Positions 1-64,000 of a stretch of DNA of 64,000 nt are shown one piece after another; the stretch's first letter is position 1; each line of letters starts with the position of its first letter. The notes below the pieces were generated by a model. The model saw only the letters and a program-made list of their open reading frames with translations, was not told the DNA's origin and searched no databases. This DNA comes from Candidatus Zixiibacteriota bacterium. Its GTDB lineage: Bacteria > Zixibacteria > MSB-5A5 > GN15 > PGXB01. The DNA is taken from positions 62,001 to 126,000 of the forward strand of contig JAFGTT010000032.1 of assembly GCA_016933955.1 (NCBI GenBank), given 5' to 3'. Position numbers and translations under genes: made by a program.

Positions 1-1689
1 AAAATTTCTATCAATACTTTCGATCGTTACTACTCCAATCTAGTTAGAAAAGAGCAGCAGAATTCCGATGAGGATATCACCCCCGAGAAATCGGCGGAAT
101 TAAGAAAACAGGCCTGGTCCCAACTGGTTGGTGATTTTGTTATAAATCGCGAAATCGAAAAGAGAAAAATTACGGTTACTCCCGATGAAGTTTACGAATA
201 TCTGAAATTCTACCCGCCTCAGGTTATCCAGGAAACACCGCAATTCCAGACTGACGGCAAATTCGATTATCAGAAATATATCAACGCCATGGTCAATCCT
301 CAAAATGCCACCATGTGGTCTCAGCTCGAGGCCTATGTGCTTCCCGACCTAAAGCGGACCAAACTGCAAAGCCAGATTATAAATACTGTCAGGGTGACTC
401 CTTCCGAGGTAATGAATGCTTATCTGGCCGATAATGAAAGGGTCAAAATCGGTTATATAAATATCCAGTCGATCACCCTGGAACCTAAAGTCGAGATCCC
501 CAACGATACTCAGGTTAAGGCCTATTACGAGGAGCATAAGGACGATTACAAACAGCCGCGGAAGGCTCAGCTGAACCTGGTGATGTTTGAAAAGACACCT
601 TCCCAGAATGACTGGGATAAGGGTTATTATGAAATAAAGGATATTTATGACTCGGCCGCAGCCGGGGTTGATTTCGCGGAATTGGCCGCCGCTTTTTCTG
701 ACGATCGGTCGGCTTCTTCGGGCGGCGATCTGGGCTGGTTTTCCGAAGGACAGATGGTGGCGCCGTTTGACAGCGCGGTGGCAACCCTGAATGTCGACGA
801 CATCAGCAAACCGGTTAAAACCCGCTACGGATGGCATATTATCAAGATGTATGAAAAGTCAATCGAGAACAAGGCGGTTCCCGGGAGCCAGGAAACCCGG
901 CCGGTGAAGAGATACCATGCCGCGCACATTCTAATCAAGGTCGAACCTTCCCAGGAAGCCGTTGAAACCATTTATAACAATGCTCTTGATTTCGAGGAAG
1001 CGGCCAAATCCGAGGGTCTTGTTCCGGCGGCCGAGAAATACAATTACGATGTCAAAACCACTGCCCCCTTCGATGAAAGCGGCATGATACAGTATTTGGG
1101 AGATATGCCCGAGGCCGCTCAATTCGCCTTCAGTCATAAACCCGGCGATCTTTCACCGATCTTTGAGACCCGGGCGGCTTATTTTCTGACATCCGTCGAT
1201 TCTCTGATCCCTGAAGGATATACTCCCTACGAAACGGCTGCCGCAAGTATTGGCAAACGCCTGGTGGCCGAGAGTGCCGAAAAGCTGGCCCTCGACACCG
1301 CGACCATCGTCTATGATAATATAAAATCGGGCGGTGGTTTTTCCGGGTCTGCCAAAAGATACGGCTTTGACTACAAGGAGTCGGACATGATCAATAGCAA
1401 TTCGATGGTCCCCGGAATCGGGCGTTCCGACGAAATTATCGGGGCGGCCTTTGCCATGAAGAATATCAACGATGTCACCAGACCTGTCGAATATGAGCGA
1501 GGGGCGGTAATCATGACTCTGCTTGACAGGCGGTCGGCCAATCTGGAGACATTCAACCAGATGAGAGATTCATTACACTATGCCGTCCAGCTTCAAAAAA
1601 GCCAGGATATTTACAGCCGCTGGTTTGATAATATCATCAGCAACAGCAAAATAGAAAATTATCTGGATGAGTTCTATACCGGCAATTAA
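1..1689 (+). CDS. Parvulin-type peptidyl-prolyl isomerase (SurA/PpiD-like), 5' truncated
   Basis: The reading frame is open from base 1, so the start lies outside the window; an internal ATG at 289 is not the true start. The visible part is about 562 residues. The N-terminal portion is a helical chaperone-like segment. It is followed by a well-formed parvulin domain (about residues 180-300 of the visible protein) with the signatures [17 protein letters not shown] and [10 protein letters not shown] second, degenerate parvulin-like unit begins at [10 protein letters not shown] and lacks the usual GGDLG core. Family members work in the periplasm, assisting folding of outer-membrane proteins by cis-trans isomerisation of prolyl bonds. 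Whether this one is soluble (SurA) or membrane-anchored (PpiD) cannot be judged without the N-terminus. It ends at a strong terminator. Confidence 0.85.
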
Positions 1690-1710
1690 GACGTATAAAA
1701 CGAACGAACA

Positions 1711-1743
1711 AGGGATATCGACATCACGATATCCCTTTTTTTT
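1711..1743 (+). terminator. Intrinsic terminator after the parvulin gene
   Basis: A perfect 10-bp stem (AGGGATATCG at 1711-1720 pairing with CGATATCCCT at 1727-1736) with a 6-nt loop is followed by a run of eight T. It lies 22 bases after the parvulin stop and touches the stop codon of the convergent nitrilase gene, so it separates the two transcription units. Confidence 0.9.
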
Positions 1744-2515
1744 ATTCTTCAACGGCACCGGCCGCTATTCCCTTCGCTTTGAAATCGCGCAACTCGTCAA
1801 TATCAAGGATGGTAGTCATAATGGCGGTAGATAATTCCGCGTGAGGTTCGACTCTTTTCAGGATTCCCCAGGGGGCGGCCACCAATGAACGACCCTGAAG
1901 TCTTTTCCCGAACAGGAGTCCCACTCCACACGTTTTAACGATGTAGGCCAATGATTCCCGGGCGGCCCTTACATAGATATCATTATCCCTCTTAAACTTT
2001 TCCAGTTTCCGCTCCTCCGGCAGATATGATGAAATGGTCGGGATAAAAATAATATCGGGCCGGTATTCTCTCATTTTTTCAAAAAGGGCAACATTCAAAG
2101 CATCGGCGCAAATCAATATCCCCAAACGAATGCCCTCGATCTCTCTGACAAAAATCTTGTCACCCGGCAAAATACCCTTGTCTATTTCTCCGCTGACCGG
2201 ATTGAGTTTCCGGTATCGCCCGATAATACACCCGCGATCAAACAGGTAGGCGCTGTTATAAAGCCCCTCCTCATCACCCTCAACCACCGAACCGCCAATC
2301 AGGCAGGTCGAAAGGGCTTCCGAAAGACCCGCCAGATAGGCCAGGTTTTCCTTGATCATCATAGCCGAACGGACAAAATCCGGCATATCCGAAGCCACCA
2401 GCGAATATTCGGGCAGGCAGATAAAATCCGGCCTTTGTTTAAAGACCAGCAACCGCTCCTCAAGGGTCAACATGTCCCCCAGCCGGGATTGAATCTGAAC
2501 GATTTTAATCAGCAT
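1742..2515 (-). CDS. Carbon-nitrogen hydrolase (nitrilase superfamily)
   Basis: A 257-residue protein with the Glu-Lys-Cys triad of the nitrilase superfamily: E36 in LPEYS, K103 in YRKLNP and C136 in ILICAD. The family hydrolyses or condenses non-peptide C-N bonds (amides, nitriles, carbamoyl groups) in an alpha-beta-beta-alpha fold. The length fits a stand-alone catalytic domain with no fused NAD synthetase or acyltransferase module. The substrate cannot be told from sequence. The gene is monocistronic, lies between convergent neighbours, and starts at an ATG preceded by GGGGATTT. A weak promoter-like pair lies just upstream. Confidence 0.85.
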   Translation of the reverse strand: MLIKIVQIQSRLGDMLTLEERLLVFKQRPDFICLPEYSLVASDMPDFVRSAMMIKENLAYLAGLSEALSTCLIGGSVVEGDEEGLYNSAYLFDRGCIIGRYRKLNPVSGEIDKGILPGDKIFVREIEGIRLGILICADALNVALFEKMREYRPDIIFIPTISSYLPEERKLEKFKRDNDIYVRAARESLAYIVKTCGVGLLFGKRLQGRSLVAAPWGILKRVEPHAELSTAIMTTILDIDELRDFKAKGIAAGAVEE

Positions 2516-2550
2516 AAATCCCCAAAAATGACAAATCGCCTTTTTCCATT

Positions 2551-2580
2551 ATCTTACGTATTTAATCAGCCGTGTTTCAA
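2551..2580 (-). promoter_or_regulatory. Possible sigma-70 promoter for the nitrilase gene
   Basis: On the minus strand TTGAAA and TAAGAT are separated by 18 bases, about 35 bases before the ATG at 2515. The match is moderate and there is no supporting operator. Confidence 0.3.
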
Positions 2581-2757
2581 AAACTTATAATAACCGCCCG
2601 GCGAAATGCTTTTTCCGGTGTTCAAAAAAAGGGCGATTTATATCACCGGGATTGGAAAAGAGCTAAAATTTGTCTATCTGTCGCCCATCCGGTCGATAAT
2701 TCGAATATAATAATCAATCACCGGTTTCTGCGGACATTATCAAAATGGAGGTATCCT

Positions 2758-3177
2758 ATGTACGAATCCAACGGACCGACCATTTTCTGGCTGGCCTCAC
2801 CTTTGGTCTGGCTGGGAATATATCTGTATTTTTCCCTGTGCCTGTTTACAATTGCCAAAAAGGTCGGGCATGAAAATACCTGGTGGGCCTTTGTCCCGAT
2901 TCTCAATATTATCCAGATTATCCAGATGGCCGGCAAGCCTCTCTACTGGTTTCTGTTTCTCTTTATTCCCATTTTCAATATCGTTGCCATAGCCATGATC
3001 TGGATTGAAATCGCCCGGGCCCGCGAGAAATCGCCGATATGGGGAGTATGCATGATTCTTCCCTTTATCAGTTTGCTGGCTATTCTGATTCTGGCCCTGG
3101 GTGAATCCAATCGTGTCAGCGCTTATCAACATGCCCCCCAACCCGAAACCGAAAAACACCCGACCCCGACCGTTTAA
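2758..3177 (+). CDS. Small integral membrane protein, DUF5684-like
   Basis: The frame is open further upstream, but the ATG at 2758 is the likely start because a GGAGG at 2747-2751 sits 6 bases before it and the upstream residues are not membrane-like. The 139-residue product has about four hydrophobic segments. It has the DUF5684-type pattern of TWWAFVPILN, a GKPLYW segment and a FIPIFNI segment, followed by a basic loop (EIARAREKS) and a last helix. The C-terminal tail is polar and Pro-rich. Function is unknown; relatives often carry sorting or signal-peptidase-like annotations without evidence. It is a monocistronic plus-strand gene with its own terminator. Confidence 0.75.
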   Translation: MYESNGPTIFWLASPLVWLGIYLYFSLCLFTIAKKVGHENTWWAFVPILNIIQIIQMAGKPLYWFLFLFIPIFNIVAIAMIWIEIARAREKSPIWGVCMILPFISLLAILILALGESNRVSAYQHAPQPETEKHPTPTV

Positions 3178-3206
3178 AACGACACCACTCACTCCCATAT
3201 AGAACG

Positions 3207-3240
3207 GGGCGGATCAAAATGATCCGCCCTTTCCCTTTTA
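3207..3240 (+). terminator. Intrinsic terminator after the DUF5684-like gene
   Basis: A perfect 10-bp stem (GGGCGGATCA at 3207-3216 with TGATCCGCCC at 3220-3229) closes a 3-nt AAA loop and is followed by a T-rich tail ending at 3240. It lies between two convergent genes. Confidence 0.9.
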
Positions 3241-3275
3241 TTGACAGGCATATTTCACTGGTAATTCGGGAGGCA

Positions 3276-4565
3276 CTACCAGCTGAATCCCAGGTCGAAA
3301 CGAAGCATCAATCCATTTAAATCCCTGGCATTGCGGCGATAGGCGCTATTCACAGAGCCGTATATATTACCGGCATACAATCCCAGACCTATCACCGACA
3401 GGGTCACTCCCAAACCGGGCTGATCGTGATCGAAAGCCTCGATTGAGCCCCAGATGAATAAGCCGTTAACGATCAACGCCGAAAGCGCCGTTTGACCGTA
3501 ACCATCATAGAGATAACCCAGGCCGGGGATAACCGCCAGGATACCCGCCAGAGCGGGGCTTTTTCTATTGAGATTTGCGGCTTCACGGGTTAATTGTACG
3601 CACTGCCGGGCCTGCGAATAATATTCCGAGGCGGGGCTAACCGCGGCAAAAACATCTCCGGCCGCTTTCCATCGGCATTCGCGGGCATAAATCAGGCCGT
3701 TTAAAAGCATGGCTCGATCCCGATAAAGCCCGGACCGGCCTTCCACCAGGTTTTCGAAACAGCGATGCGCCGCCGGGTAGTTTTCCAGACGGATATAGCC
3801 GGTGCCGATTTTATAATCGATTTCCGTTTTCCACCCCTGTATCCGTTCATGTTCCCCCAATTCTTCCCCGTATTGGACCGCCGCCAGATACCGGCCTGAT
3901 TGATACAGGCAGTCATACAGGGCCATTGCCGCCCGAGGCCAATGAATGGAATGGGGATAGTAGGCCATCAGCCGCCGGTACTCGGTGGCCGCGCCGACAA
4001 AATCGTTTTCCATCCGAAGGGTTTCAGCGAATCCAAAAAGCCGATCATCTTCCCCGGCAGAATCAACCGGGGATTTCCCTGAATCCCGGTAATGGTTCAA
4101 ATGCGCACGGGAATAATCGGTTTTACGGTCACCAGGTTCACCGGATAGTCCGCCGGTCCATGCCCTTCCGCCGACCGGATCCAGGTAACGGGAATAACCA
4201 TCAATGATGGTTATCCGGTATTGTTCCGGGTCATGCCCGCAACGATGCAGGCGGTCGGATGTCATCATCATGGCGGTCAGGGGATCATACCGCTGAAACG
4301 CCATCCGGGCATATTCCGAGCACGACGGGGACATGGGACAATCGCCCCCTATACCCGGACTGATCAATAACCGGTAACCGGCAATCAGGCCAAGGGTCGG
4401 AAATTTGTAATAGGGATAGGCTTCGAAATCTTGTCCCGAAGCGGCCGGCATTTCTGCTGAGGAGGCTTTTATATCAGACGATGACTCGACATCAGAGGCC
4501 GGGCAATTTCCTGAGAGAAACAGGACTGCGGCCGCAAAAATCGAAATACAATATAGCCTGATCAT
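3276..4565 (-). CDS. Exported YidD-domain / TPR fusion protein
   Basis: This is a 429-residue multidomain protein. Residues 1-23 form a signal peptide. Residues about 55-112 are a YidD domain (membrane protein insertion efficiency factor) with the hallmark cysteines C76, C82 (PSCSEYA) and C109 (RLHRCGHDP). Residues 175-330 look like tetratricopeptide-type helical repeats. Residues 338-402 contain two hydrophobic helices (PALAGILAVIPGLGYLYDG), similar to DUF5683-type segments. Normal YidD is a cytoplasmic-side protein of about 70-110 residues encoded between rnpA and yidC. This one carries a signal peptide and has no such neighbours. It follows ETF-QO by 71 bases on the same strand. The role is unknown; assistance in envelope protein assembly is a guess. 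Confidence 0.75.
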   Translation of the reverse strand: MIRLYCISIFAAAVLFLSGNCPASDVESSSDIKASSAEMPAASGQDFEAYPYYKFPTLGLIAGYRLLISPGIGGDCPMSPSCSEYARMAFQRYDPLTAMMMTSDRLHRCGHDPEQYRITIIDGYSRYLDPVGGRAWTGGLSGEPGDRKTDYSRAHLNHYRDSGKSPVDSAGEDDRLFGFAETLRMENDFVGAATEYRRLMAYYPHSIHWPRAAMALYDCLYQSGRYLAAVQYGEELGEHERIQGWKTEIDYKIGTGYIRLENYPAAHRCFENLVEGRSGLYRDRAMLLNGLIYARECRWKAAGDVFAAVSPASEYYSQARQCVQLTREAANLNRKSPALAGILAVIPGLGYLYDGYGQTALSALIVNGLFIWGSIEAFDHDQPGLGVTLSVIGLGLYAGNIYGSVNSAYRRNARDLNGLMLRFDLGFSW

Positions 4566-4636
4566 TATTTATCTGCATCCCGGATATTCCCCCGCTTGTT
4601 TTATCGGGGCGCTAACAAGGATCCGATAGATACCGC

Positions 4637-6319
4637 CTATAAATTGGTATAGTTGGGACCTCCACCGCCTTCCGGCGTAACCCAGTCGATTACCTGGTAG
4701 GGATCGGCAATATCACAGGTTTTACAGTGAACGCAATTCGACGGTGTTAACTGCAGTTTCTTCTTCCCCGGACGGTTTTCATCATCAACCATCTCGTACA
4801 CCTGAGCCGGGCAAAAATACTGACAGGGATTACCGTACTCCTCGGTACAACGATTGTTGCAAATATCATAGTCGGCAATGACAAGGTGCGGCGGCTGTTC
4901 TTCCTCATGCTTGGTTCCCGAGCGGTACACGTCGGTCAATTTATCGAAGGTGTACTGATTATCAAACTTGAGATTTTTTCGAGTCGATTCCTCGCCGAAA
5001 CGGGCGATATAATCGCGAACCGGCATCATATGTTCATGGTCGGAATGAACCTCGCGGCGGTCGTTTAATCCCCGCCCGCCGCTGATCATCTGCAAGCCGG
5101 TATTGACCATCCCGAATAACAATCCGTTATCGAATCCGGCGTGATAATTACGCACCGCATAAAGCTGATCGCGCGCCCACGAGGACTCAAACCGTTCCTG
5201 CATCCCCCGCAGAACATTAATCGAAAAATCTTCTTTCTCCAGTGCCTCGAAAAGCGTCTCGGCCGCCAGCATCCCCGACTTGATAGCCAGATGGATACCC
5301 TTCAACCGTTGCGAATCCAGAAAGCCGGCCGAATCACCGATTACCAGCAGACCTTCATGGTAAAGGCGCGGCATCGAATAATACCCGCCCTCAGGGATGG
5401 TCTTGGCACCATAATGAAGCATTTTACCGCCCTCGAAAATCTGCCTGACCATCGGATGGGTCTTAAACATTTGAAATTTATAATGCGGATCATTGGTCGG
5501 ATTGGGGCTGTTGAGACCGACTGCAAAACCGATGGCGGCCAGATTGCCACCCATATTATAAATAAATCCGCCGCCATACTCCTCCCAGGGCTGAGGCCAG
5601 CCGAAAGTATGGATTATTTCGCCCGGGCGTAACCGATCCTCGGGAATTTCCCAGACCTCTTTCACCCCGGTCAGATAGGACTGCGGCAGGCCATCCTCGA
5701 ATAAACCCAGTTTCCTCCCGGCCTGTTTGGTCAGCGAACCATGAACCCCCTCGGCCAGAACTACCACTTTGGCCTTGATAATCGAACCCGGTTCGAAATT
5801 GGCCCTGGGCTGACCATGTTTATCCAACCCCAGGTCGTTGGTCCTGACCCCGATCACCCGGTCGTCCTCAACCAGGAGCTCAAAACCCCCGGTTTCGGGG
5901 AAAATATCAATCTCCAGCCCTTCGACCTGCTCGGCCAGCCAGCCGGTGAACTTGTTGAGCGAAATTATATAATGACCGTCATTGCGAAATGGTTTGGGAA
6001 GAAAAGGAAAACGATATTTGGATTTTTCACTAAGATAATACAGAGAATCAGGACCGACCTCATGCTCGATTGGCATTCCTCGGTCTTTATAATCCGGTAT
6101 TAATTCCCGGATACCAAGAGGATTTAAGACGGCCCCCGACAATGAGTGTGCCCCCGGATAAGATCCTTTTTCGATAATGACTATCTGCGGGCGGGTGACT
6201 CTCCCCCCCGAATTATCAATCAGATGTGCCAGATGATAAGCGACAGAAAGCCCGGCCGGGCCGCCCCCTACGACAAGTATATCAACTTCGAGAACTTCTC
6301 TTTCAATATCCATTCTCAC
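4637..6319 (-). CDS. Electron transfer flavoprotein-ubiquinone oxidoreductase
   Basis: A 560-residue enzyme that passes electrons from reduced ETF (fed by acyl-CoA dehydrogenases) to the membrane quinone pool. An N-terminal FAD-binding dinucleotide fold shows GGGPAGLSVAYHLA. The middle holds the quinone/membrane-binding domain. The last 55 residues carry the [4Fe-4S] site: a YFCPAQVYE cysteine followed by the NCVHCKTCD cluster. The C-terminus GGGGPNYTNL closely resembles mitochondrial and proteobacterial ETF-QO. No etfAB genes are in the window, but an acyl-CoA dehydrogenase lies near 60-61 kb. It is preceded by the ArsC-like gene (68-base gap), probably as one operon. Confidence 0.95.
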   Translation of the reverse strand: MRMDIEREVLEVDILVVGGGPAGLSVAYHLAHLIDNSGGRVTRPQIVIIEKGSYPGAHSLSGAVLNPLGIRELIPDYKDRGMPIEHEVGPDSLYYLSEKSKYRFPFLPKPFRNDGHYIISLNKFTGWLAEQVEGLEIDIFPETGGFELLVEDDRVIGVRTNDLGLDKHGQPRANFEPGSIIKAKVVVLAEGVHGSLTKQAGRKLGLFEDGLPQSYLTGVKEVWEIPEDRLRPGEIIHTFGWPQPWEEYGGGFIYNMGGNLAAIGFAVGLNSPNPTNDPHYKFQMFKTHPMVRQIFEGGKMLHYGAKTIPEGGYYSMPRLYHEGLLVIGDSAGFLDSQRLKGIHLAIKSGMLAAETLFEALEKEDFSINVLRGMQERFESSWARDQLYAVRNYHAGFDNGLLFGMVNTGLQMISGGRGLNDRREVHSDHEHMMPVRDYIARFGEESTRKNLKFDNQYTFDKLTDVYRSGTKHEEEQPPHLVIADYDICNNRCTEEYGNPCQYFCPAQVYEMVDDENRPGKKKLQLTPSNCVHCKTCDIADPYQVIDWVTPEGGGGPNYTNL

Positions 6320-6387
6320 TCCTCAAAATTGGTGGTCACCATTCACCGATGAATATACACAAGACCGAGTGAAAATGGAATCAGTTT

Positions 6388-6819
6388 TTATTCTTTGGCC
6401 CTCGCTCGACCGTTGGATTGAAACCTCGGGACCATATCACCGTTAAGAGGATCGGAACCATTCGATTTGATCTGTAACATCTCTTTAATTTTGCCCAGGT
6501 TGGGACCGATCACCATCAGGCGCCCGGCCACGGTAATAGGGAATTTCATCAGTTCATTATCCCGGGCTATCAGGTCGATAACCTCGGCACGTGATGGAAG
6601 ATTTTTATCCAGACCCTTCCGGAGATATGTTTTGGATGACTTATTTATAAAATGATCCAGATTCAAGTGACGAACCAATCGCGAAATTTTATCATAAGTC
6701 AACGGTTCTTTTTTAATATCACGAATTCTTAAAAGAATTTCGTTCTTCTCCAGAAATTCCTGTATATCTTCACATCCGGGATCGCCGGGAATCATATAGA
6801 AGTCAACCATCTTTCTCAT
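6388..6819 (-). CDS. ArsC/Spx-like thioredoxin-fold protein
   Basis: A 143-residue protein with the layout of the arsenate reductase/Spx/YffB family: an N-terminal strand followed by a Cys (C16 in GDPGCEDIQ), the FLEKNEI helix, a leucine-rich middle and a KFPITVAGR segment matching the conserved cis-Pro region. The usual ArsC active-site context (RCSKSR) is replaced by PGCEDI, and the downstream arginines of arsenate reductases are not clear. Arsenate reduction is therefore unproven, and a general thiol redox role is equally possible. GGAGG lies 4 bases before the first ATG. It is probably co-transcribed with ETF-QO. Confidence 0.7.
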   Translation of the reverse strand: MRKMVDFYMIPGDPGCEDIQEFLEKNEILLRIRDIKKEPLTYDKISRLVRHLNLDHFINKSSKTYLRKGLDKNLPSRAEVIDLIARDNELMKFPITVAGRLMVIGPNLGKIKEMLQIKSNGSDPLNGDMVPRFQSNGRARAKE

Positions 6820-7290
6820 TGCGCCTCCGAATCATATGATCTGCAGTGTGCTATTAGACCTGGTAAGGTGAAAACCGGAAACGGTTTCAACCGAAACCTG
6901 AACTTTATCTTTTTGCCACCCTTTTGGTTATTTTATTTATCTCGTCTTTTGCCACCCCTTTAATGGTTTCAGATTGAAAAAACCAAGGCAACTGAAAATA
7001 CCTTCCATTTTTATCCGGTCATTTCAGGAAACCTCAAATAATTCAGTAACCAGAATTCGAGTCAGCAATTTAAGGGTGAAGGGCTCTTTTTTAGTCAATC
7101 AGGAGATTCCATCTATTGAACACCTGAGCCGTTAACTTTGTTCCCTCAAATAACTTTTAAAGAATCCTATCAGATACTTTATGTATTTCTGATGCCAGAT
7201 ATTGACACAGCTATTATTAATAAACGGCATTTTTTTAATATTTGGCAATGAGGTAAAAATACGATACTATTACGTATTAATTATACGTAT
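6820..7290. other. AT-rich intergenic region with repeats
   Basis: This 471-base stretch has no credible gene. It holds an inverted repeat with GGTTTC/GAAACC half-sites (6883-6898) and two direct copies of a CTTTTGCCACCC motif about 42 bases apart (near 6910 and 6955). Next to the stop of the multi-PAS gene there is an AT-rich 7-bp inverted repeat (TACGTAT at 7271-7277, ATACGTA at 7283-7289). The last could be a weak terminator for the upstream regulator gene but lacks a GC stem and a long T-run. Confidence 0.6.
6883..6898. promoter_or_regulatory. Candidate operator upstream of the ArsC-like/ETF-QO operon
   Basis: GGTTTC and GAAACC form a perfect 6-bp inverted repeat around a 4-base spacer. 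A third half-site, AAACCGG, lies just next to it (6872-6878). It lies 64-79 bases before the ArsC-like start codon. GAAACC-type dyads resemble LacI/GalR-family operators, but no such regulator is in the window. Confidence 0.3.
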
Positions 7291-10200
7291 TTATAGTGAT
7301 TGAAGATATGAGCTTAAGTTTATATTCGCATTACGGATACCAAGTTTTCGCCGGATAATTTCCCGGTGTTTATGAACCGTCAGAATGGATACATTCAGGA
7401 TCTCCGAAATCTCTTTCGATCTCAAACCATTTTTTATCATCTGGCAGATTTCCAATTCCCGTGGTGACAATCGACTATGACTGGTTCGTAATTTATCCAT
7501 AAAGGGTGATGCGATTGTTTCCAGGCTGCTTTCGATGCTGTCAATATGTTTTTTCTGCTGTTCGGAACAGGTTTCTTTGAAACGCTTCAGAGAAGGAACA
7601 ATTATTTTTTCGATATTGGCTGAAATCTGTTGTTTGATTCCATTCTTTTCCGCTTCGATTTGGCCCAGCACTTCTCTCAGGGCAATATTTTTTGCCTCAA
7701 GGGCTTCCTGTTCGGCTCGAAGTTCCTCGCCCGCCTTAATCAGCTCATTTTCAACTCGTTTGTGTTCGGTGAGATCTCGAAAAGCCAGGATGCGGACGGT
7801 CTGTCCCTGATACTGGCAGGCTTTGCCGATGACTTCTATTGGAAAGCCGGAGCCGTCCTTACGCCGGGCCATTCCCTGCCAGGCTATTTCTCCGTCTTGA
7901 TGAGGATTGCGGCCAATAAATTCAGCATATTCCGGTTCGACCAGATCAATCAAATTAATTTTCGGCAATTCTTCGGCGCCGTAGCCAAACATGATTGTTG
8001 CCGTTTGATTAAAATCGACTATTCGTCCGTTTTGATGAGTTATAATTCCTTCCGAGGTAGCTTCCGAGAGCATTCGGAATCTCCCTTCGCTTTCCTGCAG
8101 AGCCTGCTGGGCTCGGTGTCGATCGGTAACATCCCGGAAATATCCCAGATTACATTCCCGGCCGTTTATTTTCGCCGCTGTTCCGCTGATATCGACATAG
8201 ACTATTGTTCCATCCTTGCGAAGGCAGGGAATATTTTCGGAAATGTATTTTTCTCCTTTGGCCAGGGCATAAAAATCGATAACCAGATTATCCATTTCCC
8301 CGGCCGGATGGATATCGGAAATCGTCATTTGCATTAACTCCTCAATGGCGTAACCCAGGAGACGGCAGAACGCGGCATTGGCATAAAGCAGGGTAAGATC
8401 ATCAATGGCCGCGATCAGGATACCCTCGGCCGCCGACTCGAACAATATCCTATAGCGTTCTTCGGATTCGCGAAGCTGTTCTTCGGTTCGACGGCGTTCG
8501 ACGATTTCCCGGGTCAACTTGATATTGGTGACGGATAATTCAGCCGCCCTTTCTCTGACCAGCTCCTCCAGATGATCACGATGTTTTTTCAGTTCTTCAT
8601 CGGCTTTTCTTTTCTCGGTTATATCACGCAATACGGTAATTACATGGGTCACCTGTCCGTTTTTCACCACCGGGATTTTTCTGGTTTCAGTTATCACTTT
8701 TTTTTCATTAAGAAAGGTGATTTCCTCGGTCCGCGACATCTCTCCATCAGTGAAGACTCGGTGATACTCCTCCATGACGGCATCCGAAAGGAAGGGAAAC
8801 ACCTCCATCAACTTCCTGCCGACGGCCTCGATTTCCCCCAGACCAAGATCCCGGCACCAGTCACGGTAGGATTTGCTGAACAGGGTGAAACGCATATCTC
8901 GATCAATGACATGGATCGGATCATCCATGGCATTCAGGGTCGAGCTATAGAGAGTCTCGGATGCCTGCAGGGCTTCATCGGCCCGCTTGCGATCGGAGAT
9001 ATCAACCATCACCCCGCGCAGTCCGGCCGGACGGTCATCAATCAGAATCGGCGCCGAATAAATGAGGACCGGTATTTTCCGGCCGTCTTTACCCACCAGG
9101 TTATACTCATGTTCATCGGCCGCAATGCCCGCCAGTCTCTCTTCAAATTTTCTCCGGACCAACTCCTGATCATCCGGCTCGAATAAATCGAGAAGATGAA
9201 ATCCCCGCTCAAGATCCTCCCGGGAATAGCCGGTGGTTTCAAAACCTTTATTATTTGCCAGGGTTATATAACCTTCCAGATCAGTTTCAAAAAGAGTCTG
9301 CGGTAAAAGATCGGCCAGTTCCCTGAATTTTACTTCGGTATCGCGTAATTCCGCTTCAGCTTGTTTATGATCGCTGATATCCTCGGTCAGGATTATTACC
9401 CGCTCGACTTCATCACGGTCATTCTTGATGGCATAAAAATGCTGGGAGAGCCAGCGTAATTTTCCGGTACGGTGTTTTCGGGATTGAATCTCGGGAATAT
9501 GAAGATAGCCGCCGTGTTCATAAATATCATGGACCCGGGGCAGCCACTCCCCGAGATAACTATCATGTTCATCGAATTGCAGGGCATGCCGGGTTCGTTT
9601 CTGGTACTCCTCGATATCATCATCCGGTATGGCCCAGATATCCCGCCAGGCTTTATTATACCCCAGCAGTAGCCCGTTCCGGTTGCGGATCGAGACTCCC
9701 AATGGAGAGTGTTCGATAATGGCCCGGTTGAATTCCTCGCTTTCCCTCAGGGCCTTTTGAACCAGCCAGCTTTCCGAGACATCGCGGCAGAGAGCTAAAA
9801 CTCGATCGTCATCCTCGGTTTCGACCACCCTGGCGCTGATTTCGACAGGAATAATTTCCCCGGAGAGATTGATATAGTCAAGGCCGACATTCCGCAGGTA
9901 ACCCTGTCGGATACATTTATCGAATTCCTCGCGGCTTTTTTCCATGGCCTGCGGCGCCGTCCATTCGGAAATGTTCTTGCCCCGGATATCCTTCATTTTA
10001 CGGCGGCCGGTCAGCCGGAGATATTCCATATTGGCATCGACAACATTGCCAAGGGTATCCAGGATTACATAGCCGGTATCGGTGGCTTCCACCAGGGCAC
10101 GATATTTTTCTTCACTGGCCTGCAGAATTTCATCGGCTTTTTTTCGGCTGGTTATATCCCGGGCGATAATCATGGCCGAGGAGTATCGGTCATCATCGTT

Positions 10201-11859
10201 CTTCACCGGGTGGATGGTTGTGTCGTACCATCTGATCTCATCGCGGATTTTCAGTTCGAATTCTTCATATAATTCTTCCCCGGAATCCAGAGACCTTCGA
10301 ATACTGCGCATCTGGTGGTCGGCATATTCGGCCGGGAAATAATCACTCAATTTGCGGCCGATAATTTTATCGGCTTCACTTTGCATATCCCGGGCCCCGA
10401 CGGCATTGACAAACAGGACTTTTCCCTCATGGTCTATCAGGGAGATCACCTCCGGGATATTATCCACCAGCAGTCGATACTTTCCCTCGGATTCACGCAG
10501 GTCATGTTCAATTTTTCCGCGCTCGAAAATTTCTTTTTTCAATCCCCGGTTGATATCTTTCAATTCCGCGGCGCGCTGACTGACAAGATCCTCCAACCGG
10601 TCTCGATATTTTTTTAATTCATCTTCTTCACTTTTCCTGACGGTGATATCGCGAATGACACTCAGGAAACCCGACGGTTTATCATCCCTGTCGCAAATCA
10701 GGGTGGCACTGAAATCGGCATAAAACCCGGAGCCGTCCTGTCTGATCATTCGATATTCCATATTGCGAACTGATCCGCCGGCAATGATCAGGCGGGCGTC
10801 AAGGATGGCCTTTTCGCGGTCATCAGGAACAATCAGATCAAAAATATCCCGGTCAATTAAATCATCACGGCTCTCAAAACCGAACAGGTTTACCGATCTT
10901 TGGTTGGCCATTGTAATCCGGCCGGAAATATCGGTAACATTGATGGCATCCGGCGAGATTTCAATCAGCGACCGATAGCGGCTCTCGCTTTCCCTCAAAT
11001 CCTCTTCCGCCCGTCGTCGATCAGTGATATCACTGAAAATATGAAGCAGGGCCGGACTATTTTCCCAGGTAATACCGACTACATTGACTTCCAGTAATTT
11101 TATTTCTCCCTGCGGATTATATATTCTCACCCGGAAGGAAAATGATTCTGACACACCCGTTACAGGTTGAACATACCTCTCCAGTATCAAGGGATAATCA
11201 TCGGGGTGAATCAGCTTCCGCACTTCGATTTCGGAAAGATCCGCAAAGCTGTAGCCGGTGATTTGCTCGCCCTTCTTATTGATATATGTCACCCGGTTTC
11301 CCTGGGTCACCATAATTCCCTCACCGGCGTTTTCAATAACCTTCCGATATCTTTCCTCACTCTCCCTCAGAGCCTCCTCGGCGCCAATACGACTGGATAT
11401 ATCCGTTATCAGGGCAAAGCTTCCCCGATATTCACCGTTGGGATCAATCAGAGGACTGGCCGAGGCGATACTGTGGAATTTGCCCCCATCCTTGCGTTTG
11501 AGAATAATCTCGTACTCCGCCCCCTGGTTTTGCCGCCTGAACTCCATTTGACCAAGGAGCGTCTTGTGGCTGTCTTCATGCACGAAATCGATTGCTGATC
11601 GGCCTATTAACTCCTCCGCCGCGTAGCCTAATTTCCGGCAGATATTATTATTGACGTAGACAAAGATGCCCTTCTCATTTTGGACCACCACCCCTTCATG
11701 CATATTCTGGATCAGGCCCCAATATTGCTGGCCGCTGTCGGGGAGGGCTTTTTCGAAGCATTCGAAGCGGGCCAGAGAATCATTCATTATTTTCAACTGG
11801 CCCCTTAATTCGGCCAATTCCTGTTCAAGCTGTTCTCTGGTTTTATCGGTATCTGTCAT
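7291..11859 (-). CDS. Giant ten-PAS sensory regulator with C-terminal LuxR-type HTH
   Basis: This protein has about 1522 residues. After a short coiled coil it has ten consecutive PAS/PAC modules. Each ends in a D-I-(T/S)-D/E-(R/K)-type PAC motif, and most are followed by an LRESEERYR-type linker helix. Longer coiled coils (DRLEDLVSQRAAEL and HLEELVRERAAEL types) follow the third and eighth modules. After the tenth PAS there is another coiled coil. The last 65 residues are a LuxR/GerE helix-turn-helix (SPRELEICQMIKNG, SKEISEILNVS, VHKHR). No histidine kinase, ATPase, GGDEF or receiver domain is present, so it appears to be a one-component regulator linking multiple small-molecule/redox PAS inputs to DNA binding. 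A TTG at 11889 is in frame, but the ATG at 11859 has GGAG 6 bases upstream and fits the promoter. Confidence 0.9.
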   Translation of the reverse strand: MTDTDKTREQLEQELAELRGQLKIMNDSLARFECFEKALPDSGQQYWGLIQNMHEGVVVQNEKGIFVYVNNNICRKLGYAAEELIGRSAIDFVHEDSHKTLLGQMEFRRQNQGAEYEIILKRKDGGKFHSIASASPLIDPNGEYRGSFALITDISSRIGAEEALRESEERYRKVIENAGEGIMVTQGNRVTYINKKGEQITGYSFADLSEIEVRKLIHPDDYPLILERYVQPVTGVSESFSFRVRIYNPQGEIKLLEVNVVGITWENSPALLHIFSDITDRRRAEEDLRESESRYRSLIEISPDAINVTDISGRITMANQRSVNLFGFESRDDLIDRDIFDLIVPDDREKAILDARLIIAGGSVRNMEYRMIRQDGSGFYADFSATLICDRDDKPSGFLSVIRDITVRKSEEDELKKYRDRLEDLVSQRAAELKDINRGLKKEIFERGKIEHDLRESEGKYRLLVDNIPEVISLIDHEGKVLFVNAVGARDMQSEADKIIGRKLSDYFPAEYADHQMRSIRRSLDSGEELYEEFELKIRDEIRWYDTTIHPVKNDDDRYSSAMIIARDITSRKKADEILQASEEKYRALVEATDTGYVILDTLGNVVDANMEYLRLTGRRKMKDIRGKNISEWTAPQAMEKSREEFDKCIRQGYLRNVGLDYINLSGEIIPVEISARVVETEDDDRVLALCRDVSESWLVQKALRESEEFNRAIIEHSPLGVSIRNRNGLLLGYNKAWRDIWAIPDDDIEEYQKRTRHALQFDEHDSYLGEWLPRVHDIYEHGGYLHIPEIQSRKHRTGKLRWLSQHFYAIKNDRDEVERVIILTEDISDHKQAEAELRDTEVKFRELADLLPQTLFETDLEGYITLANNKGFETTGYSREDLERGFHLLDLFEPDDQELVRRKFEERLAGIAADEHEYNLVGKDGRKIPVLIYSAPILIDDRPAGLRGVMVDISDRKRADEALQASETLYSSTLNAMDDPIHVIDRDMRFTLFSKSYRDWCRDLGLGEIEAVGRKLMEVFPFLSDAVMEEYHRVFTDGEMSRTEEITFLNEKKVITETRKIPVVKNGQVTHVITVLRDITEKRKADEELKKHRDHLEELVRERAAELSVTNIKLTREIVERRRTEEQLRESEERYRILFESAAEGILIAAIDDLTLLYANAAFCRLLGYAIEELMQMTISDIHPAGEMDNLVIDFYALAKGEKYISENIPCLRKDGTIVYVDISGTAAKINGRECNLGYFRDVTDRHRAQQALQESEGRFRMLSEATSEGIITHQNGRIVDFNQTATIMFGYGAEELPKINLIDLVEPEYAEFIGRNPHQDGEIAWQGMARRKDGSGFPIEVIGKACQYQGQTVRILAFRDLTEHKRVENELIKAGEELRAEQEALEAKNIALREVLGQIEAEKNGIKQQISANIEKIIVPSLKRFKETCSEQQKKHIDSIESSLETIASPFMDKLRTSHSRLSPRELEICQMIKNGLRSKEISEILNVSILTVHKHREIIRRKLGIRNANINLSSYLQSL

Positions 11860-11904
11860 AATGGGCTCCGCAGACGGATATCCGGTCAAAAGCTGTCATA
11901 GACT

Positions 11905-11933
11905 ATTTTAAGCGAATTGCCCATAATTGGCAA
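11905..11933 (-). promoter_or_regulatory. Sigma-70-type promoter of the multi-PAS regulator
   Basis: TTGCCA and TAAAAT are separated by exactly 17 bases on the minus strand. The predicted transcript starts near 11898, leaving a leader of about 39 bases before the ATG at 11859 but only about 9 bases before the in-frame TTG at 11889, which supports the ATG start. Confidence 0.55.
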
Positions 11934-12005
11934 GACAATATGCCGCCAATCTGAATTAGCATTGACGACATTTACAAAAATAGGACGTATCCGAAAAAGC
12001 GGCTA

Positions 12006-12959
12006 TTACCCATTCAAGTCAAACGGCATCTTCTTCATAACCAGTTCGTTGACCCGGCATCTCTGGCCGGAATAGACAATATCCACCCGTCGCCCGGCCA
12101 TATCGATCAGGCGGTCTTTAACGCCGTCAATCAAAAAGTCGGGAGTCGATGCTCCGGCAGACAGGCCAACTGTTTCAACCGGGTGTTCATTTCCGGTAAA
12201 CATTTCCGGCCTGATATCATTGGCCGAGTTAATCAAAAAGCTTCGGGGACAAATGGTAGCCGAGATTTTAGCCAACCGTTTGGAATTGGCCGAAGTTTGC
12301 GAACCCACCACCAGCATCAGATCCACTTCCGGTGCCAGAGCCACAATGGCGGCCTGCCGCTGACCGGTCGCATTGCAGATGGTGTTGAAAACTTCAATTC
12401 CCGGATAAAGTTTGCGTGCGGCTCGTTCGACTTCTTCGAAATCCGCGATTCGGGCCGTGGTTTGCGATGTCAGAGCCAGCTTTCCTTCAAAATCGCCTGC
12501 TTTTTTCAAAGATTCAAGGCTCTGAATCACCGTTACCTTTCCGGGAGCATGACCGACAATTCCAATAGTTTCGTCATGATCCGGATCGCCGAAATGCAGT
12601 ATATGATAATCGTTCTCGGCCAGACGCCGGATGATTTTGTGAATACGAATCACCAGCGGGCAGGTAGCATCGACTATTTTCAAGCCCCGTTTTCTGCCTT
12701 TGGTAATCACCTCGGGTGAGGCTCCATGAGCCGATATAATTACTGTTCCCCTTGTAATTTCATCAATATCCGAGGATTGTCCTACCCCCGATTTCGAGAA
12801 TTTCTGCACAATGGCATCGTTATGGACTATTTCGTTCAGAATGGTAACAGGTTCATCCCCGGTCATGGTTTTTTCGGCAATCGAGATAGCCCGCTTGACC
12901 CCCATGCAGAATCCGTAATGCTGGGCTATGATAATTTTCTTAATCTTTATCATATTCAT
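12006..12959 (-). CDS. ispH: 4-hydroxy-3-methylbut-2-enyl diphosphate reductase
   Basis: Catalyses the last step of the MEP isoprenoid pathway, reducing HMBPP to IPP and DMAPP with an iron-sulfur cluster. All three cluster cysteines are visible: C18 (YGFCMGV), C100 (DATCPLV) and C195 (NTICNAT). So are the family motifs SQTTA and VVGSQTSANSKRL. Counting from the ATG at 12959 the protein has 317 residues, typical for the family. An ATG two codons later (12953) and a TTG upstream (12974) are alternatives. It follows pdxT by 52 bases on the same strand and is probably in the pdxS-pdxT-ispH operon. Its product feeds polyprenyl synthase, which is encoded at 19-20 kb. Confidence 0.95.
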   Translation of the reverse strand: MNMIKIKKIIIAQHYGFCMGVKRAISIAEKTMTGDEPVTILNEIVHNDAIVQKFSKSGVGQSSDIDEITRGTVIISAHGASPEVITKGRKRGLKIVDATCPLVIRIHKIIRRLAENDYHILHFGDPDHDETIGIVGHAPGKVTVIQSLESLKKAGDFEGKLALTSQTTARIADFEEVERAARKLYPGIEVFNTICNATGQRQAAIVALAPEVDLMLVVGSQTSANSKRLAKISATICPRSFLINSANDIRPEMFTGNEHPVETVGLSAGASTPDFLIDGVKDRLIDMAGRRVDIVYSGQRCRVNELVMKKMPFDLNG

Positions 12960-13011
12960 AAGATACGAATCCAAAATCGAATAATACTCCGCCCGCGATA
13001 TCGTCTGTAAT

Positions 13012-13608
13012 TCATATCACGCCGGTGTCCATTACCAGATGGTCGAGGAAATATCGGGTTAAGGTCAGGTCGTCATCCAGCTCGGTATGAAAAGAGCTGA
13101 CCAGGCATTTTCCTTGAATCAGCAGAACCGGCGAATTATCATGCCGGGCCAGAATTTTGACTTCCGGGCCGGCATCCATAACCACCGGAGCGCGGATAAA
13201 AGAACCCGGGAGCGAAACATCATGACCATTCAGATGGGCTTTTACTTCAGTATGAAAAGAATACACCTGTCGGCCGTACCCGTTTCGGGCAATCGAGATA
13301 TCAATTATTTTCAAAGGTTTGACCCGGACATCATCAACTTCCCGAGCCAGCATAATCATCCCGGCGCAGGTCCCCCAAACCGGTTTTTCGAAACAGAAAC
13401 GCTCCATCTCCGGGCGCATAACAAATCGGTCGAGGAGCATACTCATGGTAGTGGATTCACCGCCGGGAATAATAAGACCATCAAGACCGGACAGGTCTCC
13501 ACCGGTTCTTATTTCCCGGCAATTGGTTTTGAGGGCCGACAGACGATACAAATGTCGTTCGAAATCGCCCTGAAGTGCCAGGACGCCAATCGTCAGATGT
13601 GAATACAT
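13012..13608 (-). CDS. pdxT: Pyridoxal 5'-phosphate synthase glutaminase subunit
   Basis: A class I glutamine amidotransferase of 198 residues that releases ammonia from glutamine for PdxS in the deoxyxylulose-independent PLP pathway. The nucleophile C81 (GTCAGM), H174 and E176 (FHTELDDD) form the triad. The N-terminal GVLALQGDFERHL and the GGESTT oxyanion motif are typical. It lies 19 bases after pdxS. In most bacteria the two subunits form a 12:12 complex encoded together, as here. Confidence 0.96.
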   Translation of the reverse strand: MYSHLTIGVLALQGDFERHLYRLSALKTNCREIRTGGDLSGLDGLIIPGGESTTMSMLLDRFVMRPEMERFCFEKPVWGTCAGMIMLAREVDDVRVKPLKIIDISIARNGYGRQVYSFHTEVKAHLNGHDVSLPGSFIRAPVVMDAGPEVKILARHDNSPVLLIQGKCLVSSFHTELDDDLTLTRYFLDHLVMDTGVI

Positions 13609-13627
13609 AGGCGATCAATGTCAAAGA

Positions 13628-14509
13628 TTATCTGACCTGAAGCAGATCCTCATCCGGAATGGCGGCGGCGGAAATACCCTTCATGGCTTCGCCCAGACCG
13701 CGACTACACTCAGCCACCGCTTTCGGGTCCTTATACCGGGTCACCGCCGTCACTATGGCTCTGGCTCGTTTTTCCGGGTTGGCTGATTTAAAGATTCCGC
13801 TTCCGACAAAAACGGCCTCGGCCCCAAGTTTCATAACCAGAACCGCATCCGCAGGAGTCGCCACTCCGCCGGCGGCGAAATTCGGTACCGGTAATTTGCC
13901 GAGTCTGGCGACTATCTTGACAACCGTCAACGGGGCCGCCATCTCTTTGGCCGCTCCATTAAGCTCCTCGTCGGACATCAAGGTCAGCCGTTTCATGGCC
14001 GAATTTATCTCTCGAAGGTGTTTAACCGCCTCGGAAACATCACCGGTTCCGGCTTCTCCTTTGGTACGAATCATGGCCGCTCCCTCGGCGATTCGTCGCA
14101 GGGCCTCGCCCAGATTGCGACAACCACAGACAAAAGGAACCCGGAATTTCCATTTATCGACGTGGTATTTGTAGTCGGCCGGGGTTAAGACCTCGGACTC
14201 ATCAATAAAATCGACTTCCAGGGCCTGGAGGATTTCGGCCTCGGCAAAATGCCCGATTCGGCATTTGGCCATGACCGGTATCGAAACCGCCTTTTTAATA
14301 GCCTCGATAACCTCAGGATCGGCCATTCTGGCCACCCCGCCCTCGGCCCGGATATCCGAGGGAACTCGTTCCAGAGCCATCACCGCCGCCGCTCCGGCCT
14401 GTTCGGCGATTTTAGCTTGATCGGCGTTGGTGACATCCATGATGACACCGCCCTTGAGCATTTCCGCCAGGCCGACCCTGATTTTATAATCTTTATCTTC
14501 GAAATTCAT
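13628..14509 (-). CDS. pdxS: Pyridoxal 5'-phosphate synthase lyase subunit
   Basis: A 293-residue TIM-barrel subunit that builds PLP from ribose 5-phosphate, glyceraldehyde 3-phosphate and ammonia. The substrate-binding lysines K82 ([11 protein letters not shown]) and K150 (RTKGEAGTG) are present. So are the conserved [12 protein letters not shown] and [13 protein letters not shown] stretches, the latter with the phosphate-binding glycines. It is the first gene of the pdxS-pdxT operon and is preceded by a plausible promoter about 120 bases upstream. Confidence 0.97.
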
Positions 14510-14632
14510 AAGGCATTGCTCCCGACTTCAATTTCTTCAATTCCGCTTAAGAAATAAACAGCGACATTCAAGCCGAAATTCCGGTTTCCCGCCGAGTCAA
14601 CCGGCTGAATTACGCCCTTAAAAACCGCATAA

Positions 14633-14661
14633 ATATTACTATATTAAGGCCCAAAAATCAA
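14633..14661 (-). promoter_or_regulatory. Sigma-70-type promoter of pdxS-pdxT
   Basis: TTGATT and TAATAT are separated by 17 bases on the minus strand, giving a leader of about 120 bases before pdxS. The rest of the 306-base gap between pdxS and the Rrf2 gene shows only this promoter and the Rrf2 terminator. Confidence 0.5.
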
Positions 14662-14757
14662 CCCCTATAATAGCCGGCCCATACCATCCGCGTAATAATG
14701 GATTTTGATTCTCCAGTACCTTATACGATTGGTCCGGGAGAAAATTACGTTGGGGAA

Positions 14758-14789
14758 CAAAAAAACCGGGGGTGGTATTCACCCCCGGT
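14758..14789 (-). terminator. Intrinsic terminator after the Rrf2 regulator gene
   Basis: A perfect 10-bp GC-rich stem (ACCGGGGGTG at 14765-14774 with CACCCCCGGT at 14780-14789) has a 5-nt loop. It is followed on the minus strand by a T-run, 27 bases after the regulator's stop codon. Confidence 0.92.
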
Positions 14790-14815
14790 CGCAATCCCAA
14801 GAAAGGGATTAATAT

Positions 14816-15226
14816 TTAGTCTTTCAGGATGGCTTTGTATTTGGCGAAGTTGGCACGGGTCAAAGCCTTTTTGAAATGATCCTGTTCCTTGATCCAGAAG
14901 TCTCTCATACGGCAGACTTTATAATGCTCACAGCATTTATCGCCCTCAATGCAAAGGTTGAGAGTAATCGGGCCATCCATCGCTTCTATCACATCAAGAA
15001 AAGTAACATCTTTTGGCGGACGAGCCAGGCGATAGCCACCGGTTACACCCTGATAGGAAACCAGAATTCCCGCCCAGGTCAAGTCTTTTAAAATCTTCGC
15101 TAAAAATTCCCGGGGAATACTCTGGGCCTTGGCCACCGTTCCGATGGAAGCCAACTGCCCCTTGGGCAAACCAGCAAAATGCATCACTGCTCGCAACGCG
15201 TAATCAGCTTTTCTTGAAAGTTGCAT
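14816..15226 (-). CDS. Rrf2-family transcriptional regulator with cysteine cluster
   Basis: A winged-helix regulator of about 136 residues. The start ATG at 15226 gives the canonical MQLSRKADYALRAV N-terminus and has AAGGAAGG 4 bases upstream. The frame remains open to 15298, but that extension lacks a ribosome site. The DNA-binding wing has GGYRLARPP. Further on, the cysteines in CIEGDKCCEHYKVC match the CX5CX5-6C pattern by which IscR/NsrR/RsrR-type members bind an Fe-S cluster. It therefore probably senses iron-sulfur status, NO or redox state. It is monocistronic, and no isc/suf genes are adjacent, so its regulon is not shown by context. Confidence 0.88.
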   Translation of the reverse strand: MQLSRKADYALRAVMHFAGLPKGQLASIGTVAKAQSIPREFLAKILKDLTWAGILVSYQGVTGGYRLARPPKDVTFLDVIEAMDGPITLNLCIEGDKCCEHYKVCRMRDFWIKEQDHFKKALTRANFAKYKAILKD

Positions 15227-15285
15227 ATTTCCTTCCTTCTGCTTTTTTCTTTCCGGTTTATTATTCTTATACGCCTCTTTGGGCC

Positions 15286-15316
15286 ATAATATGGACAATT
15301 GTTACACGTTTTTCAA
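15286..15316 (-). promoter_or_regulatory. Possible promoter of the Rrf2 gene
   Basis: TTGAAA and TATTAT are separated by 19 bases on the minus strand. The spacing is longer than optimal, which would suit a regulated promoter. It overlaps an imperfect dyad with ACAC/GTGT ends. Confidence 0.3.
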
Positions 15317-15494
15317 GTGTTTTTTGCATTTATTCTCAATTAAATTGTATCTCCGTTCCGATTCCATATCAATAAAATTCGATTTAATGGATTTAAACCT
15401 CTATATAAACGAGCCGTTGGATATTCCGGCCATTTTCCGGAATCTTCTTTGGCCGATCTGATTACGATTCTTGGCGGCAGGTAATAAACCGGTT

Positions 15495-16637
15495 TTACTC
15501 TTTCCTGATAACCAGGTTAATATTTCTTTTCTTTAACTGACCCATAAAAAATTTCGGCTCCACCGCGACTTCCTGGGGCACTACACCGCGATGGGAAATT
15601 TTCCCGGAACAGGCCATCCAGGCTATAATCGCCACCGGGAATGCGGTCATCCGCATCATCGAGGTTAATCCGGTCCGCGAATCCTGGCGGTCGATAATTT
15701 CATGAACCAGTTTACCGGCTTCACCGGCAGATTCTCCCTCGATCGTCACCCTGACCAGAACCAGGTCGGGATCATTGAAACCCAGATTTTTCTCAAGGAC
15801 TTTTTTGAAAACCTCGCGAGGCTGAACAGTAATCTCACCCACCTTCAATTCACTCCGGGAACCCAGCCCAATCTCCAGCATGGGTTTAAACATCTGGCAA
15901 TGGCCCGGATAACGGATGGTTTTATAATCCAGGAATTCCACAATTCCTTTGTACGTGTCAGGAAGGGTCGAAGTTCCGGCGGAAGTATAAAAAGCCTCCA
16001 GGGCCCCGATTCCGTCGAATTCCAGTTCCTCCAGACCGGTCATCGGATTAACGGTCTTTTTTTCGCCGTTTTCTAATATCACGACCGGTTCCCAGTACTC
16101 GTTAATCAAACCCTCCGAAGAAAACACCATCTGGTAATTAAGCGGCGGTCGAGGAGTCTGTGGCAGGCCTCCGACCCTGATTTTAACCGATTTAACCTTA
16201 TCGAATTCGGCGATTCCGGCCGCGGTCAGAATAGAAACCAGTCCCGGTGCCAGACCGCAATCGGGAATCACCACGATATCGGTGGCCCGGGCCTCCTCGC
16301 TCATCTCAAATTGCGCCTTGACGGCATCATTATTTCCGCCGAGATCGAAGAAATGAGTGGCGCTCTTTATGGCCGCCCTGGTTAAGCCGGGATTGTACTT
16401 ATAGGTTACGGCCGATATACAGGCATCGTATTCTTGTAAAAGCGATGCGGCATGGTCCTCATCACCGGCATCGAGTCTTCCGGCGATAGTAATTTCCTGT
16501 CCGTATTTTCGCGCGATTTCCTCAGCCAGTTCCAGATCGAAATCGAACAATCCGATTTTTTTAACTCCTTCGACACGGCTCAAGTCGTAAACCGCCGCCC
16601 GACCCATCAAACCCGATCCAATCACTGCAATTTTCAT
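15495..16637 (-). CDS. Saccharopine dehydrogenase-family oxidoreductase (lysine 9-dehydrogenase-like)
   Basis: A 380-residue NAD(P)-dependent enzyme with an N-terminal Rossmann fold (MKIAVIGSGLMGRAAVYDL) and the saccharopine-dehydrogenase C-terminal domain (DCGLAPGL, LGGLPQTPRPPLNY and TIRYPGHC segments). The family includes saccharopine reductases and bacterial lysine 6-dehydrogenases, which oxidise the epsilon-amino group of lysine. The exact substrate is not resolved. The ATG at 16637 is chosen because GAGGAAA lies 6-7 bases upstream and a strong promoter sits just before it, within the longer open frame. It is monocistronic. Confidence 0.85.
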   Translation of the reverse strand: MKIAVIGSGLMGRAAVYDLSRVEGVKKIGLFDFDLELAEEIARKYGQEITIAGRLDAGDEDHAASLLQEYDACISAVTYKYNPGLTRAAIKSATHFFDLGGNNDAVKAQFEMSEEARATDIVVIPDCGLAPGLVSILTAAGIAEFDKVKSVKIRVGGLPQTPRPPLNYQMVFSSEGLINEYWEPVVILENGEKKTVNPMTGLEELEFDGIGALEAFYTSAGTSTLPDTYKGIVEFLDYKTIRYPGHCQMFKPMLEIGLGSRSELKVGEITVQPREVFKKVLEKNLGFNDPDLVLVRVTIEGESAGEAGKLVHEIIDRQDSRTGLTSMMRMTAFPVAIIAWMACSGKISHRGVVPQEVAVEPKFFMGQLKKRNINLVIRKE

Positions 16638-16668
16638 GGTCACTTTCCTCTTCTCATAAACAGAGCCC

Positions 16669-16697
16669 ATTATAATATGGAGAGAGTAATATATCAA
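16669..16697 (-). promoter_or_regulatory. Strong sigma-70-type promoter of the saccharopine-dehydrogenase-like gene
   Basis: TTGATA, 17 bases and TATAAT, with the predicted leader only about 25 bases long to the ATG at 16637. The -10 box is a perfect match. Confidence 0.7.
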
Positions 16698-16788
16698 ATA
16701 TTTATTTTGATGCTCCTATTAAAAGATTTTGATCCGATTGATCGTTGGACGGCAATTGCCTTAGTACATGTTACGCCGCGATGGAATA

Positions 16789-18960
16789 TTAAATCAGCTG
16801 CAATCGTTTACGAATAAACCACTCCAGCCCCAGCGCCAGAATAAAGATTGCCAGGAGCCAGAATTTATTCCAGAGGACAATTTCATTCTGGACCGTGACG
16901 GTGATTTTATCATGGGGCACCACCGGATAAAGAGAATCGATGCCGTTAACAGGATAAAAGCGGCCGCCGGTAAGCCGGGAGACGGCGTTCAAATTTTCAA
17001 AATCCGGGCGGCGCCGGAATTCCTCGATCGAATAACCCTCAATCGCCACCTGGCCGGAACTTTCCTTAATCCTTCGGCCATCTTTCTCCGCCACGGCAAA
17101 ATAATTGTAGCGAGCCGATGGCAGGATCTCGAAATCGGCCCGGTATTTTCCCTCACCCATATCAATCAGTTGAACCAGGGAGGTATCCTTGCCATTCTCG
17201 GCGGCCATGGCGACATACCCGCCTGCCCCCTCAATCGGGCGAAACCCAAGATCATAGGCAAAGGCGGTGAAACCGACTTTTTCGCCCCGGGTGTAAACTG
17301 CCTTGTCGGGTATTATGCGAACCGGCTCGGCCTCCTCGCGGACGGAAAGCCAGTTGACCAGACCATCGAAAAACCGACCGTACTCTCCGGGCTCCTCACC
17401 AAAACCATAGCCGAAAAAGGCCCAGTGCCAGAAGGGCAAAGCCGCGGTGGCCAGCACCCGCCCGCCACCGAAATGGCGGTAGCCGATTATCGGCGCCGTC
17501 ATAGCCGCCCGGCCCAGATCGGCTGTTACCAGGATTTCGGAGTTGGGTGCAACCGAATCAATCGGCACCAGTGCCTCGAAATTCGGCAGATTGCGCCAGG
17601 CTTCCCTGATATTCTGCCGGTTGTCGGCGATTCTCACGGCGGGATGGAAAAGATAATTCTCCGCCGGTGCACCGTTAAACTTCAGATAGACCAGCGAACT
17701 TCCCCGGCGGGTATTTATGAACGGAAGATAATCATCAAGCCAGCGCGGCCAGGTTTCCATCAGGTAATTTTCACCCAGCAAAACCAGGATCGAACCACCT
17801 TTATCTTTCAGAAAAGAATCAAACAGGTTCTTGCGGGATTTAAGAGCCGATGGTTTTATGTCGCAGAGAATAATCAGGTCATATCGGTTAAGTTTGGTTT
17901 GTTGATCGGGAAAAGAGCCGGTTAAATAATCATTATCCTTGAAGACTACCCGGGTCAAATCGACCGACTCCGACCGGGATAAAAACCGATTCAAAAAGGC
18001 GTATTCCCAGTCCAGGGTCGGTGCCACCAGAAGCACTTCCATCTTGCTTTTTAACACCGTCACCGAAAATGATCGGCTGTTGTTATCAGCGGATATTTCA
18101 TCCGGAGATCCCGGAATCACAACCCGGAAAGTCTGTTGTCCCGGTTTTTCGGGAACGAATTTCAAAACGATATCATCCTTCAAATCGCCCGGCGGCAGTT
18201 TGATTTCCTGTTCGGATAAAACTTTCTCGCCGCTCCGGACCTGGATTTTCGCCCGATCGTTGTCCATACCCTGCCATTCAAGATGCACCGTTACCGCAGT
18301 CGGTTTGCCGGCAAACACGATTTGATTATAATCGAGTCCGGCCAGAGCGATATCCTTTTCCGCCGCGGGGATTCCGACCCCGATTGAAAAAATTGGGGTT
18401 TTTATACGAGCCGAGGCTTCCGCCGGGGCAATTCCGCTGTTGGAGATACCATCGGAGAACAGCAACCAGGCTTCGGCCGGGGCGGCGATCTGCCGGTCGG
18501 CCATTGCGGTCAGGACTTCACCCAGAGCGGTCCGATCGCGGTCGAGATTATCATTATCCTCTCCGGCGGCAAGACCGGCAAATGGCACCGTTTCATAGTC
18601 GAAATTACCGATAAAATCCCGGAGTTCTCCGCTCTCCATAACCGAATCGACCCGGGCCGAACGACTCAGATCGTTTTCCATGATATCCATACTTTTCGAG
18701 TGATCGACCAGGATAGTAAGTCTCGCTTTTCTTTCATACTCCCGACGGTACGACAGCACCGGTTCCATCAAGGCCAGAAAAACCGCCACCACAGCGACAA
18801 TCCTGAGACCGGTCAGCAGTATTTTCATCCCGCGCGACAAGGGTGGATTGGTGCGCCGGTAGAGATAAACGGCAAAGATGACAAACAAGATAAAAAACAG
18901 AACCGTGACCACCGGCCGGCCGGTTAGAAAATCTATGGAAATCTCGGTGATGCCAAACAT
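16789..18960 (-). CDS. VWA-domain membrane protein (BatA/Aerotolerance-like architecture)
   Basis: A 723-residue protein with two N-terminal transmembrane segments (about residues 15-35 and 48-68) and one at the very C-terminus (about 698-715). After the second segment lies a von Willebrand factor A domain with an intact MIDAS start, D86-x-S88-x-S90 in ILVDHSKSM. The domain also has the LFSDGISNSG and FSIGVGIP strands. The remainder resembles the glutamine amidotransferase-like/beta-sandwich extracytoplasmic region found in large VWA proteins of Bacteroidetes-type bacteria (LVAPTLDWEYAFLNRFL; GGGRVLATAALPFWHW). It follows the polyprenyl synthase gene by 59 bases. Function is unknown; metal-dependent protein assembly at the membrane is the family expectation. 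Confidence 0.8.
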   Translation of the reverse strand: MFGITEISIDFLTGRPVVTVLFFILFVIFAVYLYRRTNPPLSRGMKILLTGLRIVAVVAVFLALMEPVLSYRREYERKARLTILVDHSKSMDIMENDLSRSARVDSVMESGELRDFIGNFDYETVPFAGLAAGEDNDNLDRDRTALGEVLTAMADRQIAAPAEAWLLFSDGISNSGIAPAEASARIKTPIFSIGVGIPAAEKDIALAGLDYNQIVFAGKPTAVTVHLEWQGMDNDRAKIQVRSGEKVLSEQEIKLPPGDLKDDIVLKFVPEKPGQQTFRVVIPGSPDEISADNNSRSFSVTVLKSKMEVLLVAPTLDWEYAFLNRFLSRSESVDLTRVVFKDNDYLTGSFPDQQTKLNRYDLIILCDIKPSALKSRKNLFDSFLKDKGGSILVLLGENYLMETWPRWLDDYLPFINTRRGSSLVYLKFNGAPAENYLFHPAVRIADNRQNIREAWRNLPNFEALVPIDSVAPNSEILVTADLGRAAMTAPIIGYRHFGGGRVLATAALPFWHWAFFGYGFGEEPGEYGRFFDGLVNWLSVREEAEPVRIIPDKAVYTRGEKVGFTAFAYDLGFRPIEGAGGYVAMAAENGKDTSLVQLIDMGEGKYRADFEILPSARYNYFAVAEKDGRRIKESSGQVAIEGYSIEEFRRRPDFENLNAVSRLTGGRFYPVNGIDSLYPVVPHDKITVTVQNEIVLWNKFWLLAIFILALGLEWFIRKRLQLI

Positions 18961-19019
18961 ATTCAGTTATACAGGTAAATCATTATTCCGACCGAAATTG
19001 GGAGGCAGAAGAAACCCGG

Positions 19020-20000
19020 CTATGCGGCTCGTGAGGTGGAGAAATCGACCATCCCGGTCAGTGATTTATAATAAACCGATTTTTTCAGTCCGTTGACCTT
19101 TTCCAGCCCCTCGCTGCCAATCTGGGTCGCCCGCCGGTACGCGTATTCGATACCGCCCGATTCATGGACATATTTTAATATTCTCTCAAAACCGCCCTTG
19201 TCAATCCCGTTACCAAGAAGTCTCAATATTTCCCGGCTTTTGTCTTTTTCGCCGTTACGGAGAGTGTAAATCAGCGGCAGGGTTACTTTACCGTTGACGA
19301 CATCGTTGCCCGGCTCTTTCCCGGTAACATCGGCATCGCCGACATAATCCAGAAGATCATCGGCAATCTGGAAAGCCAGTCCGACTTTTTCACCGAAAGC
19401 GGCATACTGGTTCCGGGTCTGCCCGTTCCGGCCCGCCAGAATCGGCCCGGCCTCGCATGATACGGCGAAAAGCGAGGCGGTTTTATCGGCGATAATTTTA
19501 AGATACTCCTCCTCGGAGAGATCATAGTTGGCGGTTTCCTCGACCTGGCGCAATTCCCCCACCGAAACCCGTTCGGTGGCCTGCGATATAGCCTCGACCA
19601 GATCGATCGACTGGGCCGAAACCATCAGCCGGAAGGCCTTGGCAAACAGGTAATCTCCCATCAGAACCGAAACCAGATTGGTCCATTTGCTGTTGACGGT
19701 TTCCATCCCGCGCCGCATATCGGCATCATCGACGACATCGTCATGCAGAAGAGTCGCGGTGTGAATCAACTCGATGGAGAGCGAGGCATCGATAGTATAT
19801 TCGGTAAAAAATTCCCCGGCCCGCGAAACCAGGAACATAAGAGCCGGCCGCATTCTTTTCCCATGCGAGCGCATCAGGTGCTGGGCGATGGCGGAAATCA
19901 GCGGGGTATCGCCTTTGAGTATCTCCCCCAAGCGTTTATCGAAAATCGTCAGGTCGGGTTCGACCGGTTCGATAAGTGTTTTAAGACGGTTCTGATCCAT
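19020..20000 (-). CDS. Long-chain trans-polyprenyl diphosphate synthase
   Basis: A 326-residue all-helical prenyltransferase that adds IPP units to allylic diphosphates, probably to make the quinone side chain. The first aspartate-rich motif is D87-D88-V-V-D91 and the second is in FQIADDLLD. Small residues (A82, T83) at positions -5/-4 before the first motif are those of enzymes making long rather than C15-C20 products, so an octaprenyl/heptaprenyl-type role is inferred. GKRMRPAL supplies the diphosphate-binding basic residues. It has its own consensus promoter and is followed by the VWA gene. Electron transfer through ETF-QO in this genome needs such a quinone. Confidence 0.92.
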   Translation of the reverse strand: MDQNRLKTLIEPVEPDLTIFDKRLGEILKGDTPLISAIAQHLMRSHGKRMRPALMFLVSRAGEFFTEYTIDASLSIELIHTATLLHDDVVDDADMRRGMETVNSKWTNLVSVLMGDYLFAKAFRLMVSAQSIDLVEAISQATERVSVGELRQVEETANYDLSEEEYLKIIADKTASLFAVSCEAGPILAGRNGQTRNQYAAFGEKVGLAFQIADDLLDYVGDADVTGKEPGNDVVNGKVTLPLIYTLRNGEKDKSREILRLLGNGIDKGGFERILKYVHESGGIEYAYRRATQIGSEGLEKVNGLKKSVYYKSLTGMVDFSTSRAA

Positions 20001-20055
20001 TTATTACCATTTACGCCATTACACGCCAATCTTTTAACAAGACTTCGAGACTTCA

Positions 20056-20084
20056 ATTATATCGCAATTGGTATCTGTTGTCAA
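20056..20084 (-). promoter_or_regulatory. Consensus sigma-70 promoter of the polyprenyl synthase gene
   Basis: A perfect TTGACA, a 17-base spacer and a perfect TATAAT lie on the minus strand, about 49 bases of leader before the ATG at 20000. The rest of the 280-base gap back to nadB shows no gene. Confidence 0.88.
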
Positions 20085-20280
20085 TCCAATTTATCACCGG
20101 TCCCTTAGCGCTATTTTTATTTGGATTGAAATTGAAACCATTCACTTTAATAGGGCGGAAAATCATGTCATATCTATTCGGGGAATAAATATGGACTTTT
20201 CTATTGATATGCAATCTTATGGGACACTTTCATTCCGGACGACACGCATCCAGGTTGTGTTATCGGGTTATTTTGCCAAG

Positions 20281-21894
20281 CTATTTGCCCGTCCGGTGGG
20301 GGAGGTAGTTTTTCGGCCTTAGGATCGTGTTGCGTTTCCAAGTATCCAGGGTCTCGGGATAATCCACAATATAATGCAATCCGCGCGATTCCTTGCGCCG
20401 CGAAGCCGCCCGGATTATCAGATTGGCCACCAGGGCGATATTACGCAGTTCCACCACCGCATACGAGGCCGGCTGACTGAGATAATATGATTCGATGGCC
20501 TTGTGAATAACCCGGGTGCGCTCCCCGGCCAGGGCCAGACGGTCCTCGGAACGGACAATCCCCACGAAATCCGACATCAGCTTTCTCAGGCTCAGCCGGT
20601 CGTGCGACACCACGATTTTCTCTTTTTTCAAAGTGATCGAGGATTGCAGCCAGTGTTCGGCCGCCGGGGATTCGGGGAATTTTTCTCTTTTCAGGAATTC
20701 GACGGCATCATCGGCGGCGAAATCGGCCATCACCACCGCTTCCAGAAGCGAATTCGAGGCCAGCCGGTTGGCCCCGTGCATCCCGGTGCAGGCGGTCTCG
20801 CCGCAGACATACATCCCCTCGATATCAGTCCGGCCGTGCAGATCGGCAATCACCCCGCCGCACATATAGTGCGCCGCCGGAACAACCGGGATCGGCTCGC
20901 GGGTGATATCGACTCCCCGTTTGAGACACTCTTTGTAAATATTGGGAAACCGTTTTTTGGTGAAGCGGGAATTGAGGTGACTGATATCGAGATAGACACA
21001 ATCGTCGCCCGATTCCTTGAGCTGGCTGTCGATGGCCCGGGCCACAATATCGCGCGGGGCCAGTTCCTTGAGCGCATGATAACCGCGCATGAACCGTTTC
21101 CCCTCGGAATTGATTAAAATCGCCCCCTCGCCGCGAACCGCTTCGGAAATAAGAAACGGTTTGCGTCCCGGATCATACAATGTGGTCGGGTGAAACTGCA
21201 CGAATTCCAGATTGGCCACCCTCGCCCCCGCCCGGTACGCCATTGCGATCCCGTCGCCGGTGGCGATATCCGGGTTAGTCGTGTTATAGTACACCTGCCC
21301 CACTCCACCGGTGGCCAGAAGTGTCACCGGGGCGTAAAAACTGCTGAACTCGCGATTTTTGCGGGTGAAGGTGTAAACCCCGCCGCAACGGCGGCGGCCG
21401 TTATGAATATAGGTTATCAAATCAAGAACAATGGTTTCCCTGAAAATATCGACATTCTTCTTGCGCCGGCATGAGGTCAGAAGGGCCCGCTCGATCTCGC
21501 GCCCGGTCAGATCGGCGGCATGCACCACCCGATTGGTGGAATGGCCCCCCTCGCGGCCGAGATCAAAACGCCCCTTTTTCCGGGTGAAATTCACTCCCAC
21601 CTCGACCAGTTTTCCAATCGCGGTCGGCCCGTATTTAACAATCTGGTCGACCACTTTCTTATTACACAGCCCGGCCCCGGAAACCAGCGTATCCCGGACA
21701 TGCATCTCAAAACTGTCGCTTGGAGCGATCACCGTGGCGATTCCGCCCTGGGCGTAGTTGGTGTTCGAGGCCGTTTCGCTTTTCTTGGTAATTACCGCTA
21801 CCCTCCGATCGGGCATCATGGCGGCCACTTTCTGGGCAAAAAACAACCCGGCAATTCCAGAACCGATTATCAGGAAGTCGTAATGTCGTTCCAT
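20281..21894 (-). CDS. nadB: L-aspartate oxidase
   Basis: A 537-residue flavoenzyme that oxidises L-aspartate to iminoaspartate, the first step of de novo NAD synthesis. The N-terminal FAD motif (IIGSGIAGLFFAQ), ASNTNYAQGGIA, the EGGHSTNRVVHAADLTG substrate region and GANRLASNSLLEAVV are characteristic of NadB rather than of succinate dehydrogenase. The start ATG overlaps the lpxK stop by one base (TAATG), so it is translationally coupled to the end of the lipid A operon. nadA and nadC are not in the window. Confidence 0.95.
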   Translation of the reverse strand: MERHYDFLIIGSGIAGLFFAQKVAAMMPDRRVAVITKKSETASNTNYAQGGIATVIAPSDSFEMHVRDTLVSGAGLCNKKVVDQIVKYGPTAIGKLVEVGVNFTRKKGRFDLGREGGHSTNRVVHAADLTGREIERALLTSCRRKKNVDIFRETIVLDLITYIHNGRRRCGGVYTFTRKNREFSSFYAPVTLLATGGVGQVYYNTTNPDIATGDGIAMAYRAGARVANLEFVQFHPTTLYDPGRKPFLISEAVRGEGAILINSEGKRFMRGYHALKELAPRDIVARAIDSQLKESGDDCVYLDISHLNSRFTKKRFPNIYKECLKRGVDITREPIPVVPAAHYMCGGVIADLHGRTDIEGMYVCGETACTGMHGANRLASNSLLEAVVMADFAADDAVEFLKREKFPESPAAEHWLQSSITLKKEKIVVSHDRLSLRKLMSDFVGIVRSEDRLALAGERTRVIHKAIESYYLSQPASYAVVELRNIALVANLIIRAASRRKESRGLHYIVDYPETLDTWKRNTILRPKNYLPHRTGK

Positions 21895-22961
21895 TATTTC
21901 TTTACCACTTGATCGAGTTTTTCCAGCAAATCCTGTTCACCGGATATGAATCGAAGCTGTAAATCAAGATAATATACGATTCGACCGAAATCAAAATTTC
22001 TTATTTTTACATAATCTTTATGAGTAGTTAAAACCAGATCCGGATTAATTTTATCTATATCCTTTGTCAATTCGGCAACCGTTTCCGGAGAATAACAGCA
22101 ATGATCGGGAAACTGTCGCTGTTCGGCAATATTGCCGTACATACTTCTGACATAGTTCAAAAGAGTCGAAAATCCGCCGATTCCAGCAAAGAAATAAACC
22201 GATTGCCCGGTCGTTTCGTCGATGGGAATTCTTTTCCCGCCCGCAACAATAGACTCGTTGACAAATTCCACTTCGGCCACCGGTTTTCCCGGAAAATTCC
22301 CCCTGATCCAGTCAACATAACCGGGCGCGGCTGTGGAAATATTACCTTTGGTCAGGACTGCTCCTTGGGCCCGTTCGAGAGCATGAATACTCTCCCGGAG
22401 TCTTCCCAGAGGAAAGATATGTTCTTTGCGCAAATCGATCCCGGAGTCGATTATGAGGAGATCGAAATCACGGCCCAGCCGATGGTGCTGATAACCATCA
22501 TCGACCAGGATAATATCAGGATGGTATTTTTCATCCATTCGCCCGGCCGCCTCATATTTCGATTTGGCCACCGTAAAATAAATATCCGGAAGGGTTTCGG
22601 CCATCATCAGAACCTCGTCCCCGGTCAGATCGACCGCCAGGGAGGCAATCTCCTGACCTGTTCCATCGATATTTTTTTTGGATCTTCTTCCGTATCCCGA
22701 GGAGATAATCCCCACCTTTTTATTTCGGCTTCGAAAGTATTCGGCCAATCTGATTACCATTGGCGTTTTGCCGGACCCGCCGACCGTGATATTCCCGATT
22801 GATATGACCGGAATCGAAATCCGGGCAGGTGCAGGGCTGAAAATACGACGAACATGAACCCCGATATTATAGAGGATAGAGACCAGCCATAGAATAAAAA
22901 CCGCCGGCCAGTATCCGGGTTTGTTTTTATTATTGATTATTGTCAGCCACAGTTTTTCCAT
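21894..22961 (-). CDS. lpxK: Tetraacyldisaccharide 4'-kinase
   Basis: A 355-residue inner-membrane kinase that phosphorylates the 4' position of the lipid A disaccharide to make lipid IVA. An N-terminal hydrophobic anchor precedes the P-loop in SIGNITVGGSGKTPMVI. The family motifs DEVLMMAE, DDGYQHHRLGRD and PLGRLRE are present, along with the C-terminal LVLTTHKDYVK. Its start overlaps the 3' end of waaA by 32 bases, and it is followed by nadB with a 1-base overlap. Confidence 0.95.
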   Translation of the reverse strand: MEKLWLTIINNKNKPGYWPAVFILWLVSILYNIGVHVRRIFSPAPARISIPVISIGNITVGGSGKTPMVIRLAEYFRSRNKKVGIISSGYGRRSKKNIDGTGQEIASLAVDLTGDEVLMMAETLPDIYFTVAKSKYEAAGRMDEKYHPDIILVDDGYQHHRLGRDFDLLIIDSGIDLRKEHIFPLGRLRESIHALERAQGAVLTKGNISTAAPGYVDWIRGNFPGKPVAEVEFVNESIVAGGKRIPIDETTGQSVYFFAGIGGFSTLLNYVRSMYGNIAEQRQFPDHCCYSPETVAELTKDIDKINPDLVLTTHKDYVKIRNFDFGRIVYYLDLQLRFISGEQDLLEKLDQVVKK

Positions 22962-24213
22962 CGGCTACCGCCGGCCCCAGAATTTTTCGGGCGGTTTGAA
23001 AGGCCCGCGAGTTCTCATCTTCATTTCTGTTTTTGGTCCTGAAGGTCAACTCCCCCCTGAAATATCCGACCAGATGGCGGTATAAATCATCGCCATCGGT
23101 CACCATTTTGCCGAATCGACCGCCAGTGATATAGGCCGAGCTGTCACGTACGTTGAAAATCGAGGGACCATAGAGTACCGGTATTCCGGCCCAGACCGGC
23201 TCCAGTATATTCTGGCCGCCAATATCGACCAGTGTCCCGCCGACAAAGGCGATATCGGACACCGAATACAGGTCGTTGAGAACCCCCATACTGTCAACCA
23301 CAAGAATCATCGGGTCATCTTTGGTAATCCCCTCCTGGGAAAACAGTCGGTATTTGACTTGAGCCGTATCGCAGAGTAAACGAATACTGCCGACTCTTTC
23401 CAGGTGACGGGGAACCAGAATCAGGCGGACATCGGGAAACTCGCCTGCCAGCTTTTTAAAAACATTAATGATGATTTCATTTTCACCGCCGCGGGTCGAA
23501 CCGGCGATAAATAATTTCGCCTTAACTCCAAATGGCAATGAATTTTTCAGTTCCCTGATACGTTCATCGCTCAACCGGGTCATCGGCGCATCGAATTTTA
23601 AATTGCCCAGCACGTCGATCCCATCCAGTCGGGCCCCGACGGATATAAAACGTTCCCGATCTTCCTCCGATTGGACCATCATGGCGGTGTATTGCTCAAA
23701 AACCCGGCCCAGTCCAGATCGTACCAACCGATACCGTCCGGCGGCTTTTTCGGAAAGCCGTCCGTTGGCCAAAAAAACCGGAATTCGGCGATGTCCCAGC
23801 GCAGTGATAATGTTGGGCCAGATTTCGGTTTCGATAAAAGCCGCCCGGGCCGGATTGACGGTTTTCAAAAAGCGATTAATGGCCGGCCGGCTGTCCAGAG
23901 GAATATAACCGACGGCGGTATTTTTCGATACCAGATCAAGTGCGCTCTGGTAGCCGGTATCCGTCATGACGGTGATATAGAGGGAAAGATTCGGGTCAAT
24001 TTTCCGCAACTGCCCGATCAGAATCCCCATAACCTTCACCTCACCCATCGATGATGCATGCAACCACAGTTGGCATCCCTGCCGATCACAGGGCTTATAC
24101 CCGTATCCCAGACGATGTCCCCATTTGAGGGAACCCGCCAGATAAGCCGGAAATATCACCGGTAAACTGATATAGTAGAGAATCATCGTGAAGATTTTAT
24201 ACAGAGTCAGCAC
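22930..24213 (-). CDS. waaA: 3-deoxy-D-manno-octulosonic acid (Kdo) transferase
   Basis: A 427-residue GT30 glycosyltransferase that adds Kdo to lipid IVA at the inner membrane. It has an N-terminal membrane anchor (residues about 8-25). It has the family motifs HASSMGEVK (Kdo transferase N-terminal domain), FIETEIWPN, FIAGSTRGGENEI and FVGGTLVDIGGQNILEP. Whether it adds one or two Kdo residues cannot be read from the sequence. It overlaps lpxB by 7 bases upstream and lpxK downstream. Confidence 0.95.
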   Translation of the reverse strand: MLTLYKIFTMILYYISLPVIFPAYLAGSLKWGHRLGYGYKPCDRQGCQLWLHASSMGEVKVMGILIGQLRKIDPNLSLYITVMTDTGYQSALDLVSKNTAVGYIPLDSRPAINRFLKTVNPARAAFIETEIWPNIITALGHRRIPVFLANGRLSEKAAGRYRLVRSGLGRVFEQYTAMMVQSEEDRERFISVGARLDGIDVLGNLKFDAPMTRLSDERIRELKNSLPFGVKAKLFIAGSTRGGENEIIINVFKKLAGEFPDVRLILVPRHLERVGSIRLLCDTAQVKYRLFSQEGITKDDPMILVVDSMGVLNDLYSVSDIAFVGGTLVDIGGQNILEPVWAGIPVLYGPSIFNVRDSSAYITGGRFGKMVTDGDDLYRHLVGYFRGELTFRTKNRNEDENSRAFQTARKILGPAVADGKTVADNNQ

Positions 24214-25343
24214 GAGATATACTCCATGATAGCCTCAGCCGCCCGCGCCGAGGCACCTGTCGTTTCCAGCCGTTCACAGATTTCATTCAACCGTCGGACA
24301 ATATCCAGACAGAGTGTTTTGTTTTCAAGCATTCTTTTCGCTTCACCGGCGATGGCTTTCGGAACGGCCCGGTTTTGTATTAATTCCGGGACGATTTTCT
24401 CACGGGCGGTAATATTAACAAGGGCGATTTTATCCAGCGTGACCAGGTGTCTGGCAATCAGATAAGTCAGCGTCCCGGTTTTATAGATAACAATCATCGG
24501 CCGCCCGATTATTCCTGTTTCAAGGGTGGCGGTACCCGATGAAGTAATCACCAGCCGGCTTTCAGCGATTAACTCCCGCGTCCCCCCTTTGACCAGTTGC
24601 ACCGGAAATTCAATCTCGTTCAGATATGAATTATAGTCGATCTCTCCCTCGACCGCGGCGATGGCGAATCTCCAGCGGTTATCCCGATTCAGTCTCGCGG
24701 CCGTTTCAAGCATCGTCGGCAGCATTCGCTGGACTTCCTGAGAGCGCGAACCCGGCATGAGCAGGATCAGATCAGAATCCGGATTGTACGGGGACCGGAT
24801 AAAACGGTTATCCATATCATCCAGCAGATAATGACCGACGAATTGATTTTTTATCGAGGCCTTATCATATATTTCTTTTTCGAAAGGAAGAATAAGAAGC
24901 ATCAAATTCACCAGTCGCCTGATCTGGTGAATACGCTTGCCGCCCCAGGCCCAGACCTGGGGAGACACATAATAAATAATGGGGATTCCAAGGGGCTTGA
25001 TCCGCTTGGCCAGACGCAGGTTGAATCCGGGATAATCAATCAGAATCACCGCCCGGGGTCGTATCTTTTCGATTTGCACCGCCGCTTGATTTATTAGCCT
25101 TTTGAAAAACATGAACTTTCGGGCCACTTCCCAGAATCCGAGGACGGCCAGACGCGATCCTTCAATCAATTGTTCTTGACCAGCCGCTTTCATCCGTGAT
25201 CCACCCAGCCCCAGAAAAGACAGGTTGTCATTACGGATAATTAACTCCTGTATTAGATGATACCCGGCGATGTCCCCCGAGGGATCGCCGGCCGAGAGAA
25301 ATATCGGGATTGTTTTATCGGACATCTCCGGAGAGAACCCCAT
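24207..25343 (-). CDS. lpxB: Lipid-A-disaccharide synthase
   Basis: A 378-residue GT19 enzyme that condenses UDP-diacylglucosamine with lipid X. Motifs include LSAGDPSGDIAG near the N-terminus, the YYVSPQVWAWGGKRI region, LLMPGSRSQEVQ and ITSSGTATLETG. Two starts are possible: ATG 25343, used here, and ATG 25325, which would give the usual short N-terminus (MSDKTIPIFLSAG). Neither has a well-spaced ribosome site, consistent with coupling to the overlapping upstream gnnA-like gene. Confidence 0.95.
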   Translation of the reverse strand: MGFSPEMSDKTIPIFLSAGDPSGDIAGYHLIQELIIRNDNLSFLGLGGSRMKAAGQEQLIEGSRLAVLGFWEVARKFMFFKRLINQAAVQIEKIRPRAVILIDYPGFNLRLAKRIKPLGIPIIYYVSPQVWAWGGKRIHQIRRLVNLMLLILPFEKEIYDKASIKNQFVGHYLLDDMDNRFIRSPYNPDSDLILLMPGSRSQEVQRMLPTMLETAARLNRDNRWRFAIAAVEGEIDYNSYLNEIEFPVQLVKGGTRELIAESRLVITSSGTATLETGIIGRPMIVIYKTGTLTYLIARHLVTLDKIALVNITAREKIVPELIQNRAVPKAIAGEAKRMLENKTLCLDIVRRLNEICERLETTGASARAAEAIMEYISC

Positions 25344-26304
25344 TTATGCCGATTTTATCGATTTCAATGGCGACCCGCAGGGCTTCGGCCGCCTCCGCCG
25401 CCGAAACCTCGGGCGCCGAGTTATCCAGAACCGCCCGGGCAAAGCTGGTCAGTTCGCGGCAAAGCATATCTTCATCCCTGGAGCCATCCTTGCTGTAAAG
25501 GAGATCATGGCCCGATTTGCCCAGAGGAATCCGCATCCCGGGTTCGTTATCGGAGCCGTCGTCAGCCAGGCGGTATATATCGGCTCGTTTTTCGGCCAGA
25601 TCGAGCGAATAGTACCCGGATTTCTGGAATATCCGCAGTTTTCTCATGGCATGAAGTGAAATACGGCTGGCCGTCAGGTTGGCCACTGCGCCGTTGGCAA
25701 AAGTCAGCCGGGCATTGGCGATATCGGCCTTATCCGAAATCACCGCCACTGCCGAGGCCTCGATACGTTCGACTTTCGATTTGATCAGATGCAGGGCCAG
25801 ATCGACATCATGAATCATCAAATCGAGAATTACCGCCACATCGGTTCCGCGAGGATCGAAGGCGGCCAGGCGATGGGCCTCGATAAAACGGGGTGCGATA
25901 TTGAATTTTTTCAGCGCCGTCACGGCCGGATTGAATCTCTCGATATGTCCCACCGATAAAATCACACCATGCTGTTCAGCCAGTTCAATTAACCGGTAAG
26001 CCTGATCGACCGTAACCGTAATCGGTTTTTCGATCAGGCAGTGAATTTTCTGCTCAATAAACCGGCGGGCGATTTCGAAATGGGTTGTGGTCGGGGTTGC
26101 GATCGACACCGCCTCCGCCCGGTCGAAGATGTCGGTCATTTCCTTAAAAGCTGTCACCCCCAGTTCCTCGGCCACTTTGCGGCATTTCTCCTGATCGGCA
26201 TCATAGACCCCGATCAGTTCCGATTCATTGATCGTCTTGTACCATCGGGCATGATGTCGTCCCAGATGACCCACCCCGATAACAGCCGTTTTTAATTTAT
26301 CCAT
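25315..26304 (-). CDS. Gfo/Idh/MocA oxidoreductase, GnnA-like, within the lipid A operon
   Basis: A 329-residue NAD(P)-dependent dehydrogenase with an N-terminal Rossmann fold (TAVIGVGHLGRHHARW), the EKP motif (LIEKPITVT) and a GHIERFNPAV segment. Its position between lpxA and lpxB matches GnnA in Acidithiobacillus and Leptospira. GnnA oxidises the 3-OH of UDP-GlcNAc so that GnnB can aminate it, giving GlcN3N-type lipid A. No GnnB aminotransferase is next to it here, so the 3-amino pathway is only a hypothesis; it may act on another sugar nucleotide. It overlaps lpxB by 29 bases and follows lpxA by 37 bases. Confidence 0.8.
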   Translation of the reverse strand: MDKLKTAVIGVGHLGRHHARWYKTINESELIGVYDADQEKCRKVAEELGVTAFKEMTDIFDRAEAVSIATPTTTHFEIARRFIEQKIHCLIEKPITVTVDQAYRLIELAEQHGVILSVGHIERFNPAVTALKKFNIAPRFIEAHRLAAFDPRGTDVAVILDLMIHDVDLALHLIKSKVERIEASAVAVISDKADIANARLTFANGAVANLTASRISLHAMRKLRIFQKSGYYSLDLAEKRADIYRLADDGSDNEPGMRIPLGKSGHDLLYSKDGSRDEDMLCRELTSFARAVLDNSAPEVSAAEAAEALRVAIEIDKIGINGVLSGDVR

Positions 26305-26341
26305 AAATAATATCAGTCTATATTCGATACCACTGGCCGGA

Positions 26342-27115
26342 TTACTTGGTTATCCCCCTGGTGGAACGATCGATAAAATCGAGAATGATCTGAATTTCCT
26401 TGATCGGCTGGATTTCTCCTTTTATCCGCTCAACCGCCTGCGATGTGTTGAGATTGGAAAAGAATAAAAACTTGAAGGCTTTTTCCAGCAGATGAACTGC
26501 CTCCGGGGCAAACCCGCGGCGTTTGAGTCCGATGGCATTAATACCGATAACCTTAAGCGGATACCCGCCGACCAGTGAATACGGGCAGACATCCTGGGGA
26601 ACCCGGAAACCGCCCCCGATCATGCAATGGGCCCCGATTTTAACAAACTGATGAATCGGAACGACCCCGCCGATAATGGCATAATCGCCTATTTCCACAT
26701 GGCCCGCCAGGTTGACGGCATTGGCCATAATGACATTGTCACCCAGGTAACAATCGTGGGCAACATGCGAATAAGCCATCAACAGGCAGTTTTTTCCAAC
26801 CACCGTTTGACCGCTGTGCTTGGTGCCGCGGTTCAGCATGGCATACTCGCGAATGGTTGTTCCCTCACCGATAATCAGACGGGTTTTCTCGCCGCCGAAT
26901 TTCAGATCCTGGGGTACCGTTCCGAGAACGACGCCGTGGGACAGGGTTACACTATCCCGTAATTCGGTGTACTGGGCAATCAGGCAATTGGCGGCGATAC
27001 TGACATTGTTTCCGATTATAGTCTCTTTTTCGATAATCGTATTGGGACCGACCGTAACGTTGTCGCCCAGAACGGCGCTTTTATCGATTATCGCCGTGGA
27101 ATGTATATTGTTCAT
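26342..27115 (-). CDS. lpxA: UDP-N-acetylglucosamine acyltransferase
   Basis: A 257-residue left-handed beta-helix hexapeptide-repeat enzyme that adds a 3-hydroxyacyl chain to the 3 position of UDP-GlcNAc (or the 3-amino sugar), the first lipid A step. The catalytic base H120 is in SHVAHDC. The conserved [15 protein letters not shown] and GLKRRGF segments and the RSTRGI C-terminus are typical. G168 sits at the hydrocarbon-ruler position equivalent to E. coli G173, so a long (C14-like) acyl chain is plausible. Its ATG overlaps the lpxC-fabZ stop (ATGA). Confidence 0.95.
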
Positions 27116-28503
27116 CTTTCCTTAACTATAGCCATGAGTTCTGCTTCCGCCACGACCGTATCGCCGACAAAAGTTTTGCCTTTCATCTTGCAGGTGCCGC
27201 GACGGAACATTAGCATATCCAGTTCGAAACGAAGAGTATCGCCTGGTGTTACCATTCTGCGGAATTTGACATTATCGATGGCCAGGAAGAAAACCAGCTT
27301 GGTTTCAGGTTTCTCCACCGCTTCCAGAAGCAGGACGCCTCCCGCCTGGGCCATAGCTTCAATAATAAGCACCCCCGGCATCACGGGCTTTCCAGGGAAA
27401 TGCCCCTGGAAAAAAGGCTCATTCACGGTGACATTTTTGATCGCCACGACTCTTTTTTCCGGTTCCAGCTCGAGAACCCGGTCAACCAGCAGGAAGGGAT
27501 AACGATGCGGCATAATACTCATGATACCGTTGATATCAAGAAACGGTTCGGCCTTGGACTTCTGAAATTTGCTGGCCAGTTTTTTCTTTTTATAGAGAGC
27601 CCGCAATTTTCGAACCAGTTCCACATTGGCCTTATGACCCGAACGGGCCGCCAGGATATGCCCTTTAATCGGCACCCCGATCAAAAACAGGTCGCCGATC
27701 AGATCCAGGGCCTTATGCCGGACCGGCTCGTTATAAAAACGCAGGGGGATATCATTAATAATCCCCGTCTTCCCGACAAAAGCCTCATCCGTCAAATTTA
27801 AAGCCCTCTTAATCCGGTCCACCTCGACCTGCCCCTTGTCGGAATCATAAATTACAATAGCCGAATTCAATCCCCCGCCCTTGATCAATCCTTTATCGCG
27901 AAGCATCTCCACCTCGGAAAGAAAACAGAAAGTTCTCGCCGGGGCGAATTCATCGACAAATTCCTTCTCCAGATCGATCAGGGTAGTATATTGCGTTCCC
28001 AGAGCCGGATTTTTATAATCGACCATGAAAGTTATGCGAAAAGTATCCGATGGTGTCACCACGATATCGACCGCCCGATCCGGTTCGGAATACGACATGG
28101 TCGTATCGACTTCCAGGTACTCCCGTTCGGCATCCTGGGTCTCGATTCCGGCCTCAAGCAATTTATCGACATAGGGGCGGGCCGAACCATCGACCACCGG
28201 CGGTTCATTGGCCGTTAATTCCACTTCCAGATTGTCGATCTGGAGTCCGGATATGGCCGCCAGAACATGCTCCACCGTATATACCCGGGCATCTCCGTTG
28301 GCCAGGCTGGTACCTCGCGAGATATCGACCACATGGTCAATATCAGCCACCACCGATGGCCGGCCGGGAAGATCGGTCCGGGTAAACTTCACCCCGCTGT
28401 CAGGGGGCGCCGGTTTGAATGTCATCCTGGAGGGATTCCCGGTATGCAGACCGATACCTTGCAGTGATATTTCTCGCCTTATGGTTCTTTGGTTTTCCAG
28501 CAT
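27112..28503 (-). CDS. LpxC-FabZ fusion (UDP-3-O-acyl-GlcNAc deacetylase / 3-hydroxyacyl-ACP dehydratase)
   Basis: A 463-residue bifunctional protein. Residues 1-305 are LpxC, the zinc deacetylase that commits to lipid A. Its metal ligands are H79 (EHVLAA), H263 and D267 (HKALD), and H290 (SGHKANV) is the catalytic histidine. Residues about 320-463 are FabZ, with H333 (MPHRYPF), H368 ([12 protein letters not shown]) and E382, dehydrating 3-hydroxyacyl-ACP for fatty acid elongation. The fusion is known in Bacteroidetes and related phyla. The ATG at 28503 is preferred over an upstream GTG because AGGTGG is 5 bases before it and it restores the standard LpxC numbering. The two halves compete for the same acyl-ACP pool. 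Confidence 0.95.
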
Positions 28504-28575
28504 AGTTTCCACCTAAAATGGGATAATACGAATATCGTTATATCTTTACAAGCTAAAAATTCCCATGTAAAAGCC

Positions 28576-28824
28576 CTATATGTCTTTTAAGTTTTTCACC
28601 TGTCTGAACTTACGGAAAAGCTGGACATATTCTCTGACCATCTTCTCCTCGGCCTCGGACACACCTTCCATAACCGGGATACCGATTTTCAATACCGCCC
28701 GGACAATGTCGGCTACGGTTCGATCATGACGTTCCGCCAGGTTTTTTAATTTTTCTTTTAGCTCAAAGGAAACAAAGATATTCAGGCAGTGTTCTCCCCG
28801 GGTTTTCATTTTTCTATCTGTCAT
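28576..28824 (-). CDS. Small ribbon-helix-helix-like protein
   Basis: An 82-residue protein. Residues 12-55 (LNIFVSFELKEKLKNLAE, then RTVADIVRAVLKIG) fit a beta-strand followed by two helices, as in CopG/Arc-type DNA-binding proteins or antitoxins. The C-terminal third is a charged helix. It lies 15 bases after the sigma-4-like gene and 72 bases before lpxC-fabZ on the same strand. No toxin gene is next to it. It may regulate its own operon; function is unproven. Confidence 0.6.
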   Translation of the reverse strand: MTDRKMKTRGEHCLNIFVSFELKEKLKNLAERHDRTVADIVRAVLKIGIPVMEGVSEAEEKMVREYVQLFRKFRQVKNLKDI

Positions 28825-28839
28825 CGTACCCTCCTTAAT

Positions 28840-29346
28840 TTAATGATATTTATGGTGACCGATCAGTATTTGCGGGGTTTGGATAATGATTCCGTATTTT
28901 TCCTTCAAAATCCGGATAATATTTTTCCAGGTTTCTTCTTTTGTTTTGGATTCGATAAGGGCATCGATTTCGACCCGATACGGCGATATACAAAGCGGGC
29001 ATTCTGCCTTTATTTTGTTTTCCAGATCGAATTCGGTTTTAACAAAGCGGGCCAGTAATTTTCTAAGACGGCCGACAGTTCGCCGATGCAGACTTTCCAT
29101 CCGTCCGAAACGGCGATTCAGGGCCAGGGCTATTTTTCGATAAGACTCTCCCTTGAAATAGTAGCGCTCAATAAACTCCCTCTCCAACGGCGAAAGATGC
29201 TCCAGGGCTTCCCTGACGGCCCTGACGACCCTTTCATTGGGCTGGATATTATTATTCAGATAGGGCAGGCTGTAACGATGCCGGGGATCGACCCCGATCT
29301 TGACAATCCAGTCGCAATAGACCAGTCTTTTTCCGGACATACACAA
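28840..29346 (-). CDS. Sigma-70 region 4-like HTH protein with C-terminal zinc-type CxxC/HxxxH domain
   Basis: A 168-residue protein I cannot assign to a named family. Residues 38-105 (NERVVRAVREALEHLSP, REFIERYYFKGESYRKIALAL) look like a sigma-factor region 4 or RNA-polymerase-type HTH, without a region 2. Residues 114-168 start with C116-P-L-C119 and R-V-E-I-D and end with H164-H-K-Y-H168. This pattern is common in small DNA-binding modules of the CxxC...RxEID...HxxxH type. The protein is Lys/Arg-rich. It starts with ATG after GGAAATTGTGT and has direct repeats in its leader region. It is the first gene of a run ending in the lpx genes. Confidence 0.55.
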   Translation of the reverse strand: MCMSGKRLVYCDWIVKIGVDPRHRYSLPYLNNNIQPNERVVRAVREALEHLSPLEREFIERYYFKGESYRKIALALNRRFGRMESLHRRTVGRLRKLLARFVKTEFDLENKIKAECPLCISPYRVEIDALIESKTKEETWKNIIRILKEKYGIIIQTPQILIGHHKYH

Positions 29347-29402
29347 TTTCCTTTTTTATCCGGAAAAAAACGGTTGATCCCGCAGCTGTCCACCATATGG
29401 GG

Positions 29403-29447
29403 ATCACAAGAAATCGTGTGAGACAGACTCCGGGTGTATCACAAGAA
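29403..29447. repeat. Pair of direct repeats upstream of the sigma-4-like gene
   Basis: ATCACAAGAA occurs at 29403-29412 and 29438-29447, 35 bases apart (about 3.3 helical turns). The repeats are in the 169-base gap between the radical SAM gene and the sigma-4-like gene, 57-101 bases before its start codon. The position suits operators for the RHH or sigma-4-like product. Confidence 0.4.
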
Positions 29448-29515
29448 TCACATTGACCCGAAACTTTAAATTTAAATAAATAAATTGTCGATTGGCCGGA
29501 CTGAATATAAGGGGT

Positions 29516-30286
29516 TTAGAAAACCTCGACTGGAATCCCGGTTCGTTCCTCGGTCAGTTGCTTGATTCTCAATAATCCATCTTGATCAATCACCGTCAAG
29601 TTATCATCGGGCGTGCCCCGATCCAGGGAATAAATATGACAGCCTGCGGGCCGGATTTGACCGATGGTCTCCACCCAGCGGTCAATGGCGTAATCATTAT
29701 AGTTGCCATTATCTCCCCCGGCGAAGAGGGCCTGAATTATCACACCTTGAAGTTGTTTCAGGCCCGCCACGATATCATCGAAATTAATATCCCGGTGAGG
29801 CCGATTGAATTTAATGAATAATTCCCTGTAGCCGGCGTCAAGTTTCATAAAACAGACATCCAATCGGCTCAGGGTTTCCCGGATTTCCCGCTTCCAGACA
29901 AAGGCCGAGTTGGACAGAATAGCCAGCCGGGCGTTTGGAACAAGACGTTCTTTGATTTTTTTTACCTCGGTGACAATATCGGTAAAATGGGGATGTAGAG
30001 TCGGTTCGCCATTACCGGAAAATGTCACATAGGCCACATCGGGATTAGCCTTTAAACCGGCCTCAAGAGCCATAGCCACCTGATGAACTTTGGGCATATT
30101 ACGGCCATCGGAGTCGATCACATAGCCCTCGTGTAAGGTAAAACCGTACTGGCAATAAATACAATTGAAAGGACAGGCCTTATATTCAATCGGCAGAATA
30201 TTAAGCCCGAGTGATGATCCCAAACGCCGGGAGTTGACCGGTCCATAAATTATACCATTTTGAAGGCCAAGCAAAAATCTGCTCAT
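29516..30286 (-). CDS. Radical SAM protein
   Basis: A 256-residue radical S-adenosylmethionine enzyme with the cluster motif C38-x3-C42-x2-C45 (CPFNCIYCQYG) and the SAM-binding SGNGEPTLHP strand. The first helix region (YGPVNSRRLGSSLGLNILP) matches the short radical SAM family often annotated as Fe-S oxidoreductases of unknown substrate, encoded beside molybdenum or wobble-modification genes in other genomes. There is no C-terminal Fe-S domain or peptide-recognition module. It is divergent from the DUF5668 gene. Confidence 0.8.
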   Translation of the reverse strand: MSRFLLGLQNGIIYGPVNSRRLGSSLGLNILPIEYKACPFNCIYCQYGFTLHEGYVIDSDGRNMPKVHQVAMALEAGLKANPDVAYVTFSGNGEPTLHPHFTDIVTEVKKIKERLVPNARLAILSNSAFVWKREIRETLSRLDVCFMKLDAGYRELFIKFNRPHRDINFDDIVAGLKQLQGVIIQALFAGGDNGNYNDYAIDRWVETIGQIRPAGCHIYSLDRGTPDDNLTVIDQDGLLRIKQLTEERTGIPVEVF

Positions 30287-30334
30287 AATTTTATATCCGC
30301 CAGAATTCCCTTTTAAATATCCAACTTTTTTTTA

Positions 30335-30362
30335 AATTTAGCATAAACAGAGATAAAGTCAA
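30335..30362 (-). promoter_or_regulatory. Possible promoter of the radical SAM gene
   Basis: TTGACT and TAAATT are separated by 16 bases on the minus strand, about 50 bases before the ATG at 30286. Confidence 0.4.
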
Positions 30363-30412
30363 TTGCTACAGAATAAAGAGGAAGAAAATATTGTCATTAA
30401 TGGGAAAATCAC

Positions 30413-30616
30413 ATGAATATCACAAGTGAAAGCCGGCACAAGGATCATCACGGCCACGTTACCGGCGGAATTATACTGATCGGCCTTGGAATTATCTTTT
30501 TGATGATCAATTTCGATATTATGCCGGGTATCGAAAAAAGCTGGCCGGTCATAATAATTATCGTGGGACTGGCCCTGATTCTGAAGGGATTTTTCGAAAA
30601 CAGGAAATCCGAGTAA
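30413..30616 (+). CDS. Small two-helix membrane protein (LiaI/LiaF N-terminal-like, DUF5668)
   Basis: A 67-residue protein with a polar start, two transmembrane helices (GGIILIGLGIIFLM and WPVIIIIVGLALILKG) and a short basic tail. This is the DUF5668/LiaF transmembrane pattern, in which a conserved WP opens the second helix. Function is unknown; LiaF-like domains are linked to envelope stress sensing. It is followed closely by the CPBP protease gene. A second protein of the same kind is encoded at 53369-53527. Confidence 0.7.
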   Translation: MNITSESRHKDHHGHVTGGIILIGLGIIFLMINFDIMPGIEKSWPVIIIIVGLALILKGFFENRKSE

Positions 30617-30633
30617 CCGACGGGAGTACTGCT

Positions 30634-31395
30634 CTGGACGATTTCAACCCCGAAAGGGATTCCGCCTACGAGGCCGATAATCCGACCGGACAATCGGAAG
30701 GGCCGTCGATTTCCGAATTCAGAAAAAGCCGCCTGTCCTATATCACCCTGTTTATACTGCTGGTTCTCTGGCCCGCCCAGGCCCTGGTGGCGATCGATGA
30801 CCCGACTGCCATCCTGGAGAAAATGTCCCTGTCTTTGATTTTACTGGTCTATCTCCCGACCATAATCATGCAATGGCTGTTTTTTGCCCTGATTTTCCTG
30901 ACTGTTTATCGCGAAAAAACCGGAATGACAGGTATCGGATTTAAGAGAATCCGTCCGATAGATTTCCTGTGGGCGATTGCCTTCCTGCTGGTGGCCAACC
31001 TCTTGATGGCTGTCATTGCTCTCCTCTTCAGCTTGATAAATATCGAAATCCCCGGGGAACTAGGATTGATTCTGCCCACCGATTCCACCGAGCGTATTTT
31101 CTGGGTGATTCTGTCCCTGACCGCGGCAATATGCGAGGAAACCGTTTTCAGAGGGTATCTTTTAACCCGGTTAAAGATATTCGCCGGAACCCGGGGATGG
31201 GTTCTGCCGATAATTCTTTCCTCGCTCTCGTTCGGCGCCGGACATACCTACCAGGGAATCGGCGGATTTGTATTGATGTCAATCTACGGTAGTTTTTTCG
31301 CTCTGCTATATATCCGGACGGGGTCGATCTGGCCGGCCATCATCGCCCATTTTTTCCAGGATTTTTCAGCCCTCTTCTATCCTTACCAACCCTGA
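30634..31395 (+). CDS. CPBP-family intramembrane glutamic endopeptidase, probable CTG start
   Basis: A multi-pass membrane protease of the CAAX/Abi type with the three motifs EETVFRG (EExxxR), SFGAGHTYQG (FxxxH) and HFFQDF. The frame has no ATG, GTG or TTG between its upstream stop (30427) and the GTG at 30787. A start there would cut off a clear first transmembrane helix (SYITLFILLVLWPAQAL). A GGGAG at 30622-30626 lies 7 bases before an in-frame CTG at 30634, giving 253 residues with the helix complete. That start is inferred. It overlaps the convergent secreted-protein gene by 13 bases. The substrate is unknown. Confidence 0.75.
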   Translation: MDDFNPERDSAYEADNPTGQSEGPSISEFRKSRLSYITLFILLVLWPAQALVAIDDPTAILEKMSLSLILLVYLPTIIMQWLFFALIFLTVYREKTGMTGIGFKRIRPIDFLWAIAFLLVANLLMAVIALLFSLINIEIPGELGLILPTDSTERIFWVILSLTAAICEETVFRGYLLTRLKIFAGTRGWVLPIILSSLSFGAGHTYQGIGGFVLMSIYGSFFALLYIRTGSIWPAIIAHFFQDFSALFYPYQP

Positions 31396-33647
31396 TAAAT
31401 TGGTGCGGGCGGCGGCCCGTCTTTATACAGATAATTAATTAAATAAGTGACATCGAGAATATTAATCGATCCGTCGGAATTGGCATCACCGGCATAAAAA
31501 TCAGGAGCCTGTCCGCCAAGGTACAGGTAACGAATCAGGAAAGTCACATCCAGAATATTTATAGCCCCGCTACCATCGGCATCACCCTTGATCACATAAT
31601 TATTGGTGATGTAACCGGTCTGGACCACGGGCTGATAATTGATATAGTCGGCGTTTAGATTAAGATACTTCGCCGAAATGGTGGTCGTGTCGAGAATATT
31701 GGTTCCGCTTCCTGACTGCCGCAGAAAATAGAAATTCAGAATTCTTCCATAGCCCGGTGCCAAAGGCGGTTTTGTGCCAGAGAGACTGGCGGTGAAATTG
31801 AAAGCCAGTTTTTTCCCGGTCGGATCCGAAGCCGTTCGATTGACCAGATCGAAATAATCCGTGACACAGGAATCGGTATCATAGCCGAAGTATCCAAGGT
31901 CCAGCGACCCGCTGTAAACAAGCGGAATGGTGAACGCGTATAGCGGGTGGCAGTTCTTCAGGTAAAGAGGAATCTTGACCGTATCGCCAGAAAATATCAC
32001 GTTCGGGAAATAAAGCGTATCGGCAAAGGTGATTATCATCATCTTCCTGGTTCGGTTATGCGGTCCATCGGGCAGAACGGCATCCAGGCGAACATCAAAA
32101 ACCCCGCCATTCTGATAAACATGGAAAGGATTCGGTTCGGTCGCGCTGTCGCCGTCATCGAAATGCCACTGCCAGTCCGATGATCCGATCGAGCTGTCGC
32201 TGAATTGTACCGCCAGCGGGACGGGGCCGTACGAGGTGTCGGCGTAAAAGTCAAGATACGGCCGGCTGGTATTACCGAAAGCCATGTTAAAGGTATCCCA
32301 GTTGGAAACGGTCAGATCATTCTTGAATGAATACTGGTAATATATGGCAACACTGTCATACGGTTCCTGTCCCAGAGATACCCAGCCACTTATCAAATCA
32401 AAACAATAGGCATCAATATCGATGGTCACCCCGTCAATTGCGACCGAATCGATCGCCTGAAGAGGGTGGTGCAATGTGTAAAGCAGCCTGCGTCCGTCCA
32501 TGACATAAAAGGTGTCGGCCCGCTGTTCGACACCATCGCCGTCGATATCGATCCAAGCCATTTCTTCCACTACGGTTGATCCATCGGCGCGCCAGACCGG
32601 TTCATAACTGAATTCGGTTCCGGTGTTTTCATACACCCGAGGTCGATCCCACCATCGCCCGGCCGCCAGGTCATCGTCGCCGTCATTATCATAATCATAC
32701 ATCGAGACAGCCGATCCATAGCCGCCATCGGCCGATTGCCAGGCGGGGAAATTCTGCAAGGTCCCGGTGCCGTCATTGAAATGCACCCGGTAGTACCCGT
32801 GCCCGCTGTTTTGGTAGTTATAGGCCACCACCAGGTCAAGCCAGCCATCGCCATTGACATCGCCGAAAATCAAGGTATTGGCCGATTCGTCGACCCATGA
32901 AGACCACGACGGAGTAGTCTCGATTGCCCCGCCATTATTATAGAATACCTGGGCCGGGCGGTCATCATAACAGAAAGCCAGGTCAAGATCGCCGTCATTA
33001 TCGACATCGCCCCAGGTGACATCCATTCCCTCGGTCGGATCCGCGGAAACCCAGCCGGGGGTGGTCTGCAAAACACCGTCGATATTAAAATAGATACCAT
33101 CATATTCCTGGGGACCGCCGTAACCCTGACCGTTGACCACCGCCAGATCCAGATCGCCGTCACCATCGGGATCGCCGAAGGCGCATGAAAAAGTAAACAT
33201 GGTATCATCCGTGTGCCAGTCCGGGGTGGTATTGAGGCGACCATTGAAATTCAGATATAAATCCGATTCTACCGCGGTGCTGAACCCCCCGTGGCCGATG
33301 AAATTGGAGACCGCCAGATCGGGATAACCGTTATCATCGACATCACCCACGGCACAATGCCCGGAATAATCGTTATTGGCCGAATACCATGAAGCCACCG
33401 ACGGCATTGTCCCGTACTTCGAAAGGTAAACATAATTGGGAGCCATGACAATATCATTGCCATTGGAAAAAAAACCATCGATGCAGCCGTCATTATTACA
33501 ATCCCGCCAGATCATTCCGGTGGAATACATATCTTCTTCGGATGTTTGCCAGAAGGGGGTGCTTTCAAGAGGCACCTGGGCGAACACCCCGGCTGATGCC
33601 ATAAATGACCAAAGAAGAATGACGGCCGTAATTAGCCTTACATTCAT
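31383..33647 (-). CDS. Secreted FG-GAP/PKD/cohesin-like protein with C-terminal dockerin
   Basis: A 754-residue exported protein. A signal peptide (MNVRLITAVILLWSFMASAG) is followed by FG-GAP/VCBS-type repeats with calcium-binding D-x-D-x-D-G loops (GDPDGDGDLDLAV, GDVDNDGDLDLAF, GDVNGDGWLDLVV) over about residues 90-375. A PKD domain (WHFDDGDSATEPNPFHVY) covers about 460-540. A cohesin-like beta-sandwich covers about 541-685, and a type I dockerin with two GDADGSG/INILDVT repeats covers about 687-745. ATG 33647 has AGGAGGG 6-7 bases upstream. It is probably co-transcribed with the FlgD-Ig protein 28 bases upstream. It is likely a surface protein; no catalytic domain is seen. Confidence 0.85.
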   Translation of the reverse strand: MNVRLITAVILLWSFMASAGVFAQVPLESTPFWQTSEEDMYSTGMIWRDCNNDGCIDGFFSNGNDIVMAPNYVYLSKYGTMPSVASWYSANNDYSGHCAVGDVDDNGYPDLAVSNFIGHGGFSTAVESDLYLNFNGRLNTTPDWHTDDTMFTFSCAFGDPDGDGDLDLAVVNGQGYGGPQEYDGIYFNIDGVLQTTPGWVSADPTEGMDVTWGDVDNDGDLDLAFCYDDRPAQVFYNNGGAIETTPSWSSWVDESANTLIFGDVNGDGWLDLVVAYNYQNSGHGYYRVHFNDGTGTLQNFPAWQSADGGYGSAVSMYDYDNDGDDDLAAGRWWDRPRVYENTGTEFSYEPVWRADGSTVVEEMAWIDIDGDGVEQRADTFYVMDGRRLLYTLHHPLQAIDSVAIDGVTIDIDAYCFDLISGWVSLGQEPYDSVAIYYQYSFKNDLTVSNWDTFNMAFGNTSRPYLDFYADTSYGPVPLAVQFSDSSIGSSDWQWHFDDGDSATEPNPFHVYQNGGVFDVRLDAVLPDGPHNRTRKMMIITFADTLYFPNVIFSGDTVKIPLYLKNCHPLYAFTIPLVYSGSLDLGYFGYDTDSCVTDYFDLVNRTASDPTGKKLAFNFTASLSGTKPPLAPGYGRILNFYFLRQSGSGTNILDTTTISAKYLNLNADYINYQPVVQTGYITNNYVIKGDADGSGAINILDVTFLIRYLYLGGQAPDFYAGDANSDGSINILDVTYLINYLYKDGPPPAPIYQGW

Positions 33648-33675
33648 AATCACCCTCCTTCCCATGGAGTGATAT

Positions 33676-36435
33676 TTATTTAATCAGAATCATCTTTTTG
33701 GAAAAAGACTGTGATCCCACGGACATCTTATAGAAGTATATCCCGCTTGGAACCTGGTTGCCCCGCTCATCCCGGCTGTCCCAGGTGACTTCATAACGCC
33801 CCGCATCATAAGTCCGATCGGTCAGAACGGCCAAGTTCTGTCCCAGAATATTATAGACAGTAATCGTTACCCGGTTCCGGGTCGGAACATTGAAGACAAT
33901 CCTGGTAGAAGGATTGAAAGGATTGGGGTAATTCTGCTCCAGAACGAATTCGGCCGGAAGTAAGCCGGGATTATCATTGTCGTCAACATCGACTGTCGTG
34001 TACGACATCTGGCTTAGATATATATTCAGACCATTACTCCGGGGATCGCTCCAGGCGATCCACCCGGTTCTATTCAATGCCGCGACATCGGGGGTCATGG
34101 CGAATTCCGCAACCGCCGATGATATCGGGGTATTAACCCCGGCCGGATAAAGATTGTAGTCAAAAACCTGGGAGTAAACCCGGCGTTTTCCGGAACGGCT
34201 GTCAATCCAGGCGGCCACCACAAAGCGCTCGTTATCCACCGCCAGCGACGGTTCCAGATCATAATCGGAAGCAACTTCAGTGACTTCAAACGACGGCGTC
34301 ACGGTCGCCCCGCTTCCCGATAATACCGCCAGATACAGATTTTTTTGATCCGACAGACCTTCCCACAGGATAAATATATCGCCGCCAAGCGGCACCGCCA
34401 CGGCCATATCGTTTATCTCCGCCCCGGTTATGCCCCCCTGGAAGACAAAACGATTGATCAATCCTCCCGAAGTATTGTACCGCGCGACAATAACCGCCGG
34501 TCCCCCGGAATAGCCACGTGACAGCCAGGATATGATAAAATTGCCGTCCGGATCGGTCACCAGATTAAGACAATCATTAATCAGATCGGTGGCCGGTGAA
34601 GAGACCATAAATTCCGGTCCGGTGGCCACTCCAGAATTGCCATAATGCCGGGCATAAATCTGGGCGGATCCGCTGCGGTAATCAATCCAGGCCACCATGG
34701 CGGTATTGCCTGACAGTATGGCCACGGCCGGGTTTCTTTTGGCCGCAGTCACGGCACTATCGGAAATACAGAAGTCCTCGCCATCGGGAATTCCATCAAG
34801 CGTCATAAAACGGCCGAAAATGCGGGATCCGGTAACACCGGCAATGGCCCTGCTGTCATTCCAGACCGCCAGGGCTCGCCCGGCCGAGACCGCAATCCGG
34901 GGCTCACTCTGTAAATCACCGACATCGTTACCGTTAACCCGGGTATTGCCGCCAGCCAGGGTACCGTCATTATTGACCAATTGCACATAAATATCACCGT
35001 CATCGTTACGTTCATCGGCAAAGACCACCAGAACCTTGCCATTATCAATCACAGCCAGATCGGGATTAGTGGACTGGGCTCCGATAGTATCATCATTGAC
35101 TTTTTTATCATTGGCGAAAAGCCGGGAACCGCTCGAGGATAACAACTGGGCATAAATATCGCCATTGCCGGAACGAAAATCAGTCCAGCCGCAAATCATT
35201 TTATCGGAACTGCCGACTTTTAAAACTGTCTCCCAGCGCGAACCGGTACCATAAGCGCTGACTGTTCCGATTGAACCATTGAGCGCAAAATCGGTCGTAA
35301 ATTTCTGGAGGAGTATTTTATTTTCAAGACCGACCGAAGCCCAAGCCAAAAACAGATTACCACCGGAATTGATATCCATGGCAATATCCCATGATGTGGT
35401 CAGACTGTCATTACTGGAGATTTTAATATTCGTACCGCTCAGACCGGTTCCCGGAATATATCTCTGAACATAGACTTCCTGTCTCTTGCCCCGCTTATCC
35501 AGCCAGCTGATGGCATACCCGTCACGCGACGAGAAGGCCACCCGGGGCATATACTGAGCCGAATCATCATAAGCCCCCTCGACCACACCCAGGTTGGGAC
35601 CGCTGTAGGAACCATCGGCGTTAATCAATTGCATGAAAATATCGGCATTACCGTGCCGGTAATCCTCCCAGACCACCGCCATCCCGCCTCCGGCATTAAC
35701 CGCCACCGAGGGAGCCCAGTGATTGGCCGGAAGTGAATCCCGGTTGATCTTTATCACCGATCTGAGCGCTGTCCCGGAGGAACTGAAAATTCTAAGAGAA
35801 ATATCGTTGGCAACCCCGTAATCTTCCCAGACCACCGCCAGACGGGAGTCCAGATAGTTATCAATATCATATGGGCCGGCATAATTGGCCGCCGGGATAT
35901 CATTAATCACAAAGGGATTAACAATACGCGTCATCGAGGAATTATATCGGGCGGCATAGATTTTTCCGCTTGATTCATCGCGCCAGGCCAGATAAAATCC
36001 CCCTGATCCATCAGTAACCGCTTTGGGTTCAATAACATTAAAACCATCCTCACGGCCCACCAGAAGTCGGTTGGTACCGACAGCATTCCCATCGCCATCG
36101 AAAAGCTGGCCATAAATCTTCCGACTGCCGTTTCTATCATCCTCCCAGACCAAAACATATTGCCCGCCACTCAGGGCGGCCAGAGACGAATAGGCCTGAT
36201 TAAAGGTGGCCGGAGAAACCGATTCAGAAATGGCTATATCGGAAAAATCCGAAATCTTCTCGGACTTTATCGAGGGAGCAAAATATGATATTGGTCCGGA
36301 GACCGGAACCGCTATTCGGGCTTCATGACGCAGAATCCGTTCGGATTCAGGAGTAGTTTCCCCTCCAATCGCCATGGATCTCCATAATAATGATAATAAC
36401 AGGATAAAACCAACTGATCTGGCGAACACAGACAT
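33676..36435 (-). CDS. Large secreted repeat protein with FlgD-Ig/Por-type C-terminal sorting domain
   Basis: A protein of about 919 residues. It has an N-terminal signal peptide (FARSVGFILLLSLLW). It then has a long series of roughly 55-60-residue units, each with a VWEDxRxG, AWIDxRSG or GWTDFRSG motif, probably forming beta-propeller blades. The last 90 residues have the FlgD-Ig/T9SS-type signature (LEQNYPNPFNPSTRI, YNILGQ, GxYxxxWDG-like, SGIYFYKM, KKMILIK). An in-frame TTG sits one codon before the ATG at 36435 and has a slightly better-spaced GAGGGG. It is likely surface-exposed or cell-attached; function is unknown. It heads a two-gene operon with the dockerin protein. Confidence 0.82.
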   Translation of the reverse strand: MSVFARSVGFILLLSLLWRSMAIGGETTPESERILRHEARIAVPVSGPISYFAPSIKSEKISDFSDIAISESVSPATFNQAYSSLAALSGGQYVLVWEDDRNGSRKIYGQLFDGDGNAVGTNRLLVGREDGFNVIEPKAVTDGSGGFYLAWRDESSGKIYAARYNSSMTRIVNPFVINDIPAANYAGPYDIDNYLDSRLAVVWEDYGVANDISLRIFSSSGTALRSVIKINRDSLPANHWAPSVAVNAGGGMAVVWEDYRHGNADIFMQLINADGSYSGPNLGVVEGAYDDSAQYMPRVAFSSRDGYAISWLDKRGKRQEVYVQRYIPGTGLSGTNIKISSNDSLTTSWDIAMDINSGGNLFLAWASVGLENKILLQKFTTDFALNGSIGTVSAYGTGSRWETVLKVGSSDKMICGWTDFRSGNGDIYAQLLSSSGSRLFANDKKVNDDTIGAQSTNPDLAVIDNGKVLVVFADERNDDGDIYVQLVNNDGTLAGGNTRVNGNDVGDLQSEPRIAVSAGRALAVWNDSRAIAGVTGSRIFGRFMTLDGIPDGEDFCISDSAVTAAKRNPAVAILSGNTAMVAWIDYRSGSAQIYARHYGNSGVATGPEFMVSSPATDLINDCLNLVTDPDGNFIISWLSRGYSGGPAVIVARYNTSGGLINRFVFQGGITGAEINDMAVAVPLGGDIFILWEGLSDQKNLYLAVLSGSGATVTPSFEVTEVASDYDLEPSLAVDNERFVVAAWIDSRSGKRRVYSQVFDYNLYPAGVNTPISSAVAEFAMTPDVAALNRTGWIAWSDPRSNGLNIYLSQMSYTTVDVDDNDNPGLLPAEFVLEQNYPNPFNPSTRIVFNVPTRNRVTITVYNILGQNLAVLTDRTYDAGRYEVTWDSRDERGNQVPSGIYFYKMSVGSQSFSKKMILIK

Positions 36436-37009
36436 CAACTTATTTCCCCTCAGCTTTATGCTTATCGACGGGCATCAATGCAAAGCTCATGCCATAAGCA
36501 TATACAAAGGCGATCATTAAGCTGGCAGTGAGGTAAGGTGAGGTATTTACCCGACTTATATGATATTCGAAAAGTCCTGTCAGTCCAACCGGGAGTCGAA
36601 ATATCCCCATCATTTTCAATCATTCACTTCGCGTTCCGCCAATCAGGCAATGATTTTCACAATTTCTGAAACAGCAATCCAATTGCGGTAAATAACGGGG
36701 TTTCCACTTGCCCGATCCGTGGGCCTTCAGCCATCCCAATATAGACTTAAAACAGAATAATGTCAAGGAGTTATACGGCCCGGCAAAGCAAAATATGGTT
36801 TCCCGAAAGGTTTGTTTAAAGGAGTATTTCGCCGAAACCTTTGGCGGGTTTCTGCGTATGTCTAATTACCGAAAGCAATTATAATGAATTAACGATGGGA
36901 TTGAGTGACAGAATTTGTCAGTATTTAATTTTTAGGGATTTAAGGACAAATCATTCTTATTTGGTTATTATATAACGCTAATATCTGAACCCCTCGATAC
37001 CCCTACCTA
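36436..37009. other. Non-coding region between the surface-protein operon and the HDOD gene
   Basis: About 570 bases with no convincing gene. It contains one promoter-like pair near 36555-36583 for the surface-protein operon and a 7-bp hairpin with a GU pair around 36831-36847 without a T-run. A 29-codon ATG frame near 36797 has no other support. Confidence 0.6.
36555..36583 (-). promoter_or_regulatory. Sigma-70-type promoter of the surface-protein operon
   Basis: CTGACA and TATAAG are separated by 17 bases on the minus strand, about 110 bases before the start codon at 36435. Confidence 0.5.
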
Positions 37010-37037
37010 AAAGGCCGGCTTATCAAAGCCGGCCTTT
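37007..37037 (-). terminator. Terminator at the end of the HDOD/glycan operon
   Basis: A perfect 12-bp stem (AAAGGCCGGCTT at 37010-37021 with AAGCCGGCCTTT at 37026-37037) has a 4-nt loop. It lies directly after the HDOD stop codon. The T-run on the minus strand is short (TTTT). Confidence 0.8.
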
Positions 37038-37038
37038 G

Positions 37039-38334
37039 TCATATTTTTATCGGTGAGAAGGACCTTCGGAATTTTTGAATCCTGAGGTTAATCCTTTGCT
37101 CAGCCTCTCCTAACAGGCTATTGTTGCGACAATGGCCACTGCCGTTGATCCGCTTTAATTCTTCAAGGATATAGGAAATATTTCCGGTTCCTTCGCCGAT
37201 AATTTCTTTCAGTCTTTCGGCGGCACTCTGGATTTCCCCATTCATGGAAACAGATTCCGCCTCCTGCGACAGGGCCAGCATAGCCTGATTGACATCGTTG
37301 ATGAACAGGCTGAATCTCTCGATAAGTTCCCTGACCATATGGCCGGAGTTATCAACGGCGTGCCCTTCGGCCATTTGCTGCTGAATATCCATGTTCTGTC
37401 GAAGCAAATCCTCGGCAATAAGGTACTGCTTGTATAAAAGCCTGTTGGCTTCACGAAGGATTTCTTCCATATTTCCGATGTCGATTTCCAGAAATCCCGA
37501 TTCCCGAACCACATCGCTAATGAGGTTTTTCTCGATTTCCGCCAGCGCCGAATTGGAAATATCCAGACCGGCGGCCATGATTCTTTTGCTTTCAAGGAAT
37601 TTCGGACCCGGAGGGGTCATACTGTTAATACGGAATTTCGAAATCAGGTTTGCCAGATTGACGACATTATCAAGCGGGACACCTTTTTTTTCGTCTTCCT
37701 CGGCAAAAACCTGGTGATGATTCCCGACTGCCTGGCAGATATTTTCCGGGATATTCCACTGGGCCAGAAGAAACTGCCCCACCCGGGCATGGTTGGTTCC
37801 CCATATTTCCTGTTCGGCTTCAATCAGATTATCACCACTTTCGATTTTCTTCCATACTTTGCCGAAATCTTCGGGGAATGAAGCCTCCATTACCAGCATT
37901 CCGATATCGTGAAGCAGGCCGGCTACAAAGGCCTCATCGGGCGATTCCAATTTAACGGATCGGGCAATCATCCGTGACGCCAGTGCCACCTCGAGTGAAT
38001 GCCGCCAGAATTTTTTACGATCAATGGTTGTATGAACACTGCCTATCAAGCTGTAAATCGAAGTCGCGACCGTAACTGCGGTAACGGTCCGGACCCCGAG
38101 ATTGACCACCGCCTGTTTAACCGTGCTGATTTTCGATGCCGGTGCATAGTAAGGAGAATTGACCACCCGCAATAGTTTGGCTGTCAGCCCGGGATCCTTC
38201 ATCACGACTTCGGCCAGATCAGCCGCGGAGGTGTCGGAACTGCCTGAAACCCGGATCACTTCGGCCACGACCTGGGGAAGTGACGACAGCTCTCTTTGAT
38301 CGGTCAGGATTTTTTGAAAAATCTCTTTATTCAT
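37039..38334 (-). CDS. HDOD-domain signalling protein
   Basis: A 431-residue protein with an N-terminal HDOD domain (residues about 12-215; LPQVVAEVIRVSG, DPGLTAKLLRVVNSPYY, AFVAGLLHDIGML). The HD-like pocket keeps LLHDIG. A C-terminal mostly helical region (about 290-425) has coiled-coil character. HDOD proteins act in c-di-GMP-linked or chemosensory signalling, usually without phosphodiesterase activity. It is the last gene of the long 48-37 kb minus-strand operon, 63 bases after the YprB-like nuclease gene. Confidence 0.85.
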   Translation of the reverse strand: MNKEIFQKILTDQRELSSLPQVVAEVIRVSGSSDTSAADLAEVVMKDPGLTAKLLRVVNSPYYAPASKISTVKQAVVNLGVRTVTAVTVATSIYSLIGSVHTTIDRKKFWRHSLEVALASRMIARSVKLESPDEAFVAGLLHDIGMLVMEASFPEDFGKVWKKIESGDNLIEAEQEIWGTNHARVGQFLLAQWNIPENICQAVGNHHQVFAEEDEKKGVPLDNVVNLANLISKFRINSMTPPGPKFLESKRIMAAGLDISNSALAEIEKNLISDVVRESGFLEIDIGNMEEILREANRLLYKQYLIAEDLLRQNMDIQQQMAEGHAVDNSGHMVRELIERFSLFINDVNQAMLALSQEAESVSMNGEIQSAAERLKEIIGEGTGNISYILEELKRINGSGHCRNNSLLGEAEQRINLRIQKFRRSFSPIKI

Positions 38335-38397
38335 TAAATATACCCCATTACCGCTATTATCGGCCCCTTAAAATCAATAATTTAGGACAGGATATAA

Positions 38398-39597
38398 TTA
38401 AGATTTCCCGGTCAGACGATTGATTCGTTTCTGAACATCGGCCGCCAGGGCCGGGCGCGCGGGACATATTTTTCGGGCCTCAAGCGCCTGATACAGGGCT
38501 TTTTGGGGGTCCCGAAGGCGGTGCTCGAAATACTTGGCCAGTTCAATTCGGGCGGCGAAGGCCTCCGGGCAATCCCGGTTGGCTATCTTATCCCATAAGG
38601 CCGCGGCCTCGGGCCAGCATCCCCGCCGTTTATATGCCAGCGATTGAATAAGCAAAATATCATACCGCCTGTGATCGGCCGCCAGATCCCGGAAATCCTC
38701 TAGAACTCCGCAGATATGTTCATGCTCCCGGCGTCGTTCCAGAATCCGGGCCAGCGATAAAACATCGTCCGGTTCCCTGATATTTCCGGCCGGATCGACC
38801 TGGACCAGTTGAAGATGATGCATCAGGAAAAAAAGAGAGATAATATCGTTCAAATTGTGTTCCGCTATTTTATCAATCAAATCGGTGCTGTCGGTGGCCA
38901 GCCAGTTGAAATAAACCGACGGAACCAGATGCCCCGGCAGATCATCCTCGCGGTAGAATTCCAGAATGTTTCGCTCGATATTGGACAGACTGCAATCTTT
39001 TAACCGGCGCCGGTATAGCCTGCGAACAGTGTGGAGCAGATCGATATGATCGGCCGCTTTGAGATTTCTTTCGACCCTTTGAATAATCATCCGGTCGGCC
39101 AGAATCGGCATATCAAAGGCCTTGCCGTTGTATGTGACCAGGACCGTATCAGCCTTTATTTCCTCGCGAACCGCCTCCAGCATGGCTTCCTCATCGGAAA
39201 AATCCGGCAGAAAATACTGCCGCACACGAAAACCATCCTTCGTTACCGAGCCCACCCCGACCAGAAACGCCACCGTCCCCGACCCGCCCAACCCGGTTGT
39301 TTCGGTGTCGAGAAAAAGCAGTTTTTCGACTGCGTACTCCGATGGATCATCATAGCCAAAATGACGGGTCTTAAAAACTGCGGATGGATCGAGGTCCATC
39401 AACATGGTTCGCCCGTGATTATAGGTATCCCGGAATTCGGAGATTATTCTGATAAAGGTTCCATTATTATTGATATCCAATTCCCCTCCGAGAATATCCG
39501 AGAGACGCCGGTATCGTTCATTTGGATAGTCGTTCTTTGAAGACTTATTGGAGTGAGTGACATGATCGGAAAGGCGGTGCAGTTTATCGCGCAGCAT
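38398..39597 (-). CDS. YprB-type ribonuclease H-like (DEDD) exonuclease with TPR-like tail
   Basis: A protein of about 399 residues with an RNase H-like DEDD exonuclease domain (about residues 85-250). The first motif is D97-x-E99 in FLDTETTGLG. A VLVTYNGKAFDMPIL strand and an AEHNLNDIISL segment supply further acidic residues. The C-terminal 120 residues are helical and TPR-like (AFAARIELAKYFEHRLRD). The ATG at 39597 is chosen because it overlaps the end of the HEAT gene by 14 bases, while the longer frame to 39669 has Arg/Trp-rich noise. YprB family members are predicted nucleases of unsettled role. Confidence 0.8.
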   Translation of the reverse strand: MLRDKLHRLSDHVTHSNKSSKNDYPNERYRRLSDILGGELDINNNGTFIRIISEFRDTYNHGRTMLMDLDPSAVFKTRHFGYDDPSEYAVEKLLFLDTETTGLGGSGTVAFLVGVGSVTKDGFRVRQYFLPDFSDEEAMLEAVREEIKADTVLVTYNGKAFDMPILADRMIIQRVERNLKAADHIDLLHTVRRLYRRRLKDCSLSNIERNILEFYREDDLPGHLVPSVYFNWLATDSTDLIDKIAEHNLNDIISLFFLMHHLQLVQVDPAGNIREPDDVLSLARILERRREHEHICGVLEDFRDLAADHRRYDILLIQSLAYKRRGCWPEAAALWDKIANRDCPEAFAARIELAKYFEHRLRDPQKALYQALEARKICPARPALAADVQKRINRLTGKS

Positions 39598-40534
39598 ATT
39601 TCTCGATAGCCCTCTTGATGAAAAACAGCACCATGGGATCCTTTTCCATCTGCGCCAGTATTTCGACAAATCCGCAGGCCGAATGACTGCCGCTGTGATA
39701 AATTCCCTCGACCGCCAGGGCCCGGCGAATCGGCGAGGGCGAGCCTATCTGCAATCCAAGAATGACCGCGGCCGAGTCGCCGCCAATCATCCCGAGGGTG
39801 GTACAGCCAAGGTTTCCCAGGAGTTCATCGGGTGAATTCAGAGAATCGGTGATGGGGCCGATTGCCGTCTCGCCGAATCCGACCAGAGTCTCCGAGGCAC
39901 ACATTCTCGCCCCGTAAAAATCATCACTCAGCATATGAACCAGATGGGGGATGGCCTCTGCTATTTTAAGTTGCCCGCAGGCCACCGCGGCCGATTTACG
40001 AACGGCAGCATCGTTATCGGTTAAAGCCCCGGCGACTGCTTTGTCGGCCCGGTCATCTTTGATTTTCCCCAGAGCCTCGACAGCGCTGGAACGTCCCCGC
40101 CAGTCGGAATCGGAAGCCACCCCGACCAGGCTTTCCACCGCCGAGGAATCCTTGATATTGCCGAGAGTATAACAAATCCGACTGGTCTTTTCGCCATCGG
40201 CATCAGCCATTGTTTTTATTAAATAGGGAACCGCCACCGCCCCGATCTTGACCAGGATTTCATCGATGGCATGACGCTCGCGGGCCACCTGTGTATCGAA
40301 TTTCTCGATCAATCGAGGCACCGCGCTCTTGCCCATCGCCGCCAGCGAATCTTTGGCCGGGGTCACCAGGTCCCGGTATTTGAGTTCTCCCGACGAAGCC
40401 AGAATAAAAAGCGAATCGACCTTCTTTTCGGTTGCCGTAATCGGAGGTGAAGCGGCCGATAAATCGACATATGTAAACAAGCAAATGATCTGAAGCAATA
40501 CCATGGTTAAGACGGAGCTCAGATAATTTTTCAT
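39584..40534 (-). CDS. Secreted HEAT-repeat protein
   Basis: A 316-residue exported protein with a signal peptide (MKNYLSSVLTMVLLQIICLF). Residues about 55-310 are HEAT/PBS-lyase-type helical repeats of about 30 residues with conserved LIKTMAD, SAVEALGKIKDD and KSAAVACGQLK faces. The ATG at 40534 overlaps the preceding stop codon (ATGA) and has GGAGG 7 bases upstream. Its role is likely protein binding in the periplasm, possibly with the repeat protein encoded upstream. No catalytic site is seen. Confidence 0.82.
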   Translation of the reverse strand: MKNYLSSVLTMVLLQIICLFTYVDLSAASPPITATEKKVDSLFILASSGELKYRDLVTPAKDSLAAMGKSAVPRLIEKFDTQVARERHAIDEILVKIGAVAVPYLIKTMADADGEKTSRICYTLGNIKDSSAVESLVGVASDSDWRGRSSAVEALGKIKDDRADKAVAGALTDNDAAVRKSAAVACGQLKIAEAIPHLVHMLSDDFYGARMCASETLVGFGETAIGPITDSLNSPDELLGNLGCTTLGMIGGDSAAVILGLQIGSPSPIRRALAVEGIYHSGSHSACGFVEILAQMEKDPMVLFFIKRAIEKYAAR

Positions 40535-42489
40535 CGGGCGGCCTCCCCTTCCGAAATCACCGGAGTAATAAAATCCTGGTCTATACCTCCGCCCCATTTC
40601 GAAGGGCTTATCCAGTAGGTACTGTCGCCTCCCTGCCCGGTATAACGGTCGCGGCCGGCCAAATCGACAAACAGGCCGATCGAGCCGAATTCACGGCGCG
40701 GATTACCATAACCCTGGGTATTGGCATCACTGCGGACATAATACGTGTCATCGCCTCGGGTGTTAATCAAAATCCCGATCCCGTTGGCCGACCCGGCCGC
40801 CTGGGAAAGATCCTCGGCCTGGAAGATATCCTGGCCGCTCCTGTCGAGCATCAAGCCACACCCGTAATCGTGACCGCACCCGTGCATCAAACCCTTACCC
40901 CGATAGAAATCATCGCCGTCAAAATCGGCCAGAATCCCGACCGACATATGAATCCCGGCGCCCTGGGCATACTGGTAGGCCACATACTGATCGTTGCCGG
41001 CCGCATCACCGATAATCCCCAGTCCCCACCAGTAGCTCGAGCCCTGAGCAAAAATATCGGCGATATAATTGTCATTACCGCCGTAATCCAGGATCATTCC
41101 CACCCCTCCCGAAGTGTACGGCCGCAATCCCTGTCCGAATCCCTGCGAGAGCGACAGGTAATGAACATTGCCTCCGGCCAAACCGTATGTTTCGGTGTAC
41201 TTACCGCCCGCCAGGTAATTATCATTACCGGCATAATCGGCCACCAGGCCGAAACCCTCGACGCCGCCGAAACCCTGTCCGAACAGGGCCGCCGAATACA
41301 GGTCGGAACCGCCCCGGTCAATCAGCAACCCGGCCCCGAACGTTCCGGCACCCTGGGTGTGAGTGTCGCCGTAATACTTATCACTGCCCGAAGCATCATA
41401 CAGCAAGCCGAATCCGAAATACCCCGAACCGCATGAAAAACTCCCGGCATTGTAGATGTCGTCACCCTGAAAATCATACAGCAAACCGACCGAAAGACAG
41501 CCGGAGCCGAGCGTGAAATCCGTCTGCGATGTATAAATATCATCACCCGAAAGATCGATTATGATGGTCCCGTGAGGACTGACCGGATTGTACCACAGAT
41601 CGTAATGATCATTACCGCCGAAATCGAATATGAACTGATACTCGCCCTGATAATAATCATCACCCGGGCCGCCGATAATCCAGGTCTCGTCTTTGCCGAG
41701 GTATCTGGCAATACCGGCCCGTTCCGGTATGACCGAGGTGTCGGTTAAAATATTTTCAATCGTGAGTTGGCCGGAATTGATTTCTTTTAACAGCAGATCG
41801 ATTTCATTATAAATATCAAGAGCCATATTGAGGCCCATCGAGAGCATGAAATCCTTGCGAACACCGCCCCCGAATTCCACAAACTCGCGGATATACCCCT
41901 CCTCGACCTGCTGGATAGAATCAAGGACATCAACCGGTTTGTTGACATCGGCCGTGTCCTCGCTCATGATCTCTTTATATTGATTTATCAAAAACAGCCT
42001 CTGGCTTCTGGTTAAGGCCAGAAAGGTCGAATCATAGGAGGCTTGCTGGATATCCCCAAGATAGGCCCGCGCTTTCATCAACAGACGATTGAATTCGATG
42101 GAATTGTAAAACAAATTGATTCCATCCGGGTTGATCTCCGCCACGGGCTGGCGGATTTCCCTCACGTACTGAGACTGGTTTTCCCGTTCGAGCCGGTCGA
42201 AGGCATAGTTTAAAATATCTTTGAGTTTTCCGCCCCGGCATATTTTGAGCGCTTCTTCGGAATATTTTATCATCCCGTACGGGGCTTTCATCATATCGGC
42301 CACGGCCGTCAGGCGAAATTGATCTTTTTCGGTATAGTCATCGCGAAAAGATATATCCGACAGTTTCAGATTCAGCAGAGACATGATTCTATCCAGCCCC
42401 TCGCGTTCCAGGACCGAATCAGGTTTCTCCTGACCGGATACTGTCAGGGCTGTCAGGCAAATTATAATCCCGAGGAAAAAACTTTTCAT
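40531..42489 (-). CDS. Secreted Gly/Asp-rich repeat protein of unknown function
   Basis: A 652-residue exported protein (signal peptide to about residue 20). Residues 25-260 are mostly helical. From about residue 270 to 640 there is a repeat of about 20-25 residues with the consensus G-x-D-x-Y ... QG-x-G-x-x-G-x-G-x-L-x-D-x-x-G-x-D (for example GGNDNYIADIFAQGSSYWWG and GILADFDGDDFYRGKG). The pattern suggests a beta-helix or solenoid with Asp/Gly turns, superficially like calcium-binding RTX repeats but with a longer period. I do not recognise a named family. It lies 56 bases after a methyltransferase gene and is coupled to the HEAT gene. Confidence 0.75.
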   Translation of the reverse strand: MKSFFLGIIICLTALTVSGQEKPDSVLEREGLDRIMSLLNLKLSDISFRDDYTEKDQFRLTAVADMMKAPYGMIKYSEEALKICRGGKLKDILNYAFDRLERENQSQYVREIRQPVAEINPDGINLFYNSIEFNRLLMKARAYLGDIQQASYDSTFLALTRSQRLFLINQYKEIMSEDTADVNKPVDVLDSIQQVEEGYIREFVEFGGGVRKDFMLSMGLNMALDIYNEIDLLLKEINSGQLTIENILTDTSVIPERAGIARYLGKDETWIIGGPGDDYYQGEYQFIFDFGGNDHYDLWYNPVSPHGTIIIDLSGDDIYTSQTDFTLGSGCLSVGLLYDFQGDDIYNAGSFSCGSGYFGFGLLYDASGSDKYYGDTHTQGAGTFGAGLLIDRGGSDLYSAALFGQGFGGVEGFGLVADYAGNDNYLAGGKYTETYGLAGGNVHYLSLSQGFGQGLRPYTSGGVGMILDYGGNDNYIADIFAQGSSYWWGLGIIGDAAGNDQYVAYQYAQGAGIHMSVGILADFDGDDFYRGKGLMHGCGHDYGCGLMLDRSGQDIFQAEDLSQAAGSANGIGILINTRGDDTYYVRSDANTQGYGNPRREFGSIGLFVDLAGRDRYTGQGGDSTYWISPSKWGGGIDQDFITPVISEGEAAR

Positions 42490-42546
42490 AGGTGTAATAA
42501 AGAACAGTTGATAATCCCGGTCAATGGCTTTTTGATTCAGACCGGC

Positions 42547-43320
42547 TTACTTTTTCTTCGTTATAACCCAGACCCAGGCCGGCAATAACGGATAAAAAAG
42601 AGAGAAAATTCGTTCCGGCAGATGCGATATTATATTTCCCGACCGGACGACATCATCGGCCCGGAAGGCCTCCGGATGCTGCAGAATCAGCCCGGTATAA
42701 TCGTGACGCCAGAAATTCCGGGTCAGCCGGTTCAGTTTCGAAAGCGACATCAACCGGACATCGTATCTCCCTTTCTTCCCGGCCAGCTTCATATAAATAT
42801 CGGCCAGTGAATGCGGTAACCAGGATAAAAACGGCAGAAAATAATGTCCCTCGATCAGAACATAACGATTGCCGGCACCGAAATAACAGAATCCATCATA
42901 TTTCAGGACCCGATAGATTTCCTCCATCAGCCCTTCCTGATTATCGACGTGTTCATAAATCTGGTTACAGATAACGACATCGACACATCCATCCGGGAGC
43001 GGTAATTCGGTCCCATCGGTGCAAAGATAATCGACATTGGCACCCTTGATATTTTCCCTGGCCGATTCCAGACCGACCCGGTCAAGATCGATGGCTACGA
43101 CCTTTTTGAAATGTTCGGCAAAATGTCCGGTCATTATTCCGGTCGAGCAACCCAGATCAAGACAGACCAGGCTTTCCAGAGGCCGGAAGGAAAAATGACT
43201 GCAGACGGCGATCACTTTGGCGGCTTTCTTTAGACGTCCGTCGGTCTCATAGAGCACCGGGAAACGCTCCGAAAAGGTTCCCATGTTCTCGTTTATCCTG
43301 GTCCGATTGGCGACGGTCAT
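42547..43320 (-). CDS. Class I SAM-dependent methyltransferase
   Basis: A 257-residue methyltransferase (start ATG 43320, GGAGG 4 bases upstream, ATGA overlap with the preceding stop). SAM-binding motif I is VCLDLGCSTGIMTG, with an acidic residue in IDLDRVG and motif IV-like DVVICNQIYEHV. The C-terminal region is hydrophobic (FLPFLSWLPHSLAD), suggesting membrane association. In this cluster it probably modifies a glycan or lipid-linked sugar; the substrate is unknown. Confidence 0.85.
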   Translation of the reverse strand: MTVANRTRINENMGTFSERFPVLYETDGRLKKAAKVIAVCSHFSFRPLESLVCLDLGCSTGIMTGHFAEHFKKVVAIDLDRVGLESARENIKGANVDYLCTDGTELPLPDGCVDVVICNQIYEHVDNQEGLMEEIYRVLKYDGFCYFGAGNRYVLIEGHYFLPFLSWLPHSLADIYMKLAGKKGRYDVRLMSLSKLNRLTRNFWRHDYTGLILQHPEAFRADDVVRSGNIISHLPERIFSLFYPLLPAWVWVITKKK

Positions 43321-43991
43321 GAATCCTCCAGATTGTAAATCGATGAAATGGCAAAAAGCCCCGGCCACCACTGCGCCAGCGGAGTAAAAACTGCCGATAG
43401 GATTTTCCATCGCGGCGGTATGATCGGGATATACCTCCTTCCGGTTATTTTCAAACCGCTTTCGGCGAACAATTCCCGATCCCGCCTGGACGAAAAAAGG
43501 CGAATATGCGAATGATGAAAATGGCCCAGGTGCGATAACCCGATTATCAGTCTCAGACGGGCGATCAGATGAAATTCATTGGGGACCGAGACGACTAATT
43601 CCCCGCCGGTCGTTAAGGCTTTTTTCATTTTTCGCAGAGCTCCGACAGGATCATGTAACTGCTGAAGAACTTCAAGGCAGAGGATTATATCGTATCTATC
43701 ATCAAGCTCCGCGCTTTCGATATCATGCTCGAAAATCCGATAACCCGATTCCCGAACCTTTTTAACCATTTCCGGAGAAATCTCGGCCCCGAAGACATCA
43801 TAGCCCTTATCGGCGAAATGGGCCAGGGTCACGCCACGCCCGCAACCGAAGTCAAGCAGTTTACCGGATTTTGCATTCAGCATCCGGGAGACAATTTCGG
43901 CCCGTTGATGCGAGCGGGGATCGGTTTTAGTTTCCGGCTGTTCCTGCCAGTATTGATTGAAATATTCTTTTTTCTGCTCAAGCGTTGGCAT
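43317..43991 (-). CDS. Class I SAM-dependent methyltransferase
   Basis: A 224-residue methyltransferase of the Methyltransf_11/UbiE-like type. Motif I is KLLDFGCGRGVTL, followed by GAEISPEMV and DIILCLEVLQQLHDPV. A Phe/Trp-rich C-terminus follows. It begins 14 bases inside the 3' end of the GT4 gene and overlaps the next methyltransferase gene (ATGA). Its context suggests sugar or lipid-carrier methylation. Confidence 0.85.
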   Translation of the reverse strand: MPTLEQKKEYFNQYWQEQPETKTDPRSHQRAEIVSRMLNAKSGKLLDFGCGRGVTLAHFADKGYDVFGAEISPEMVKKVRESGYRIFEHDIESAELDDRYDIILCLEVLQQLHDPVGALRKMKKALTTGGELVVSVPNEFHLIARLRLIIGLSHLGHFHHSHIRLFSSRRDRELFAESGLKITGRRYIPIIPPRWKILSAVFTPLAQWWPGLFAISSIYNLEDS

Positions 43992-45153
43992 GCTGAATAT
44001 TCACCTCCGGCCGGTTATTCATATGAGTATCCAGCCATCGCGAGATTTCCCTTGCGGCGTTGGCGATATCAAGTTCTTCCCGGACCGCCTTGCAGTTGGC
44101 CGAAAAATCATCGACACTGTCCGCCATCCGGGCCAGACATTCGGCCAGCCGGCCGACATCTCCCGCCGGGAAATGATAACCAACCCGGTGGGTATCGATC
44201 AAAAACGGCATATCGCCGATGTCGGAACAGACCACCGGAATCCCGGCCTGCATGGCTTCCCCGAAGGTCAGTGGTAAAGAATCGGTATGAGAAGGGATGA
44301 TCGCGGCTCGTGAGCCGGCCAGAATCCGGTTGACTTCATTCCGCGGCAGATAGCCGTTAAAACTGACGGACACTTCCGGATTCAGTGATCTGGTTTTCTC
44401 AGCCAGTTCTTTTTCATCCCGTCCGCTTCCGATATATATCAGTTTCCAGTCGGGATGCTTTTGGGAAAAAATTTTAAAGGCCTCAAGCAGGTCAAACACC
44501 CCTTTGTTTTTTTCAATTCGTCCGACACAGCAAAAGATTTTATCTTTCGATTCAGCTTTGATCTCCGGAAGAGTGATGGCATGAAAACTGGGAATAAAAC
44601 GGCATTCCCGTTCCACCAGGTTTCGAATCCTGGTTGCCAGTTCGTATCCATCGGCATAAAGAGCATCGGCATCGATCAAGACCCGGCGGATCATGCGCCC
44701 CGCGATCGGTAAATTAGCCCAGCTGTTGATATCGGACCCGAGGGCCCAGACGGCATATGGAATGCCGCATTGCCGACGGATTTGCATTGCCATGTACCCC
44801 GATGGCGCCGCCCAGAGAGCGACAACCCCGCTGTACTTTTTTTTCTGAGTCAGGCCCAGGGCGGCCCGGTAGCCATTGCGGAAATACCGCCTTATCTTGA
44901 TAAAAGTCACCGGATTATAAAGCGGTAACTGCGAAATCACCCGCGATCCATCCGACCAGGGAAACAAATGTACATGCTCGTCCAGGTAATCGTTGTTATC
45001 GGCATAGGTTCGATAGTACGGCGTGACAATATCAACCTCAATATTGACACGTTCCAGGGCAAGGCGAAAATCGTAAACGAAGGGCGAAGCCGCATCGTCG
45101 GGACCGCCCGGGTAACGATTAGTGATGATTAACAGTCTTTTCCGGGGTTCCAT
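43978..45153 (-). CDS. GT4-family glycosyltransferase
   Basis: A 391-residue retaining glycosyltransferase of the GT-B fold. The N-terminal half has TNRYPGGPDDAASPF and the C-terminal nucleotide-sugar domain has CCVGRIEKNKGVFDLLEAF. The ending PSHTDSLPLTFGEAMQAGIP matches the acceptor/donor motif of GT4. The ATG at 45153 has AGGG 7 bases upstream. Its 5' end overlaps the GT2 gene by 35 bases. It probably adds a sugar to a lipid-linked or O-linked glycan together with the GT2 and DUF2723 proteins. Confidence 0.88.
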   Translation of the reverse strand: MEPRKRLLIITNRYPGGPDDAASPFVYDFRLALERVNIEVDIVTPYYRTYADNNDYLDEHVHLFPWSDGSRVISQLPLYNPVTFIKIRRYFRNGYRAALGLTQKKKYSGVVALWAAPSGYMAMQIRRQCGIPYAVWALGSDINSWANLPIAGRMIRRVLIDADALYADGYELATRIRNLVERECRFIPSFHAITLPEIKAESKDKIFCCVGRIEKNKGVFDLLEAFKIFSQKHPDWKLIYIGSGRDEKELAEKTRSLNPEVSVSFNGYLPRNEVNRILAGSRAAIIPSHTDSLPLTFGEAMQAGIPVVCSDIGDMPFLIDTHRVGYHFPAGDVGRLAECLARMADSVDDFSANCKAVREELDIANAAREISRWLDTHMNNRPEVNIQHANA

Positions 45154-46171
45154 TATTATCCCTGAGATTGGCCGATTCCCATTCCGGAATATCGTCAAAG
45201 GAGCGTGATTGATCGGCGATGGAATTCAGGTGCTCATCCAGCCGGTTTTGGTTGCGCTGAATTTTATAGATTTCCTTGCGCAGACCGACCATCTGGGTCC
45301 CCAGGAAACCGAACAGAATTACCTGCAGACCGGAGACCAGCAATAATACCATCAGGGTCATGATAGGCCGATTGGGATTGAGAGTTTCTGTCTGCCACAG
45401 ATACACGATGTACAGCCCCAGCACCAGACCGACTCCGATTAATGATAAGCCGGCCAGACCGAATAAAAGCGATGGGCGCTCGAAAAAGGAAAAAACCAGG
45501 TGCGACAGGGCCGTAGCTTTGAACTTGAATTTCGAATTGCCCTTCTTGCGCGAGGTTAACACCGCCGGAAATTCCAGCGGGGTATATCCTGAGGCCAGGG
45601 CTTTTGAGAGAATCTCAAGATGAATTTCCTTGCCGTCCGATTCCAGATCGAGCCGTTTGACCACCTCAGCCTTGTATCCCCGCAGGATACCGGTCGAGGT
45701 TTTGATTCGACCCCGCATGGCCGAGGAAAGGATAATATTCCCGATTTTTGAAATCCAGAGCCGTTTAAAGGGGACATTCTCGGTCCCGCCATCATTCATA
45801 TAGGGTGAACCGATTACGAAGTCAATCTCCGGATTATCCTTTAACAGACGATACATCACCGTCAGGTACTCCTCGGAGTACGATAGATCGCAATCGATCG
45901 AAAGAATATATTTTCCCCGGGCGGCTTTGATTCCGGTCCGAAGCGCTTTCCCCCGTCCGGCATTATGCCGGTATCCGGCATACCGGATCCGCGGGTCTTC
46001 CTGAGCATATTGCCTGATCTTTTCAGCCGTATCATCGGTCGAGCCATCGTCAATCGGAATGATCTCGAAACTCTGATTGGTGATGGTCAGGGCCGCGGCT
46101 ATTTTTTGAAGGCTCGCCGGTATATTTTCCGATTCATTGTAAATCGGGACGATTACGGAAATTTCTATCAT
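45119..46171 (-). CDS. GT2 glycosyltransferase with C-terminal membrane helices (dolichol-phosphate-sugar synthase-like)
   Basis: A 350-residue protein. The N-terminal GT-A domain has VIVPIYNESENIPAS, IDDGSTDDT and the metal-binding D-x-D (SIDCDLSYS). Two C-terminal transmembrane helices (FGLAGLSLIGVGLVLGLYI and LMVLLLVSGLQVILFGFLG) fit the GtrB/DPM1-like type that makes polyprenyl-phosphate sugars. A short charged helix ends the protein. The ATG overlaps the stop of the DUF2723 gene (ATGA). Such proteins supply the lipid-linked sugar used by GT-C enzymes such as the DUF2723 neighbour. Confidence 0.88.
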   Translation of the reverse strand: MIEISVIVPIYNESENIPASLQKIAAALTITNQSFEIIPIDDGSTDDTAEKIRQYAQEDPRIRYAGYRHNAGRGKALRTGIKAARGKYILSIDCDLSYSEEYLTVMYRLLKDNPEIDFVIGSPYMNDGGTENVPFKRLWISKIGNIILSSAMRGRIKTSTGILRGYKAEVVKRLDLESDGKEIHLEILSKALASGYTPLEFPAVLTSRKKGNSKFKFKATALSHLVFSFFERPSLLFGLAGLSLIGVGLVLGLYIVYLWQTETLNPNRPIMTLMVLLLVSGLQVILFGFLGTQMVGLRKEIYKIQRNQNRLDEHLNSIADQSRSFDDIPEWESANLRDNNGTPEKTVNHH

Positions 46172-48234
46172 TTAGTGGCTACCGCTTTCTGTTTGTTGAG
46201 AGCTTCCACGATTTTCCGGCCCAGCTCGAGACTGGCCGGATCCTGGGAATCTATTTCCAGAGCGGCCGACACATATTTCAGGGCCTCACTGTACCGTCCG
46301 GCCATGGCCAGGGCGGAGGCCAGTCGGATGCGCATATCGATATTTTCCTTATCGATATCAAGGGCGGTATTAAACAGGGCCCAGGCGTAATCGCCGCTAC
46401 CGGTTCGGTCGCAATAAACCCCGATCGTAAACAGCCACCGGCCCACGAATTCGCATGTCCGCGCCTCAAGGGCATTTCCGGCCAGGATTTCGGCCGCCAG
46501 GGCCAGATGACGATCATATATTTGAGACGATAACTTGGTATCATGCTTGCCGCCGACATATTTGAAAACAATTCCGGCCGGGGCAATTTCATGGTATTTA
46601 ATGCCCGGTACCCCGAACTGGAGATAAATATCCCGTTCCGGAGCATTTAGACGGCAGAGCTCAATGGCCAGGCTATCCGGTTTACCCGGCCGATCGCTTT
46701 GGAAAGCCTCGGAATACTGCAAACCCGGATAATTGGCCATAAATTGCCTCCGATTAATCGGGTTGACCATTGCCCCCGGCGAGAGGACCCGGATATGCTG
46801 GGCGCTGGAATCGACATAAGCATGGTACCATAGCGGCAGAAGCAGATCATCCTCGGCCGTCAAAAAAATCGAACCGGCCGGAAGTCCGCTGATTATCTCG
46901 CGGCAAATCGTATCGGGACCATCGATGGCCGACATATCCGCCTCGGCCATATTCCTGTCAAGGGCAACATAGGCGAAGGCAATCACCACGACACTGATAA
47001 ACAGAGCCGCTTTGGAAGGATTGAAAATCGTTCGTAAAAGATACATCACCCCCGGCAGTCCGATCACCAGAATTAAGGCCGCCAGAGGAGCCAGGTAGTT
47101 GACCATGTCGTAATTGCGACGGTTGAATTCCGCGGCCCATAAAACAATCGCCAGATTGCCCAGCAGTGCCAGGATAAGAAACGGAAATAATTTCCAGGAA
47201 ATTTTAAACTGCCCCCAGAACCCCAGAACGACCAATCCGATCAGCGGCCAGCCGATCTGACCGGCCATAAAAAAGCCTATTTTTTTCAACCGCATCAGGT
47301 AATCCGGGGCGGCTGTCATTTCGGAGAAATTAACCATATCGGCCGAACGCGTGATGGCGGCCAGGAATGTTTCCAGGCTGTCGGGGCGTCCCCAGTTGAT
47401 GGCCGGATCAAAAGCCGCCCGCAGGGGCAGATATAAATAGACGCTGAAGGCCATCATAAAGAAAAGCGCGGCCAGCCCGAGTGTTTTCAGCTTCTGCCCG
47501 CAGGTTGCAATATGATAAATCGTCAGGTATAAAAAAGCCGGAGCAAAAGCCAGGGATAAAAGCGGATGATTGGCAAAAGAAAGGGCATACAGCCACAAGC
47601 CAATCAGAAATGATTTTCGATAACCATATCTGTTTCCGCGGAAGCCGAAAAGCAGAGCCGCCATGATCAGGCACAAGTGAAGTGAATAGACTTCAGCCCG
47701 CACCGCCGAAAGCCAGACCGGCAATATTACGGCAAAAAGAGCCGTGATTAAAAGGGACGGCAAGAGAATATACATCGGCTGCGTGATCGATTCGAATTCG
47801 GCCAGGTTGATAGCCTTATCCGGAGCGGCCGCCGGTACCCGTGAAATCCGCTGGGCCATCCGCCGCTGAAGAGCCTTGGAATAAATGACCGGCACATCAA
47901 TGAACTCACGGATCAGCAAATAGAAAAACATCACTGCCAGTGAGGCCAGGACCGCCGACATCAGGTTCGAGGCAAAGGCCGGTGTAATTCCCGGGATCAG
48001 ATTGAAAACGCGGCCGATCAGCGTATAAAGCGGAAATGATGGCGAATGCGGCAACCCCAGAATAAAATTGGTTGCGGCAAAGGCGGCTGAATCACCCCAG
48101 AAGACCGAGGGGGCCATGGTTTTGATATATAAGGAAAACGACCCGAACAAAACCACCACCGGAGCCATCCAGACCGAGTATTGCCCGAACTTGGTTGGTC
48201 GTACATAATTGTAGTCGGTTTCGTGTTTGACCAT
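46168..48234 (-). CDS. DUF2723 membrane protein with TPR tail (GT-C-like)
   Basis: A 688-residue integral membrane protein. The first large loop shows the DUF2723 (PF11028) pattern: APSVFWGDSAAFAATNFILGLPHSPSFPLYTLIGRVF, shown here only in part for its PSV.W.D..E/A..... and HSPS.P features. It has about ten hydrophobic helices, then a periplasmic region, then two TPR-like helical repeats (AWALFNTALDIDKEN, SEALKYVSAALEIDSQD). DUF2723 proteins resemble GT-C mannosyltransferases and often occur in Bacteroidetes-type genomes. With the GT2 neighbour, a lipid-phosphate-sugar-dependent glycosyl transfer is inferred. The leader contains a hairpin over the ribosome site. Confidence 0.8.
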   Translation of the reverse strand: MVKHETDYNYVRPTKFGQYSVWMAPVVVLFGSFSLYIKTMAPSVFWGDSAAFAATNFILGLPHSPSFPLYTLIGRVFNLIPGITPAFASNLMSAVLASLAVMFFYLLIREFIDVPVIYSKALQRRMAQRISRVPAAAPDKAINLAEFESITQPMYILLPSLLITALFAVILPVWLSAVRAEVYSLHLCLIMAALLFGFRGNRYGYRKSFLIGLWLYALSFANHPLLSLAFAPAFLYLTIYHIATCGQKLKTLGLAALFFMMAFSVYLYLPLRAAFDPAINWGRPDSLETFLAAITRSADMVNFSEMTAAPDYLMRLKKIGFFMAGQIGWPLIGLVVLGFWGQFKISWKLFPFLILALLGNLAIVLWAAEFNRRNYDMVNYLAPLAALILVIGLPGVMYLLRTIFNPSKAALFISVVVIAFAYVALDRNMAEADMSAIDGPDTICREIISGLPAGSIFLTAEDDLLLPLWYHAYVDSSAQHIRVLSPGAMVNPINRRQFMANYPGLQYSEAFQSDRPGKPDSLAIELCRLNAPERDIYLQFGVPGIKYHEIAPAGIVFKYVGGKHDTKLSSQIYDRHLALAAEILAGNALEARTCEFVGRWLFTIGVYCDRTGSGDYAWALFNTALDIDKENIDMRIRLASALAMAGRYSEALKYVSAALEIDSQDPASLELGRKIVEALNKQKAVATK

Positions 48235-48246
48235 ATTAAAAACCTT

Positions 48247-48277
48247 CCTTTAGTCTTACCTCGCCGAGGCTAAAAGG
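48247..48277 (-). promoter_or_regulatory. Leader hairpin overlapping the ribosome binding site of the DUF2723 gene
   Basis: On the minus-strand mRNA CCTTTTAG (48277-48270) pairs with CTAAAGG (48253-48247) with one bulged base, and an inner CCTC/GAGG stem with a GCC-type loop lies between. The outer arm covers the AGG of the AAAGGAAGG ribosome site, about 14 bases before the ATG. It could restrain translation of the first gene of the operon. Confidence 0.35.
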
Positions 48278-48443
48278 CCATTCGGCATAATATTAGAGAG
48301 GTTCAACACATATCCTTATTTTCGGCCGTTCCCGGCAAAAACTGATTGTTTTTTTTAACAATCTAATATAAAGCGACACCGCCTCTTACCTCATTTCCGC
48401 AGGAAAATGCCCTTAAAATCTGTCGGGGGAGATTCTAAACCGG

Positions 48444-48472
48444 TAAAAAAAGGCGGCCCCGATGGGGCCGCC
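48444..48472 (-). terminator. Intrinsic terminator after the downstream pilin gene
   Basis: A perfect 9-bp GC stem (GGCGGCCCC at 48452-48460 with GGGGCCGCC at 48464-48472) has a 3-nt loop and on the minus strand a T-run of seven. It isolates the pilin from the DUF2723 operon. Confidence 0.93.
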
Positions 48473-48500
48473 AGACTGAAAAACATTCTAACCATCCAGC

Positions 48501-48932
48501 TTAGCTGGTGGCGTCGTCAGAGGTGCAGGTTAAAACACCGTTCTGGTTAATGGTCCAGGTGTCAACCGTAGCATCATCGTCAAGAATACCACAGGTACCG
48601 GTGGCAAGCAGAGTGGTCGCATCGGCCGTGGTTATAGTATAAGTATAGATGGCCGAGGCCGGAATTTCAACACCGATGGCGGCAAAGGCGTTCTGAGCGG
48701 CGGCACTGGCCGGACCAGCGGCGGCCCAGTAAGTGTTATTCTGCTGACGATAGGTCCGCTGCATGGTATAGATCTGCTTGAGAATACCCTTGACCTCGGA
48801 CTGCTTCGATTTGGTGGTCGCACTCATGAACCGCGGAATAGCGAGCGCGGCCAGAATACCAATGATAACGACCACGATCATCAACTCGATAAGGGTGAAA
48901 CCCTTCTGGCGATTGTGAAACTTGGAAAACAT
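48501..48932 (-). CDS. Type IV major pilin-like protein
   Basis: A 143-residue prepilin with a short basic leader (KFHNRQKG), the prepilin peptidase site G11|F12, E16 (position 5 of the mature protein), and the hydrophobic N-terminal helix that packs the fibre core. The globular part has Tyr-rich strands. C114 and C136 can form the usual C-terminal disulfide loop (GTCGILDDDATVDTW to LTCTSDD). AGGAGG lies 8 bases before the ATG. It has its own sigma-54-type promoter and terminator. It is a tandem duplicate of the pilin encoded at 49372-49797. No pilB, pilQ or assembly genes are in the window. Confidence 0.93.
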   Translation of the reverse strand: MFSKFHNRQKGFTLIELMIVVVIIGILAALAIPRFMSATTKSKQSEVKGILKQIYTMQRTYRQQNNTYWAAAGPASAAAQNAFAAIGVEIPASAIYTYTITTADATTLLATGTCGILDDDATVDTWTINQNGVLTCTSDDATS

Positions 48933-48992
48933 TTGGAAACCCTCCTAAAGGTTAATTTGGTTTGGTTGCTATTTCCTTTCCCCCATCCCAAT

Positions 48993-49008
48993 GGCAAATT
49001 GTCTGCCA
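48993..49008 (-). promoter_or_regulatory. Candidate sigma-54 promoter of the downstream pilin gene
   Basis: On the minus strand TGGCAG-N5-TTGCC matches the -24/-12 consensus (TGGCAC-N5-TTGCW) with the GG and GC core at the correct 10-base spacing. It predicts a transcript start near 48981, about 49 bases before the ATG. Pilin genes are classic sigma-54 targets. Confidence 0.65.
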
Positions 49009-49104
49009 TAATTAAATATTGATGCTTTTCCGGCCTCCCGGGAGGTCTAAACGAATGCGGCACAAGGTGAAAATATTTTTCTGGCGGTGGCGTATGTGGT
49101 TTAA

Positions 49105-49121
49105 CCCCAATAGCTTTGGGG
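49105..49121. promoter_or_regulatory. Candidate upstream activator site for the pilin promoter
   Basis: CCCCAA-N5-TTGGGG is a perfect 6-bp inverted repeat centred about 130 bases before the predicted transcript start, where NtrC-family activators usually bind. A PilR-like activator is encoded about 0.9 kb away. No second copy was found before the other pilin. Confidence 0.35.
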
Positions 49122-49310
49122 ATACTCCCATATCACCCCCTTTTGGATTTTGCGGTAAACCATGCATTTTGCCTGATCCGATGTGTGGGATTTATTCAAC
49201 AGAAGGGTCCGTTGTCGGAAATTCCGTCCCGGTCTTATCCGGGCATTATCCATCAAGTCGTATCCTATCCGGACTCACCTCAATTTCATGGGGAGGATAA
49301 TTATTCAGGA

Positions 49311-49343
49311 AAACGAAAAGGGCGCGCTCAAATTGGCGCGCCC
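49311..49343 (-). terminator. Intrinsic terminator after the upstream pilin gene
   Basis: An 8-bp GC stem (GGGCGCGC at 49320-49327 with GCGCGCCC at 49336-49343) is followed on the minus strand by TTTTCGTTTT, 28 bases after the pilin stop codon. Confidence 0.85.
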
Positions 49344-49371
49344 GATCTATAAATGAAAAGAAGCCTGCCGC

Positions 49372-49797
49372 TTATGACGAAGCATCATCACTGACGCAGG
49401 ACAAAATACCGGTATGATCGATAGTCCAGGTATCGACCGTGGCATCGTCATCCAGAATACCCGAAATGGCCGTCGCGGTGAACTGGTTGACATCGCCCGC
49501 GATGGTATAAGTATATCGGGCCGAGGCGGCGATTTCCACCCAGATAGGCGCAAATCCCTGGGGCGAGGCGGCACTGGCCGGGCCTCCGCCGGGAATCCAG
49601 TAACCGGTTCCCTGTTGACGATAGGCCCGCTCATTGACATAAATCTGCTTTAATATTGATTTGGCTTCATTCTGCTTATGCTTGGTGGTGGTGGCCATAA
49701 ATCGGGGTATGGCCAAAGCGGCCAGAATACCGATGATGACGATGACAATCATCAATTCGATCAATGTAAAGCCGGAATCGGTAGTTTTCTTTTTCAC
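49372..49797 (-). CDS. Type IV pilin-like protein, paralogue of the adjacent pilin
   Basis: A 141-residue prepilin starting at GTG 49797 (GAGG 6 bases upstream, giving MKKKTTDSG|FTLIE). An in-frame ATG at 49809 is the alternative, and the longer open frame to 49875 is unlikely. The N-terminal helix, the ILKQIY region, the AYRQQ region and the GILDDDATVDTW C-terminal segment closely match the neighbouring pilin. The first cysteine of the disulfide loop is Ser here and only the last Cys (LSCVSDD) remains, so the loop cannot close within this protein. It has its own terminator and a weaker sigma-54-type promoter. It may be a minor pilin or a diverging copy. Confidence 0.9.
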   Translation of the reverse strand: MKKKTTDSGFTLIELMIVIVIIGILAALAIPRFMATTTKHKQNEAKSILKQIYVNERAYRQQGTGYWIPGGGPASAASPQGFAPIWVEIAASARYTYTIAGDVNQFTATAISGILDDDATVDTWTIDHTGILSCVSDDASS

Positions 49798-49849
49798 AAC
49801 ATACCTCATATTTTGAAATAATTCATTTTTCTCTTTTGTCCTGGTACCA

Positions 49850-49865
49850 TGCAACCGGTATTCCG
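49850..49865 (-). promoter_or_regulatory. Candidate sigma-54 promoter of the upstream pilin gene
   Basis: A GG-N10-GC core with a perfect TTGCA -12 box but a poor -24 box (CGGAAT). It lies about 40 bases before the GTG start, the same geometry as at the other pilin. Confidence 0.45.
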
Positions 49866-49973
49866 GGCATAACATTATTTATGTTTATTCAGATAAATAT
49901 CGAAACAGAAACGATCGTGGTCGATTTGTTCAAAGAATCAACACCGACCAATTATCCATAAACGGCAGATTTG

Positions 49974-51341
49974 TTAATGGTCCTCCTCGCCGGTCATTTT
50001 GTACCGCTGGAGTTTTCGATATAACGTTGAGCTGTCTATTCCCAGCATCTTGGCCGCCCGTGATTTTTTGCCGTCGGCCTGGTTCATGATATAATATATA
50101 TAAGCCTTTTCGATCGATTCCAGAGTCGGGGTTTCCGGTTCATCGCGGGAAATCACCGTTTGCGACCGCCCCTCGATTACTTTTTTCGGAAAATCGGAAA
50201 TCCCGATCGATTCCGCTCTTGAAAACAATACCGCCCGCTCGATACAATTCTCCAGTTCCCGGACATTGCCGGGCCAGTCATATTTATGCAACGCCTCCAT
50301 GGCCTCCGCACTTAGAACCTTGAGATCAACATTGTTCCTCTGGCAGTAACGCGCGACAAAATGATTGGTCAGAATCGGAATATCCTCAATTCTCTGGCGC
50401 AACGGGGGAATATGAAGTGGGATAACATTCAACCGATAAAACAAATCCGAGCGAAACCGTCCCGCCTTGACATCCTCTTCCAGATCGGCGTTGGTAGCCG
50501 CAATCAAGCGGACATCAACCTCGATCGGCCGGGTATCACCGACCGGAGTAATGATTTTATCCTCCAGGACACGAAGGAGTTTTACCTGAATGGCCGGTGA
50601 GGTATTCCCGACTTCGTCAAGGAAAAAGGTTCCGCCATCGGCGATTTTAAACAGCCCATCTTTATCCTTGATAGCGCCGGTGAAAGCTCCTTTGCGATAA
50701 CCGAACAGTTCCGATTCCAGAAGCGTCTCCGGGAGTGCGGCGCAGTTGATAGTGACAAACGGACCGGAAGCCCGGTCGGAGGCATTATGTACCGCTCTGG
50801 CGATCAGGTCCTTACCGGTTCCGGATTCTCCCCGGATCATGACAGTCGAATCGGTTACCGCCACCTTCCGAGCCAGCTTTTTCAATTCAATAATATCTTC
50901 CGACTGCCCGATAAAATTGTCGAATGAAAAATCCCGTTTGATCTGTTGCTTGAGCATCTCATTCTCTTCCTTGAGATGCCTGCGGCTGACCGATTTTTCA
51001 ATGACCAGTTTGATCTCATCGATTTTAAACGGTTTGGTGATATAATCGAGAGCGCCCTCTTTCATAGCCTCGATCGCCGTTTCCACCGAGGCGAAAGCAG
51101 TCATAACGATAAAATCCTGTTCGGGTCGACCCCGCTTGACCTTCTTGAGCAGTTCCAGTCCCGACATCTCCGGCATCATCATATCGGCGACAATCAGGTC
51201 ATAGTTACTGGCGGCCGCCTGCTGTATAGCTTGCATGCTGGAAATGGTCGTATCGACCTGGTAACCCTCTTTGGTCAGCATGATTTCCATGAAATCACAC
51301 ATCGACTGCTCATCGTCGACAACCAAAATCCTGCGCGGCAT
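49974..51341 (-). CDS. Sigma-54-dependent response regulator, NtrC/PilR type
   Basis: A 455-residue activator. The receiver domain (1-120) has phosphoacceptor D53 (LIVADMMMP) and the lysine in ITKPF. The AAA+ domain (about 140-375) has the Walker A GESGTGKD, the sigma-54 contact loop GAFTGA, the Walker B FFLDEVG and the R-fingers. The C-terminal Fis-type HTH is SRAAKMLGIDSSTLYRKLQRY. It hydrolyses ATP to open sigma-54 promoters. It sits 177 bases upstream of the pilins, whose promoters look sigma-54-dependent. No sensor histidine kinase is adjacent, unlike the usual pilS-pilR pair. GAGGAG precedes the ATG. Confidence 0.92.
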   Translation of the reverse strand: MPRRILVVDDEQSMCDFMEIMLTKEGYQVDTTISSMQAIQQAAASNYDLIVADMMMPEMSGLELLKKVKRGRPEQDFIVMTAFASVETAIEAMKEGALDYITKPFKIDEIKLVIEKSVSRRHLKEENEMLKQQIKRDFSFDNFIGQSEDIIELKKLARKVAVTDSTVMIRGESGTGKDLIARAVHNASDRASGPFVTINCAALPETLLESELFGYRKGAFTGAIKDKDGLFKIADGGTFFLDEVGNTSPAIQVKLLRVLEDKIITPVGDTRPIEVDVRLIAATNADLEEDVKAGRFRSDLFYRLNVIPLHIPPLRQRIEDIPILTNHFVARYCQRNNVDLKVLSAEAMEALHKYDWPGNVRELENCIERAVLFSRAESIGISDFPKKVIEGRSQTVISRDEPETPTLESIEKAYIYYIMNQADGKKSRAAKMLGIDSSTLYRKLQRYKMTGEEDH

Positions 51342-51520
51342 TTGATCTCCTCACATAAGCCGTAAAAAGATGCGGCTCAACATGGTACTTATTCGGCAAA
51401 GTGGCCCATCCTCTGCATACGGGTCATCGGCAATGTTCATTAATTACACAGCAAATATTCTTGCCCCGATCTTAGTATTTTCTTTAATTAAATAAATCTA
51501 ATCTTTATGAGGGGATTATC

Positions 51521-52294
51521 ATGTTTCAGAAATTGGATGAAGCCCTGACCAAGTATGTCAAACCCGGATCGTTCCCTCTGGCCATCCGTTTTCTAAAGGA
51601 GGGCGACGACTACTCTTTGCGAACCAAACGGCCCCAACGGGATATGGGAATCAAAGTGTCGGTGTGTCAGACCTTTTCCATGGCCCGCCGCTATGGCTGG
51701 CAGGTGGCTGTCGGCGAAGAGGATATCAATTGTCCCCTGGCTCTGACCGCCTTCGGATTTAAAAAAGAAACGGGGAGTTTTACCTGCGGCGAAATGTGCG
51801 CCGGGATGTTCACAGAAACCAGGCAGGTCGGCGCCAAAACCGAGGCCGAGGTTCCCAAATTTTCTTTCAAGGAATATCGTTATATCCTTACGGCGCCGAT
51901 CTCCCGGGCCGATTTTGTCCCCCACCTGTTTCTGATATATGGCGATTCGGCCCAGGTTATGAGACTCCTTACTGCCGTCCTGTATCGCAAAGGCGGTTAT
52001 CTGATCAGTAAATTTTCCGGCCGTCTCGACTGCGCCGATATCTGTGTCGAAACGATGAAAACCGGTCAGCCCCAGATTATTTTACCCTGCTACGGCGACC
52101 GGGTTTTTGGCCAGACCCAGGATCACGAAATGGCCATGTCATTTCCGGCCGGAATCGAGGAAGACCTTATCGCCGGACTGGAGGGGACACATCATGGTGG
52201 TATTCGGTACCCCACGCCCTCATTTTTGGGCTATACCCCGGTATATCCGAAACACTATTACAAACTCGAAGAGGATTGGAAAAAAGAAGAATAA
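51521..52294 (+). CDS. DUF169 family protein
   Basis: A 257-residue protein of the DUF169 family, recognised from the pattern of N-terminal KPGSFPLAIRFL, NCPLALTAFGF and TCGEMCAGMF. A Cys-rich centre (VSVCQTFSMAR, INCPLAL, TCGEMC) is followed by GRLDCADICVETMKTG and PCYGDRVFGQTQDHEMAMSFP. The family has no established reaction; the conserved cysteines suggest metal or substrate binding. Its stop codon abuts the ATG of the URO-D gene (no gap), so the two are co-translated and probably act together. Confidence 0.75.
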   Translation: MFQKLDEALTKYVKPGSFPLAIRFLKEGDDYSLRTKRPQRDMGIKVSVCQTFSMARRYGWQVAVGEEDINCPLALTAFGFKKETGSFTCGEMCAGMFTETRQVGAKTEAEVPKFSFKEYRYILTAPISRADFVPHLFLIYGDSAQVMRLLTAVLYRKGGYLISKFSGRLDCADICVETMKTGQPQIILPCYGDRVFGQTQDHEMAMSFPAGIEEDLIAGLEGTHHGGIRYPTPSFLGYTPVYPKHYYKLEEDWKKEE

Positions 52295-53293
52295 ATGATC
52301 GGAGAAAAGCTGTCGCATCGGGAACGTCTGGAGAGAATAATGGCCGGGGAAAAGCCGGATCGATTCGCCGGTTCGGCATGGAGACATTTTTACCACCGGG
52401 AATCCACCGCCGCTGATCTGGCCGAGGCGATGCTGGCTTTCCAGAAAAGATTCGATTGGGATTTCATGAAAATCAATCCCCGCGCCAGTTACCACGTCGA
52501 GGATTGGGGCAACCGCCTGGAATGGTCAACCGATGAATGTACCAAACATCGCAAGATCGAATTCGCAGTCAGGCAAATTGATGACTGGGATAAAATCGAA
52601 CCGCTTCCCCTTTCGGCACCGATTCTGGCTGACCATTTAAAAGCCATCCGACTGATTCGCCGGGATTCCGATCCCGATCTGCCTCTTCTGATGACCATCT
52701 TCTGTCCGCTCGGGATTGCCCGGTACCTGGTTGGATCGACCGAAAAATTAAAATGGCATCTGGCCGAATCTCCCGATAAGGTTATCCGGGCCCTGGATAA
52801 TATCACTCTCACCTTTGAAAAATTCGCCCTCAAATGTCTCGATGCGGGCGCTGACGGTATCTTTTATGCCACCCTGGAATGGGCCTCGTCGGAGAATATG
52901 ACCTTACTCGAGTATGAAAAATACGGTCGGCCATATGACCTGAGAATCCTGAAAGCGGTTAATGAGAGTCGGTTTAATATGCTTCATGTCTGTCACAGCA
53001 ATAACTTCCTTCGCTCCCTGGCCGACTACCCGGTTAGCTTCATCAACTGGGATGACAGCCACCCGACCAACCCGCCGCTTGATCAGGCTTTTGGATTTCT
53101 CGGCGACAAAGTAATCGCGGCCGGGCTCGATGATAAAGGCTGGTTATGGCATAGCCATCCGGCTGAGATTGAGCATGAAATCGCCAGGTTGAAAGAAAAA
53201 ACCACTGGCCGCAGATTTGTCTTTGCACCCACCTGCGCCATCGCCCCGGAGCTGCCCTTCGAAAATCTCGAGGCCGTGCGGCGGAACCTATAG
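52295..53293 (+). CDS. Uroporphyrinogen decarboxylase-family protein (URO-D-like)
   Basis: A 332-residue protein with the URO-D/MtaA barrel pattern: RERLERIMAGEKPDR at the start, LLMTIFCPLGIARYLVG, GADGIFYATLEWAS, and the ending FAPTCAIAPELPFENLEAVRRNL. The family contains both uroporphyrinogen III decarboxylases and corrinoid/methylcobamide methyltransferases (MtaA, MtbA). The C-terminal Cys and the preceding His-rich loop are more like the methyltransferase side, but I cannot decide between them. No other haem genes are near. It is paired with the DUF169 gene. Confidence 0.78.
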   Translation: MIGEKLSHRERLERIMAGEKPDRFAGSAWRHFYHRESTAADLAEAMLAFQKRFDWDFMKINPRASYHVEDWGNRLEWSTDECTKHRKIEFAVRQIDDWDKIEPLPLSAPILADHLKAIRLIRRDSDPDLPLLMTIFCPLGIARYLVGSTEKLKWHLAESPDKVIRALDNITLTFEKFALKCLDAGADGIFYATLEWASSENMTLLEYEKYGRPYDLRILKAVNESRFNMLHVCHSNNFLRSLADYPVSFINWDDSHPTNPPLDQAFGFLGDKVIAAGLDDKGWLWHSHPAEIEHEIARLKEKTTGRRFVFAPTCAIAPELPFENLEAVRRNL

Positions 53294-53368
53294 GGAATGA
53301 CATTTATATTGACACCGATTCAAATCACATGAATATTCCGTATTATTAAATCTTTTTAGGGAGGCACT

Positions 53369-53527
53369 ATGTTTATCGGTTCTATTCTGGTAATCTCAGG
53401 TATCCTGCTTCTGCTGGCCAAATTAGGTTATATCCCGGGCGGCTTCTGGGATTATTTCTGGCCGATCATCTTAATTGGCCTGGGGGCAAAATTAATCTTC
53501 AGCCGCAAGACCATCGACATCAAATGA
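53369..53527 (+). CDS. 52-residue membrane protein (LiaF-TM/DUF5668-like)
   Basis: ATG 53369 has GGGAGG 4 bases upstream. The product has two transmembrane helices (IGSILVISGILLLLAKLG and FWPIILIGLGAKLIF) with a conserved WP before the second, matching the 67-residue protein at 30413-30616. The stop overlaps the next ATG (ATGA), coupling it to the BlaI gene. Function is unknown; its pairing with a BlaI regulator suggests an envelope-stress role. Confidence 0.7.
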   Translation: MFIGSILVISGILLLLAKLGYIPGGFWDYFWPIILIGLGAKLIFSRKTIDIK

Positions 53528-53904
53528 CCGAGCCCGGTAATATCAATCTTATTGTCCATCCTGACCGTCCCGGCCTGGAGAAATTTCTGGGCAAGCTCGA
53601 GGCGGAATTGATGGAAATCATCTGGGCCAACGACCCCATGACAGTCAAGCGGGTTTTGTATTTTATCAACAAGAATCATAAATACGCCTATACAACTGTA
53701 ATGACGGTTATGGCTCGCCTGGTCGAAAAAGGCCTCCTGTCCCGTCAAAAGGAAGGACATTCTTTTGTCTATTCGCCGCTCTTCACCAAAAAGGAGTTTC
53801 TCCAGGCGGCTATAAGAGGAATCATGAGTTCGCTGGTCGCTGATTTCAACGCCATCACCGTCAAGGAATTTCATCGAGCCCGCAAAACCCCGAAAAAGCC
53901 ATGA
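53524..53904 (+). CDS. BlaI/MecI/CopY-family repressor
   Basis: A 126-residue winged-helix repressor with the family features LEAELMEIIWAND at the start, YTTVMTVMARLVEKGLLSRQKEGHSFVYSP for the recognition helix and wing, and a C-terminal dimerisation helix. These proteins repress antibiotic-resistance or copper/other operons and are normally inactivated by a membrane protease sensor (BlaR1). No BlaR1-type protease is next to it. It is preceded with overlap by a 52-residue membrane protein. Confidence 0.85.
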   Translation: MTEPGNINLIVHPDRPGLEKFLGKLEAELMEIIWANDPMTVKRVLYFINKNHKYAYTTVMTVMARLVEKGLLSRQKEGHSFVYSPLFTKKEFLQAAIRGIMSSLVADFNAITVKEFHRARKTPKKP

Positions 53905-53961
53905 GGACCCCGCCTTTACCGGGTCGCTTGATTGAAATATAAATATCCCGATAAATAAAAT

Positions 53962-54726
53962 ATGGGCAGATTTTTATTCGCAGCCATATTCTTTGTCGGT
54001 CTGTTTGCGGCGGCTCCGGCCGGGGGAAAATATCACTCGGACCGGATGGACTGCACGGTTGCCATACCCCAGGACTGGGCGGTTGATGATTCAATTGATA
54101 ATCGGATACGGATTTATTCGGTCCGGGAACCGACAGTAACGATTGGTATTTTCCGACATGTTATCGAGGATACCAATCGATTGGAATCCGATGCCGACCT
54201 GGGCAAAGCCATATCGGGATTATATTTTGAGCTGGGGATCGACTCGGGACTTGCCCTCGAACCTGAATATACTGTTATCGGCCCTCGGGCGGATTTTCAA
54301 ATCGAATTCACTGTTCGGGACAGCATCCCGGAAAACGCGAGGATTATGCATCTACGGGGAATTGTCGTCCAGCCTGCCGTAGGCGGACAGGTACTATATC
54401 TGCTGTTAGCCGAAGCGCCCGGGGATTTAGACTCCTCTCAGACGGCTGTAATCAATCATCTCCTGCAATCTTTCGAGATAACTATTCCGCTTGCAGATGA
54501 TCTTTACCCCTCAAAAAATCTGTCTGCTTATCTGTTATTGTTATTACTCCTGGGGCTCTCGGCCTTTTTCTATGCCCGGAGCCGTCGTATTCAACGGTCG
54601 CGAAATCCTCTTGGCCGGGACTCCGGGAACTTCTGGCGATGCACCGAATGCGGTAAAATCAACCATAAAGAAAACCGCTCCTGCTCCCGATGCGGGGAGA
54701 CCAGAGCGGTTATCAATAAATCTTAA
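53962..54726 (+). CDS. Exported single-pass membrane protein with RanBP2-type zinc ribbon
   Basis: A 254-residue protein. A signal peptide (1-20) is followed by an extracytoplasmic domain of about 150 residues. It resembles the PsbP/DcrB-like lipoprotein fold (DRMDCTVAIPQDWAVDD, then strands around 60-170), and a transmembrane helix lies at 188-204. The C-terminal ribbon follows the RanBP2 rule exactly: W225-x-C227-x2-C230-x3-N234-x6-C241-x2-C244. The ribbon would lie in the cytoplasm. I do not recognise the full-length family. Its last codons contain a hairpin that probably terminates the convergent operon. Confidence 0.65.
   Translation: MGRFLFAAIFFVGLFAAAPAGGKYHSDRMDCTVAIPQDWAVDDSIDNRIRIYSVREPTVTIGIFRHVIEDTNRLESDADLGKAISGLYFELGIDSGLALEPEYTVIGPRADFQIEFTVRDSIPENARIMHLRGIVVQPAVGGQVLYLLLAEAPGDLDSSQTAVINHLLQSFEITIPLADDLYPSKNLSAYLLLLLLLGLSAFFYARSRRIQRSRNPLGRDSGNFWRCTECGKINHKENRSCSRCGETRAVINKS
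54661..54711 (-). terminator. Terminator for the epimerase/mutase operon, inside the convergent gene
   Basis: AACCGCTC (54673-54680) pairs with GAGCGGTT (54704-54711), enclosing an inner CTCCC/GGGAG stem. On the minus strand it is followed by TTTTCTTTATGG. It lies within the last codons of the convergent zinc-ribbon gene, after the epimerase stop. Confidence 0.55.
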
Positions 54727-54733
54727 AAGCCCG

Positions 54734-55141
54734 TCAGCGTTCCTGAAGTTCCATCAGGACTCCGCCGGTCGAAGCCGGATGCACAAAGGCGATTTTCTTT
54801 CCGCCGGCGCCGATTCTCGGCTTTTCATCGATCAGCCGATATCCCTGTCGTTTCAATTCCGCCAGTTTGACTTCAATATCATCGACCAGAATGGCCAGGT
54901 GATGCAATCCCGGACCCCGCTTCTCAATGAACTTGCTGACCGGACTGCCCGGTTCGGTTCCGGAAAGTAATTCGATATGTCCCGAATGAGGATCATTGTG
55001 CGAGGCGAACATGGCCACCTTGACCTTTTGATCGGAGACTTCTTCAACCAGCACGGGGGGATAGCCCAGAATGCTGGAGTACGCTTCGGTCGCCTTATCG
55101 AGATTATCGACGGCAATCCCGATATGTGATATATCTGACAT
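54734..55141 (-). CDS. mce: Methylmalonyl-CoA epimerase
   Basis: A 135-residue VOC-fold metalloenzyme that interconverts the (R)- and (S)-methylmalonyl-CoA epimers. Metal-ligand histidines in SHIGIAVDNL and LHHLAIL and the C-terminal Glu in LMELQER fit the family. The family phrase LLSGTEPGSPVSKFIEKRGPG is present. It is the last gene of the acyl-CoA carboxylase/mutase operon, 2 bases after the lipoprotein gene. It would be needed between the carboxylase and a methylmalonyl-CoA mutase. Confidence 0.92.
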   Translation of the reverse strand: MSDISHIGIAVDNLDKATEAYSSILGYPPVLVEEVSDQKVKVAMFASHNDPHSGHIELLSGTEPGSPVSKFIEKRGPGLHHLAILVDDIEVKLAELKRQGYRLIDEKPRIGAGGKKIAFVHPASTGGVLMELQER

Positions 55142-55143
55142 GG

Positions 55144-55662
55144 CTATTGACCTTCTTTCCCGGCTTTTTCCGTTTTGACAGCCTCTTCATAAGCCTTAAT
55201 ACGTTGCAGGTACTCGAATTCATCGGGCCAGCGTGACATATACGGTTTAACCCAGCGTCCCTGGCTGCGATAGAATTTGGTTCTAAAACTTTTCGAATTC
55301 TCCTTCGCTTCGGCAGTGGTGTAATACAGACTGACTTTCACAGCGGCCGAATCACCCATAAGCTCCACGCTATCCACCTCGATATGAGACAGGGAATCAT
55401 AGGGATAAAACTTGACCCGTTGCAGTTCCATATACTCCGAAAGCGGCACCTCGTCTTTGTAGTAGGTGAATTCCGATTCATAGAGGACTGTCTTATCCCC
55501 CTCTTTCAACCGATCAATCATCTCTTTCATGGCCGCCGTTATCTGGGCCACATCATCGGACACCTCTTCTGTTGGGGGGGGTTTTTGGGTTTCCTTATGA
55601 TCGTTACAGCCGATAAGAATCAGTAAACCGATTATTAACCCTGAAAACAGGTAATACTTCAT
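55144..55662 (-). CDS. Lipoprotein of unknown function in the mutase operon
   Basis: A 172-residue lipoprotein with an N-terminal signal (MKYYLFSGLIIGLLILIGC). The lipobox is LIGC19 and the mature part begins CNDHKETQKPPP. The remainder (about 40-170) shows a SnoaL/NTF2-like pattern (AQITAAMKEMIDRLKEGDKTVLYE). An alternative ATG lies at 55668, but the one at 55662 has GAGG at 8 bases. Its presence between the biotin carrier gene and mce is not explained by metabolism. Confidence 0.75.
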   Translation of the reverse strand: MKYYLFSGLIIGLLILIGCNDHKETQKPPPTEEVSDDVAQITAAMKEMIDRLKEGDKTVLYESEFTYYKDEVPLSEYMELQRVKFYPYDSLSHIEVDSVELMGDSAAVKVSLYYTTAEAKENSKSFRTKFYRSQGRWVKPYMSRWPDEFEYLQRIKAYEEAVKTEKAGKEGQ

Positions 55663-55728
55663 AATCATATCCTCAAATCTCTACCAATCAGGCACTTTTA
55701 AATAAATCATTCATAATTTGTTATACAA

Positions 55729-56247
55729 TTATTCCATTTCGACAAGTTTATCATTTTTATCCACTGCCTGCCCGGTCTTAACGAAAATTTCCCTGACCGT
55801 CCCATCCGATGGGGCTTTGATCATATTTTCCATTTTCATGGCCTCGATTATAATCAGGGTGGTTCCTTTTTCAACTTTATCGCCGGGTTGAACCTCGGCT
55901 TTCAGGACCAGTCCCGGCATAGGGGCTTTTATGGTTTTATCTTCCGGGCCGCTCGACGTCACCCCGGCTCGTTTACGCAACTCCGCCAGGTAATATGGTT
56001 CGACCCGGACATCCATCTCCTTACCCTCAAGAAACACATGCAGTAAATCCATATCGCGGATAATATCCACCTCGCTGGAGCTGTCATTGATATTGAAAAG
56101 GAATTTCTTGTCCGTCAGGCGATCGACCGCCACCACATAGCGGTCGCCGTTATACTCGACGATAAAATTACCGCTGTCCAGTGACATTTCCAGTTCGAAT
56201 TCGTTGTCGTCCACCGTGACGATATATCGTTCTCTGGTTATATTCAT
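55729..56247 (-). CDS. Biotin carboxyl carrier protein of an acyl-CoA carboxylase
   Basis: A 172-residue carrier with the biotinyl domain in its last 75 residues. K138 in the EAMKMEN motif is the biotinylation site, and PMPGLVLK and GTVREIFVKTGQ are typical. The N-terminal 95 residues look like the adaptor (BT-type) domain that docks with the carboxylase/transferase subunits. It lies 5 bases after the biotin carboxylase gene. Function: carries carboxybiotin to the carboxyltransferase in propionyl-/acyl-CoA carboxylation. Confidence 0.92.
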   Translation of the reverse strand: MNITRERYIVTVDDNEFELEMSLDSGNFIVEYNGDRYVVAVDRLTDKKFLFNINDSSSEVDIIRDMDLLHVFLEGKEMDVRVEPYYLAELRKRAGVTSSGPEDKTIKAPMPGLVLKAEVQPGDKVEKGTTLIIIEAMKMENMIKAPSDGTVREIFVKTGQAVDKNDKLVEME

Positions 56248-56251
56248 AATT

Positions 56252-57778
56252 TTAATCGTTTTTCAGCCGGCGAATGGCATCCCGTCTGTGATGCCGGACC
56301 CATTCGCTGCATGGTTCGGCACTGGTCCCGAACCCGGTATTGATTTTATTACGGTTCAGGAAATCATAAATAATGGCCGCGATCGCCGCTTTTTCCGCCT
56401 GGTCAGCCTCCGGACACTCGAATTTCCGATGCGGAAATTCGACATCGATAAAATCGGTGGCATAATCGCCCATGATAAAACGCGGCGAACGCATCACCGA
56501 ACAGCCGAAGCCGATGGTTGAATGAACCCCCGAAATCCGGTACTCACCCAGCGCCCGCCGGGTTCGCTCGATGGCTTCCTGACGGTCTTTGCCCCAGATC
56601 ACCAGTTTTGAAATAATAGGATCATAGTACACCGGAATCTGCGATCCGCTGACTACCCCGGAATCGACCCGGATACCCGGACCGGCCGGTTCGCGGTATT
56701 CTGCGATGGTCCCGGTTGAGGGCATGAAATCGTTATGCGGGTCCTCGGCATATATCCGACACTCGATAGCATGACCGCGCGGGACAATATCCTCCTGCCT
56801 GATTGACATCGGTAAATCCTCGGCGATCCGGATTTGCTCCCGGACCAGGTCCACCCCGGTCACCATCTCGGTTACCGGATGTTCCACCTGCAACCTAGTG
56901 TTGACTTCGAGAAAATAGAAATTCAATTCCTCATCAACCAGGAATTCGACGGTTCCGGCCCCGAGGTAACCCGATTCGCGGGCGATACTCACCGCCGCTT
57001 TGCCCATCCGCTCCCGTAATTCCTTCGAGACCACCGGCGAGGGTGTTTCCTCGATTACCTTCTGATGCCGCCGCTGGATGGAACATTCCCGTTCTCCGAG
57101 ATAAACGGCATTGCCGTGACTGTCGGTCAGAATCTGGATTTCGATATGCCGCGGCCGAAGAAGGTATTTCTCCAGGTAAACCCGCCCGTCACCGAAAGCC
57201 GAACCGGCCTCCCGGATTGCCGACTGGATCGATTCGGCCAATTGGCTTTCCTTCCGGACAATCCTCATCCCTTTTCCGCCCCCCCCGGCGGCCGCCTTGA
57301 CCAGCACCGGGTAGCCTATTTCACCGGCCCGGGCGATTACCTTATCGGCCTCTTTAAGATCGAAATCGGTTCCCGGGGTCACCGGCAAACCGGCTCTCAG
57401 AGCCAAGCGCCGGGCTTCGAGTTTATCGCCCAGAAGGGCGATTGTCTCTGATTTCGGCCCAATAAAAATAATATCTTCTTTCTCGCACCGTTTCGCGAAT
57501 TCGGCGTTCTCGGCCAGAAAACCGTAGCCCGGATGCACCGCATCGGCCCCCGATTTCCGAACCGCCTTGATGATATTATCCTGCTTGAGATAGCTCTCCC
57601 GCGAGGGCGACGGCCCGATATGGAAGGCCTCGTCGGCCAGCCGGACATGGTACGCCGTCCGGTCACAATCGGAAAAAACGGCCACCGATTTTATTCCGGC
57701 ATCATGGCAAGCCCGCATTATCCGAATGGCGATTTCGCCCCGGTTGGCAACCAGGATTTTCTTGATTCTCTGTTTCAT
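56252..57778 (-). CDS. Biotin carboxylase subunit of acyl-CoA carboxylase
   Basis: A protein of about 508 residues that carboxylates biotin with bicarbonate and ATP. An N-terminal KKILVANRGEIAIRIMRA biotin carboxylase fold is followed by the ATP-grasp region (KAAAGGGGKGMRIV, EKYLLRPRHIEIQI) and a C-terminal biotin carboxylase domain with RLQVEHPVTE. Starts at GTG 57790, ATG 57784 or ATG 57778 are all possible; the last gives the usual N-terminus. No ribosome site is visible, and the gene lies 18 bases after the carboxyltransferase gene. It has a C-terminal extension of about 55 residues compared with AccC. Confidence 0.93.
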   Translation of the reverse strand: MKQRIKKILVANRGEIAIRIMRACHDAGIKSVAVFSDCDRTAYHVRLADEAFHIGPSPSRESYLKQDNIIKAVRKSGADAVHPGYGFLAENAEFAKRCEKEDIIFIGPKSETIALLGDKLEARRLALRAGLPVTPGTDFDLKEADKVIARAGEIGYPVLVKAAAGGGGKGMRIVRKESQLAESIQSAIREAGSAFGDGRVYLEKYLLRPRHIEIQILTDSHGNAVYLGERECSIQRRHQKVIEETPSPVVSKELRERMGKAAVSIARESGYLGAGTVEFLVDEELNFYFLEVNTRLQVEHPVTEMVTGVDLVREQIRIAEDLPMSIRQEDIVPRGHAIECRIYAEDPHNDFMPSTGTIAEYREPAGPGIRVDSGVVSGSQIPVYYDPIISKLVIWGKDRQEAIERTRRALGEYRISGVHSTIGFGCSVMRSPRFIMGDYATDFIDVEFPHRKFECPEADQAEKAAIAAIIYDFLNRNKINTGFGTSAEPCSEWVRHHRRDAIRRLKND

Positions 57779-57796
57779 TGACATGTACACATTTTT

Positions 57797-59347
57797 CTAC
57801 AACGGGATGTTCCCGTGTTTCTTGGCCGGGACACTGTCCTGTTTCGTCTCCAGCATCTCAAAGGCCCGGATCAAACGCGGCCGGGTGGTTTTCGGTTCGA
57901 TAATATCATCCAAATACCCCCGCCCGGCGGCAATAAAGGGATTGGCGAATTTGTCCCGGTATTCCTCGGTTTTCTTATCGATTTCTTTTTCAGGGTCCTT
58001 CGCTCCGGCAATATCTTTTTTGAAGATGATCTCGACCGCGCCCTTGGGGCCCATAACCGCGATCTCGGCCGTCGGCCAGGCATAATTCATATCACCCCGG
58101 ATATGCTTGGAATTCATAACATCGTAGGCCCCGCCGTACGCCTTACGGGTGATTACGGTAACTTTCGGGACGGTTGCCTCGCAATAGGCATAGAGGAGTT
58201 TGGCCCCGTTTTTTATAATTCCGCCGTGCTCCTGATCGGTCCCGGGCAGAAAACCGGGAACATCCTCGAATGTCAGGATGGGAATATTGAAAGCATCACA
58301 GAAACGGATAAACCGGGCCGCCTTGGTCGAGGAATTGATATCCAGGCATCCCGCCAGCACTTCCGGCTGGTTGGCGATAATCCCGATCGAGCGGCCGCCC
58401 AGATGAGCGAAGCCGACCACAATATTGGCGGCGAAATCGGCATGCACCTCCAAAAATTCACCGTTATCCACCACCCGCCAGATGACATCCTTGATATTGT
58501 ATGATTTATTGGGATCGGTCGGAACGATGTTATTTAAAGCCGCATCCATGCGGTCGAGCGAATCGGAATTTTCGACGAATGGCGGGTTTTCCAGATTATT
58601 CTGCGGGATAAACCCGATCAGTTTCCTCAGACAGGCAATAGCATCGGCCTCATTCTCGCAGGCGAAATGGGCCACCCCGGATTTCGAGGCATGGGCCATG
58701 GCTCCGCCCAGTTCCTCGGAAGTCACCTGTTCATGGGTTACGGTCTTGACCACATTGGGGCCGGTAACAAACATGTATGAGGTTTTTTTGACCATCAGGA
58801 TAAAATCGGTAATGGCCGGGCTGTAAACCGCCCCGCCCGCGCAGGGACCGAGAATGACCGAGATCTGCGGAATCACACCCGAGGCCAGGGTGTTGCGCAG
58901 AAAGATATCGGCGTAACCGCCAAGGGAGACAACTCCCTCCTGGATACGCGCCCCACCGGAATCATTGAGCCCGATCACCGGTGCTCCCACTTTCAAAGCC
59001 ATATCCATGATCTTGCAGATTTTCTCCGCATGAGCCCCGGATAATGATCCTCCGAAAACGGTAAAATCCTGTGAAAACACAAAAACCTTGCGGCCGTCAA
59101 TCGTCCCGCATCCGGTCACCACCCCATCGCCCAGGATTTTCTTATCGGCCAAACCGAAATCGAACGAGCGATGGGTAACAAACATATCGAATTCCTCAAA
59201 AGAATTCTTGTCCAGAAGAAGTTCCAGCCGTTCCCGGGCGGTCAACTTGCCTTTCTCATGCTGGGCTTCAATCTTGCTTTCTCCACCCCCGAGTTTCGCC
59301 AACCGGCGCATCTCTTCCAGTTTCTGAAGTTTTTCTTTTAAATCCAT
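57797..59347 (-). CDS. Acyl-CoA carboxylase carboxyltransferase subunit (PccB-like)
   Basis: A 516-residue crotonase-fold carboxyltransferase that transfers CO2 from biotin to an acyl-CoA such as propionyl-CoA. Oxyanion-forming glycines lie in [15 protein letters not shown] and [16 protein letters not shown], and the second half-domain has [24 protein letters not shown] and [13 protein letters not shown]. Propionyl-CoA preference is inferred from the mutase and epimerase genes in the same operon. It is the third gene from the 3' end of a group with biotin carboxylase and carrier subunits encoded separately. Confidence 0.93.
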
Positions 59348-59392
59348 AAACAGGCCATCCGGTGCTCGGTTTTTATGATTTAATTGTTTCCT

Positions 59393-60226
59393 CTATTCGA
59401 TTTTATCCACAATAATTTTACCGTCGGTTTGCCGCAATTGCCCGATTTTCATGATTGTATCATGATCGAACACAATCGCCTTATCCCCCTCAAGTAGATA
59501 TTCAACCAGTTTCCGCTTGACTTCCATAGTACGGGTCGGATCAAGATCGACCGCGGCCACATAAGGTATCCGCATATGAAGTGACGAGGGAACGATGTCG
59601 GCGTAATACACCACCGTTTTGCCGCCGGAAGACATCTCGATGGCCTGGTGCCCGGGGGTATGTCCCCCGGTCGGGATTGCCTTTACTCCCGGAAATATCT
59701 CCTTCTCGCCGTCAATCAATTCCAGTTGTCCCGATTCCTCGAGTATCCTGAGTCTCTCCGGGATATATACCGCCGTTGTTCGTTCGTTGGGATGCATGGC
59801 ATCGTTCCATTCTCTTTTCTGCACGATATGGCGGGCTTTGGGAAACCTCGGTTTCATACCGTGATCGCTTTTTATGACCGCTCCCCCGGCATGGTCGGTA
59901 TGGAGATGGCTGAGGAACACGATATCGATTTCATCATCGGATATTCCGGACGTTTTCAGGCCGTTTTCCATTTCGGTTTCTCCGGTAATGCCATAGATTT
60001 TCTTTTCCGAATCGGTCAGGCAGTCACCGAATCCGGTATCGAGCAGAAGATTGGTTCGGCCGGTCTTAAGAACAAACAGGTTGGTTTCCATCGGTACCAG
60101 GTTATTGTCATCAACCGGCACCAGCCGTCCCCAGATTTTTTTGGGGATGACTCCGAACATGGTCCCTCCGTCGAGCTTGAAACGCCGCTCGACGAAGGGT
60201 ATTAATTCAAAATCACCGAATTTCAT
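59393..60226 (-). CDS. MBL-fold metallo-hydrolase
   Basis: A 277-residue metallo-beta-lactamase-fold protein with the dinuclear metal motif HLHTDHAGG and further ligand regions GGHTPGHQA and FDHDT. The family includes thioesterases, lactonases and glyoxalase II-like enzymes. In this operon, between the carboxyltransferase and an acyl-CoA dehydrogenase, an acyl-CoA or acyl-thioester hydrolase role is plausible but unproven. It starts 2 bases after the dehydrogenase stop. Confidence 0.85.
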   Translation of the reverse strand: MKFGDFELIPFVERRFKLDGGTMFGVIPKKIWGRLVPVDDNNLVPMETNLFVLKTGRTNLLLDTGFGDCLTDSEKKIYGITGETEMENGLKTSGISDDEIDIVFLSHLHTDHAGGAVIKSDHGMKPRFPKARHIVQKREWNDAMHPNERTTAVYIPERLRILEESGQLELIDGEKEIFPGVKAIPTGGHTPGHQAIEMSSGGKTVVYYADIVPSSLHMRIPYVAAVDLDPTRTMEVKRKLVEYLLEGDKAIVFDHDTIMKIGQLRQTDGKIIVDKIE

Positions 60227-60228
60227 TA

Positions 60229-61374
60229 TTAACGCAGATAATTGCCGGCAATAACCAGGCGCTGGACCTCCGAGGTTCCTTCGTAGATTTCGGTGACGCG
60301 CTGATCGCGGTACAATTTCTCGATCACCGAGAACTCGCCGATATAACCATAGCCGGAGTGAATCTGCATCGCCCGATCGACACAGAACCGGGCCACTTCG
60401 GTCGCAAACAGTTTGGCCTGCGAGGCTTCGAGCGAGAACCTTTCGCCGGCATCCTGTTTCTGCACTGACTTATAGGTCATCAGTCGGGCCGCTTCAAGCT
60501 GAGTCGCCATATCGGCAATCATCCACTGAATCGCCTGCAATTTGGCAATCGGGGCGCCGAAGGCTATCCGTTTCTTGGCATAATCGATCGATTCATCGAG
60601 CGCCCGCTGGGCCAAACCGACTCCCTGCGCCGCGACCCCGATCCGCGCTCCGTCGAGGGTGTTCATGGCGATCTTGAAGCCTTTGCCGGTCTCGCCCAAT
60701 TGCTGACTCACCGGAACCTTGACATCCTTCAATTCGATCCGGCCGGTGGTGGCCGCCCGCATTCCCATTTTGTGCTTGAGAGTGAAGGCTTTCCAGCCCG
60801 GGGTGTTGGTTTCGACCAGGATCGAGGAAACTCTCGGGCGTCCTTCACCCGCCTCGCCGATCCGGCAGAACAGCACCGCCAGCGTGGCCGCATCACCGTG
60901 CATAATAAAAATCTTTTCGCCGTTGATGACAAAATGATCACCCTCGATCAGGGCCACCGTCTCCTGGTTGGCGGCATCCGATCCGGCGTTGCGCTCGGTC
61001 AGAACGAAAGCCGGGATGAGCTCGCCCGAGGCGCACTTGGGGACGTACTTCTTTTTCTGCTCTTCGGTCCCGAAGGTGAAAATCGGGTAGGTGGCCAGTT
61101 CCGGGACGGCCGCCAGAAGAGCGGTCGGGGCATCGTAGTACGCCAGTTCTTCGATCAGGGTGATATATTCGACATTGGAATATCCACCGCCGCCGTACTG
61201 CTTCGGCATGGCGAATCCGATCAATCCGGCCTTGGCCAGTTTCATATAGTAATCTTTGGGGAAAGCTTCCTGCTTGCGGTCGAGTTCCCGGCAAACCGGA
61301 AGAATCTCTTTTTCGGCAAACTCTTTCACGCGGTCGCGAACAGCCTGCTGTCTCTCATCTACATTATGCCTCAT
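60229..61374 (-). CDS. Acyl-CoA dehydrogenase
   Basis: A 381-residue FAD enzyme that introduces an alpha-beta double bond into acyl-CoAs and hands electrons to ETF. It has the FAD/CoA-binding AFVLTERNAGSDAANQ segment, a short middle domain and the C-terminal QIHSGYGYIGEFSVIEKLYRDQRV plus catalytic Glu in IYEGTSEVQR. Its substrate chain length cannot be assigned. In the operon with a B12 mutase it may act on short or branched acyl-CoAs. ETF-QO is encoded at 4.6-6.3 kb. Confidence 0.92.
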   Translation of the reverse strand: MRHNVDERQQAVRDRVKEFAEKEILPVCRELDRKQEAFPKDYYMKLAKAGLIGFAMPKQYGGGGYSNVEYITLIEELAYYDAPTALLAAVPELATYPIFTFGTEEQKKKYVPKCASGELIPAFVLTERNAGSDAANQETVALIEGDHFVINGEKIFIMHGDAATLAVLFCRIGEAGEGRPRVSSILVETNTPGWKAFTLKHKMGMRAATTGRIELKDVKVPVSQQLGETGKGFKIAMNTLDGARIGVAAQGVGLAQRALDESIDYAKKRIAFGAPIAKLQAIQWMIADMATQLEAARLMTYKSVQKQDAGERFSLEASQAKLFATEVARFCVDRAMQIHSGYGYIGEFSVIEKLYRDQRVTEIYEGTSEVQRLVIAGNYLR

Positions 61375-61435
61375 TTCTCCTCCTGAGATATTGGAATTGA
61401 ATTTGATCCTCTCGAAAGCGTAGCGCGCGGTTCGG

Positions 61436-61855
61436 CTACATTATCTGTTCATCTTTTTTCCGCGAGGATACCGCCCGGCGAAGATATTCGATCGCCTCAT
61501 CGGTAGTCGCTCCGGGAGTAAAGATTCTGTCTATTCCCTGTTTTTCCAGCTCCGGGATATCCTCGTCGGGAATAATCCCGCCGCCGAACAGGATGATATT
61601 GTCGGCTTTTTTCTCAACCAGGAGTTTCTTGATCGCCGGAAAGAGGGTCATGTGCGCCCCGGAGAGAATCGATACGCCGATGGCATCGACATCTTCCTGG
61701 ATAGCGGCATTGACAATCATATCCGGTGTCTGGCGCAGGCCCGAATAGATCACTTCGAACCCGGCGTCGCGGAACGCGGCCGCAATGACTTTGATTCCGC
61801 GGTCGTGTCCATCAAGTCCCGGTTTAGCCAACAGCACTCGTATTTTCTCTGCCAT
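61436..61855 (-). CDS. Cobalamin-binding small subunit of acyl-CoA mutase
   Basis: A 139-residue B12-binding domain with the DxHxxG-type base-off motif (LDGHDRG), the [10 protein letters not shown] strand and the [11 protein letters not shown] loop. It binds the adenosylcobalamin lower face for the mutase large subunit, which is encoded 45 bases upstream. Small subunits of this length occur in two-subunit methylmalonyl-CoA/isobutyryl-CoA mutases. No MeaB-type G-protein chaperone gene is nearby. Confidence 0.93.
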
Positions 61856-61900
61856 TTAATTTTGTCTTAAATATATCAGGTTAACTTATTTTACTAAATA

Positions 61901-63574
61901 TCAAATTATCGGGGGTTCGATGTACTCGCCGAAAATCGGACGCAAAGCGTCGCAAATCTCCCCCTCGGTGGCATACACCCGCACGCAGTCCAGTATCGCC
62001 TTGAGCGTGTTGCCGTCCCCGGCGGCGCATTTCTTCAAATCCTCGAGCGTCCGGTTCACTTTATCGTTATCCCGCTCGGCCCGGATTTTTTTGATGAAGG
62101 TGGTCTGCTCCTGCTCCACCGAAGCATCGATTTTCAAAATCGGGATCTCGATTTTCTCCTTATCCATCACATACTCGTTGATCCCGACAATGATCCGCTC
62201 TTTTTTCTCGATTTCTTTCTGGTAACGGTACGACGCTTTGGCGATCTCGCGCTGGAGATACCCCTCCTCGATACATTTAACCACTCCGCCGCGCCGTTCG
62301 ATCTCATCCAGATATTTCTCCGCCTCGGCTTCGATTTTGTCGGTCATGGCCTCGATAAAATATGATCCCGCCAGCGGGTCGATGGTATTGGCCACCCCGG
62401 TCTCATGAGCGATAACCTGCTGGGTCCGAAGGGCGATCAGGACCGCCTTCTCGGACGGCAACGCCAGGGTTTCATCCATCGAATTGGTATGAAGTGACTG
62501 GGTTCCGCCGAGTACCCCCGAAAGAGCCTCGAGCGCGGTGCGGACGATATTATTCTCCGGCTGCTGGGCGGTCAGCGAACATCCGGCCGTCTGGGTGTGA
62601 AACCGCAACAGCCATGAACGTTCCTGTTTGGCTTTGTACTTATCCTTCATCCGGCGGGCGAAAATCCTCCGCGCCGCCCGGTACTTGGCGATTTCCTCGA
62701 AGAAGTCCTGGTGGGCATTGAAGAAAAACGACAGCCGCGGCGCAAAAGCATCGACATCCTGCCCATCTTTAATGGCCGCCTCGATATAAGTGAATCCATC
62801 GGCCAGGGTAAACGCCAGCTCCTGGGCGGCGGTCGATCCCGCTTCGCGAATATGATAGCCGGAAATCGAGATCGTGTTCCACTGCGGGACATGGTCGGTG
62901 CAGAAGGCCATCAAGTCGGTGATCAGACGGATCGACGGTTCCGGCGGGTAAATCCATTCCTTCTGAGCGATATATTCTTTCAATATGTCGTTCTGCAGGG
63001 TTCCGCGGAGTTTCTCGAACGGGACACCCTGTTTCTCGGCGACGGCCAGATACATCGCCAGCAAAACCGAGGCCGGAGCGTTGATGGTCATCGAGGTCGA
63101 TACCTCACCCAGGTTGATCCCGTCGAAAATGATTTCCATATCGGCCAGCGAATCGACCGCCACCCCGCATTTACCCACCTCCCCCAGCGAGCGGGCATGA
63201 TCGCTGTCATAACCCATCAGGGTCGGTAAGTCGAAAGCCACTGAAAGCCCGGTCTGACCGTTTTTCAGCAGGTAATGGTACCGTTCGTTGGTCTGTTTCG
63301 GTGTCCCCATCCCGGAAAACTGCCGCATGGTCCACAGGCGGCTTCGATACATGGTGTGATGGACCCCGCGGGTGTAAGGAAACCGGCCGGGAAAACCGAC
63401 TTTTTCATAAAACTTCGAGCTATCCACATCAGTTGGGGTGTAAAGGTCTTTGACCTCGTCGCCGGAAATAGTAATGAATTTGGGGCGGGATTTTTTGGCG
63501 CGAAATTTATCCGCTTCCTTGTCCCAGTCCTTTTTCTTATTCTCCAAATCCTTCAGGAATTCTTTATCAAACAC
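61901..63574 (-). CDS. Coenzyme-B12 acyl-CoA mutase large subunit, isobutyryl-CoA-mutase-like residues
   Basis: A 557-residue TIM-barrel mutase subunit lacking the C-terminal B12 domain, which is a separate gene. The family motifs [39 protein letters not shown] and [11 protein letters not shown] are clear, and the catalytic His is H241. At the two positions that separate methylmalonyl- from isobutyryl-CoA mutases (P. shermanii Y89 and R207), this protein has F86 and Q204, the isobutyryl-CoA-mutase type. The operon otherwise encodes an acyl-CoA carboxylase and methylmalonyl-CoA epimerase. The substrate is therefore uncertain. The first gene of its operon within the window, it starts at ATG 63574. 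Confidence 0.92.
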
Positions 63575-63828
63575 GATCTTCTCCGATTTTAAATAGTTTT
63601 ACAAGTTAATAACTTTGGGACCAAAAATCAAGCCCCTTGGACCGTCCTCTTATTCTTTACGACATATACGGTTTCGGGATAGGAAATCGTCGGATTGGAA
63701 ATATTTTCCGGATAATGAGGACACCGCTCTGGCCCGGAGGAGTTAATAATAAAAAGACGGCCCGATAAAATTCCCTTCAGGCCGGAATTTCGATCATTTC
63801 TCAGAAGGAATAAACGCTGTAATAAATA
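63575..63828. other. Intergenic region upstream of the mutase gene
   Basis: 254 bases with no gene. Near 63755-63790 a CGGCC/GGCCG pair followed on the minus strand by TCTTTTTATT may terminate the preceding gene, but the loop is large and the call is weak. No clear promoter was found. Confidence 0.4.
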
Positions 63829-64000
63829 TCAGTCTTTGGCCTGTTGAGTATCGCCGATTCCGGACAAAATCCATTCTTCGGCCTCGGCCACATTTGAAAA
63901 AACCTTGATATTTACGCCGCGATTGACTGCCACCGTTTCGGCGAATTTCATCTCCCTGATATCATGATCGGGATTGGCGTTGATAAACGCGATTTTCCTG
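63829..64000 (-). CDS. Partial gene, C-terminal 56 residues of a STAS/SpoIIAA-like protein
   Basis: The frame is open on the minus strand from base 64000 to the stop at 63829-63831. The visible residues (RKIAFINANPDHDIREMKF, AETVAVNRG, NIKVFSNVAEAEEWIL) match the end of the small STAS/SpoIIAA-like proteins in which a strand, an arginine-rich helix and a W-containing last helix recur. The start lies outside the window. Function is unknown. Confidence 0.45.
   Translation of the reverse strand, partial: RKIAFINANPDHDIREMKFAETVAVNRGVNIKVFSNVAEAEEWILSGIGDTQQAKD

Follow-up and report, generated by a model that had tools for sequence, protein, structure and literature searches.

A conserved pair of genes for small putative DNA-binding proteins beside lpxC probably forms an autoregulated regulator operon of Zixibacteria

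The window analysed here, a stretch of 64,000 nucleotides from a Candidatus Zixiibacteriota bacterium, carries on its minus strand two open reading frames for small proteins, designated SIG and RHH, with the lpxC-fabZ fusion ORF (27112..28512, minus strand; treated here as a neighbour only) downstream of them, as an earlier reading made from the letters of this DNA (the sequence-only reading) had described. SIG (28840..29340, minus strand) codes for 166 aa with an N-terminal RxxYxxWI motif, a region-4-like helix-turn-helix (HTH) and a zinc-type HTH. RHH (28576..28824, minus strand), a putative ribbon-helix-helix-type protein of 82 aa, starts 15 nt past the stop codon of SIG. Inspection of the reading frames and comparison with homologues revealed two genuine, conserved ORFs. 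A rule was applied to choose start codons; the TTG at 29346, earlier taken as the start of SIG, is unlikely, and the ATG at 29340 was preferred. A gene for a CPBP-type membrane protease (window 30787-31395) is divergent from the pair, and such a divergent protease gene is seen near SIG more often than any gene but RHH, in 57 of about 90 loci. A radical SAM gene (window 29516-30286) is located directly upstream of SIG in several loci of the window's own family, f1, and of families f9 and f10.

The region-4-like HTH proposed for SIG was borne out by our analysis, since the window protein matched both Sigma70_r4 and Sigma70_r4_2 of Pfam above their cut-offs and the structure model agreed. A region-4 match was obtained in 30 of 41 SIG homologues. 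Structure prediction, suggested earlier for both proteins, recovered the region-4 fold for residues 36-104 of SIG (29029..29235, minus strand), which were modelled by AF2 mostly with pLDDT >90. The nearest folds to this first domain are sigma region 4 structures, e.g., 3hug with a TMt of 0.81; no match in the fold search reached an E of 0.001, and the region-4 assignment thus comes mainly from Pfam. The CxxC...HxxxH domain was confirmed as well: C114, C117, H162 and H166 are invariant across 30 homologues, and the AF2 model places three helices (122-165) between and around the Cys/His pairs, so that residues 114-166 (28843..29001, minus strand) can be described as CxxC, three helices and HxxxH, a putative zinc-stabilised HTH, for which the Pfam search gave no confident match. 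The N-terminal 35 residues are short and modelled mostly with low confidence. Like the sigma-70 factors SigL, WhiG and FliA, SIG matches region 4 by Pfam and by fold over residues 36-104; unlike them, it has no region 2 or 3, and carries an extra C-terminal zinc-type HTH and the conserved N-terminal RxxYxxWI. The region 2 family was absent from the Pfam matches of all 41 SIG members. The candidate that SIG is a sigma factor of the sigma-70 family, with region 4 present and region 2 not found, was rejected; SIG is an orphan protein composed of a region-4-like and a zinc-type HTH.

RHH resembles ribbon-helix-helix families weakly, by profile and by fold. The window protein scores below the curated Pfam cut-offs for these families, and a RelB-like profile match is weak. 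The structure prediction shows helices 20-32 and 37-47 behind a strand-like segment, a pattern that fits ribbon-helix-helix, but the monomer model (pLDDT 68) and the fold matches, mainly to RHH proteins and with MatP and CdbA among them, are weak. RHH is the more conserved of the two proteins, sharing roughly 56-76% identity with the window protein within the order, vs 35-57% for SIG. The curated family libraries named neither SIG nor RHH as a whole protein.

Comparison of 132 Zixibacteria genomes, mostly metagenome assemblies, detected RHH in 113 of them and in 72 of the 78 of high quality, in essentially one copy each; the six high-quality genomes without RHH are all fragmented assemblies. 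Full-length SIG was counted by us in about 111 of the 132, the others being fragmented or incomplete, while the raw SIG tally of 132/132 includes cross-matches to ordinary sigma factors. In 103 of 104 loci the gene directly downstream of SIG is RHH, and SIG/RHH overlaps of -4 or -8 occur in many deep families. In the exceptional locus (L191, genome G049, family f8) the nearest RHH match is just upstream of SIG, and the order is apparently reversed. The pair is kept across the GTDB families of the phylum, pairwise identities of SIG and RHH correlate (r = 0.75), and 14 of 15 families are recovered as monophyletic groups in each single-protein tree, an argument for vertical inheritance. Judged from these sequences, SIG-RHH has been passed on vertically as a single-copy pair in almost the whole phylum Zixibacteria. 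It is apparently restricted to this phylum: named loci in a pattern scan of 84,980 species were almost all Candidatus Zixiibacteriota, on the basis of one scan of a kind that distant relatives would escape. A phage or plasmid origin was discarded, as searches of phage, plasmid and viral collections returned no relatives except ordinary sigma factors.

The leader upstream of SIG contains the two direct repeats 35 bp apart that had been noticed at the outset. The first copy of ATCACAAGAA (29403..29412, plus strand) overlaps an element termed O2 and the second (29438..29447, plus strand) is part of a putative operator termed O1; no further copies occur in the 64-kb window on either strand. The distal operator O1, ATGTGATTCTTGTGATA (29437..29453, minus strand), follows the consensus ATGTGAnTCACRTGATA, which emerged from a de novo motif search of 59 related leaders. 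After masking of O1, a 24-bp element common to 60 leaders was found, ATGTGAnnnnnATGTnnTAGMCA, represented in the window by the promoter-proximal O2 CTTGTGATCCCCATATGGTGGACA (29387..29410, minus strand), in which a GTGA-N7-repeat is followed by the -35 box TGGACA (29387..29392, minus strand; family consensus TAGMCA). These leaders share one layout, the distal operator and then GTGA repeats 11 bp apart abutting the -35 box (TAGMCA, 17 bp, TANNTT). TAGMCA was read as a -35 box because TANNNT hexamers peak exactly 17 bp downstream of it, in 17 of 43 leaders outside f1; in f1 leaders, that of the window included, the -10 is merely T-rich, and the putative -10 position of the window (29364..29369, minus strand), 17 bp past the -35 box, would be the weak TTTTTT. 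The promoter geometry was also tested in deep families and was not significant there. In f1 a hairpin seemed to cover the ribosome-binding site; it was set aside, as the predicted -10 falls inside it, and Rfam gave nothing relevant.

Pairs of RTGA in the leaders of the order, of which those from one genus are not independent of each other, were found at a spacing of 9 bp 41 times vs 1.7 in dinucleotide shuffles and at 35 bp 18 times vs 1.3. Other families have RTGA pairs at 11, 22 and 33 bp, with 26 at 11 bp vs 0.5 expected. The ATCACAAGAA repeats are therefore more than a chance occurrence. They look like an operator, as the sequence-only reading had suggested, and they belong to a leader that is conserved. 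The leader of locus L218 carries five repeat copies.

The exact O1 pattern ATGTGANTCAYRTGAT has 22 sites in the 132 genomes, one per genome and every one in the SIG leader, as placed by the coordinates of SIG; the reversed-pattern control gave 0 matches in the same genomes. With one mismatch, 46 additional sites appeared vs 27 control matches in our tally. Most of the 40 one-mismatch sites that were examined lie inside ORFs, and only one gene, from two sister genomes, is clearly shared as a target. Outside the leader, the O2 pattern matches mostly within ORFs. In families f12, f13 and f15, triple GTGA arrays are situated in the leader of SIG, save for one in a genome without detected SIG; in the rest of the phylum they are close to control level. 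A wider regulon was consequently dropped as a candidate, since the searches with exact O1, one-mismatch O1, O2 and triple GTGA gave no shared second target.

The sequence-only reading had placed the pair at the head of a lipid A operon and had suggested checking its conservation beside lpxC. Within the window's family lpxC begins about 70-85 nt past RHH in every locus checked, which makes read-through possible and speaks for direct control of the lpxC operon, and hence of lipid A synthesis, by the pair, via read-through or a second operator. Adjacency proved to be limited to a part of one order: the window's family and a large part of one other family of the order have lpxC downstream of the pair, 70 nt to several kb away, but it was not found within about 6 kb of the pair in family f2 or in any deep family checked. 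Furthermore, a separate lpxC promoter, TTGTAA - 17 bp - TATTAT (28523..28551, minus strand), is present in the window. TTGNNN-N17-TATAAT-like boxes occur in the RHH-lpxC gap of 12 of 12 f1 loci, and a promoter match of at least 9/12 lies upstream of lpxC in 32 of 33 loci of the order, including those with lpxC far from the pair. This conserved promoter is without the operator, and no exact O1 was found near lpxC in the 132 genomes. Because lpxC carries its own conserved promoter, the pair does not in general head the lipid A operon, a notion that was abandoned on synteny and on the separate promoter, although some read-through may occur in the window's own family. Neither conserved lpxC linkage nor a shared operator, as a dedicated lpxC regulator would show, was observed, and we regard control of lipid A synthesis by the pair as quite unlikely. 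The earlier reading had offered an independent cassette as its other option, and it is this option that stood, the pair being phylum-wide and its exact distal operator being confined to its own leader.

The lpxC promoter, canonical and of TTGA-N17-TATAAT type, is very well conserved across the order and often preceded by an A/T-rich stretch; it could be used as a housekeeping promoter reference for Zixibacteria. The order and spacing of LpxC and FabZ are the same in the order-level loci examined, and the window has them as one fused ORF.

Taken from sequence comparison, SIG-RHH is probably a core autoregulated two-gene transcription-regulator operon of Zixibacteria and not a regulator of lipid A. 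In the proposed mechanism RHH dimers would bind the GTGA repeats cooperatively, at about one dimer per helical turn, SIG, which is devoid of region 2, would act with RHH at the same promoter, and lpxC would be transcribed from its own. By analogy with ParR, Arc and Omega, RHH is probably the binder of the repeats, since direct repeats so spaced are known targets of RHH proteins; the sequence by itself is compatible with RHH or SIG in this role, and the site could also belong to a regulator outside the pair.

Contact with RNA polymerase and positive autoregulation are slightly favoured over repression, at about even chances, the reason being that the proximal repeats keep a fixed register with the non-consensus -35 box they abut. 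Alternatively, RHH, with or without SIG, might repress its own promoter in the manner of CopG, Omega and many antitoxins, while SIG would exert its exported function elsewhere. RHH proteins are mostly autorepressors, and an exact operator unique to its own leader is what simple autorepression would give; a fixed register of repeats placed before the -35 box is more typical of activators, however, and the -35 box differs from the TTGA seen at lpxC, which leaves repression a serious contender with somewhat less than even chances. A further and rather doubtful extension of the autoregulated operon is that, where the -35 box is non-consensus, the orphan region-4-like SIG and the RHH array together substitute for sigma region 4 or help it, so that promoter choice, at the pair's own site and perhaps at other, more degenerate ones, would be controlled by a phylum-specific non-sigma unit split over two proteins; under this extension the pair may be essential in Zixibacteria.

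Being a small operon of two genes, one of them for a putative RHH protein, with an operator only at its own promoter, the pair also recalls a type II toxin-antitoxin-like module, in which RHH would be the antitoxin and SIG the toxin, and the weak RelB-like profile match of RHH points the same way. SIG, however, consists of two DNA-binding modules and has no toxin fold, PADLOC gave no match, and the pair is single-copy and vertically inherited without phage or plasmid relatives, all of which renders such a module highly improbable. The combination of RHH with 11-bp direct repeats is reminiscent of ParR-parC of plasmid R1 (PMC9426499), and, along with the weak fold matches to MatP and CdbA and with a gene that is core throughout the phylum, it could suggest a centromere-like or chromosome-organising site of the ParR-parC, MatP or CdbA type bound by RHH. 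Against this, in eight single-contig genomes the pair lies between about 0.06 and 0.40 of the chromosome away from dnaA, a spread that speaks against an origin or terminus marker and led us to discard a chromosome marker role; moreover, no ParM- or ParA-type partner recurs beside the pair, and the repeats are few, with one array per genome. We therefore give a centromere-like function little credence.

The pair resembles the R1 system in that the leader of the operon coding for the putative RHH protein carries direct repeats spaced by 11 bp, as in R1 (PMC9426499), and the tandem direct repeats expected by this comparison are present in class-level leaders at 11, 22 and 33 bp. R1 ParR needs two 11-bp repeats (PMC9426499). 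Contrary to R1 ParR-parC, the pair is chromosomal, has 2-5 repeats, no ParM partner and no fixed place relative to dnaA, and its RHH is partnered by a region-4-like zinc protein. CdbA of Myxococcus xanthus is a single core-genome RHH DNA-binding protein (PMC7156744), as RHH probably is, and gave a weak fold match, and its solved structure had no match to RHH at the sequence level; CdbA binds many genomic sites (PMC7156744), whereas the exact operator is unique here. The small putative RHH protein of the pair recalls the autoregulators Omega, CopG and Arc, from which the RHH of Zixibacteria differs in repeat pitch, a conserved third helix and an obligate SIG partner. In some species the opposite strand of O1, TATCACATGAATCACAT, is similar to the Omega heptads WATCACW, a likeness that is a lead only.

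To our knowledge, no SIG-RHH pair has been described; a literature search of partial coverage found nothing on such a pair in Zixibacteria. These bacteria are known here almost entirely from metagenome assemblies, and a conserved regulator with a well-defined putative operator offers a handle on their transcription control. The locus also illustrates that gene order beside lpxC can mislead, as a promoter of its own serves the lipid A operon. In family f17 (loci L205, L206, L207 and L217) the pair is kept and the GTGA array is replaced by a conserved TTACTGGAAG element, and in these leaders nature offers a way to tell which of the two proteins determines operator specificity.
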